Shown here: positions 1-64,000 of the stretch, piece after piece
How the letters are laid out: each line of letters starts with the position of its first letter
Numbering within the stretch: the first letter of the stretch is position 1
DNA from: Galaxea fascicularis
Lineage: Eukaryota > Cnidaria > Anthozoa > Scleractinia > Euphylliidae
NCBI GenBank assembly: GCA_948470475.1
Contig: OX419341.1
Span: 9,966,801 to 10,030,800, forward strand
DNA: 64,000 nucleotides
Reading direction: 5' to 3'
Made by a program: the position numbers and the translations under genes
Notes under the pieces: generated by a model
What the model was told of the DNA's origin: nothing
The model's input: the letters and a program-made list of their open reading frames with translations, nothing else
The model's database searches: none

Positions 1-12700: not shown

Positions 12701-15700
12701 TTCTATGGGAACCATCTATGAGTTTAAGGTTTTTTCCTTCCCTTCACAGCTGTTACAGAGAATGAGGAAAATGGATCTTCACAGATGAAGGTACAGGTGT
12801 GTCTTCTGTTATATCACATGGATGCCTGGCCAATCCACGTTTTTCCCTGTTATCATCAGGGTTTTCATTAAGAACTGAAGTAGTAGGAGGATATTATAAA
12901 GTAACAGGAGAATCTGGCCACTCAGACAAAAATTATCTTCAAGGCTGCTACAGGCCATCAAATTCCATGCAGTAGCCGGAGAATTCTCCGATCTCCGATG
13001 CCTAGTGAACACCCTGTTATCATGTTATCATGTACTTGCTAATTTAAGGCTGGAAACTGGTGGTACAGTGTAAATGTTAATTAACTGGTCAGGTTTCACA
13101 ATGAAACTTTGTGAGTGTAAACTACTCAAACCCCGCAACTTGTAGACCAAACTAGAAAAAAAATCAGCAAGAACATTTTCAAATAGATTGCAAATACATT
13201 TGCAAAGGCTCATTTTGCACAGTGTAAGTGTTCACTGGTCAGGTTTCATAACAAAACTTTGCGAGTGTAAACTACTCAAGTTCCCCAACTTGTAGGCCAA
13301 ACAAGAATAAAAAATCAGTAATAGCGTTTTCAAATAGTTTGCAAATAAATTTGTAAAGGCTCGTTTTATTCATTTCTGCATTTCTGTCAAGCTTTTTGAA
13401 GAAATATGAAACTTTTACACCATTTTTACATACATACATCATTATTAGCTTTATTTGTTAATGCAGGTTGATGGAAGTCAGCCAAAGGCTGATGTGGACC
13501 AGCCTATCTAAATACAATGAGAGTATACAATTGCTCTGTTCAAGGAATTATCATAATAGAAAAAACATTTTCAATTGACATTGAGTGTCCTAGGTGACTG
13601 GATTGCACAATATTTAAGTCACAAAGCTCGTAATTTGCATAAATTCAAACTTTCAAACACTGGAATACGTTAAGCAACCAGTGCCAGCTGGGTAGTGAAG
13701 GCCTTGTAAAAAAGCCATAGGGTTAAGTAAAACATATCTGGGAGTTTTCTTGTTTTGTTATGCAGTGGGATCATGACAAGATGATTGTTATTCCAATGAT
13801 ATTATTTAAAAAGGTTGGTCATTTTAGAAGGGATGGCACATATGAGGCCAAGACTTGAACTTTAGTGAATCATTAAATCTTTACTATGTTTTGTAACCAT
13901 GGTTTGCTGCAGGACAGCTCCAAAGAACAAGAACACAGTCCTTCTCAGAAACAAGAAGAGGAACAGAAAAAAAGCACTAGTAAATTTGGTAAAGCGTTTA
14001 CAAAGTAGGTGACAAAATTAATTGTTTCTTTTTTGAAAATACTTGTTTCATTAGAATACATATTTTATTACCAAAATGTCAGATCCAACAGAAGGCACAA
14101 AACTTACAGTACCGCTCAGAATTAACCTAACAGGGAACGCGTTCGAGAACGTGATCAGAACGAAACTAGAACGAATAATGAAGCAGCAACAGAACGGATA
14201 CGGAACGGGTTTGGAACGGGGACAGGACGGGTTTGGTGAACGAGTTCGCTAGAACGCGTTCCAGAGAACGCGTTCTAGAGAATGCGTTCTAGAGAACTTT
14301 CCGGCTAAAGGAGATTTACTGTATGTAAAGTCCGCATTTGTACGCACTACGCGTGTGTTCGCTTGACGTCCTGCCCGGTGACCTTGAAATAAAAGACGAC
14401 CTTGGCAAAATGACGGAAAGAACTTTGAAATTAGGTAAGTCATCTTTTGTCCTCGTTTTGCTATTTGTTTTAAACATACATATTGTTGCAGAATTGAAAA
14501 AAAAAAAACTTTTATCAATGCAATAACTTAACTGTTTTTAATCAAATATCTCTAGAGCAAAGACCTCCCGAGTACGTGGGGATAAAATTCCTTAACGAAC
14601 CCAAAACTGCAATCGTTGAGAAGAAAATGTTGTTAAAGCCAGAACTGATATCAGAAATAACAACGAATTCAGAGGTTGTTCTTCGTTTTAACAACAAAGT
14701 GGAAAAAGGAACAGTTGTCTGTTTAAGTGGTAAGTAAAGATTCACTTCAACAAGCTCTACTCAAGCGGCTTTGCTTACATGCACTCTCAACGATAAATTA
14801 ATAACTTAAGGTTTTCCTTTCTTTTCAACGGCCTTTTTTTCGGGGTGGGACGTAGCGACTCGGTTTTTAACGGCAGTACTCCATGATAATAGTTTTTAAA
14901 ATGTTAAAAAGATTTTCGGTTGATTTCTCTTCAATGGCTTTTCGTATGAAACCACTTTTTCATATTCAGGCGAGATGTAGGCGTAGGTACCCGGTTTTAG
15001 CAGAAGCTGGTCAATGAAAATAACTTTCAAAATGTAAGAAGTTTGCATATCATTTCTCTTCAATGTCTTATGATGCGTCTTAGGTAAAGGCGTAGCAGTT
15101 TTACACCGTAACAGCCGATCGATAAGATCTCAGTACCCGCGCATAGCAGTTTCCAAGATTTGGGAATGTGTTGGGTTTCGGTTCTCCTTAATAACTGTTA
15201 TTTTAGAATTATTACAACTTGATCCTTATGTCTTTTATCGAAATTGCAAAAGATCTCTAAAGATCTTTCATCAGCTCGTTTTGAATTGTTCGTCGTGAAT
15301 CGTTCGCATTATTGTTCATTTCACCACTGTTATCTCTGTCTCCAGAAATTGGCTGCACCGACTTCTGATCTGGTTTTTGTTCCATGAAGTTATTTAGACG
15401 AAAAAATACCACACCTACCTTATGAGTGAGAATAATCGCACCTAGCACTTCTACTTGGCAGTATTTTTTTTTTCCAGAAACAGCGAACCAGGTACATCAG
15501 ATGCGAACGTCAAAGAACTCGAGTTTCGGACAATCTCATGTGCACGTGCATGAAGAAATTTAATGAAACGTTAAGCTTATAGAGCAGAAGCGAGAAACAC
15601 ATGATAAAAACGATTGTGAAAACCAACCTTTATTCCAGTTGAAATTCTCTTCAAATTAAAAGCTTTATCTTCTCAAATACAATTTGATTCGTCTCCATTC

Positions 15701-18700
15701 TGCTTCTTTCATAGATAGCACTGACTAATTCCCGCCGAGTGAACTTCATTCTGTTCATAAGATTGCATTTCAGCATCTTTATCTTCTACTTATCTGTTCT
15801 GTATATTATTCAGTGTGGAACTGTAGATTTTTGATAGAGTTCTTTCCACATTGAGAACTCATACTCAGCGCTGTGCTCAGTTGCTTCAAGCTTTCGTTCT
15901 CTTCGGTGGCGCCACCTTTTCGCGCGTCGTTATTGTCAACAAAAATGCGCCAATCAGCACGCGAGAATTTACACAGTGTCTAAAATATAGTCGAGCGCGA
16001 GGCGAGACCGAAAGGAAAAATATAGATAACTTTTCTCTTCCTCTCACGTCGCGTTTCACGCTCGTGACTCGCGTTTCGCGCTCGGCTGATTAAACGCCTG
16101 TTACACAGGCTAGTCTAAAAGCTGCATTTAAACTGTTCATCATGCAGTAGAATACCTGAATTACTAGTGCTTGTCATTTTCTTTTAGACAAAATTACTGA
16201 ATCCGCAATTTTGATAGATGGTATGTCTATTTATTTATAGGAGTGTTAAGGCTGTATGATTTACCTACGGAGGTGTTAGTAAGGATCTTCAAATTAGTAC
16301 CCTTGCCAGAACTGATAAGAGGGATTTCGCCACTTTGCAAAAGATTAAGAGACGTCTGCCACTTGCCGTCTTTGTGGAGGCAGTTTAATTTCCACGTTGT
16401 TTACAACAAATCACGTTTTGATCACGTCTTTGAACACGCAGGGTGTTTCCGTAGTTTGTATTTTAATTGTGACACGCGACAACTGACAATGGAGGTCACC
16501 ACCAACTACATAGAAGACGCCTTAAGCCAATGTACTCAGCTGTTGGATCTGGACATCAGCTACAACCTGTCAATCAAGAAATTGAGTTTTATATTACAAA
16601 TACCAAAGTTAGAGATTTTGAATATGGAGTATTGCTGTAACGTTGACCCTGATACAGCAGTAGTGGCTCTTAAACAATTGCAAAATCCCAAAAAAGTTAT
16701 CTTGAGCTTGTGTGAACAGTTTAGTGAAGACCAGCTGTGCGAAATACTACTCAATAGCAGTTCCTTTGAGTACATTGATGTGGAGAAGTGTTCACCCCTT
16801 TCAATAAAGTCAGTACGGGCTATCATCACCACAAATCCTAACATTCAGACTTTTATGTTTTCACCTTCTTGGGGTCCACCTCCTCGATGGGTGAAGTTGA
16901 TTTCTAAGTATTCACAAGTAACATTTTCTACTGACCTAGAACTTATGTTTGATAGATGCATGTACCCCAGCTGGTTACTTCCTGAAGAACAATTCTAGTA
17001 ATCTATTAGATTTTGAGAAAAGAATGAGTATACTATGTGAACTCTTCTGCGAAAATGACTTGATAAAATCTTAGTAAGACCAGCTAACATAATACAAGAT
17101 ACAAGTGTGAAATTTTATTGCTTGCTTACCATATCCATGGTTGTCAACTTTAAAGGTTGACCTTTTTGGCCGACTCTGAGACTCTTTACTGACCTCTCCT
17201 GTAAATTTCTTGGAGATTTTAGACAAAACTATTGTGTCATTTCATGTTTATTTAAACTTAATTGGATTACTAATTACATACAAATGAACTTTGTTCAGAA
17301 CAAATGCAAAAAACATATCAAGTCATGGTCCTATCTCTTTCCAACGTAGGAGATTGACTGAGTGCCCTGCATAAGCTGGCTGCATGGGAAGAAAAGAACC
17401 TTGCCCTATTGCAAACTAAAATCAAAAATGTGAAACGAAAAGCTGGGTCCCGAAAAAACAAAGAAAAATGTGCCACACAAGATCATGATAAGGTATTGAA
17501 ACACAACTAACAGTGACAGTAGTAGTAACAAGAATATAGAAACAGATATGCTCTTTGGAAAATTTAAAGTTGAATCATCTGGAAGACAGAAAATTAGAAA
17601 ATTTCAAGTTCATGATATATGCTCTCATACCTCATAGCTACAACCAATATGAAATCTGAAAGGACCACTGACAGCAATTCATGTGGTGATTAATGCACAT
17701 TAATATTCATTTCCATGTGCTTACCAATAGTAACTGGTATCATAACACTCTTGACGGAAATCAAGTCGTTCAGTTCAGTTGTTTAATCTAACTTTATATA
17801 CAAATAAATACAAAATTTTGTATTTCATTCTAGAAAGCTAAAATTCTCGATGAAGGAGCTTCCTGCTCGGCTGCTGTAGGAGTGTGCAACGAATATACCG
17901 ACTACAGCCACTTAACAAAGGAAGAGAACCTTTATGTTAAAAAACAGCTAGAGCTTTTCCGAAAACAGAAAGAAAAGGGCACAGACACTACTGTATGCAG
18001 TACAGCCATTCCACCCATCAACACTACACAGCCATCTACAAATACATTTACTGCATCATCGGCAGACACTTCACCAGTGGCTACAGACACTGCAATCCAC
18101 ATTCCACCCATTAACAGCACCCTGCCATCAACAAACACATTCACCACACCATCCACTGACACTGCAGCACTGGCTACAGACACTGCATTCAACATTCCAC
18201 TCATTATAAACACTACACCGCCATCAACAAACACATTCACCACATCATCCACTGACACTGCAGCACTGGCTACAGACACTGCATTCAACATTCCACTTGT
18301 TAACAGCACCCTGCCATCAACAAACACATTCACCACATCATCCGCTGACACTGCAGCACTGGCTACAGACAATGCACTCAACATGCCACTTGTTAACAGC
18401 ACCCTGCCATCAACAAACACATTCACCACATCATCCACTGACACTGCAGCACTGGCTACAGACACTGCATTCAACATTCCACTCATTATAAACACTACAC
18501 CGCCATCAACAAACTCATTCACCACATCATCCACTGACACTGCAGCACTGGCTACAGACACTGCATTCAACATTCCACTCATTATAAACACTACACCGCC
18601 ATCAACAAACTCATTCACCACATCATCCACTGACACTGCAGCACTGGCTACAGACAATGCATTCAACATTCCACTTGTTAACACCACACTGCCATCAACA

Positions 18701-21700
18701 AACACATTCACCACACCATCCACTGACACAGCATTCAACATTCCACCCACTAACAGTACACTGTCATCAACAAACTCATTCAATGCATCATCCACTTACA
18801 CTGCAGCACTGGCTACAAACAGTACATTCAACATTCCACTCATTAACACTGCACTGACATCAACAACCTCATTCATCACATCATCCACTGACACTGCAGC
18901 ACTGGCTGCAGACAGTGCATTCAACATTCCACTCATTATAAACACTACACTGCCATCAACAAACGCATTCACCACATCATCCACTGACACAGTGGCACTG
19001 GCTACAGACAATGCATTCAACATTCCACTCATTAACACCACACTGCCATCTACAAGCACATCCACTGCATCACCCAGAGACACAAGCACTTTACCACCTT
19101 CATTTAATCTATCAATGTACGACACAGAAATATCTAGTGTCCACTCACAACCAGGGGGGTGGGAACCTACTTTGACAGAGACAATAACATTACAGAGACT
19201 ATTTGACAAAGTCCAGGATGTGGAAAACAAAGTAAGACTAATAATCGACTACCTGGGTATTGAAAAGAAAACGAAACGAAACTATCATGCGGTTACAGTA
19301 ACTGAGCCTGCAAATAACCAACTTCCTGCAGCTAAAACAACTGGCTCTTCCTACAAAATACCACCTGCTGTGAAGCAAAGAGCAGTATGTGTAAGCACCA
19401 GCAAGGGCAACCTAGCCAAAAATTTGTTGCTGGAAATATTCTCCCCAGAGGAGAGAAGAGCAAGAAATTGCTCAGGGCGTTCTAACTGTAAAGGGAAGGT
19501 GTCCCAACCCCTTGACCAAAGTAAGCTCATGGCAATAAAAGAATTTGTTTTTGAGCAATACCCAGATGTCCCTGTAAAACTTCAAGAACGAGTCTGGAAG
19601 GAGGAGTGTGTCAAGGCAATAGATGCCTTTTTGAGAAAAGAAAGGTGGTTATCCACTCAAAAAGAAAACAAAAATTTTGAGGCAGAGTAAAATGTAAGAA
19701 TATTGTAGCCTGAATTTCAACCTCGTCCTCTGGTCAGTTACTCCCAAGAAAGCACTTGAATCAAACATCAACAGATGCTTTCAAGTTGCATTGCCAGACA
19801 TTTGCTGTCAATCAGAATGTGACAAATTCCAGTAGCAGACGCCCTACTGCTTTTCCAGATTGGTTCTGCACCCATAGATAAATTAAAGGGCATAAATTTC
19901 ATTGAAGTAAATACCAGATATAGTTCATTGTATTCTACACAACAGTGTGATTCAGCCGAGTTATTGTTACCAAAGAGATGGCTGAAATTCAGGCAGGGTA
20001 CTTAACATTGATATCTTCAGAAGTTTTGCGTAAAAAGGTATTTGTAATAGTTGTATAGCAATACTTTGATTGTCAGCCCCCAAGTTGACTTTTTGGCTTC
20101 AGTATATTACAAAAGCATTAAACTTATTAAAATAGCAATTGTACATTTCTAACATGTGAGAATTTTACTTATTAAAAAAGTATTGAACTTATTTAAGTAG
20201 CAATATTGTACATTTTTAACATGTAAGAATTTTACTTATTTAAAAGGTTTTAAATGTATTTAAGAAGCAATTGTACATTTTTTTTGACTGTAGCTTAAAT
20301 AATTAACACCAGTCTTTTTATAGCATATGTACAGCCTTTCTTTTGAAAGAAATTAGCTTTAGTATACATTGATGTACTTAACTTGTAAATTTGTAAACTT
20401 GTGACAGTTCCAGCTTATGACTATGGGAAAAATAAACCCTTACTAAAAAAATGATGGAAACCACCTGTCTGATATTGTGTTATTGTGCAGTGCCACATGT
20501 AAATAAAGGCATAAATTCTCAATTGACAATACTGCTAATTAATTTTTCTTTACTTTGGCCAAAACAAAAATTCTCAAGATCTTAATTGGCTTTCCCCTTT
20601 GGCAACATATTGGACATAAAAATAATTCCAATTATTTTAATATTATTGGAACAGTATCAACAATCTTGTTGTTGGGATCACAAACAGAATCAACAAATTT
20701 GACTACGCCAAACATATTTTGATTGAAATGCATGGCATTGTTGCTACATGTACACATGTATCTTTCTTTTGCGACATACTTGAGACCTCTGGCATAGTTT
20801 TCCCCAAAGTGAACTGATATAGTCCGGCAAATGACATTTTTTTTTTTCGTTGAAAAACTGGTTTATAGGCGAACCAATGTTTTCAAACTTCTTGCCTTAC
20901 CACAGTAAAAATTGATCCTTGAAACTTCATGGCGACTTTTAACGGCACTTAAGGTCAGAAGCCTGAACTACATTAGAGGTAAGTTAATCTTGTAGAGTTT
21001 TTAATGTTTGCTAGTATTATGCAGCTGAAGACCGGCTCTGGTGTAAAACATTCGCCCCAACACAAAGGCATAAATTGAATGATAAGAGAAAACTTGTCTA
21101 TTCTTGTATTAAACTTAAAAAAAAACTTCAATAAGAACTGAAAAAAGTGTAAAATGCAAAACAAACAAACCAATTGCATGCAGTAAAATATGGTAAAGTT
21201 TCGTATAACTACGGTTATCGCTGCTACAACAACAACAAGTGCAAAGTTTGGACAACACCATAGAGACAGAATGTACAACAAAATACAAGTATATGCTTTC
21301 GTGTTCCATTAAAACGTGAACAGACCTCAACTGTACAAGAAAAAAATGAAACATGACAACATGAAAAGGAGTTCACAGCACCAAACTTGCAATAATATAT
21401 ATTCTGGTAACTAAGCTTCACCTTTGAAATTTAATTCAGATTTGTACTCAGTTAATTGTCTGTACTTGCCGTTTTCAGAAACTGCAATGATTTTAACCCC
21501 CCTGCTTGTATTTTCATTCATTTAAAACAACCGCTCACAGTAAATACAAAAAAAAACACCATTTACACCATTTTTGCACTTTCATCTGGATGAAAATTCT
21601 CACTCGCTTCCAAGTTTGATTCAAAGTCAGCAGTGGTCCGTTCCCAGGGTCTGGATGGGAAAATCCAGACCGCTGCTGTGTAGTCCATCAGCCAAGCAGA

Positions 21701-24700
21701 TTCAAGGATTAAGGATTTTGGACTGCTGAGATGCTTCAGAAAAAAATAACATGTATTAACCTACAACAGCAACAGACCAGTAATAATTTTTACGTGGATC
21801 ACTACCAACTGGAATCTTTTTGTTTTTAGTATCCTGATGCTGCTCCTTTCCGGACAATGACAACTGGTACAACTTTATCAATATGCCTGATATATCTGGA
21901 GCACATCTCAGGGGTTACTATGGACCAAAATGCTTTAATTCCCTGAATTAGCTCCTCCTTTGTCTTGGGCTTGACAAATTTCCTCAAAAACCACTTCAGT
22001 GTATGCCAAAGGTTCTCGATAGGGTTGAGATCCTAACCAAAGAAAAGAAAGCAAAAAGTGGCTAACATAAGAATTTTTTAATTTGCACTAGTGTCGTTAA
22101 AAAAAAACTGAACTAACTATAAAAGTACATTTTTATTTACTCCACTGAAAGATGACTGCGTAGTTTTACACTTTAGTTTACCCTTGTCAATCCGTTTGCA
22201 TTTTGAAATACAAACTACCGTCATATCAAAGTCGGCCAAATTCCCGTAAGTTTACCGTAATTTAAGCCGTGTTTTCCCCCAACCAAGATGGCGTCTGAAA
22301 CCGTGGAAAGGTCTGTTATCAATAGCCATATGTAGTCGTTGACTGCCTTTTTTTTAATGTAAGAGAAATATTTTTAATACCCAAATCAGAGCTTGAAATG
22401 AAGGTGCCGTGTTTGTTTTAGATGACAACTTACTCTAACACACGGACAGACAGCAACAGATAAACGGTAAGCTTAAGTTAAGTCCAAAGGAAGTCACTTT
22501 ATTTTTAAAAGCCTACGTGACAGCTTTCTCGGCCGTTTAAGGCGCGACACAAAAGCTTTGGAATTCATAACACAAAACGAATGTGATCGGCTACTCTCCA
22601 AAAATCAAATAATTAAAAATTTAATTTTGATTAAGTCTGACACGTGCAAGCGCGCGACACTTTGGGGGCCGCAAGTTGTTTCGCTTTGATAATGAGCTTG
22701 AAGCATAATTACAGTAATTAGTCGTAGAAGTCCAATAACAACAACAACAACAACAACGACAATTCAACAATAACGACTTCAACGTTTGCCAACAGGAATT
22801 TTAAAATGAGACTTACTGGAGACTCAGGTGGTGTGGGCCACCAGTTGACTTCATTCCTTTCAAGCCACTCCTGTGTTGATCGGCTCGTATGCTTAGGGTC
22901 GTTGTCTTGCATGAAACGGTAACCCATCGGGTATTTCTCACAGACGAAAGGCAACAAGAAACGAGATAAGATATTCTGATAAACCAAACTATCCATGTTT
23001 CCCTCAAAAATACAAACGCTTGTTGCACCTTTCACTGAAATACCAGCCCACACGTGAACCTGTAGAAAAATAAGTTAGAGCTTATCAAGAAAATTTCATA
23101 CCACCAGTTGCAAAATTTGCATAGACATGAAAATTCGTTCCTCTCCAGGGATTTTGTGCTCTTCCTGACTTAAAAGATGTTTAGATTTGTCTTCTTTAGC
23201 TCGAGAAAATTCGTAACGTACGTAGATTGTCAAAGTTGTGCTTGTGACGTTATGACCAAATAAGGAAATGCAATTTACGGAAACAAATAATTCGTAGTTG
23301 CACAGTACCTTGAGAGGATGTTTTGGCTGTCCTTTACTGCGGCGTTGTTCCCCGACTTTGTGGAAAGAACGGCGTGTATAACGCTCAATCTTGACCGAAC
23401 ATTCGTCGGTGAAAATTACATCACTGAAGTCATCCTGATTATCCAAAATGTTTAAACAGTGTTGCATTCTCTTTGGCTTGTTTACTTCTTTGACAAGCTG
23501 ACAGTATTTTGTACCGCTCCACCTCCAACCAAGTTTCCGTCGCACTCGCCGAACAGTTTGCGGGGACACATCAATGTCAAATCTGACTTGCAGAATTCTT
23601 GCAAGTTCTAGAGCCGAAAGCTCGTCATTTGCTTTCATTTCTTCATCGATAGCGTCAAAGTGTTGTATTACAAGTTTGCTCTTTCTTCCTTTCCTCGGAC
23701 GATCGCAGAGACTACCAGTTTCATTGTATCGTTTTAGGAAAAGACTGACTGCCGGTCTTGAAGTCACAATCCCATCTTCATCTCGTATTTTGCGAGTAAT
23801 TTCACTCACACTTTTACCAGTAAAACGTAAGTTAATTATTCGTCTTCTCGCATATTGCGACAGTTTCCCCATTTCGCAGTCAATGTTACCGGTTTTCGTG
23901 AAAGCGTTCCTGTGAACTGGTTCTAGTGAAAGAGGTCCAAGGAACGCGTTCTTTTGAACGGGCTCCAAAAACCTTGTTCTTGTACAGTTCATGTAAAGAG
24001 TTCCAAGGAACACGTTCTATGGAACCACAAGAGAACGGAGCTTGAACGGATTCGTAACGGGTATGGAACAGATACGGAACGGATGAGGGAACGGAACTTG
24101 AACGGATATGAAACGCGTTTCGTTCAGCGTTCCCTGTTAGGTTTATTTTGAGCGGTACTGTATCAATATACATTTATATGAAGAGCAGGAGTCTATCACT
24201 ACATAACATCAGACAATAATTACTTAACATTAAAAATCTGTTTAAACTACTCACCATAGACTTCATTATTTTATGTTTCCCGTGGGTTAATTTTCTATAG
24301 CAGCAGTTCAAATACTGGGCAGGTGCAAAATTCCTTTACATGCATACCATATGCTAGGCACTTGGTATTTTCATGCAACTTTTAATCATGCAAACCATAT
24401 AATAAACAGCTTATTAACCTTAATATTCAGTATTTAGGGCAGAATCTCAAACCTTTGCTTTGCTGTATTGACCTCACTATCTCTGTCAATATGGAAAGAC
24501 CTCAGTTTGAGATTTTCCTGTAAAGACCTTACTCTCAGTTAATAAGTATAATAAGTAGGTAGTTAGTAATGGGGAACTGATGTATTTACTGATATATCTT
24601 TCTCAGATTGCGGAGAACAAGATCACTGAGTATGAATCCCAGTGACAGCCCTGTTACAATAGAACCTCTTACAGTGAAGAGGTTTACAAATCACAGAGAC

Positions 24701-27700
24701 TATGGGTAAAGTGCTATTCAATGTCCTTTGATTTGTGGTTCTGTACGAGTATTAAATAATATTTCTTATAGTACACTCAATAAAATGACTCCTGATTTGT
24801 CTTGAAAGGGCAGTACAATTACTCCACTGTGCCCCCAAGAAGAATCTATTAAGTTTCCATGGCAATGACTCATGAACACAATCAAGCATGGGGACAAAAC
24901 ATCATATAACCTGAAGTTATGATTCTGTGGTTGTTTTTCAGTGTAATTTAGTTGGAAAAATATGATAGGTAAAACAGAGAGGGACCTAATACAGTTTGTA
25001 GTTTTGTTAAGGGAAATAAATTAAAAGCTGGTGATGTGACCTTAAAAATACAATTTCTAATTAATATACCTGGTACGTTCTCGTGATTTTGAAAGTTCTC
25101 AAATTGCATGATTTTTTATTGACAACTTTCAAAGTGACTTGTGCCTGTTGTAGGTTAAAATGAATTTCCGGTCAAAATATATTATCCTACGTTGAAATCA
25201 ATTTCCTTTGACCCCTGTCCATGATAAACACACACATTGATAACATTTATTGTACTCAAGATTGTGCAATTTCCTTTACAAACATTGTACCTTTTATCAA
25301 CACAAAAAGAAGGGTGAGAATCTGTACCTGGATACTTATTTATGTTACTGAACTATACAAATATAATCATTGAATATTATACAACAAGAAAACTTAGAGT
25401 TTTCCAAACATTTGTCTGGAAACAGTAAATTGTTAATTTTAGTATCATGACATTGTGGTTGTGTAAAATGGTATTTTACTCATCTTTTTCATGATTGTTT
25501 TTTACTTGCTTGCTGGATCATTTGGGGGGTGGGGGTGGACAGGTGGTAAGAACCTCCCGCTTCCTGGCATGTACCACTCCCCGCACCTTTATCTCCTGAC
25601 TCCCGCCCGTTTCATTCCTCCCCTGCAAGTTAGGAGACTCAAAACACATCCTAATCACTTAGCATTTAGTGCATCATTCATCAGTAGTGTTTCTTTTCTT
25701 TTTAAACAATTTGCCCAAGATTAACATTGTAATATGCTGTCAGTTTAATGAAGTTTTGACTTGTTTATCTTGTTTAGTCCATTATCACATCAGATTTGTT
25801 TCTGACACCGTTTTCAGTGACTACGGTCTTAATACTTCTAACTTGCAGTTCTGAATTGTCTCGTGTTCTGATAAATACGCGTTTTCAAGCTTGTTTTTCG
25901 AGCTTTTGCTGCAATCATACCATGATAAATATGGAAATGTGATAAGACAAATTGCAGCCCAAAGCCCCAGACAGATTTCTGTTATTCTTAGAAGAAGAGG
26001 AAGTCTTCCATGTGCCGATCTGTCTCCTCTTCTGAGAGGGTCCCCTATACGTTTTCTGTGAAACATGATTGGGACTATTTTTTCTCCTGTAACGTGATTT
26101 AGGTTTTAGATTTATTCGTGATTTGTCATTGCCCCATATCAAGACCATTTTTATGTGCGCGTGAAGGCAGTTTTTGAATTAAGCGTGACTTGAATTACCG
26201 GTAAACATGATTTGTGAACAACCTTATTTTGCGTGAATTAATTTAAAGTTATTTTTAGTTTTTTTACTCGTACATGAGAGCATGAGCTCGGAATAACCGG
26301 AAAGGTTTATGGCAGAGAACCGTTTGACAGTAAACCATGAAATAAAGGCAGGTACAATTTTCCTCTGCAAAAAGCCGTGACAATGAGATTACAAGTAGAA
26401 AAATGAGCTACCTTTTGAGTATAAACAGCCTAAACAGGTGAATGTATTTTTCAATTCAACGTGAAATGCCATTTACTCGATTTTTACGTGAATGGGAACG
26501 AATTTTGGGATTTATTCGTGACGCATGAAAAGTCTCAATATTTTAACGTGAATGCATTTTGCAAAGTGGTATAGGGGACGCCCCTCTGAGTCGTGAGTGA
26601 TCCAATTTCATCAGTCTTGATATCATGTTCACTTCAGCAGTTTGAAAGAATCTTGCAGGATGTTTCCTCAGCAAGCTACAACTGGCTATCAAATAGTCTT
26701 TTGGCTTCCTTGTCTATTTCACAAAAAATGTTACTTTTCCTGCATCATGTAAGTACTGTTTCACCAGATGTTGTAAAAAAATGAACTCCTTTCTGATTCA
26801 TGGTCATAAGGAGCAAGCTCCAAAGAAAGCCTTCCATGCATGGACCTTTGACTGCCACACCAAAAAATACTAACATCTATTAAAATGGTCTTTGATGACA
26901 TTTCTATAATCAAGTCGCGTAGCGCGTACAAGTCTTGCTCGTCTTGCAGCTTACACGACAGCCACTTGACCTTTCATGACTGTAAAGGGTTTACAATTTC
27001 ACCGACACGAGTTTTTGTTTGCTTGACTTCTTAAAAGTGCCTTAGAAATCACTAAATACAAGTCAAATGACATTTTGGGTTCTTGTTTATTAAAGTATTC
27101 TAACTGATTAATAAATGGGAATGAGTAGTGGTTTGAATTTCTCTCCCACCTCCCGTACCCCTCCCGTCCCCCTGTTTCTCCCCCACCCCCCACCCCCACT
27201 CATTTGTATATTTCAGAGTTTTCAGCGTAACAGGGGAAGCTGACTTTGCAACAAAGTAAACAATTTCTCACTAAAGTTTGGTAACAGTGGCCAAACTCTG
27301 TGTCTCAAACAATGGAAATTGTCTGTTTATTTGTGTCTTTGCTATGGGCCTGAAGTGCTTTCATTTTGTTATTTTTTGATAACATGAGGTGTCAACTTTC
27401 TTTGTCCAGTGACCAGTTAGAGCTTCCATTTAGTCAGTGGAGTCGACAGATGGTGTTGAGTTGGTTGGATGATCTTGGATTGGGGCAGTACTCCTTACAA
27501 TGTGGAAAAATGATATCGTGTGGAGAGGACCTTCTGAAGGCATCACCTTCCCACCTGGAGAAAGACATGGGCTTCAAAAACCTTCTACACAGAAAGAAAC
27601 TTCAGCTTGCACTTCAGGTAGACATTTTGTTGATCGTCTCAACCCACTGTAACATTTATTAGCTCACATTCTTTTGATACGTTTCTTAAAATGATTAATT

Positions 27701-30700
27701 AATAATTTGTCTCATCCTTCAGGCATTAGTGTCGGATGGGCCAGATGTGATGGGTAGACTCAGTAATCACTGGGTCTTAGGTAAGAATTCTAAATTCAGT
27801 TCTGGCTGTAATCATGATCAGTTAACTGAGTAAATGGCCAAAGTGGATACAAAAAAGCGCTCAGGCGAAAATACTATCTTTTTAAAGTGTGTCATGTGGA
27901 AATTTTTTTCATAGTATGGGCAACAGAGTTCCATAATAGGTTCCAAATAGGTTTTGAGCCACTAACAGACTTTCGTGTAAGGACAGAGTTAACTAACCCT
28001 TAACAGATAACCCCTCAATGTGTTACCTATGCGTTAGCTTAATTTTGTAACATGTCAGTGATGGTAAATCAATGGTAGGATAATTTTTGGTAACTGCACA
28101 GAGGCTTTTGAGAACCTTTGTGTATCTCAGTGTCACCTACACTTGTAGTCACATTGTTTATGACTTACTCTCAGGCTGGCTTGAAGATATTGGCTTACCA
28201 CAATACAAGGATTCTTTCAGTGAAGGTTCAGTTGATGGTCGCATGTTAAACTATCTCACATTTGTAAGTATAAAGTAGATTTCAGGAAGGAATTAGGATG
28301 GCTACTATTATTTTTTTTTACTTGCTTGGGGAATAACTGACCAGTAGTCTATCTTAAGTTAATTCATGTATTTTCAACAAACTCTGAGCAAAACTAGAGT
28401 TAACCGGTTGTAGGTCGTATGCGCACAATTAGGGTAATTGTTTCATATAATTATTTAACGTAAACTTTAACTTAGCAGTGCTTGACCTTAACGGTAGTCC
28501 ACTAGCGCAGGACTTAGCAAGTAGGATTGGGGTTGTAACATTTGCGAACAACTAGCCACTGGGCTACTTGTAGTAGAAGAGGTTTTTGAGATAGCGTTGA
28601 TGGTGAGAAATTCAACCAGTTTTGAGTTAAGTTGGTCCCATAGAAGAAATAAAAATATTCTGATACAAGCTCAGTAATCACAGTATTGGTATTAAGAGGT
28701 GGTCAATGCTTGGCTACCAAATGACACCATTTGTCTAGTATATTTCAGGACTCCTGTAGCCCATGGACTAGTTTGTAGAAAAGTTAAGGTCAACAAGCAC
28801 TGCTTGGAAAAATGATTTTTTATTGTGATTTAAGAACAACAAATAATAATATCGCAATTTTTTTTTAATCTCTGTCAGAGTGACATGCTACACCTTAAAG
28901 TACACAACGCATTTCATCATATTGCTATTAAGCGGGCTATACAGTGTCTCAGGTCAGTAATCATCCCAACTTAACCTTTTAATCCCTAAGACTGACCAAT
29001 GTTTAATTTCTCCCTATAGCAGCACTGCTCAAACTAACATAAAGGTTGTGAGAAAAAGGATGTGATCAACAAGTAACAAAGGTCTTGATTGTTTAACAAA
29101 TTCTCCTCATCGTTACCATTGAAAATGTATGGAAAACAGTGTGGAGAATTTACATGCTGATCTATGGGGTTTAAAGGGTTAAGTTTCTTTACAAGTGATC
29201 TCAAGTGCAGTTATTTTTGTCGATTATTTCTCGTTAAGGTTAAAGTGTAGTGGTTAGCATATACATTAATCATCAGACCTGAAAGCCAATGATTCAAGAT
29301 TAACTTCACCAAATATTCACTCTTCACCCACTGTGTAACACCACTTCGCTTATCTATATACACACATGCTCTGGCATTTGCCTTAATTTTTTGTTTAATT
29401 TTTCGAATGGTAACTGTTGACCGTTTTTGATTGCAGATTACACAATTTCCATCCAAACTGTTTAAAGAGACATCCAGTAGATGAGGTATGCTCCATGCAT
29501 GGGGACAGTTGAAAAGAATAGCAGTCGGACATTGAGTAGACGGTCTATTGAATCAACAAAAAAATTGTGTTATACAGGCATTCTTATTAAGGGTAATTTG
29601 ACACCTTTGATGTTTCAAAGTTGAGCTTTCCGTGCATTGTTAACCGAGCAAACAGGGAAGACTTGGCTGCCGTATTCCTCTGTATGGGTTATTTGATAAT
29701 ATAGTCAATCAAATGAAGAATGATCGCCGCAGGTGTGATCAAAATTTCAAAATTGACCTGCTCCCAACGTCAGTGGCTCCATAGCTCATTTGGTAGTGCA
29801 TCGCACCGGAATCGCGAGGTCACGGGTTCAAGCCTGAAGTTGAAGTCCTGAATTTTTTTCAGGCTACTTTACGCAATTGCAAAAATTGCGGTCACAACTG
29901 CGACGATCATTCTTCATTTGATTTCATATCCGCAGTTCACATATGATTTTCTTTCATATGCATCATTCACTAATATAGTCAATCTTAATGAATATCCTCC
30001 AAGTGTTTATTGTTTACTCTTTCGTTGCAGTCGTGGTTGAAAGGTGCCGATGTGTTACTTTGGACAAATGGTAGAGTAACTGAATGGCTGCGGCTTGTAG
30101 ATTTAGCAGAATATGCACCAAACCTTAGAGGCAGTGGAGTACATGGAGCACTTATGGTAACACTTGAGTGCGCATTGTTTAGTTCCAGAAAATATTCATA
30201 CCCCACACGAAGGATTGTTTAGTTTCCACCACCCCCACCCATTAGGAAATTCCAATTTAACTCCATACTTTTCTCTAAAACCTTTCTTTTGCCACCTCCC
30301 CCCTCCCCCCTTCCCTTTGGAAATTCCATTGACCATCTGTGGGGGAGGTATGGACATCTTCTAGAACTGCGCATCATTTGGTACATGTAGGGTTTTAATA
30401 TAGATTCTTTGGTTTGGGCCGTTTAACCTGTACACTGCTTTCAGCCTGCCTTTAGTCCAGCCAGAATGAACCGAGAACACACATTACACTGAGTCGCTAT
30501 ATTCCTGTGAGTTGAAGTATCAAAACCTCAATACCGCAAAACTGAAAAGCCAGTAAACCCATGTTAGCGATGCCGTTTTATACCTTAAAGTTCCTAGGCT
30601 GCTGAAAGAAATAAGATGGTTTTCAACCAATCAATTCAATTTTCACAACAACAAGATCCGTTAACGATAAAATAACTGCGATAAAATATTTTTAAAAACC

Positions 30701-33700
30701 CATTAACAACTTTTTAAAAAACGACGACGTTTCAACGTTGAGCTAACGTCATTATCAATTCAAAATGAAAGTGATAAGAAAAATATATAAAGATGTTCTT
30801 TCAGGTAAAAAGTTTCGCACGGATAGAGTCAGATGGTGTGTTTAAACTTGGATCACGTTCCTTGATGAAAAGCATCTCATAGACGAGGAAATCAAATTTC
30901 CCTTGACACTTTCGGAGTATGCGAAACTGGCTTTCTTTGAGGAGGCTTGTGTCACCATGGGCTTCCAAGAAATGCTTTCCAATCGCCGAGTTTTAATGTT
31001 CATCAATACGCTGATGAAGGTGTCAGTAATAAAAAAAATTATAGCTGGTAACCTGGGTTGTTTAGCAGCGCCTGTAAGCTCTAAATTCCTTTATCTTCCT
31101 TTCTTGACTTGAAACTGATTGGATACAAAAATGCCCGTCTTGGTTTCGCTCACCAAATGCTTATAAGCCATTAAATTCAACCTGCCAATATTTAAACTTT
31201 TGTAAAGGGAGAGAGGGCACATAGTATTGGAAGCTTTGCTGTTTCTTTTTAGCATTCCCTTCTACTTTGTTCAGTAATCTAACTTTTCCTCTTAAATATT
31301 GTTACTTGTAGATTCTTGACCCACGCTTCACGGCAGAGAGTCTGGCAGCGTTACTCTCCATTCCAACCAGCAAAACACTTCTGCGCAGACACCTGGCCAC
31401 TCATTTCCAGTCACTCATTGGTACCGAGTGTCATCAGATGAAGGAGCAAGCTGCTGCCGACCCTGCGTTCCAGCCACTAATGCCGGGTATCAAACATAAG
31501 GTATCAAACAAGTCCGACTGGCACTTCCGCATACTGCGGCTCATCTTAATGATACTAATACACATTTATTTAGCATTATTTCCCGAAAGGTTCAATAGCG
31601 CTTCACATGACTTAATAAAATTTTAAAAAATCACTAATTACAATTATAATTTAAATGAGTAAAATTTACATCGTTACTTAGAGTAAACTTGCTTAAGAAA
31701 CCATGTCTTGAGTCTATATGGAGCAGTTTGAAATAAGATTTTTCCAGAGCGCGTGACATAAAGATGGCTGTTGAGAAACACATCACGTAGTCACTACATG
31801 AAAACGTCAATTCACCCTGTTTTGAGGTCTGAACAACCAATGTGTTAAGAGAAGTGTCTTTGCCAATGTTTGCAAGTTCAACAGAGAGACGAAAGGTTTT
31901 AACATAGCCAAATTAAACTCCAGATGTTTGCAATGGTATCCGGCCGCTATGTTGGTGCCCATTCGGATGGACATCAACATGGCGTCTCCATACTGTTTTC
32001 TGTAATTTTGAGTGATACATTTTGCCTAATAACTCAAGTGTGGGATATCGCATAGCCCTGAAACTTTAACAGGTTATTTATTTGTTACTTTTCTACAATA
32101 CCTAAACTTTCTTGACTTTATTTATTGAATAATAAGCGATTTTATTTTTTACTTGCGTGACGTGAACCAAGAATTCCTGATATCTAGCGGTAGAACGTTC
32201 CAAATGATCAGCGCTGCAATAGCATAGATCGTCTGCCATAAGTCTCGATATTATAGGTCTACTTATGCAACAAATGTTCCCAGACGAACGAAGGAGGAGT
32301 GGAGGATGGTAGTAAGACAGAAGTTCAGTAACATATTTAAGAGCCTTACCATTACAAGCTTGCATCTTGCACTGCATTGCGTCAATGGACCCTTCTGATT
32401 TCAAAAGTTAACGACCTTTTGCGAAAATCCACACAACTGCAAAAATTACACCAGCAAAGAGTACACCCCCCCCCCCTCCCCCTTCCACCTCCTTCCACAA
32501 AATTTGGGTAGCGATTCCAACAGAAGCCAACTTTTTATCACTTGCTTCCAAAATTATTAGGTAGTTAAAAGAACGAGCTCTTTCAATGCTCTTCGAAAAC
32601 GTGGAAAGGGGAACATGGAGCCTGATGACTATGTGTGTCCCATGGACCTTGAAGTTCCTCCATCACTGCAGTCATACGTGATACAGCGCACCAGAAGGTC
32701 CTCCGACTCAGTGCGATCCAGATTGAGAAGCGATGAAGAGGGAAGTCTGCAGGTATTCTGCTTTTCCCACCAACTCTTGAACTCTCAAGATCTGATAATT
32801 AATTCTCCTTTCTAGTTGCTATACAGTTCCCTGTATATTAGTTAAGAGAATTTGGGGTTATATCAACATAACACCCTCTGGTTGATAAATTTGTTTATTC
32901 TCATCACCTGTCTGCTGGACAATGGATTGAAATTATAAGGAGAAGTTATATGCTAATCACTTCTGAGATTTAAAGGGTTAAGCTAACGCTGGAGATGAGG
33001 TCATAAGCGCAAGCCAACCTTTCAAATAACCTTTTTCTTGACCACTTTGTTGCAGGGATTGTTTTTATACGATTTGCCAGGTTAAACGATTCCTGTGTCT
33101 TTTCATTTACAACGTAAAGCCACTGGGAGGTTTCTTACATTCAGTAAACTGTTTATGCACAGCAAATTTCAGTTCCTCCTGAGCTAATGCTAGCAATCTA
33201 CTCTGTAGCCAATTTTGCCAGGAGTTAATTTTGATGAAGTTTTGACACAACAGGAAGCTCTGCAGCTAACGATAGAGTTCAGCAAAACTAGAGCGAGATT
33301 CATTAGTCTCCTGGGGGCTTGTGTATTTTTCAGGCCTTAATAGGGGCGATAGGGACAACGTTTACAGATTTTGTGACAGTTAGTCATGTAGGAACCGAGG
33401 GAAAGGTGTCAAAGGTGTCAACCAACTAAGCTACAGCAGAGAAATACTGTGTGCTCTGTTGCTTTCGAGTGAAAGCAAATTGAATTTGAGCTTACACCCT
33501 CTGGCTAATAAAACTGATGAAAAAATCAGCCTATCCTTAAATACTTTCTTGGGTGATATTTCCTTATTTTTCATCCTTCAGGGTGATGAGCGCGTTACAG
33601 GAACAATAGGAGCTTTCTCTCAGGAACTTGATTCACTCACAGTAAGTCAGTGATTGCATTTGTTTCAGTAGCAAGCGATGTGAAAATCATAACGTCTGAT

Positions 33701-34494
33701 CGCAGGTTTCAATGAGTGTTTTAGCTGAGCTCTTCGCGCGCGAAAGGACTTACAAATAAAACTAACGTGGCCCTTCAAAATTAAAACGTGTTTGGTATAT
33801 AAGGTAAACCTCCATGCCAGGAGTTTCAAAGGGAAAGCGAGGAAGGGGTGCGTCTGATTCCCCAGCTGCCTTTCCCTTTCTGGTACTCCAGCTAATTTAA
33901 GACAACACTGCTTTGCTAACTCAACGCAGTTCGCATTAGACCTGTGAAGTCGACTTACATGAGCGACGAAAACAAAAACGGAGTTTGAGAAAGTCTAAGT
34001 AGAATTTGACAGGAAAAACTCTCTGTTACCTCGGGTCTCTTCGCATTTCTTAGACTTGCGGTGAAGTAAATTGAGACGGACTCCAGAGGCGAGAAGTAGA
34101 CTAAGAGTGTTACTTTTATTGTATCATAAGGACAGAAATAAATCTTAATCATAGCCTCAAAGATCAGGTTTGAGAGTGGCTAATGCTGGCGCAAAGAATA
34201 TTTATCTGCTGATTATCATGGTCTACATTAAGATGAGGCACTGAGTTGATATTGCTCCGTGAAATAATTTCGAAAGAAAGGGTAAGACTGGATTATTTCT
34301 GTGCAACCAAACTCCACGTTTTATTGCACACCAGTTATGCCTACTAGACACTCCTGTCGTGTACCCATGTCACAGTTGTTTTGTGTCACATCGATTTTGT
34401 ACACATACACAGACGGACGTTCACTTTCTTTCATTTACAGCACATGTTAAAAAAGGAGAGGCACATCGTAAGGGATGGCTCTTATGAAGTGTAA
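1..34494 (+). CDS. PPFIBP1/2-like: Liprin-beta (PPFIBP1/2 family), 3' portion, 20 exons
   Basis: Scaffold protein of the liprin family, which in animals acts at cell-cell and synaptic contact sites with liprin-alpha and LAR-type phosphatases. Exons read from GT/AG signals and phase: 1-47, 2722-2835, 4900-5014, 5482-5523, 6661-6770, 10933-11113, 11635-11805, 12750-12790, 13913-14004, 24607-24705, 27410-27617, 27723-27780, 28175-28263, 28879-28952, 29437-29485, 30031-30156, 31312-31500, 32561-32752, 33582-33641, 34441-34494. All phases agree, and the coding length after the first two bases is 2109, giving 702 residues and a TAA stop. Order: coiled coil, Ser/Thr/Pro-rich linker, basic FGK..TKLRRTRS motif, three SAM domains, short tail. 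The first exons lie before the window. Alpha-liprins also have three SAMs, but the basic motif and the C-terminal tail fit beta better. The start of exon 32561 is the least certain junction. Confidence 0.9.
48..2721 (+). other. Liprin-beta intron, no gene recognised
   Basis: A 2.7-kb intron starting with GTGAGT and ending with a T-rich tract and CAG. Short open frames occur on both strands (about 850-1670 +/-, and 2242-2664 on -), but none shows a recognisable domain, codon bias or splice context. No inverted-repeat element was noticed. Probably old repeat-derived sequence. Confidence 0.5.
3043..3240 (+). repeat. tRNA-derived SINE (coral-type), family A
   Basis: The head looks like a tRNA. 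An A-box-like TGGCGCAGTGGTGAGAGCGC is followed about 30 bases later by a B-box GGTTCGATTCCC, then a non-tRNA body with CTCCGAGAGGTTTTTCTCC and GGGTACTCCGG. No complete cloverleaf or 3' CCA end, so it is a retroposed SINE and not a tRNA gene. It lies in a liprin-beta intron. Confidence 0.75.
3358..3388 (-). ncRNA. Hammerhead-like ribozyme core, terminal copy 1
   Basis: On the - strand: CTGATGA, an extra A, stem II GTCCG/CGGAC with a GTTGAGAAA loop, then GAAA. These are the invariant type I hammerhead core boxes, and hammerheads are known in Penelope-like pseudo-LTRs. Same strand as the GIY-YIG frame. The extra A before stem II and the weak stem I leave activity uncertain. Confidence 0.5.
3431..3781 (-). 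pseudogene. GIY-YIG endonuclease domain of a Penelope-like retroelement
   Basis: 116-residue open frame. It contains GTVYQIHCEKCNKEYVGET (the GIY-YIG core with its zinc-binding cysteines), then ARSLEIRVKEHQ with the conserved Arg and His region, and ends in a tail close to NTFKRRIKEAIQIKL and PALNRDNGYEL, the standard C-terminus of Penelope proteins. In the full element this nuclease nicks target DNA for reverse transcription. Here the reverse transcriptase is missing and the upstream frame is shifted, so the first Met is probably internal to the original protein. Not a host gene. Confidence 0.85.
4049..4079 (+). ncRNA. Hammerhead-like ribozyme core, terminal copy 2
   Basis: Identical core to the copy at 3358-3388 but on the + strand, because this terminal copy is inverted: CTGATGA, GTCCG stem, CGGAC, GAAA. 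Preceded by ATCATTGA and followed by TATTTCATA. Confidence 0.5.
5161..5320 (+). repeat. Degraded Penelope-type terminal repeat
   Basis: CAGAGGGCTAACACTTGAAAC then CATCAGCTTTTAGAATCCC, GTGGTCAATTTACATT, AACTCTGTTGATAAAACC and CACCACAGTTTCTTTAG. The same series recurs at 50927-51070 in an NXF1 intron. The start resembles a hammerhead core with a mutated CTGANGA box. Confidence 0.55.
5819..5980. repeat. Foldback (hairpin) element, about 160 bp
   Basis: Arms such as ATATGTTGTGGTTTAAATTT and TTGTCTCAGA recur as reverse complement in TCTGAGACAA and TTTAAACCAAAC...AAACCACAACATAT. The arms meet around 5890. Non-coding and MITE-like. Confidence 0.6.
6236..6476. repeat. MITE with GGGCCC-ended terminal inverted repeats
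   Basis: Left end GGGCCCGGTTGTTCGAAAGC followed by CGATTAACATAATCC. The right end is its near-perfect reverse complement (GGATTAGCGTTAATCGGC, TTTCGAACAACTGGGCCC). No coding capacity. The superfamily cannot be told from the ends alone. Confidence 0.7.
6891..6927 (-). ncRNA. Hammerhead-like core in a repeat remnant
   Basis: On the - strand: CTGATGATGACTTCC, a loop, GATGTTGAAAC, then ATCAGTCAG. The CTGATGA and GAAA boxes are both intact, and the 3' CATCAG pairs with the 5' CTGATG. Probably a Penelope-type terminal relic. Confidence 0.4.
7266..7640 (+). repeat. tRNA-derived SINE, family B (copy 1)
   Basis: A-box-like GACTCAGCTGATAGAGTGC and B-box GTGGGTTCAAACCCC, then a body shared with 12308-12668: GTCCTTAAATA, AAGTGCTGCCTTTG, AATGACATC, CTAGTCTTCT, GATAAGGA. 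No functional tRNA fold. Confidence 0.65.
7989..9263 (+). CDS. HARBI1-like DDE nuclease (Harbinger transposase)
   Basis: Catalyses cutting and joining of Harbinger transposons, with the Myb-like partner supplying DNA binding and nuclear import. One uninterrupted 424-residue frame from ATG to TGA. Residues 80-200 form the helical N-terminal region, with RYWKEHFRMRKDTFLRLV and a helix-turn-helix-like SFREVSTHFDVGKS segment. The DDE_Tnp_4 catalytic residues are all present: D211 in AIDGTHIEI, D260 in YPGSMHDARVL and E337 in VERAFGVLKGRWRIL. The C-terminal HNFCQ motif is also present. Length is slightly above the usual 350-400 because of an Arg-rich N-terminal extension, so a later Met is possible. 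This looks like a functional transposase, although its partner is broken. Confidence 0.93.
   Translation: MDAHLALLLIFFMLYRLRCVRRSMAMRRRRRRIFLFLQRGLLSQTLPTASSTTLTLLNFAQMHLENMKTERPWTLRRPRFGWFELMLEDESQSRYWKEHFRMRKDTFLRLVNLVSPEISRRNTRLRKAIPPAKRVAIALWRLAGGGSFREVSTHFDVGKSSCVTITKEFCRALNRFSRRFIKLPVNHHDTTRAIALFQDECKIPQAVGAIDGTHIEIVAPKNPFDYFDRQHRYSVIMQAVVGENLMFLDAAIGYPGSMHDARVLRNSELYRKVVNGNILREPMVNINGNDIRPLLLGDGAYPLLPWLLKPYPNNVVLNPIQRRFNKVLSSARVTVERAFGVLKGRWRILLKRIDNRFINVPEVILTCCILHNFCQESGEEFDDHEILRRVIAIEREYLQSRRLHHAVRNPAAQAVRQAIENDLQ
9568..10275 (-). pseudogene. Harbinger Myb/SANT-like accessory protein, one nonsense codon
   Basis: Reads from ATG at 10275 through a Pro/Ser-rich N-terminus (about 110 residues) into a trihelix/Myb-SANT-like domain (KWSDTQASVLVEEWRERV, AWQKIVKAVNKAG, KQCKDKL). 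A TGA at 9760-9762 interrupts, after which the same frame continues (NLKQAYKDAKTNNSQTG) into a Glu/Arg-rich coiled coil ending LRMAELLKK at 9568. Family proteins have an Arg where the stop falls (knowledge of the family, not alignment), so a CGA to TGA transition at a CpG is the simplest origin. In Harbinger systems this protein recruits the nuclease to the termini; this copy would make only the first 171 residues. Confidence 0.82.
10726..10905. repeat. Small G/C-skewed repeat next to the Harbinger right end
   Basis: TTTCCAAAAATACCCACAGTCC, a C-rich stretch (CCCCCACCCACCCCTCC) and GGAATTTCCATC..CCATGGAGGAGG. Resembles the repeat at 30171-30375 and more loosely 53074-53870. It abuts liprin-beta exon 10933-11113. 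Confidence 0.4.
10933..14004 (+). CDS. Liprin-beta Ser/Pro-rich linker exons
   Basis: Exons 10933-11113, 11635-11805, 12750-12790 and 13913-14004. They encode a low-complexity Ser/Thr/Pro segment (DMTTTPSTTSSPEPFPP), a basic patch (KKRHGIRASFGKGLRKLRGH) and a Glu/Gln-rich stretch leading to KFGKAFTK. The second exon of the group repeats the FGK-x-LRKLR theme seen across the 14004/24607 junction, where the protein reads FGKAFTKLRRTRSLSM. The 12750 exon has two plausible donors, 12790/12791 and 12796/12797, differing by two codons in frame. Confidence 0.82.
12308..12668 (+). repeat. tRNA-derived SINE, family B (copy 2)
   Basis: A-box GAGCTCAGTTGGTAGAG, B-box ATGGGTTCAAACCCTGG, then the same body as 7266-7640. 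Ends in an (AAATA)n-type tail at 12640-12665, which is the normal SINE 3' end. This is the better preserved copy. Confidence 0.75.
13467..13511 (+). CDS. Possible alternative terminal exon of liprin-beta
   Basis: Acceptor TTTGTTAATGCAG, then VDGSQPKADVDQPI and a TAA in the phase left by the 12750-12790 exon. Using it would truncate the protein before all three SAM domains. No canonical AATAAA was seen before the next exon, so it could also be a cryptic acceptor. Confidence 0.3.
   Translation, partial: VDGSQPKADVDQPI
14107..14300. repeat. Left terminal inverted repeat and subterminal GAACG array
   Basis: After the roughly 35-bp terminal repeat come many GAACG-type words (AGAACGGATACGGAACGG) and a row of AGAACGCGTTCYAGAG palindromes at about 14250-14300. 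Likely transposase binding sites. Confidence 0.75.
14410..16998 (+). CDS. F-box/leucine-rich-repeat protein carried by the giant transposon
   Basis: Three exons join in phase: 14410-14434 (MTERTLKL), 14556-14729 and 16241-16998, giving 318 residues and a TAG stop. Exon 2 (PPEYVGIKFLNEPKTAIVEKK and on) looks like the small N-terminal module seen ahead of many BEN-domain proteins. Exon 3 opens with an F-box (LYDLPTEVLVRIFKLVPL then a PLCKRLRDVCHLPSLWR core) followed by LRR-like units (LDLDISYNLSIKKLS, LEILNMEYCCNVD, FEYIDVEKCSPLS). F-box proteins present substrates to SKP1-CUL1 ubiquitin ligases, the LRRs choosing the target. Exon 3 has no ATG before its F-box, so splicing from upstream is needed. 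The exon 2 to 3 join is inferred from phase and signals only. A processed host FBXL copy is possible. Confidence 0.72.
14730..16240 (+). other. Long intron inside the giant transposon
   Basis: 1.5 kb between the GTAAGT donor at 14730 and the TTTATTTATAG acceptor at 16240. Holds an Arg-rich GC-high patch (about 15890-16110: CGCGCG, GCGAGGCGAGACC, then the palindrome GCCTGTTACACAGGC), probably a nested repeat. No convincing gene was seen. Confidence 0.5.
17350..19690 (+). CDS. BEN-domain protein with 31-32-residue Ser/Thr repeats (transposon cargo)
   Basis: Exons 17350-17492 and 17834-19690 join in phase 0. The first reads ALHKLAAWEEKNLALLQTK and a Lys/Arg-rich stretch; the second starts KAKILDEGASCSAAVGVCNE. 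Then come about a dozen tandem units of 31-32 residues, a short coiled coil (QRLFDKVQDVENKVRLI) and a C-terminal BEN domain at about 19378-19665 (GNLAKNLLLEIFSPEERRAR, SKLMAIKEFVFEQYPDV, WKEECVKAIDAFLRKERW). BEN domains bind DNA and recruit chromatin repressors. No in-frame ATG precedes the repeats, and a TGA sits at 17355-17357 just inside the first exon. The protein therefore needs another 5' exon, or this copy carries a nonsense change. AATAAA occurs at 20431. Confidence 0.7.
18001..19080 (+). repeat. In-frame coding minisatellite of the BEN gene
   Basis: Units of 93 or 96 bases encode TDTAFNIPLIINTTPPSTN / TFTTSSTDTAALA or a variant with PLVNSTLPSTN. About 11-12 units, some nearly identical (18474-18570 and 18570-18666). 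Length is always a multiple of three. The reverse strand is open here too (17932-18795), purely as a result of the composition. Confidence 0.9.
19691..21825 (+). other. 3' untranslated and spacer region between cargo and transposase
   Basis: AT-rich, with polyadenylation signals AATAAA at 20431 and 20502 for the BEN gene. A degenerate 75-bp tandem repeat at about 20105-20285 has three units with CAATTGTACATTT / TAACATGTRAGAATTTTACTTATT. Small frames on - at 20973-21421 show no domain. Confidence 0.55.
21826..23872 (-). CDS. Tc1/mariner DD34E transposase, three exons, intact
   Basis: Exons 23309-23872, 22817-23059 and 21826-22032 join at phase-0 introns into 337 residues, the normal Tc1 length, from MGKLSQYARRRIINL to a TAA. 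N-terminal paired-type helix-turn-helix pair (residues about 5-110: GKSVSEITRKI, then LELARILQVRF and VSPQTVRRVRRKLG) linked by a basic GRPR-like RPRKGRKSK. Catalytic D in VIFTDECSV, second D in RFMQDNDPKHTS, and 34 residues later the E of DLNPIENLWHTLK. That last part spans the second intron (the join is SP/DLNPIE). No stop or frameshift was seen. An upstream in-frame Met at 24013 exists, but that segment is GAACG-repeat DNA, so 23872 is preferred. Spliced transposase genes are less usual in this superfamily. It would mobilise the whole 10-kb element. Confidence 0.9.
22734..22762 (+). repeat. (AAC)n microsatellite
   Basis: AACAACAACAACAACAACAA run inside the second intron of the giant-element transposase. 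Confidence 0.9.
23880..24160. repeat. Right terminal inverted repeat and subterminal GAACG array
   Basis: Includes GAACGCGTTC, GAACACGTTC and repeated AACGGATNNG words. The AACGG words are in the same orientation as those at the left end, so the subterminal arrays are direct, while the outer roughly 35 bp are inverted. Confidence 0.75.
24607..24705 (+). CDS. Liprin-beta exon completing the FGK-LRRTRS motif
   Basis: Phase-2 exon after TTTCTCAG. Reads LRRTRSLSMNPSDSPVTIEP and on. It completes the basic motif split across the giant-transposon intron. The Ser-rich basic patch is typical of phosphorylated linkers before the SAM domains. Confidence 0.85.
24706..27409 (+). other. Liprin-beta intron with one inverted-repeat element
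   Basis: 2.7 kb. A MITE-like element at about 26037-26586 has ends GGGTCCCCTATAC and GTATAGGGGACGCCC, and inside it repeats of CGTGATTT/CGTGAATT. The rest, including pyrimidine-rich 27140-27200, shows nothing recognisable. Confidence 0.5.
27410..27780 (+). CDS. Liprin-beta SAM domain 1 exons
   Basis: Exons 27410-27617 and 27723-27780. FSQWSRQMVLSWLDDLGLGQ, then KMISCGEDLLKASPSHLEKD and LLHRKKLQLALQ form a full SAM helix bundle. The segment ALVSDGPDVMGRLSNHWVLG links to SAM 2. SAM domains of liprins mediate partner binding and polymer formation. Confidence 0.93.
28175..29485 (+). CDS. Liprin-beta SAM domain 2 exons
   Basis: Exons 28175-28263, 28879-28952 and 29437-29485. GWLEDIGLPQYKDSFSEGSV, MLNYLTFSDMLHLKV and HHIAIKRAIQCLRLHNF give the second SAM. 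FHPNCLKRHPVDE follows as in other liprins. Confidence 0.93.
29712..29921 (+). repeat. tRNA-derived SINE, family C, with inverted outer copies
   Basis: A-box TAGCTCATTTGGTAGTGCA, B-box CACGGGTTCAAGCCTG, flanked by CAAATGAAGAATGATCG on the left and CGATCATTCTTCATTTG on the right. It may be two SINE tails in opposite orientation. Confidence 0.6.
30031..31500 (+). CDS. Liprin-beta SAM domain 3 exons
   Basis: Exons 30031-30156 and 31312-31500. VTEWLRLVDLAEYAPNLRGS then GVHGALM open the third SAM, and FTAESLAALLSIPTSKTLLR closes it. The conserved HLATHFQSLIGTE segment is followed by an Ala/Pro-rich linker. The 1.15-kb intron between them holds a small G/C-skewed repeat (30171-30375) and a hammerhead-like relic (30725-30757, - strand). 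Confidence 0.93.
30171..30375. repeat. Small inverted-repeat element, family shared with 53074-53870
   Basis: Left end AGTTCCAGAAAATATTCATA and right end TATGGACATCTTCTAGAACT, roughly inverted, with CCACCCCCACCC, TTTTGCCACC and CCCTCCCCCCTT inside. Non-coding. Confidence 0.55.
31501..32560 (+). other. Liprin-beta intron, repeat-like
   Basis: 1.06 kb. About 31540-32400 looks like a decayed element, with short - strand frames at 31634-31840 and 32102-32404 that show no domain. A C-rich run lies at 32466-32500. Confidence 0.4.
32561..34494 (+). CDS. Liprin-beta C-terminal tail exons and stop
   Basis: Exons 32561-32752, 33582-33641 and 34441-34494. They encode a basic SFNALRKRGKGNM stretch, an acidic DDYVCPMDLEVPP motif matching the liprin-beta tail, an Arg/Ser-rich segment, GTIGAFSQELDSLT, and finally HMLKKERHIVRDGSYEV before TAA. 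The acceptor at 32560 (AAATTATTAG) was chosen because it keeps phase 0 and leaves no stop. Confidence 0.82.
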
Positions 34495-37400
34495 TTTCAA
34501 AGCTGCCGCTCAAGAAACACCCGCGATGATGGATGTGCACAGTGCAAGCTTTATGTTCCAGTATACCAGCTGCATGGCACCCTGTATAAGATGTGGATGG
34601 GGCAGTGTGCTAATTGTCATATTTTCTTACAGTAGCTGCATGGCAGACCGCATTGAATAGCACATCGGAAATTTTTGGCTATCCGTAGTTTAACTGATAT
34701 CTTTGAGAGCTTTTATAGTTGCCGCTGGTTGGCTGTCTTATTACTCGTTGGCTGGTCCTAAGCGAAACAGTCTCGTCTCAAAGTCTTCAAACCTGGCCAT
34801 TTATATGACCTTATAACAACCTACACAGGCGCAAACTCTTGGGGCAAAGCAAAGTAATTTACGTGAGCAGTGACTATGCTTGGCCATTTGTTTGTTTTGA
34901 AGGCCCGGACACTCCACATCTGAAGCAAGGATATTAAAGTGGAAGCGGTCAGGGTCTTGAAACTACTTGTGAATTTCGAGGGACGAATTTTACAACTATA
35001 TCAGATACCTTTTTGTGCTTATTTTATGTGAAACGCCATACTGTGCAACTTCTCCAACAGCTGGCTGTCGATTCGTATTCACGCATTACAGAGCCAATTT
35101 GATTACGTCCAGTTTTCCAGTTGTTCCTATCTACACTCCTGGCTTAAAATGGCCGAAGCAAGCATTTTTTACCTTTTACATTGCTCTATTTTCTTCCGTG
35201 AAAAAGCAAACGAGTCATTGTCTTTATCTGTCAAGCAATCATGGCATACAGTTTAGAATACTCATTTCTTTTCGCATTTGTGGCTGATTTTCAATCAGGA
35301 ACAGCGCTTATTCACGCCTAGCCTGTTCCAGGTGTTCATATGGTAAACAGGGCGCGATAATACCGGCAGAGCGAGGTGAGAAATGGAGGGGGCTTGCTAC
35401 CCTCAGTCCCCGCTCAATTTTTTTCCTCGCTCCGCTCAGTCTCGTTCGCCCGCCTCCACTATCTCGGAGCCTGGAACAGGCTAATTCACACCTGACACGT
35501 TTTAATGTTATGCCATAAGAAGTGGTTACCCTGTGGTTTACAATCAGTCATACACGGGAGCATGTGATAGCTGCACGCTTAGATCACCAAGATCAAATTT
35601 TAAGAAACGCACAACACTTTTGAATTTTGAGTTGGTTCGACAGTTGTCGTTTTGATCATCGCAGTTGACGCTGTCGAAACGTGAAACTTAAAATTTTGTC
35701 TTCCCTTAAAATTGTTAACACAACTGCATGGAACGTAATACAATTATTATTCACCGTATAATAACAAGAACCCCGTAAGTAGCCAGTGACATCATTGTTA
35801 GTTATAATTAATTCGAATGACTGGTTTTGCTTCTTATTGGCTGCTAAAGGATTTACACGACATCAAACGTGATAGTAAAGACGTAGGAAAGACCTTTTGT
35901 TTGTTTCATGGAATGTTCCTGTTATTCCAATGTATTGTTTCATATCGGTGAAATCAAATTCAACGTGGCGTTTACTACGTATCATGACCTAGGTTTTGTG
36001 AAAACCCAGAGTAAATCAGACTTAAAACAGGTGCACCCCACAAGCCAAATCAACGAAAAGCTGTTTTTAAGTACCTTATGGTGTTTGCTGTTTAAAGTGA
36101 TGCTCCCATTAGCTAGACGAATTTCCTTAGCTGAAATTTTAATTGCCCGAAAATTTTAGGGAACAAAATCTTCCTTTGAGAAATTGCTAGCTAATGTGAA
36201 CTTTGCTTATCGAAAATGGTAGCTGACCTTTTGACTGCCAAAAACAGCAAATACGTCCCTTCCGAAAACGTCAAGGGGCTATTATTTCCCCATGGTGAAT
36301 TTTTTAGGCCACATTTCAGTTACGAAAATTCGACTGCATTTTTTTATCAACGCCGAAAACCCAAGGCGAAATACCATTCACTGAATACTTCTCGTTGGGT
36401 GCCCCTGCTTAAAATGTACAATGTGTCTCATCTGACAAATTGGTCTGATTTCTCGACTTTCTGTCATTAATGTCAAATTTACATGGTTTCTGTCCGACAG
36501 CCAATCACGTTTGTCTTGCTCTAATACCTTTATATTAGAAAGAAAATTCAGTAATTCTTAGTGTTACTGAATTTAAATATTTTATTATTGAATAAATATC
36601 TTGATTTTTAACACGTCTGGAATTGTTTAGTCCGGCCCGTTCCACAAAATATTGGACCCTTTAGGTTTAATGCATGCTCCAATAATTTCAAAACGTCGAT
36701 ATCCAGCCTCCCCGCAGACTGCGAACAGTCTCTCTTTTGCTCTAAAAGCTGTGGAACGAACGCGATATACGTTCCACAGATTTCAGAGCAAAAGAGAGAC
36801 TGCTTGCAGTCTACCCTCGGGTTCCCCGCGTAAGTTGTCGAGAATTTGCTTGTTAGAATTCCGTTTATAGTCACAATTCCCGCCCTACTCTATAGAATGG
36901 ATGCTGAAATTCCCTTCCCTGGCCAAAGAACAACTGTTCAAGAATGAAAAAGGACACAACCTTAGTTGTGATTTTTGACTTGTCACTTTTTCCGGTTATG
37001 TATTCCATAGTCGCTATGGCTATGATAACCGATAACCGTCGTTGTCGTTGGATGTTTGTACTTCTTGAAACGTAGTTTTGACGACCCGTTCTTAGGATCC
37101 ACGCGCTCACCAAACAGAGGTATATATTTTCCTTTGTGATAACCAAGTATGTTTGTCCCGCCTGACATTGAAGTGGCTCACCCAGGCAAATAAAGAAATT
37201 TAAATTCCCACTTTAATTTCCCTGCTGCATAAGCATAGAAATACTCAAACGCACAAGTTGCACCAAGTGGGGATGTGTGGGTGGTCATCAAGGTCTCACA
37301 CTGATCAGAGCGTATCACGGGCACATTTCCAAGTGCAGACATTTATTTCCGAGATGATTGGTACAGGGAATAGCAGTGAGGGATAAGTTGGTAACATTTT

Positions 37401-37643
37401 ATCCTGGTTGCTGACAGGATTTCTTCAAGCTGCACCAACTCTCCCACAGGCCAAATTTGGAGTTGCTGTTTGTGCAGGGAACAGGCATCCATTCAAAATT
37501 GTCAAATTCCGATCAATCAGAACTTCCACAAGTTCCAATATTGGTTTCCAGTGAAATTTAAGTGCCTTGGTGCTACTCACTAGCAAAGTGAAACAGGGCT
37601 CCAGGATGGCATCGAATTAATGGGGGACTAACTTAACTACAGA

Positions 37644-38954
37644 CTTAGCTATGGCAAGCCAAATGTAGCAGAATTCAGTATCACCATATTCATTTCATTT
37701 AATCCTTATGTTTATTTAAAATGTTCATATTCATTCAATTCAATCCTCCAAAGTTCATTCAATTCAATTTACCAAAGTATTCATTCAATAGGCCATATTC
37801 GTATTCTCGGTATTGAGCTGGATCTAGCATGAAGTGGAGGCTCTTGCGGGGGAATACATTTACATATGAAAAGTTCCCCCGCAAGAGCCTCCACTTCATG
37901 CTACAATAGATCCAGTTCAATACCGAGAATACGAATATGGCCTATTCAATTTCTTTAACTTATTCAATTTTATTTGTCCCTATTTAGCAATTCTTGTTCG
38001 CACTCATTTATTTAATTTTGGGGACTGGGACGAGAGATGAAATTCGCGGGGACTGAACATTACTCCGTTTATAGACATACATGGCGGAATCAGAGGACTT
38101 TGAGCAGGGTCAAGGGCACCCAACGAGCAAATTAAGCAAAAAACCCTTTGAGGGATATTTCTAGGCTCCTTGTAATGTTTAAAGACTGTTTAAAGAGTTG
38201 TTTTAATCAGCTAGAAAAATTTGATCTGTTCGGATTTCTTAGCTGAAAGTTGAAGTGCCCGAAAATTTTAGGGAATGAAATCTTCATTTCAGAAATTGCT
38301 AGCTGAATGTCACCTTCGAAGAACTTCTCTGTGAACTATTTGCTTGCCCGAAATTGCTAGGCGACCTTTTCAAGAGTAAAAAATTGCAAAAATATCCCTT
38401 CCGAAAATCTAAGGGACTATTTTCCCCTGGATTTCCTTGGTTGCGAATATTTTAGGTGATCTTTTAGTTAAGAAATCAGTAGCTTTTGGCAATGCATTAT
38501 CCGAAAGTCTTAGAACGGGTTGACTCTCCCGAACAGATATTTCATCGAAGTTTCTCGCTGGGTGCCCCTGCAGATCCCTGCAGGGTTTAAACAGGATAGA
38601 GCAAATTCTTGACCATAGCTCAACTGCAAGCAATGAGCAGCACTCCGAGGTTTTAACCCATGTAGATCTCCCGGAGAGAACGGTAAAATTAACAGGTCGG
38701 TCGGCAAGGATAGTCACGGAAGAAACTGATTTGAAAACGTTGGACGATTTACAGTGCGACGCGCCTTACCGTGGCCACCCAACAAACATTCTTACAATTT
38801 AGCCAATCAGGGTACGCGAATTTGATTGTCAGACACACCTCCATTTGGTTGTTGCGTGTTGAAACTTTCAACGGAGGCGTGTCTCTTAATCAAGGATTAC
38901 ATTAAATGAATATGGTGATATTGAATCTTGCTACATTTGGCTTGCCATACTTAG
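37644..38954. mobile_element. Non-coding element with about 65-bp inverted ends
   Basis: The left arm (CTATGGCAAGCCAAATGTAG and on, to 37710) is matched by the reverse complement at about 38891-38954. A 160-bp near-perfect hairpin (37787-37947) is nested near the left end. Sequences around both ends (GGGGGACTAACTTAACTACA and GTAAAACACTGTTTTTTC) recur side by side at 62131-62220, as expected for an internally deleted relative. Confidence 0.5.
37787..37947. repeat. Near-perfect 160-bp hairpin
   Basis: Arms AATAGGCCATATTCGTATTC...GAAGTGGAGGCTCTTGCGGG and their reverse complement, separated by about 18 bases (ATACATTTACATATGAAA). ATTCAAT occurs at both outer edges, a possible 7-bp duplication, but the surrounding DNA is rich in that word. 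Confidence 0.8.
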
Positions 38955-40420
38955 CGTTGTTGCCCAGGGATTTTTAACAGGTTGTATTCGTAAAACACTG
39001 TTTTTTCGGTGTTCTTGCCACTATATTGGTGAAACGTGCGAAGGTGAACTTGTAAAATTTATAAATTGTTATTGTGCATGCAGAACTTGTCCCAGGCTCT
39101 AACTGCGCTTTAGAGAGAAAAATACCTAAAACTTGGAGAAAATTGTGGTCCTGATTTTGTTTTGCCAATCAGAGATATTCCAGCGTACTTTCCAAGCCTA
39201 CCCGAGTAATAATTATTGTTAATGTACATAACTGCCATGATAATGACAAGATGGTACGAATTTGCGTGCTTGTGATGTCATACATCTCAAAGCAAAGAGC
39301 GACCATTATTTTGTGTATTTGTGCCATACACAATGTATAGCCTAAATATCATCTAAAACCCACACTGTCAGGCCATGCAGTTGTCCACAATCACAGGGCT
39401 GTCATTTGGGACTGGAGATAAGATTTTTTCTGGATATTTTGAATTGTATAAAACAAAGAATCCATTAGTCAGAGCATGTGTTAGTGTACGACATCAAAAC
39501 CCAGTAAGATTATACCGGTAAGTTACACTTCTTGCCTGCAGCTGTACTTTATTGTTCTTACCACATTTTGAGTGAAAATACACATGCACTGCCAAATGTA
39601 ATGTGTATAACATATTAGACATAACAGCCCTGAAAATGGGTAAAATACCATTAAAAGAGTGTCTTGCCAAACTTATGTTAAACATTTTAAAGGAAAAATA
39701 GCAAGGTGGAATATGGAATATGCAAGCAAACAGAATGAACTCATGAAACATGAGACAAGCAACAGTCAGTTTATTGATTCCTTATTGTTCAGTACACATT
39801 ACAGTAACACTAAGCCATGAAAAACAATTCTGTTCGATAACCAATAAGCATATTTCACATTATTCATCTAGTACGTGTATGTCAGCAACCAGATTTATTT
39901 TTAATTAATTCAACAAAACCACAATGCCAAATATGCAGAATAGTGACTGGAAAGATGGCCCATACTCATACAAGTAAAACACCCTATTAGGCTGGCAATT
40001 GCCTGTGTAACTAAAGGCCCTGGCAAACGAGGACACATTATTTCTGACACATTGTTGCCGACAAAATGTTTGCCTGCGCGCACAACATTTGTTGAATGTG
40101 TCGTCATTTGCTAGGGCCTTAAAAGAATGAAAAAAAGTATCTTACTAATAGACGTTATTCATAAATGGCTGCCAATTCATCATTTTTTTGTCCTTGTGCA
40201 AATTAGCTTACCAAGCCTTGTTAGCATGTGCTAACTTGAAAAGAATTCTTGCTCTAATGTGAGGCTTGGTAGGCTAATTTGCACAATAACAAAACACAAA
40301 TAAAACAGCTGCCATTTATGAATAAGGTCTATACATGCTCGCCACACAGTTGCAGCAGTATCCCTGGAAGATGGACACTGCCTTAATCACATAATACAAT
40401 TGAAGATATTGCTGCAGAAA

Positions 40421-43400
40421 TTACTTTCCAGCATTTTTTGTGGTTAGGATCAAGGCTACAATCAGACCATAAAGACCAAGAACTTCAGCAAAAATCAAAA
40501 TAAGGATCATGCCAACAAAAAGACGAGGCTGTTGGGCTGTTCCTCGGACACCAGCATCTCCAACAATGCCAATAGCAAAACCTGCTGCAAGACCACTAAG
40601 CCCAACGCTCAATCCAGCACCCAAATCTAGGAAACTCCTGAACAAGAACAAAATAATAAAAAGTCAATAGCCATGTGTAATCCAAGCCTTACTTATGCCT
40701 TACAGCCTTACAAAATAATGGTTTTAGAAAAACTGACTGAAAAAAATTAATCACTCATCCAATCCCATATTCTTGTTGTAATGCATTTTTTGGTCATTTA
40801 AGGACTACATGTAAATAGGAGATCTCCTATTCACATGTTCTCATGTACCTGAAGTTATTAATACAGTAAAAACCTGCAAGTAAGAACCTAAAAATTAAGA
40901 ACCTGTTAGCCTAAAATTTGCCATTTATACCCCCTATAAACAAGAACCTATTTAAAATTAAAACCTATTAAAATAGGTTCTTATTTTCTAAAATCATATT
41001 GTTCATTACAGGTACACTGAAATTATTTACTGTAATCATAATGGAAGAAAAACCAGATTGCCATTGCTGTAAAACATGATTTTTTTTTAAGAAAAATGAG
41101 TGCAAAATATGTAGTTACAAAGCATACTAAGCAAGTGTAGATCCACACTACTGTATGGTAAATGCAGTGAAGCTAGTAATAATTATAATAGCAACAATAA
41201 TAAAAAAATGTATTTAAATATTTGATAGGGGTGGTGTGGTGAATAAAATTAAAATATAGGACAATTACCAACTTGTTATGCAGGTGTGTTTTTCTCCAAG
41301 AATAAGAACCTATTTTAAGAACCTAAACAGCCTAAAATTTTGTTAAGTACCATTTATATAAGAACCTGTTTAGGCTAACTCCTAAAAATGTAGGTACTTA
41401 CTTGCGGGTTTTTACTGTAGTTGTGGAAGCTGAATGTCCAACAACCAATCCCATACATTTAATCTGGGCAACCATAACACGAGTAAATAACACAATATAC
41501 CAGTGCCAAGGTAATAGAGCAAATTTGTATAACCTGTTTCTTACAGTGTATATGCTAACAAGGCGCATAATATTCTAATGACCAGTTTGGGTACCCAAGA
41601 GCAATTCACCTTGGAATGTACTGTTTAAAATCTGAACACGAATAACTGGGTTCTGTGCGAGGCAAAAGACCACGGTAATCTGATGAGAAACTGGTTTCAA
41701 TTTCCTAATGTCATTGGTGTATTTTATAGTACCCCTCATCATTCACCGCCCTCTCTTGGAACCTCAAATACTGTTTTAATTCACAGCCCTGCATTGTGTT
41801 AAGTTGTTTTTATGATGCCTGTGGCTGAGAAACACTTGTGCCAGTACTTTCACGGTGGTATGCAAACAGTGGAAGAAACAGAAGAAAAGAATATCTCATT
41901 TTTGGGCTTCTTATTTTTGAATAAATGTTCACAATTAGAGAATTGAAGCACTGGTTTCAGTTTCGTGTGTGTTTTTTCATTGTTCTTCGAATTATCATTT
42001 AGTGATTCTCATTAGCATATAAGAAACAGGTTACACGAATTCACTCTAATATTTGGATTTGCAATATGTTGAGTTGTTGTGACGTCATGGCGGCCATGTT
42101 GGTACACAAGGCTAACCCTCTGGGAATTGAACTCTACTTTTATACAAATACTTTCTTTTATTTCATTACACCTTTATGGCCACAGGTCATGAGACTGAAA
42201 ATGATCAGATCAGACAGATTAAGAAAGGGCACAAAGTGCCCCAGTATGCTGTACTCACTTGTAAAGTGTGTATTTTTCATCAACTGCAAAACAAAAGCAA
42301 ATCACCAGTGTTACAAACCATAACATAATTCTGTGCACACCGTACTTGAAATGTAACACATGCCACAATATCACACATTGCCATGCAACAATAATATTAA
42401 GTAGAAAATGTACACAATGATGGCTTGTGGATGTGAAGTACACTGCACTCATTAGAAAAACCCTTGTACCAAGTAAGTAATACTGGTAAACTACATGTAT
42501 CTACAAAACATACAGGTAAGAGTTATTTATGCAACCTTTGCAGAAGTAAAAAGGCTAAAAAACCGAGTTTTAAATTGGAATAAATTTAATTGGACTTTAA
42601 TATTATTATGTATAACCCAAGCTTCACTGGTGTGGTGCTCTACCAACTGAACTATCAAATTAAATAGAAATAATTAGTCACTTTGTCAGTTCAAAACAAA
42701 CCCAAGTAGGATGAAGATATCAGAGTGAATAAAAGAAAATATTTCATGACAAGTTTGGATAAAACATGTCTACAGGGGACACAGAAGACACTTGTTTTGG
42801 TCAAGCACAGTGTACTTTATCATGCATAAAAAAACTCTCCTGTCAGTTTTAAAATTGATAAAACATTGTAGTTTTTCCATTTATTTATTCCTTGCTTGTG
42901 ATCTTTTGTCATTTTGCATTACTTTAGTTGCTGTAATTTAGTTTAATCTTTAGGGACATAAGGGAAACTACAGACTATTTGACTGTAATTATGCACCCTA
43001 TTAAAATAAAGTGTAGTTCTTCAACAAATTTTAAACTTTTCAGGTAGACTACAAATTCAAACACAAGTATGACAGTTGACTTTTGCGCCATTATGCCGAC
43101 AACTTTGGTTAACCAAAGAGGTGAATGCCTTTCTCCTTGTGTTCACCTTTTTTGGTTTCACAAACAAAGCCACATGACCAAAATCAGCCAGCCTCATTAA
43201 GCGGCAACTGCTTATTCCCTGAGGGTGTCACTTAATAGGGGTTGAACTGTAATAAAATAGTTAATCCCAGACAATAATAATTTAACCCTTGCCATCACCA
43301 CATGCCAGGGAGCAGATCAACTTATTTTTATTCCAGGGTGAAGGATAAAAATAAGTTAATCTGCTCCCTGGCAACATATTTCATCTCAAGACAAAACCCG

Positions 43401-43856
43401 ATTTTTAGACCTGTTTTAAAATAAAACGGGTCTTAAGCCATTACCCAAAGGAAAATTGTCCAGGAAAGAACATGTTGTCATTTCTATAAATAACCACTGG
43501 ACTGCCGAAGATCACGAGATGAAATCTTATAAAGTTGTACTCACTTCCATTGCCAACAAGGACAGCAACGACGAGTCCATAAATAGCGATAATACCCGCC
43601 ATAACTACTGGAATAATCGATTTCATGATAAGCTCTGGTCGCATAACACTCATGGCAGCAATCCCTGTACCACTTTTGGCTGTCCCGTAGGCAGCTCCTA
43701 AAGCTAAAAGATGGATGATTTCACTTCAAGGTTAAATTTTACTTAGAAAGTGAGGGTTTTCAAAACTAAACGATTCAAATATTTACCACTGAAAACCATT
43801 GCCGAAGTGGCTCCCATGACTCCAAAGAAGGCTACATATGTCGGCTGATCTCCCAT
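40421..43856 (-). CDS. ATP6V0C: V-type proton ATPase 16 kDa proteolipid subunit c
   Basis: Forms the proton-carrying ring of the V-ATPase membrane sector in lysosomes, endosomes and other acidic membranes. Exons 43787-43856, 43545-43697, 42259-42283 and 40421-40637 join into 465 bases: 154 residues from [20 protein letters not shown] to LTTKNAGK and TAA, the usual family length. Four transmembrane helices are evident ([72 protein letters not shown]). The proton-binding glutamate is E134 in [10 protein letters not shown]. The third exon is a 25-base microexon (DEKYTLY); without it exons 2 and 4 are out of phase. Divergent from NXF1, start codons 435 bases apart. Confidence 0.96.
40864..41417. 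mobile_element. Mariner-like MITE, 554 bp
   Basis: Ends CAGTAAAAACCTGCAAGTAA and, read inward from the right, CAGTAAAAACCCGCAAGTAA, with TA on both sides. The interior repeats AAGAACCTA/TAGGTTC words in both orientations. Non-coding. It lies in the last ATP6V0C intron. Its ends are unlike those of the 10-kb element beyond the first CAGTA, so that transposase is not an obvious mobiliser. Confidence 0.8.
42259..42283 (-). CDS. ATP6V0C: 25-base microexon of ATP6V0C
   Basis: Acceptor TTTTGTTTTGCAG and donor GTGAGT on the - strand. It joins phase 1 to phase 2 and supplies IDEKYTLYK, the cytosolic/luminal loop between helices 2 and 3. Confidence 0.9.
43305..43372. repeat. Short hairpin in an ATP6V0C intron
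   Basis: CCAGGGAGCAGATCAACTTA / TAAGTTAATCTGCTCCCTGG, with about 25 bases between the arms. Confidence 0.7.
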
Positions 43857-44291
43857 CTTTCTCAAAGTTGTGAAGACTCAATACAGGAGGACAATCGGTA
43901 CCTGAAACAACCAGCTGCTAGTCAATATGGCGGAACGCAATCATGTGATGGCATCACGTGACGAACTTATCCAGATTCCTCTCGTGCAGAAATGCTTGCG
44001 CAAAACCCTGGAAACCTATACCCTTGTTTGCCTCAATAAAAAAGAGGGAAACATCGTGTAATGTTTTTTCGAACTACTATTAGGAAGGCTATTTTATGTC
44101 ACTTACGCCAAACAGGAGAGCTAATTCGAAGGACGGATTCCGTTTTTCTCCTTATACTGTAACTGATCCTCTCTTTGAAATGATCGCATGGGACACTTTG
44201 TGATCGATAAGTAACGTACATTGTTGAGAGTAGGCCATTCTCTCTGTGGTACATTGTTTTAAAAAATTCTTATTCTGATCCCACTGGAGTT
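43857..44291. promoter_or_regulatory. Divergent ATP6V0C / NXF1 promoter
   Basis: 435 bases between the two start codons. ATCACGTGAC at 43953-43962 matches 9 of 10 bases of the CLEAR box GTCACGTGAC, used by TFEB/MITF factors on vertebrate lysosomal and V-ATPase genes. A second E-box TCATGTGA lies at 43941-43948. AATATGGCGGAA at 43924-43935 resembles a YY1-type ATGGCGG site near start sites. No clear TATA box. Site function is inferred from known mammalian motifs. Confidence 0.6.
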
Positions 44292-47200
44292 ATGTCAAAA
44301 AATTTGTTCGCCAAGGCCGTAGAAGATGCAACATTTACCGTGAAAACATCTCGAGATGGATCTTGGAACTACGGAGATAAAGGTGATCAACTTAAGTGTG
44401 AGCTAAAATTTCGGTTGCAAGCTGGTGCACGCCAATTATAAAGCCTAACTCGTTGGTTCGCATTGGTGCCAAGGTTTGGTTTGAAAAAGCCAGAAGATTA
44501 TTAGCAATTATTTCTTTGATAAACCATTTCTTGAAACAAGAAATTCGCAACGAATTCAAAAGTGGCCTTCACGGCCATCCGGGCCGTCGATCATAGCTAT
44601 AGTTCCAAATTTTAGTAAATATTTCTGTTGAAGGGGGTTCTAGCTGGCGGCGTGATCGATGCGTTCAATTTCAAATTTTGAGCGCAATTTTGTCAAAATT
44701 GTTAAGGTTTTATGAATTCGTTTAAATTCCATGGTCTGAATCGCTTCCTGTTGGTTCTCCGCCGAGAGGGTGTAGACAAAACCTGGGTACAGTGTAGGCC
44801 ATGGCCTTAAGGCTATGATGTGGTGTGCCCAAGCTATGGCCTCCTGGTGGTCGTTTTTGAAACTTGGCTCATCAAAACTTTCAGCGTCTTCCCTCAACTT
44901 GTCTTACCACGACTCTCTTCTGTTCTCCTGATGATGACCCCATTTTGGTCAAATTATTTGAATGAGATGTAGATTAGAGTACTTCAGTTTTCAGGTAACT
45001 GATTTCCTTGGAAAAGGCTTTTAGTTACAACTGTAGTCTCACAGATGATTATTGAGCCCTGTGCAAAACCGTCTGATGTCTCAGTGATGCCATTGATAAG
45101 AGCACAAGCATTGTAATCTAATGATCACAAGTTTGAAACCTGCTGATGTAAGTTACTGTATCAGGGCTGTCACTAATTTTTGAAGTAGGTGGGGATAGAC
45201 AAAAAATAGCCGGGGACTTGAGTTGCTGTGGTGAAGTCAACATGCTGGTTTTATATCAAAGTAGCCGGGGTTATATCTCAAAATACGAGGGGAAAATCCC
45301 CAGCCCCCGGCCCTTAATGACGTCCCTGCTGTATGAGCACAATAACTTCATTTTACACTGCACGATAACCATGCTCTCAAGACAGAGGTAGCTGAGCCTA
45401 AGATCAGGGACTGTTCGTTATTTATGGCTAGGGGGGTTGGTGATTTTTTTAACCAACTAAGGCAGATTAAAAATGTACCCCTCCCTTAAAGTGGGTGTAT
45501 CCAAAAATTACTCCCCCCACTCAGGTTATACCACTGGCCCAAAATTTCATCCCCCACCCCCCTCCAGAGAATGTTGAACTCTGATTGTAAAATTGTGCCA
45601 TAGTTAGTCTACTAACTATGATTGCGCATAACATGTTTTTGTGCCTGCTTAAGAGCAAAGTTTTGAAAATCACACAGGTGTGACATGATCGAGAGAAGTA
45701 TGTTTTTTTTTGTCGAATTTGTGTAATAAATTTACTTCTAGAACTAAATGTAGTAAATTATTGATGTATGGCAATATTTCCTTGAATTGTTTTTATCGCC
45801 CTCTTTGTGTGTTTTGATACCTTTTGCTTCAGCGTCGACAACTATTTCTTTGAGGTTGTCTTCCTCCAAGTACATTGCAAACCGTGAAGTTTTTTTACTC
45901 TATTTAAAAAAACACCCCTCCCCCATTTACCTTGATTTTGAAAATTTTACTCCCCTCTCTAAACACTGGCCGCCACCTAGCCATAAATAATGAACAGTCT
46001 CTTATCCTGTTATTCCACCATGCATAGTAGTGGCCTTTATTAATAGCTTATAATAGCACACAACAGTTCATGTAATCTTGATTAATATAAACCACCCTAA
46101 ATTGGATAAATATTCTTTTCAAAACCAGACAGGCCAAGTAGAGGAAGGTCTTATCGTGGTAATCCCAGGGGTAGAGGGAGAGGTAGAGGACGGGGTGGTG
46201 GCCATTACCGACCAAGAGGCAGCTATCCTCATCCTAGGTCACATCTAGCTGACGATGATGATGATATTGATATGGGTTCAACAGCTGAGGGTGGTCATAG
46301 ATTAGATTCAAGATAGTAAGTATCGTCTTGTGTAAATGCAAAGTTATGCACAGTAAATGTGTAGTAATGATGACTTTATGCCTGTAACATACATTCTTTC
46401 CTTAAGTACACTTCAACCATTTTTATCTACTGTAGAATTCTTTGGTGAAATCTATTCATTCATGAATTGCTTTTTCTGTTATCACCAAGTACATGTATTC
46501 AATCAGGACTTTTAGTGTTTACAGGAGAATCAGGCAATTGTGTTGTATAGTCAGCCATTCTCTGATAAAGTATGTTTCACTGGTTAATTGCTTTGTGGGA
46601 TACACTTTAATTCAGTCTGTGTAATTTTTAAAGTAATCCTTATGGAGGACGGCCTCCTTCTCGTCGTGGAAACAGAGAAGGCAACAACAACAGGGGTGAT
46701 GTCAAGTCCAGATTATGGTCAACGTCTACAAACAGATCCAGCAATAACCAGGATTGGTTTAAAGTTGTGGTGAGTTTGCTACAGTTGTACAATGTACATG
46801 TACAGTAGTGGTTAATCTACCAGCTACAGTGTACCAGCTACATTTATAGGTGTACTCCTCTGAATTCCTTTGATTATAACTTAGAGTGCACCTAACCCCA
46901 AAATATTTTTTTCGTTTAAATAAATCTTTGCACCTGTTCAAAACATTATTATTGCGCCATTTTGTGTCTGTTTTAACTAGATATTGACTCTATGTAGGCT
47001 GTAAATGATACGAAATCTAGCAATCATCTGTCCCACAACCGAGCTTGAAAGGGGCATTGGTCGATGTCACAAACTGATTTACATTGCTTAAGTCTTTGTA
47101 AAAATGTATGCAAAGTAGTTTGTGACGTCATGTAAGGAATAGACCCATGCTCCTTACTAGCTCGGTCGTGGCACAGATGACCTGTAACTTTTACAGCTTA

Positions 47201-48263
47201 TAGCCTATAAAATTAATAGTCAAGATTTGGTTTAAAAAGGCACAGAATGTGTTTCAAACAGGTGCAAGGATATATTTAAGCAAAAAATATTTTGGGGTTA
47301 GGTGCACTTTAATTTTACATTAATTTTGTTTCATTGAGCAAACTTAAATAGTCAAACAGCAGTTTTTTGCAGGTCTCCACTGGACTGTAAATTGTTGAAT
47401 TTTTGGATTTAATTGCTATATGTTGTACCAGATAATTTAATCTTTTTTAGCTTATGGATGATGTGTTCATGCCATGAAGTATTAAAGACAGTCTTGTGGC
47501 ACTCACTCTCACTCCATTCTTACTAATTTATTCATTAAACTTGGATTAAATGTTTTTTCTGTCCCACCCCTGTATTGTTTTTGTCCCCAGAATCCTCTTG
47601 GCCCAACATTTTCAAGTTTCAAGGGGTAGTAGAAAGACAGATTTTGCTTTCTTATACCTGCCAACATTAACTCCAAGGCATGAGATTTTTATCCTGGGAG
47701 TACCAGGATTTTAGTTAATACACAACCATATATGCGAAGATTTCCGAAGACATCTGAAGAGTTACAAAGATGCCTGAAGATTTCAGAAGATGTTCCAAAT
47801 GTATATTTGAAAATTTAAGGTGGCTCTGAACTCCATGTACGAAATTTATTTAAACTTTGCGAAAAATTGCATCTCATCCTGCTTCTCAAAATTCTATTTT
47901 CGAAAATTTAAGGTGGCTCTGAACTCCATGTACGGAATTTATTTAAACTTTGCGAAAAGTTGCATCTCATCCTGCTTATGAAAATTATATAATAAGAAAA
48001 AATTTCACTGTGCCGTTTTTGAAATATAAGTGCTTAAAGCTGAAATTAAGGGTGTTTTTAGCAGGTCATAGTGTTGCTATGCTAACCTATAGTGTCACAA
48101 AAATAATACCAATGTATTCACAAATGATTGGGCAGTTTTTTGATACCATGATTATAGCAACTGATAAAGAGTGGTAATAATGACCCATCAAAATCTACGT
48201 CTTGGAAAGTGCTGGAAACTGTTTTTAGCCACCTTAACCCTTTAACTCCCGATAGTGCCAAAT

Positions 48264-48316
<53 letters not shown>

Positions 48317-48403
48317 AGAACCCCTTGGGAGTTAAAGGGTTAACAACATCTTCACCCAAAAACTATGTCCCCATTAACCCTTTAACTCCCGATAGTGCCA
48401 AAT

Positions 48404-48456
<53 letters not shown>

Positions 48457-48540
48457 AGAACCCCTTGGGAGTTAAAGGGTTAACAACATCTTCACCCAAA
48501 AACTATGTCCCCAACCCTTTAACTCCCGATAGTGCCAAAT

Positions 48541-48593
<53 letters not shown>

Positions 48594-51500
48594 AGAACCC
48601 CTTGGGAGTTAAAGGGTTAAGGCTATGATAGCTCACATTTGTGAACCAGGCGTGAGATAATTGGTCCGGCATGAGATCAAAGTTTTTGACCCGTAGGCAT
48701 GAGACTCGACACGCCTAAGGTATGAGACTTAGCAGGTTTTCCTTTTGGATTTTCAGAAATTTTATTACGAACAAAAACTTCATAAAACTAACTTAAAATG
48801 AGCAGTCAACCTGTAAGAAACTTTAATTTGCATGTTTTAGTCTGAACATTTAAAGTTTAGTCTGTGTTTAAATTTGCATATTTGTATTTCCATCGGTATT
48901 TCCATCAGTTTCAGATAACAAAAAGTTTGGGGTATTTGGTGAAATATAATTTACATTAATGCATATGAGGCTTGAGTCAAAGATATTAGCATGTTAATGG
49001 TTCTAGTTTATCAAGCATGGTACCTGACTCCCACAAATCACAAATGACACATACAGGATTCTTGTTCATCAGTTTTTATTAAGAAATACAAAGTATTGTT
49101 TGCTCTTGTTGAGTGTCTTTAGGGATATCACCATAAAATGGTATGAAACTGCTTAAATTAATTTTATGAATCAAAGATATTAGCATGTTAATGGTTGTAG
49201 TTTATCAAGCACGGCACCTGACACCCACAAATCACAAATGACACATACAGGATTCTTGTTCATCAGTTTTTTTTTTTTTAAGAAATACAAAGTATTGTAA
49301 TGTTCTTGTTGATGGTCTTTAGGGATATTACCATAAAATGGTATGAAACTGCTTAAATTTATGAAAGATATTAGCATGTTAATGGTTCTAGTTTATCAAG
49401 CATGGAACCTGCACTCCCACAAATCGCAAATGAAACATACAGGATTCTTGTTCATCAGTTTTTCAGGAGCCTTTGATTTTGTTTTGTACAAACACATCAG
49501 AAAGTCCATTATGCTGAAGTGATGCTGTAGTACTTTTAGCTACATGGTATTCAAGACATTTTTTCATCTGTTAGATTTTCCAGGGAAAAGCACACAACAA
49601 AGAGTGGTTAATGAAGAAACTTCAAAGTGCTTGTGAAGAGGCATTTCAGGCCATTGATGTGAGTGGATTGTACACAATAAACTGGCTCTCTATAAAGGTT
49701 CCAGGCTGAGCACAGGGTTGTGCTGTAGAAATGTGTAAATCACCATGATTTTAATGTCTTTGTGTGAAATATATATGAAATAAAGACAGCTGGACAAACC
49801 CAGCCCAGAAATGATGAGTAAAAACTAATATCAATGAATGTTCACATTTTAAATGATCATGCAATCAAATCTTGCCTGTTGGACACCCCATTTTTACAGG
49901 CATGGCCCCTTTAAAACTTCCACATTGTTTTACTGATAGAGATAGACTCCCTCTATTTCAGTACACACTTCACCCAGCATTTGTGTCCATAGATGCACAC
50001 AATAAAAAAAAGTAAAGAAATTGGCTACTCAAAGTTTTACACAAATTAGCTGAATGGATTTAAAGAAAGTGTTGAAGCACTTGTTACTGAGGCAGCAAAT
50101 TTGAAGAAAATTCACTCAAGCCAAGAAAATGGTCACTTAGGCTGAAACTAAAGGGTGACCATCACAGCAAAGCAACAGCTTCAACAATAACAGTGACTTT
50201 TTCTTGTAAATAGCAGATTTAAAAAAATTGCCAAAGTGAAGATCATTGTTTACAAAAGTGATGAGGACAAAAAAGTTGTAGGTTTGATGAAATTTGCCAA
50301 CTGAGTTGATGAGAAAATGTTTGGTTGGAGAAAACCAAAATACAAGTTTTAATGATAATAAAACACCAGTCTACCTTATTTCATAGTTTCACTACATCAG
50401 AGGAGAGAGTGCAGCATTCTTTGTTGAAGGAAGTAAAGTTGCAGAAGCCCTGAAGAAAGTTAGTCACAAAATAACAGTAAAAGATGGCTCAAAGGTATGT
50501 TTGTACACCTTTTAAGATAACAAGTAATGACTGTGATGTACATTGTTGTGATTGAAATTTGTTTCTGGTTTAAATGTATTTCTATTGCCATTATTATTTT
50601 GTCTTACATGTAAGTACATTACTGGAATATTGAACAAGGGGTAATCAAACTGGGTTATACAAACTTTAAACTGGACACAAATTTTGTTTGCCATCACTTA
50701 CTAATAGATGTTGATGTAATGATGTATATGAAATGAAATTTGAACTGCTGAAATGAAATTAAATGAATGATCATCACACTTGAAATCAAGAAATTTCAGC
50801 TAATATTAATGGAGTTGGTGATGTAAATTGACCACTGTACAGGGATTCTAAAAGCTGACATTTTGAGCGTTAGCCTTTTGTCAGAGCAAATTGAGGAATT
50901 ATGGGCTGAAAATTCCTCGAATCGTTCTGATGAAGGGCTAATTCTTTAAACATCAGCTTTTAGAATCCCTGTACAGTGGTCAATTTTACATTTACAACTC
51001 TGTTGATAAAACCAAAATATTTGTGTACAACTTCCCCCATCAACACAGCACCACAGTTTCTTTAGAAACTACCCCCTTTATTTCGGCCAATAGTTTTAAA
51101 AGCCTTCAATTTAAACTGATGAAGGCTTAAGTATTAGCCAAAACATGTTGAAAGCAACATCCACAAAAGAAGTCAGAGACAAACCACTAACAAAGAATGT
51201 CATCCCCTGACTACAGCTGTACAAGCATTTTCAAACATGTTAATGACATCATTGCTTGATCACCCTTTTGCCTGGTTCACTGTTTTGAACCAGAATATAT
51301 AGATGTACTTTATTTTCAGTGACAATGATGATTCTGTTGTTGTTCTCTTGTCACTGATAGCTTATTGTAAGTGTTCGGCCGAGTGGCCCTCCCCATAACC
51401 CCAGCAGTGTATTTCCTGGTGCTGAGGATGGTAAACTCATCGGTTCCAGTGGAAGCAGCACTACCTTGGATGATAACACCAAACAAGTTTTAGAGGTGCT

Positions 51501-54500
51501 GTATGATGCAATATAAACTAAGAGTTCTCATGCTGGAATTATTAATTCATGATCAAAATGATCTTGCCTTCCTTTACTAACAGCAATGCCTTAGTAAGCG
51601 GTATGATGCAACATCAAAGGCTCTTAATCTTTCTGACCTTTTTCACGATGAAGGTATGTTAGAAATGCTCATATGGTATAATATTTTCAACCGGTAAAAT
51701 TTCTTTGAGTTGTTTACTAGCCAGTGATATGTGTTTGATCAACTGCAATTATTCAGGAACAAAGAAATAGTGTCTTGGTTGATTTATCCCTCCTGAGAAG
51801 ATTTTTTACTTACATACCTTTCAAAGTTTTTTGCCTTGAACATGCAGCCTTAAGATATTTTTTGTCTTGTGGCTCCTTGAATTGCATCTTACAGGTGTAA
51901 ATTTAATCATCATCCAGAAAGAGGATATTAAGCAAATGTCTGTTCAGACACTATTACTTCTGTGCTTCAAAAAAAATCAAATGTAACATGCTACAGTGTG
52001 TACAATTAGGAGGTCATATTCATAAATTATTATTAATTTTGCATGCATGGTTATGGTACTCAGCATCAAGAATTATTTTGTAGTCAATCTGCATCGCCCA
52101 TGACACAGCATGTTTTAAATTTGCATGGAGATTTTGAATTTACATGCCAGTTTTGATTTTTTATATCTTGAAACATGAAGTACATGATTTTACATGATTT
52201 TGATATTTTTTCAAGTTAGCGTATGTTTTTTGGAAAGATTTCTCGCGAAATCTTCAATATATTCCATTCAAATGCTGGAAGTTGCAGAGAGGAGTGTGAA
52301 TGCTCATTTCATTCTCAGAAATACTTGTCACACATGACAAGGATTAACAGTAAACCAAGAAGGAAATCATGACATCTGGTTTTCAATACTGTCAAAAAGC
52401 CATCTTATCACATAAACTTATTGTTTATTATGTTTGTGTATTAGTGCTTAATGAAAATAATATCCAAGGAGGTTTGTTAAAGCACTGGTTGGCTTCAGGG
52501 ATTGTGATGCTTATTGGTGAGAATTGCCCTGAGGTGAGTGTAACAATCTACGTCATGCAACCTTTCGTTGAGTCAAGAGTGTTTGGCTATATGATATAAT
52601 TCAAAGGTGACAGACCGCAAATAAATGTTGCTTCTAAAAATATCTGAATGTAATAACTATTGATCAGTAGGACACCTAATATGATTGTGTGCATTTCCAC
52701 AATTGGTTTCGGCTCCATTAAAACCTATACCAATTGCAGAGCATTTTAGGAGGAGCCACCCACAGTATGAACAAGTAAATTAGCAAGGAAAACAATGCAA
52801 AACAACAGAAGTATGTTAAATAATGAAATAAGCACGTGTGAACTAAATAAGGAACTAAGCACACATAAACTAAATAAGCAAAGCAAAGCACGAATTTCAC
52901 AGTTTGCTTGGCTTCAGTGAGTGATACTGTGTTATAATTTTATACTAGACAGTGTAAACCTTGATTGGTGTACTAAGAGGAGTTTGAGATGTGAGTACAC
53001 AAGAATGATGTCAACAAACAGATTCTGTTTGTTGGAGCATGTGTACTTTAATTACACACAGGTGATGTCAAAATGGGCGATTCCAGAAAATATCCATACC
53101 TATACCACGGACGGCTTTTAGGATTTTCGAAGGGGAGGGGGGGTTCTTTGAACTGGAATTCTGAAGGAATGGGGGGGTATTTACGATTAGAAATCCGAAG
53201 GCATGGGGGGGGGGGTCACAGGTGGGATTTCTAGAGTAGAAAGAGTAGTATGATCGCGGAAACAAAAGACAAGCATCGATTGATCAGACACACGGAAGTG
53301 AACAGTAAAATGTGGGTTTCACATTTACCTTGATGAATTTCTTGTCAAGTGAATAAAATCTGAAAATGTATCTTATTTACCACTTGCAAATTTCTTGATA
53401 CTCCCGTCTCCCACCCGATAAACGGCAAAAAACTCGTACCTGTCCCTTGCTTCCAAGGAACGCCTGTCAAATAATTACACTGTAAGCCTTCGGAACGGTT
53501 GACGGCAATGTCTTTGTGAATGTCAAAACAACACAAGAAAACAAAGCCAAATTTAGACTGGCCACAAACGGTAGGTTTTTCTTGTCGCTGAAGAGTAAAG
53601 CTTGTCGCCTGGCGCCACTAGATCACAGCCTTAGGGAGGTATAAATTCATGTTCGTTTGTTCATATAAATGTTGCCAAGTCGAAAATGTACCTCCAAAAA
53701 AACCCCGGAAATTCTGAAGGGTGGGGGGGGGGGGGGGGGGTTCACGATTATAGAATTCTGAGGGCATGGGAGGGGGTAATGCCTTCTGGAATTTCTGAAG
53801 GCAAGGGGGGGTTAAAACATGGAAGCCGTCCGTGGTTGGGTATGGATGTTTTCTGGAATTGCCCAATGTGCTGAGAGCATTGGTCACACCTCTGGCCTGC
53901 AGCCATGAGCATGGTGCACTTTGTTGTTCTTTCCATCTTTTTTCATATATCATCAATGCATTACATGTATCAGAGTACACACCCACTGCTGAAAAGAATC
54001 CATTAATTTGTTAACTGCATATACATAGCAAGCTTGTGAAACATGATGTTACATACAGGGAGTAATGATGTGGTACAAAGGCCTGTTCATTAACTCCCAA
54101 CCACTGTTAGTAGCAAATGTACAATCGTTCTCTTTCTTTTCACTGTTGTTTTCACATTGCACATCTTTTTTCTCTGCATTATTTAACTACTTATTGGCTG
54201 AGAGTGGCATCTCTATAGGAAAATCTCGAACTGAGGCCTTGCCATATCAACTAAGCAATAGTTACAAGTGTAGGTCAATACAGCAAGGCAGAGGTTCAAG
54301 ATAATTATTCTTGTAAAGACCAAATGGTGAAAGTTAATAAGTTTATTATAATGGCTCTGGTGAGAGTTTCAATGATCTAGGTTGTTTCCATTGTCTGTCT
54401 GGCACCAACTCGTTGGTAATTTAACCCTGTGCCTTGGCTCTTCTCCTAAAATTCAAGCTCGTCAGAGCAATACAATTCACTCTCAGAGTGTTCATTGTCA

Positions 54501-57500
54501 CTCATGGTCTTAAGCTGCACAATGTTCAGAAAAAAAAAAAGAAATGTGGCCTTTGAATTACTTTTTGTTGAGCTATTTTGTGTAAACAAAATCGCTCTAT
54601 GTCAGCATGAAGCTCAAGAAATTCTTCCTTGGTCGGGTGGTTCTGCCTTGAACCAATGAAATAAAGGTTTCTTTAGATGGCATTGTTTCAGCCAGCGGTC
54701 AATCTAATTCCCTGTTTTAAAGTGATTTTGAAAGCATGTGGTCAGTGATGGTCAGCACTGAGACTAAGTTACACATGCGTGTTGATTACGCTCAAAGGAA
54801 CATCAGCGTGGAATGTCACGCGTCATCTATCTGCTTTTGCGTGATTTATTTATTACTATCACGCCATGGGGTACCACCATTATGGTAGTCTTTCCGGAGA
54901 AAAGGGTTTGTATATTTAACGCATGCGTGAATGACAACGATAGGCGTGAGATACTGAAGTCAGATTAGAATGAAGTATGAGTTGTGCTGTTTCGATGGAT
55001 GATGAAGGTAGTAAGGTGGGGACGAAAGTATTTGAAGTTTACGGCCGCGGCTTGTTGGTTATAACAACCGTGTGTTTAGTCTCCTTCGCAGACGCTCTTT
55101 TGGTTCGTCACGCAATCTTTCCTCTCCAATGACCGTCTGCTGAAACGAGCAGCTCATTCCTTTCCCATTGTTAGCAAATATCAGCCGGAGTTTTTCATCT
55201 CTCCCGATGAAAACGGAAGTAGAACTATGTTAGTGGCACTCGACCACTTCTGAGGAGAATTTTTAAGGGTTAAAAACAATGAAATTTAGTTTTTGAGAAT
55301 TAAAACGTCGAGTCTTTCAAACAACCCGTAGTGTAACCGCGAGAGACCTAGCGGGGAAGAAATGCCGTTCTGAGATCAAGCAGTGTTCTTTAAATCGCAT
55401 ATTACTATATGCCACTGAACTGATTGAATGCTCTGATTATCGGAAATAATACAGGCGGTGAAAAGCGGCAAAAAACGTTAAACGAATAATGCTAGTGGTA
55501 ATTGATTCAGCATCAAGGTAATTTGGTTGAGCGGTTCCTACTCGGGGAGCAAATATTTCGTTTCGAAGTGGACGAGTGTTTAGTTTTGTAATTTTTCTTG
55601 TGTTTTTTTTTGGTTCCTTTGCTTATTTTGTCAAAACCGCAAGAACATTGTTAAAACTGGAAGAGCATTGTGTGACGAAAGTAAACATATGTTTGACGGA
55701 TTTGAGAACTATAAATATTAGTCTAATCAGAAGTGGCTGTTTCCACAAGTGATATTTGCACGGAAGAAAAATGCTATGGAAGGGAATCCTTAATCTGGAT
55801 ATTTGTTCCCCTTGAAGTGAAGCCGTTTTTATGTTAAACAATGAAAATGGTGATTTCGGTTAGTGAGCAATGTCATTTGTCAAATTACTTTTGTCTCTCA
55901 CGTGTAAACAGGCACCAAGACATACAGGCCTGTTTATCAAATGCGATTTTCAACTTTGATCTATCACGTGCATACGTTTGGTAATAGCAAGTTCTTTGGT
56001 TAATTCCCACATGAATAACGCAACGCTGTTGGTTAAATGCGACTCCGAACTTTGATCGGTCACGTGCATCCAACACGACCTTTGATCAATCACAAGATTT
56101 GCACGTGGTCAATTCAACTTGTTTACAACAACTTCTAATTGAATTTATTTTCTGTTACAATGATTGGTCACTTTTAACCGTTTTTTATTGGTTACTTTTC
56201 TCAACTTCAATTTTCTCTTCTTCTTATTGGCGGATTTCGATCCGTTGTTTGTCTGTTGATCGGGTTTTTTAATATTGTACAACTGTTGACGCTCTTAATT
56301 CGGAGGAACTTATTTTGGAATTAAGTGGTGGTTTGTTTTCGAGTCGGTAAGTTTAATATTGCCCTCATTTCGGGATATAACGCGGTGTTACGCTCATCTG
56401 CTTACTGTACACAGACGTTGTCAGCAAAAGGCCCAACACTAAAATAAGAGCGTTTGTTTAGGTCGGGCTATTTTTGCTGTCCGAAGTGAAAAGTACAAAG
56501 CACTTGAAAATCAGAAATCGATAAATTATGGCAATTACATATATATTCGTTATCAGTACTATTTATTCAACGTTGATTTGTTTTTGCTGGCGTTGTATAT
56601 TACGGTGTCTTTGGTGGTTCGTTTGTTTGCGAATATTTCTTCATGTGGTCCTGGAACTGTTTCAGCATGTGTACGTATATTTTGGGGGTCTTGAGGGACC
56701 GGAAGAATATAGTGTTTGCGAAAGTGCGGAGAAAGAAAATGAACAAATAATAGAAAATATATTACATATCGGTAATTGCGGAATTAATGAAACTCTTGTT
56801 TCAAAAAATGTAAGATGAATGACTATTTAATTGGTACAAATCAAACTCAAAATCAGTCTTAGAAATAAGAAAACTAAACAAAAATCAAATGAAAAACAGT
56901 TTGCTCGTACTTCTCCGATACTATAGCAAAAACCAAAAGCGCCACAGATAAATGACTCACCATTCAACCATTTTCTGACTTCTCCCTATCTTATCAACAT
57001 TTTACCACTCTTCACAAAATAGCTCAAGCACGCATTGCTTGCCTATGTTTTTGTTTTGTTTTTGCATAACTTGTAATTGGCCCATGGGCATTTTGAGAGA
57101 ATAATGTCCTTACCCCTTCGCCAATCATAGTGCATGTTACATTGGGTACAGGCACTGGCCATTTATTAAATGTAGTTAATTATTATTGATGGATAATTCC
57201 AAGGGCCTCTTTCCATTTAAACAAGGCTTCTGTGGTTCTTCACTGATGGCACAAGGGTGTTATAAAGAACTCAGTCTGGGCGATTAATAATTATTATTAT
57301 AAAAATTGTAATTTATAAGTGATTACTCATACAATCGTTACTAATAGATCACAAAAGTGGCAAAAGTGCTGTATGTGGAAATTTTTATTGTTATTATGTT
57401 TTTATGAACCATAATGCCATGGAAACTATTTTTCCTCAATTACTAGGTGCAATCACTTGATATAAGTAACAATAAACTTAGAAGCTTGGATGGCTTCAAG

Positions 57501-60500
57501 GATCTTGGAAAACAAACATCAAACCTACAGCATCTTAAAATTTGTAACAATCAGGTGAGCAAAGTCACATTGAACAGAATGAGATTTTTTGTAAAGGTTG
57601 TATCCAAACCATAGGACTAAAAGAGGTAGTGAAGAAAATGAAGACTGCGAAAACGAAGATCACAGATTGAAGACCCCATACCCCAGAACACTAATACTAA
57701 CATGTTTATCTTTCCGCTTTCCAGCACACATGACCAACACTCACCACTGCACAGAAGGGTTTAGCCTGCGAGGAGACTCGCTGCAAATAATTAAGAGGCA
57801 GTCTCTGTAAAAGCGGACCGGTCGGTTCTGGTTCGAAAAATAAAATCACCTGATTTTCTGTGTGGTGAAAGGCCTATATGCCAACGTAACAAAAACGCAA
57901 TTATTTTGGTTCTTGCTTTTAATTTCTTAGCACTGCAAGAAAAATATCATTTTGACCAAAAGGCACCCAGGTACGGCCGGAATTCAGAGTGATTGTTTAC
58001 GTTTTTTAACCAATCAGTGCAAAGCAAGAGTGTAATATTTTCAAAAAAAAATTGCATAGCAAGCTAGACAAACCTTTTCTTTACGAGATATGTGAGATTG
58101 AAGTGGTTTGAAGTTAAATAATTTGAATAGTAGACCGCTACATGCGGTAATATAAACATAATCGCGGAGCAAGTTGAAAATTAGTGATTTTGCAAACATC
58201 ATTTCTCGGCTGGCTGATGATACTAAAGGTCAAAACCATGATTTTTGTCAAGTTCAAACCTTTATCTGCTAAAAAACACTGAAAAATGTTGTCTATTCCA
58301 AGAGTCTTAGAAGTGGTCGGTTACCATTTACCCGCGACATCGATAAATTTCTTTATTGTAGCATCCCCCGAAGAATTACATTAACGAAGTTAAATATTTT
58401 AATCGCTTCTTGCTTATACCAGAAAGGTATAAGCAATAATATCCTCATCAAGTTTTCTTGGGTACTCGTGTCCTGGTAAAAGCTTTCCAGACACTTCTCT
58501 CTTTTACACATAATAATTATTGTAGCCTCTTGTTTCAATCAAGTTCATTTTTGCACACTGATTTCCAGAAAACCTGAAACATCGTTTTCATGTTTTGGGG
58601 TCTTTGATCTTCGTTTTCAGGGTCTTTGTTACATTACTACTGACTGAAAGAGTGGAGAATAAAGCAGGATGCACCGAAATTTGCACCAAGGGGTGCATGA
58701 TAGGGTCCCTGCGGCTTTTCTGAGTATAGTTTATTCTTGCAGGAGAACCACAAAACAGTTATTGTAGGTCCTGTACAATTAATTTAAGTGTGATAAAAAG
58801 AGGTTAAAATGCTAAAATTGCAGTTAGGAATGGACATCAGTAACAAATAATTGAAGTTGTGTTTGTCACCAATCTATGGAAATGTGTTTATGTGTACATT
58901 AACTTAAAAAGACATTTTGACCAAAAAATTTGGCCAAAAGCCAGCTGAATTTATTGGCTATCTAATGGTTCACAATTTTGTGGATGCTGTGCCAGCAAAA
59001 TAATTTAAACTCTAACTTAGATTAACTACTAAACCTACTCCAAACCCTACTCTAAAAAACCAAACAAACAGTGAAGAAAAAGACTATTGTACCAGTTTAA
59101 AACATTTTGTATGGGATCAATTATTTTAGACCGGTTTCAGATTGGACCAAAACAATCATGTCCTTTCATATCTCAATAAATATTGGAACTCTCATCACTC
59201 ATCCCAGCACAAAGACCAGTCCTAAATACACTCCTTAGCCTCCTTAACGTGGCACAAGAAATAATATCAACACAAGCAGAACAGTCCAGAGAGAGGAAGC
59301 ACGTCATGGAAGTCATAATTATGAGATACCAACTACCCTTTGTGGTTTATCAAGAATAATTAATTATAATTATTGCAAATCCTCCCTCAATGCCTCTTGC
59401 TGTGGTTCAAGTAACAACAATACCTTCAACACTAGTACAGCTTCCACTTTCAACATTATTTTTAGTAGTCCTCCTGTATATCAGAGGTGTCACTTAGAAA
59501 AACACAACAACAACATTGAAGTACTGGTTTAAATCTCTCAGTGTTTTACATGCTTGCTTCCCAGGACCAAAAGACAAATCATCTGCTTTTTCAGTAAAGG
59601 CGTGTGGTTTACAAACTATAGCTACTGTGATCATACAGATAGAGCCTTGGCCACACGGACAAGGAAACACAAGAGGGTGATTCAAGTTAGAGACAGTAAC
59701 TCTGAGATATAGATTGCACAACATGCAAATCAATTTTCACACAACATAGAATTTAATCAAGCAACCATTGTAGGCAAGATAATAAAGTCATCTTATGTAC
59801 AGTGTAGCACTGTATCCATGACAATGCCCAAAGTGCTGAAGTTCAAAAGTAAAAATAGATGAGATGATATAAAAATAAGAAATATTAAGAAAAACTCTTA
59901 ATAAAAAGGAATGTCTTCAACTTTTTTGTGGAAGTGGCTAATGAGCTCTGAGACCTAATGTCCATAGGCAGAGAGTTCCACAACAATGGCGCTGCAACAC
60001 AAAAGGCTCTTTTCCCACATGATGCCAGGTTGTAGTTAGGAACTTTCAGTAAGCACTTTGAAGCAGATCGGAGACTCCCGCTAGGCACATAGTCAGTGAT
60101 GAGGTCTTGAAGATACTTGGGAGGTGAGGAATAGAGTCTTGAACGTGATCCTACTCTCAACAGGCAACCAGTGAAGGCTCTTGAGTACAGGATGAATATA
60201 ATCAAACTTGAAGTCTTGCAATGAGATTCTTAGAAACACTGCATAGCAGGGCATTATTATCATGTCTGGACATGACTAGTGAATGGACAATGATTTTAGT
60301 GGCATGTTGAGATATATATTTCCTGATTTTCCTAATGTTGGTTATGTGAAAAAAGCTGATATGCTGCAGATAGAGGTGACTTGGTGATCCATGGTCAAGT
60401 TGTGATCAAGAATAACACCAATATTTCTAGCACATTCAGTAGGCAGAATCATTTTGTTTACAACAGCAACGGAAAACAGAGGTGACATTAATTTTGTCTG

Positions 60501-63500
60501 TGTTTAAGATGAACAGTTTTGTCATCATTTAATTTGAAATAGTTAGACTGCCTCCAGATCTTGATGTCATTAGCACACAATTTCATTGAACATTTTGCAT
60601 CTGCAATACACGCATAATCCTGAGAAGAAAATATAAATAAAGCTGGGTGTCATCTGCATATGTGTGGTATTATATATTATGATGTCGAACAATATCACCA
60701 ATTGGAGAAATGTACAGAGTAAACAAGATTGGTCAAAGTACGGAGCCAAAAAGTTGATTACACCAAGATGATGATTTGGCATTTACAACTACAGCTTGAT
60801 GATGATGCAATAAATATGATTCAAACCACTGTAGTACCTTCCCCTTGATGCCAAATCTGTTAGCTAGTCTGTATAACATGATGGAATGGGCAAGACAATG
60901 TGTCGAATGTGGCACTAAGGTCTAACATGAGGCACTGTCGAAAGCCATCAATAAATCATCTTGGACACAAAGAAGTGCTGTTTCCATACTGTGGCATTTT
61001 TTGTGAGATGACTGGTACATGTCATTCAAACCATTCTTCTCCAAGTGTGTTGAAATTTGCAGAGCAATGGCTTTTTCCACAACCTTTGAAATGAAAGGAA
61101 GATTTGCCACTGGTCAAAAGTTCTTTAGGACATTTGGGCCAAGAGATGGTTGGGCACAGTAGACATCAATAAGGAGAGGTTCACAATGTTGGTGATAAAT
61201 GGCAACAGCACAAGCAGACATTGCTTTACCATCCAAGTAGGTAACAGGTCAGATGCACAAGACTTTGATGATGATAACTTAATCAGCTTCTCAACATCAG
61301 GTTCAGAAACAAAATCAAACTCAACCAAATCAGACTCCAGAAAAGAAGAAACTACTGAAGAAACCATTGAAGGTGGAAGATCAACAGAACTAGAAAGATT
61401 TGCTTGACAAAGTGCTTGACTGTGTGATTACCACAAGAGACTTTCCTTCAAGGTACATTCCCAGAGAGATTGCAATGCAGCCAACAAAGATTGATAATAC
61501 CTACAAGTCACACATGTGATTTGTTGTACCTGGCATTAGTCATTCATTACATTTTGCTGGCTTAGCACACACAAATGTGTGAACTGAAATGATCCTGGTG
61601 GTTGTGAACTGTGAGATAACTAGCAATTAAGTTGGCTTTTTGAAACTGATAAAAAAAAAAGTTGTTTGGTTGAAACGTCTTTGTAAGTTAATTTGAGCAC
61701 TGTTTTTAATATTTCCATTATCCAGTGTCAAACACAACTTCAATTATTCATTATTGTTAAAAGTGTTATTTGGCCTTTTGTTTGGCTTGGGTTGAGTTTG
61801 TAAGATTCACAATTTACTGGGCATGTTCTTGCAACCTTATTTTGCTAGCTTAGAGCAGTAGAAGAGCTGGACAAGATTAAAACGCTCAATCACGTTATTT
61901 CTTTGGAACTGGATGGTAATCCGCTGTGTGATACCTTTCAAAGCAAAGGAAACACTTATATCAAGTAGGTTTCTTGCATTAAACACACAATGTTTTATAA
62001 GCAAATTCAAGTAGGAATTATTAGAACACATAAATGATGCCTGTGAAGGAAATATCCAAAATAAAGAGACATAAATTATATCAATCCCTGGTGATATAAA
62101 ACTGTTTAGAAACAATCAACTGGGCTTTAGGGGGGACTAACTCAACTACAGACTAAGAGATTTTTACAGATTATATTTTGTAAAACACTGTTTTTTCAGT
62201 GTGTTGGCTGCTATATTTGGAGGAGTGTCTGTAGTAAATTATTACCTGTATCTTTTCTGCCAAGCCATGATAGCCTCGGAGGAAAGAAAACTTTTAATTA
62301 ATTTTGGTCTTTTTTATTCCTCCTTAAGCTCTGTTAGAAGCAGGTTTCCTAAAGTTACCTCCCTGGTAAGGAGTGATTTTGTGCGAACATTCTTGCATGG
62401 GAATTGATTTCAGTGATAAATGTACTGCATGTTCTATTACTAGGACTTCATTTGCTGTGATTCTGTTAATCTTAGACAATACTTTTGAGAAATGTAAGTG
62501 ATTCCATTAATTTGCATTGCATGTTGTTGCTTTTTCCACAGGATGGTCATGACCTCCCTCCCCCAATAGGATTTGACCTTCCTCCAGAGCAAGCACTGCC
62601 TTCATCAAAGGTATTGAAAATGGTTTCGTGTTTTGTTCCTGTTTATTGGTTTAGCTCTGTGATTGCTACTAACATACATGTAGTCTGGAGCAATTTATCA
62701 CATCCTGTTACACTTTTGCAATGTATTCTTCTTTATTAAGGCCTTTGATTTAAATACTCAGAGATAAGCAAACCAAAATGCACAAGTAATATGTGCATAA
62801 TATGCATAAAAGAATTTACACATACAAGTATTGACATACATGCATATGTGTGAAATATGATGGCGGCTAGTTTCCTTTTCATTACCAAGATCAACAACAG
62901 GGATTACTGCTACTTGATTTTAGAAAGTAGAAGACTAGCAAACGTGGAAGTAAATGAATGCTTTCCATTTAGTAACACCCTAAGGCATACAATTTATGTT
63001 TCCATTTGATTAAAGAAAATTAAATATCCAAAGTTTGGCGTTGGTGAAATTCAAGCATTATTGTAGGCCTTTGCAACAATAATAAATTGACCATAATAAT
63101 TATGGTCAATGGATTCAGTAGGAGTGAGTGCCAATATTGGGCCTGGTCGCAGGTTATTCAAGGCAAATATTAATACTTTGTTTAGTTAATTCCTTCAAAA
63201 AGAAATGGCTAAGTAAAGAGTAGGAAGAGGGCTTGAAAATTAACTCTGAGGGGAAATTTTAAGGCAATAATCAGGAAGGGAGAGATTTATGTTAATTTGA
63301 AATTTACAAGGATTTCAGATGAAAAATCATTGGTCCAGGAGCATACATAGATACAATGCCTGCTAATTTCAAATGGCTGTAGATGTGCCCCCTTATGGTA
63401 TACACTGTATGAGCGTGGAAGTTTCCTTGCTAGCAAACTTGGTCTTTCTGCTCCTCATAAAATTGTTTTTCTAAAATTGAAATATGTTCATGTTTATGAG

Positions 63501-63612
63501 AAGCTGATGGCATGACTAAGAAGAATGTTTTTTCTTCTTTTTTTTTTCATTTGTAGGGAAGTTTCCTCAGTGATTCTCCAATTAAAGAGTTGGTTCTGAA
63601 ATTCCTTCAGCA
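44292..63612 (+). CDS. NXF1: Nuclear RNA export factor 1 (NXF1/TAP), first 13 exons
   Basis: Carries mRNA through nuclear pores as a dimer with NXT1. Exons: 44292-44382, 46129-46315, 46634-46769, 49575-49658, 50387-50494, 51361-51495, 51584-51653, 52445-52533, 57447-57554, 61849-61964, 62329-62365, 62542-62610, 63557-63612. All phases agree, giving 428 full codons. Order: Arg/Gly-rich RNA-binding N-terminus (GNPRGRGRGRGRGGG), acidic patch DDDDDIDM, psi-RRM (NQDWFKVVIFQGKAHNKEWL ... FFVEGSKVAEALKKV), LRR domain (LSKRYDATSKALNLSDLFHD; IGENCPEVQSLDISNNKLRS; LELDGNPLCDTFQSKGNTYI; RFPKVTSLDGHDLPPPI) and the first helix of the NTF2-like domain (SPIKELVLKFLQQ). The remaining NTF2-like and UBA domains lie beyond the window. 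The start ATG begins MSKNLFAKAVEDATFTVK. Confidence 0.93.
44383..46128 (+). other. NXF1 intron 1 with two MITEs
   Basis: A MITE at about 45164-45330 has ends CAGGGCTGTCACTAA and TTAATGACGTCCCTG and a CCGGGG interior. A second at about 45408-46002 has ends GGGACTGTTCGTTATTTATG and CATAAATAATGAACAGTCTC. An unexplained - strand frame at 44640-44897 is listed separately. Confidence 0.6.
44640..44897 (-). pseudogene. Unrecognised 85-residue open frame
   Basis: Reads MREDAESFDEPSFKNDHQEA, then IAWAHHIIALRPWPTLYPGF and a Lys/Arg/Ile-rich end (TMEFKRIHKTLTILTKLRSK). Composition is protein-like (no low complexity, Trp and Pro present). Just upstream, a different frame offers MGSSSGEQKRVVVRQ, which would run into it after a one-base shift, so this may be a decayed processed copy of a small gene. 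No family recognised. Confidence 0.35.
48236..48620. repeat. Three tandem hairpin units edged by TTAACCCTTTAACTCCC
   Basis: Units start at 48236, 48376 and 48513 (spacing 140 and 137). Each opens with AACCCTTTAACTCCCGATAG and closes with CTTGGGAGTTAAAGGGTT, so each is bounded by 15-17-bp inverted repeats, with GTGCCAAATGGCAC as an internal palindrome. The units are nearly identical, joined by an ACAACATCTTCACCC spacer. Confidence 0.9.
48978..49462. repeat. Tandem repeat, about 193-bp period, 2.5 copies
   Basis: AAAGATATTAGCATGTTAAT begins units at about 48979, 49173 and 49365. Shared words include GTTTATCAAGCAYGG, ACACATACAGGATTCTTG and CCATAAAATGGTATGAAACT. A poly-T length difference distinguishes unit 2. 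Confidence 0.85.
50822..50990. repeat. Inverted pair of Penelope-type terminal repeats
   Basis: TGTAAATTGACCACTGTACA (then GGGATTCTAAAAGCTGAC) at 50822 is mirrored by GTCAGCTTTTAGAATCC-like sequence and GTACAGTGGTCAATTTTACA ending 50990. Each arm holds a hammerhead-like core: CTGATGAAGGGCTAATTC on + (50927-50957) and CTGACAAAAGGCTAACGCTC on - (about 50859-50883). The + arm continues into DNA shared with 5161-5320. Confidence 0.6.
51116..51150 (+). ncRNA. Hammerhead-like core with stem II AGGCT/AGCC
   Basis: CTGATGAAGGCTTAAGTATT then AGCCAAAACATGTTG. The CTGATGA box and the stem are intact, but the GAAA box reads AAAA, so it is probably inactive. Confidence 0.35.
53074..53870. mobile_element. 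Non-coding element with about 50-bp terminal inverted repeats and poly-G blocks
   Basis: Left TGGGCGATTCCAGAAAATAT then CCATACC and CCACGGACGGCTT. The right end read inward is TTGGGCAATTCCAGAAAACA then TCCATACCC and CCACGGACGGCTT. Inside are runs of 7-18 G (53205-53215 and 53727-53745) next to GAATTCTGARGG-type words. Related short copies are near 10726 and 30171. Confidence 0.7.
56528..56818 (+). other. Unrecognised 96-residue frame with hydrophobic N-terminus
   Basis: MAITYIFVISTIYSTLICFC then Trp/Cys/Leu-rich residues to about 50 could form one or two membrane spans, followed by an acidic soluble half (EEYSVCESAEKENEQIIENI). It lies in an NXF1 intron on the same strand. A donor-like GTCG/GTAAGTTT at about 56347 precedes it. 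No family recognised; chance is possible in AT-rich DNA. Confidence 0.25.
57622..58632. mobile_element. Possible element with inverted GAAAACGAAGATCA words
   Basis: GCGAAAACGAAGATCACAGA and AAGACCCC near 57645-57675 are matched inversely by GGGGTCTTTGATCTTCGTTT at about 58597-58616. No coding content; boundaries are approximate. Confidence 0.35.
59885..61400 (-). mobile_element. LINE remnant (CR1/L2-like), reverse transcriptase and 3' end
   Basis: Read on the - strand, several frames in order give SEPDVEKLIKLSSSKSCASD and LPTWMVKQCLLVLLPFITNI (61367-61125). Then LPFISKVVEKAIALQISTHL (61110-60922), SIMLYRLANRFGIKGKVLQW (60915-60733), the catalytic TYADDTQLYLYF (YADD at 60649-60660), and the tail RSRLYSSPPKYLQDLI..RAFCVAAPLLWNSLP (60205-59885). 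This order is that of CR1/L2-clade reverse transcriptases. Several stops and frame changes make it inactive. It sits antisense in NXF1 intron 9. Confidence 0.85.
62131..62220. repeat. Short relative of the 37.6-39.0 kb element
   Basis: GGGGGACTAACTCAACTACA at 62132 and GTAAAACACTGTTTTTTCAG at about 62180 match sequences at 37622 and about 38990, which there are 1.3 kb apart. It is in NXF1 intron 10, about 110 bases before the 37-base exon 62329-62365. Confidence 0.5.
62611..63556 (+). other. NXF1 intron 12
   Basis: 0.95 kb, AT-rich. No repeat or gene was recognised. It contains a small palindrome around 63090-63110 (ATTGACCATAATAATTATGG / TCAAT). Confidence 0.5.
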
Positions 63613-64000
63613 GTATGTATCAGCTTTCGTATGTAGTGGCATTCTTCTTTAAGAAAAAGAAACTGAGAACACACATTCAATAACAGAAACAGCTTTTGTT
63701 TCAGTGGCAGGAATAACAGATTTTCAGCTAAATTCAGTAATTCCTTGAGGTCGTTCTTTAAGATTTGATTTGGACTAAATATTATTTATAATTTTTAACA
63801 AAATGCAAAGGCAGGTAAAGTTGAGCTGAAACTGTTGGTGAAAAGCTAGCAATTATCACAAACTTTCATTCATGAAATATTATAAAATGAGCATTCTGCT
63901 GCACGTTGATAGTAATGGTTGTGATCTCTGTGATCATGTTGATTTCAGTACTCAAGGAAGCTGCTACTTCATTATATTTTATGTACACACTGTCTTTGTG
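63613..64000 (+). other. NXF1 intron 13, to window end
   Basis: Begins GTATGT. The next expected residues (start of the NTF2-like domain after LQQ) were not found, so the following exon lies outside. Confidence 0.5.

What the first reader, a model, noticed from the sequence alone, without database searches (positions are those of the whole stretch)
14107..24160. A 10-kb Tc1/mariner transposon carrying an F-box gene and a BEN-domain gene
Seen: matching inverted ends starting CAGTACCGCTC, TA on both sides, an uninterrupted spliced DD34E transposase of normal length, and 8 kb of other DNA with two host-like protein genes on the opposite strand. Known: Tc1/mariner elements normally hold one gene in 1-2 kb. 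Inference: the element captured or evolved cargo that may act on its host. The F-box protein could direct degradation of a silencing factor, and the BEN protein could bind element or host chromatin. I know of no described family with this gene set, though I could not search.
Basis: partly seen in the sequence, partly recalled or inferred. Interest (0 to 1): 0.9.

Follow-up and report, generated by a model that had tools for sequence, protein, structure and literature searches.

The report
Jumping gene with F-box, BEN cargo
This 10-kb DNA transposon of the Tc1 kind carries, beside its own transposase gene, coding sequence for an F-box protein and a BEN-domain protein; selection likely kept both while the element moved, so they would be helper genes, unusual for this normally one-gene kind of transposon.

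Summary
Window 14107-24160 has 34-bp inverted ends, TA on both sides, a spliced 337-aa DD34E transposase, an F-box coding exon and a BEN coding exon. The host genome, whose search answered four times, shows one mobile unit. A 146-bp element 1.24 Mb away is the exact left 102 bp, one base, and the exact right 43 bp, flanked by TA. A second copy on C12 starts exactly at the left end and runs collinearly through F-box, BEN and the last transposase exon at 88-98% identity per block, then breaks off.

The acceptors of the F-box exon and of a predicted third BEN exon fit, in the same phase, one pair of 5' exons. On the BEN route this copy has an in-frame TGA. F-box replacements fall 13:1 on the C12 relic, while noncoding changes split 28:21, so the cargo was likely under selection in the active lineage.

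Nine searches of open papers listed no animal Tc1/mariner element with such cargo; ciliate TBE and Tec elements are multi-gene precedents. Function is inferred.

The parts
14107..14140 (+). left terminal inverted repeat (TA at 14105-14106)
14141..14300 (+). left subterminal GAACG/GAACGCGTTC repeats
14410..14434 (+). predicted shared 5' exon 1 of the cargo locus (ATG, donor GTAAGT)
   Evidence: no RNA evidence; lost by a 40-bp deletion in C12
14556..14729 (+). predicted shared exon 2: about 58-residue N-terminal domain without Pfam match; donor GTAAGT leaves phase 1
   Evidence: open in C12
16241..16998 (+). F-box / LRR-like terminal exon, phase-1 acceptor, own stop codon
   Evidence: open in C12; relatives
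17350..17492 (+). predicted exon 3 of the BEN route (same acceptor phase as the F-box exon); in-frame TGA at 17355-17357 in this copy, sense codon in C12
17834..19690 (+). predicted exon 4: Thr/Ser-rich array (12 copies of a 93/96-bp unit, one spacing of 72) and C-terminal BEN domain
21826..22032 (-). transposase exon 3 (catalytic E and C-terminus, stop)
   Evidence: present and open in C12
22817..23059 (-). transposase exon 2 (second catalytic D)
23309..23872 (-). transposase exon 1 (HTH domains and first catalytic D)
23900..24126 (-). right subterminal GAACG-type repeats
24127..24160 (-). right terminal inverted repeat (TA at 24161-24162)

Best explanation
This is one 10,054-bp DD34E transposon of the Tc1 kind that would move by cut and paste with its own spliced transposase and carries one cargo locus, predicted to be spliced in two ways, whose F-box and BEN-domain products likely help the element against its host. 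Two shared 5' exons, which code for a small N-terminal domain, are predicted to be joined either to an F-box exon with its own stop or to two BEN exons. The F-box product would bring proteins to an SCF-type ubiquitin ligase, and the BEN product would bind element DNA or host chromatin; the shared domain could aim both at the same partner. Shown by sequence: ends, TA, transposase frame and triad, F-box and BEN domains, a deletion derivative that has both ends, and a second partial copy with the same cargo. Inferred: splicing, selection on the cargo, anti-silencing role. My confidence by step: single mobile unit 0.95; shared-exon cargo locus 0.65; cargo kept by selection 0.6; SCF/chromatin mechanism 0.3.
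For: Single unit: ends and TA; 146-bp derivative at C7:8737140-8737285 with the exact left 102 bp and exact right 43 bp and TA on both sides; C12 copy homologous from 14105, just at the left end and its TA (105 bp of window flank were in the query), through 22180, 88-98% identical per 500-bp block without gaps. Transposase: complete 337-aa frame and DD34E; matches Sleeping Beauty 5cr4 at 1.9e-20; the relatives P0079 and P0091 (82% over exon 1) depart from the window-like P0011 just at the predicted exon 1 border. Shared exons: the F-box exon has no in-frame ATG before the F-box and BEN exon 3 has none; both acceptors fit the phase-1 donor of exon 2; C12 keeps these splice sites and has a sense codon where this copy has the stop. 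Selection: of 17 F-box residue differences between this copy and C12, this copy keeps the relatives' residue in 13, C12 in 1, 3 undecided; noncoding changes split 21 on this copy and 28 on C12 over 1745 sites; in BEN coding sequence this copy has 4 own changes (codon positions 0, 1, 3) against 13 in C12 (5, 5, 3) over 626 sites.
Against: No RNA data: splicing is predicted. The BEN route has an in-frame stop in this copy and BEN is decayed in the C12 and C3 copies, so no copy seen in this genome has an intact BEN route. Exon 4 has in-frame Met codons in and after its array, so a shorter BEN protein from exon 4 alone, without the shared exons, is not excluded. Pairwise F-box changes between this copy and C12 (18 replacement over 596 sites, 6 silent over 157) are near neutral as a pair. 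The selection counts are small, residue and nucleotide changes are different units (Fisher p 0.023), and the relatives used to polarise are not independent. 4 of 9 F-box relatives begin with Met at the third residue of our exon frame, so the F-box may be a stand-alone gene there. No BEN relative was found outside this genome (223 candidates, none at E <= 0.1, within a length limit). Only one complete copy was seen; whether it still moves is unknown.
Confidence: 0.6

Rival explanations
1. A real Tc1-type element whose cargo is passive: it once trapped a neighbouring stretch of host DNA with F-box and BEN exons, which travels without helping the element.
For: BEN route has a stop here and BEN is broken in C12 and C3. 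Host-type relatives exist in the same genome: 12 of 14 F-box matches at 24-34% and 13 BEN loci at 36-44%. Pairwise F-box changes are near neutral.
Against: F-box frame open in both copies; replacements fall 13:1 on the truncated relic while noncoding changes split about evenly. The relatives in this genome are too far off to be recent sources.
Confidence: 0.22
2. F-box and BEN are two separate cargo genes with their own promoters and first exons.
For: 4 of 9 F-box relatives start with Met at the matching place, so the fold needs no N-terminal exon; BEN exon 4 has in-frame Met codons of its own; a shared phase has a chance of about one in three.
Against: Our F-box exon has no in-frame ATG before the F-box and BEN exon 3 has none; the coding exons found upstream fit both in phase.
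Confidence: 0.3
3. The two ends belong to two separate short elements that happen to flank host F-box and BEN genes.
For: A short derivative with these ends exists.
Against: C12 copy: the left end and the cargo through transposase exon 3 lie together in another locus and the homology starts exactly at the end. The 146-bp derivative joins the left and right end sequences of this very element.
Confidence: 0.02
4. The cargo serves the host or makes the host depend on the element (for example as an antidote-type F-box), rather than fighting silencing.
For: F-box under likely selection. That F-box genes occur in selfish host-dependence systems of nematodes is recalled, from no call.
Against: Only one complete copy seen, in an intron, and Pfam names no toxin partner in the cargo exons; BEN route broken here.
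Confidence: 0.08

Closest known systems
Tc1 family of Tc1/mariner (DD34E, e.g. Sleeping Beauty)
   Same: TA flanks, about 30-bp inverted ends, HTH plus DD34E transposase of 337 aa; the one solved match is Sleeping Beauty
   Different: 10 kb instead of about 1.3 kb with one ORF (PMC7325037, passages) or 1-5 kb (PMC2874221, passages); transposase predicted to have two introns; 83 residues between the first two D against the 92 quoted in PMC2874221; cargo on the other strand
Ciliate TBE and Tec elements (Tc1/mariner relatives)
   Same: DD34E transposase plus further ORFs; purifying selection reported for TBE ORFs (PMC7325037, passages)
   Different: TBE carries a zinc-finger protein and a small ORF, Tec a recombinase; ciliate only; no F-box or BEN is mentioned in those passages; ends differ
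Caenorhabditis F-box A2 genes (PMC12062965; abstract, passages and section 12 read)
   Same: F-box coding sequence combined with Tc1/mariner-derived sequence
   Different: There an F-box gene took up the transposase HTH domain; here an F-box exon rides inside an element with a complete transposase frame, without fusion to it
KolobokP (PMC9587614; abstract and outline read)
   Same: Animal DDE transposon with a second protein gene beside the transposase
   Different: Other superfamily, long terminal direct repeats, a nuclease as second gene
Plant Pack-TYPE elements (PMC8903248; listing and start of abstract only)
   Same: DNA transposons that carry coding DNA of the host
   Different: Those are non-autonomous; this element has a complete transposase frame

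Membership tests
Tc1/mariner superfamily, Tc1 (DD34E) family | TA target-site duplication | tested here: met
   TA at 14105-14106 and 24161-24162; also at the 146-bp derivative
Tc1/mariner superfamily, Tc1 (DD34E) family | terminal inverted repeats of about 30 bp | tested here: met
   34 bp, 36 with TA, 94%
Tc1/mariner superfamily, Tc1 (DD34E) family | transposase of 282-345 aa with N-terminal HTH and DD34E triad | tested here: met
   337 aa, D155 D239 E273, 34 between; HTH_32 over its cut-off, DDE_3 in exons 2 and 3 at 0.00048 and 0.0031 but each under its cut-off; Sleeping Beauty 1.9e-20
Tc1/mariner superfamily, Tc1 (DD34E) family | 92 residues between first and second D (quoted in PMC2874221) | tested here: not met
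   83 residues. I treat it as a loose trait, not as defining: 1736 proteins matched at E <= 1e-20 and the 120 listed include full-length relatives of 45-56% identity, two of them named Tcb2 transposase (P0010, P0098)
Minimal Tc1 element | one ORF in about 1.3 kb, at most 5 kb | tested here: not met
   10,054 bp with further coding exons
F-box proteins (SCF adaptors) | F-box domain | tested here: met
   PF12937 36.4 bits, cut-off 24.3; PF00646 22.4, cut-off 20.5; SKP2 in PDB at 0.00039
F-box proteins (SCF adaptors) | binding to Skp1/Cullin and to a substrate | not testable with these tools
F-box proteins (SCF adaptors) | LRR substrate domain (FBXL type) | tested here: inconclusive
   LRR_4 at 0.0022, under its cut-off
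BEN-domain proteins | BEN domain | tested here: met
   PF10523 36.9 bits, cut-off 23.2; BEND3 chain 7w27 8.6e-6
BEN-domain proteins | DNA or chromatin binding | not testable with these tools
   needs an assay
Pack-TYPE elements | non-autonomous (no transposase of its own) | tested here: not met
   complete transposase frame
TBE/Tec | the TBE or Tec extra ORFs (zinc finger; recombinase) | tested here: not met
   Pfam finds F-box and BEN, no zinc finger or recombinase, in the predicted cargo exons

The most novel reading that the evidence does not exclude
An animal Tc1/mariner transposon with a built-in counter-silencing locus: one alternatively spliced gene makes an E3-ligase adaptor and a chromatin-binding protein that share one targeting domain, and selection on transposition keeps both.
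Probability: 0.2. Interest if true: 0.88.

Novelty: new variant of a known kind. Interest (0 to 1): 0.66.

Why it matters
Tc1/mariner elements are the textbook minimal transposons. A complete one that carries regulator-type cargo, with signs that the cargo is kept by selection in the moving lineage but decays in relics, would show that this superfamily can evolve accessory genes in animals, and would give a small, testable system for how DNA transposons may act on host ubiquitin and chromatin machinery.

Tried and rejected
Two-element reading: rejected. Copies in IMG/VR: two end patterns and the F-box protein or its alignment gave nothing (animal DNA is hardly expected there). Distant F-box loci of the genome as further elements: the fetched stretches around C3:23188823 and C9:16288434 (30 kb each) and C9:16097130 and C1:14795338 (10 kb each) gave no transposase or BEN match at E <= 1, nor did short stretches at five of the other eight (L018, L019, L023, L024, L025); L020-L022 were not scanned. 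BEN relatives outside this genome: none. Continuation of the C12 copy: nothing of window 22181-24126 in the next 30 kb. Structure prediction: switched off. The search for transposase copies in the genome and a mismatch-tolerant search for more short derivatives did not complete (among others), so the census of the family is incomplete. Papers: nine searches; two held no paper, and four listings were capped (25 of 74, 12 of 26, 15 of 108, 12 of 21); what was listed shows no Tc1/mariner element with F-box or BEN cargo. The library lacks most subscription papers.
Full report
What is there. The window (C7:9966801-10030800 of a 416.6-Mb genome in 170 contigs; organism not named) has a pair of inverted ends at 14107-14140 and 24127-24160, 94% complementary over 36 nt with the flanking TA. 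Random expectation for such a pair in 10 kb is about 6e-11. Both ends continue into arrays of GAACG-type subterminal repeats. The element is 10,054 bp with the base composition of its surroundings (38.7% against 38.0% G+C).

Transposase. Three exons on the minus strand, 23872-23309, 23059-22817 and 22032-21826, give 337 residues with D155, D239 and E273, 83 and 34 residues apart. Pfam finds HTH domains in exon 1 and two DDE_3 pieces under the cut-off in exons 2 and 3. The only solved match at E <= 0.1 is Sleeping Beauty, 1.9e-20. Of 1736 database proteins at E <= 1e-20, 120 were listed: P0011 is identical over exon 1 and, as I compare, differs from the window ORF in one residue of the intron read-through; P0079 and P0091 are 82% identical over exon 1 and depart from P0011 just at the predicted splice site; P0010, from Paramuricea clavata, spans the whole length at 56%.

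Cargo. On the plus strand, exons 14410-14434, 14556-14729 and 16241-16998 give a 318-aa protein with an F-box (4.5e-9) and weak LRR matches, nearest in the PDB to SKP2 (0.00039). The database search found 9 relatives among 845 candidates, 54-77% identical to the F-box exon. The BEN ORF, 17834-19690, has an array of 12 units of mostly 93 or 96 bp and a C-terminal BEN domain (4.4e-9; BEND3 at 8.6e-6). The F-box exon has no in-frame ATG before the F-box, and BEN exon 3 has none; BEN exon 4 has in-frame ATGs, but only in and after its array, so a short BEN protein from exon 4 alone is not excluded. The acceptor at 16241 and that at 17350 fit the same phase-1 donor at 14729. I therefore predict one locus: two shared 5' exons joined either to the F-box exon or to exons 17350-17492 and 17834-19690. 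On the second route this copy reads a TGA at 17355-17357; the C12 copy has a sense codon there but is broken elsewhere. The shared N-terminal domain has no Pfam match.

One mobile unit. In the own genome the left 194 bp match three places and the right 1371 bp match three, each from three scored candidates. C7:8737140-8737285 is a 146-bp element with the exact left 102 bp and exact right 43 bp of the window element and TA on both sides: the two ends of this very element appear to have worked as a pair, and the exact match suggests not long ago. The C12 copy (9469948 onwards) is homologous from 14105, just at the end and its TA, with 105 bp of window flank in the query, through 22180; ungapped blocks are 94-98% identical, the last 88%. 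It holds exon 2, F-box, BEN and transposase exon 3, has lost 40 bp at exon 1, has a 1297-bp insert at 14804 and breaks off at 22180; the rest is not in the next 30 kb. C3:9260092 onwards is an inner fragment from within the array to 21474, with stops in BEN and a 660-bp insert. C4:11920018-11920189 is a right end without a left end in the 1.5 kb fetched on either side. So one complete copy and four derivatives or relics were seen. The transposase protein search did not complete, so this is a lower bound.

Selection. Between this copy and C12 the F-box exon differs at 17 residues. By the relatives P0001-P0009, this copy keeps the old residue at 13, C12 at 1, and 3 are undecided (binomial 0.0018). 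In 1745 noncoding sites alignable in window, C12 and C3, 21 changes are the window's own and 28 C12's, so the two lineages have aged about alike. In 626 BEN coding sites the window has 4 own changes (codon positions 0, 1, 3), C12 13 (5, 5, 3), C3 16 (5, 4, 7). The pattern is what one expects if F-box and BEN were kept in the lineage that moves and decayed in the relics. Against it: small numbers, non-independent relatives, a near-neutral pairwise ratio, and the stop in the BEN route of the window copy, which would be recent. The tree of F-box sequences joins window and C12 (97/100) and puts P0006 and P0002 next (81/97, below the programme's mark for firm support), apart from the 8 distant loci included; the programme warns of long branches among those.

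How it likely works. Shown: an element with complete ends and transposase frame, and copies that speak for past movement. Inferred from Tc1 biology: the transposase cuts at the ends and pastes at a new TA. Inferred, weaker: the F-box product is an SCF adaptor, the BEN product a DNA or chromatin binder, and the shared N-terminal domain gives both the same partner, so that one isoform marks it for degradation and the other holds it on DNA. The natural target would be a silencing factor; no call tests this.

Against known kinds. Tc1 elements have about 30-bp ends, one ORF and about 1300 bp (PMC7325037, passages); the superfamily spans 1-5 kb with 282-345-aa transposases (PMC2874221, passages). 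Ciliate TBE and Tec have three ORFs (PMC7325037, passages). In Caenorhabditis an F-box gene took up a Tc1/mariner HTH (PMC12062965, abstract, passages, section 12), the reverse of the present case. KolobokP adds a nuclease (PMC9587614, abstract). My nine paper searches (four listings capped) listed no animal Tc1/mariner element with F-box or BEN cargo; this covers open-licence PMC only. By ends, TA and transposase it is a Tc1-family element; by size and gene set it is a variant for which I know no name.

Noticed in passing
window 7983-9263 (+) and 9760-10353 (-): A PIF/Harbinger-like pair of ORFs upstream in the same gene region: DDE_Tnp_4 transposase (3.3e-32) and a Myb/SANT-like protein (4.3e-05, under its cut-off).
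   Followed up: partly
window 17990-19083: Twelve tandem units, mostly 93 or 96 bp apart, code for a Thr/Ser-rich stretch in the BEN exon; the C12 copy lacks about 780 bp here, so the array length varies between copies.
   Followed up: partly
L006 (C12:9469001-9479000), about 1603-2899: A 1297-bp insert in the C12 copy at window 14804 with inverted ends beginning GGTATCATGGTAGG and TTAA at its borders, by eye a short piggyBac-like element.
   Followed up: no
G000 C7:9171495-9337246 (L019-L022): Four F-box-like matches of 24% with 4-5 stops each, spread over 165 kb on one strand of the window's own contig: perhaps a decaying tandem family.
   Followed up: no
G000, 13 loci (L040-L052): 13 further BEN loci at 36-44% identity (a lower bound); within their short flanks no F-box or transposase match at E <= 1e-3. 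Whether they are host genes or cargo of other elements is open.
   Followed up: partly
window about 3340-3430 and 4010-4120: By eye, an inverted pair that reads like a piece of a broken element; not tested.
   Followed up: no
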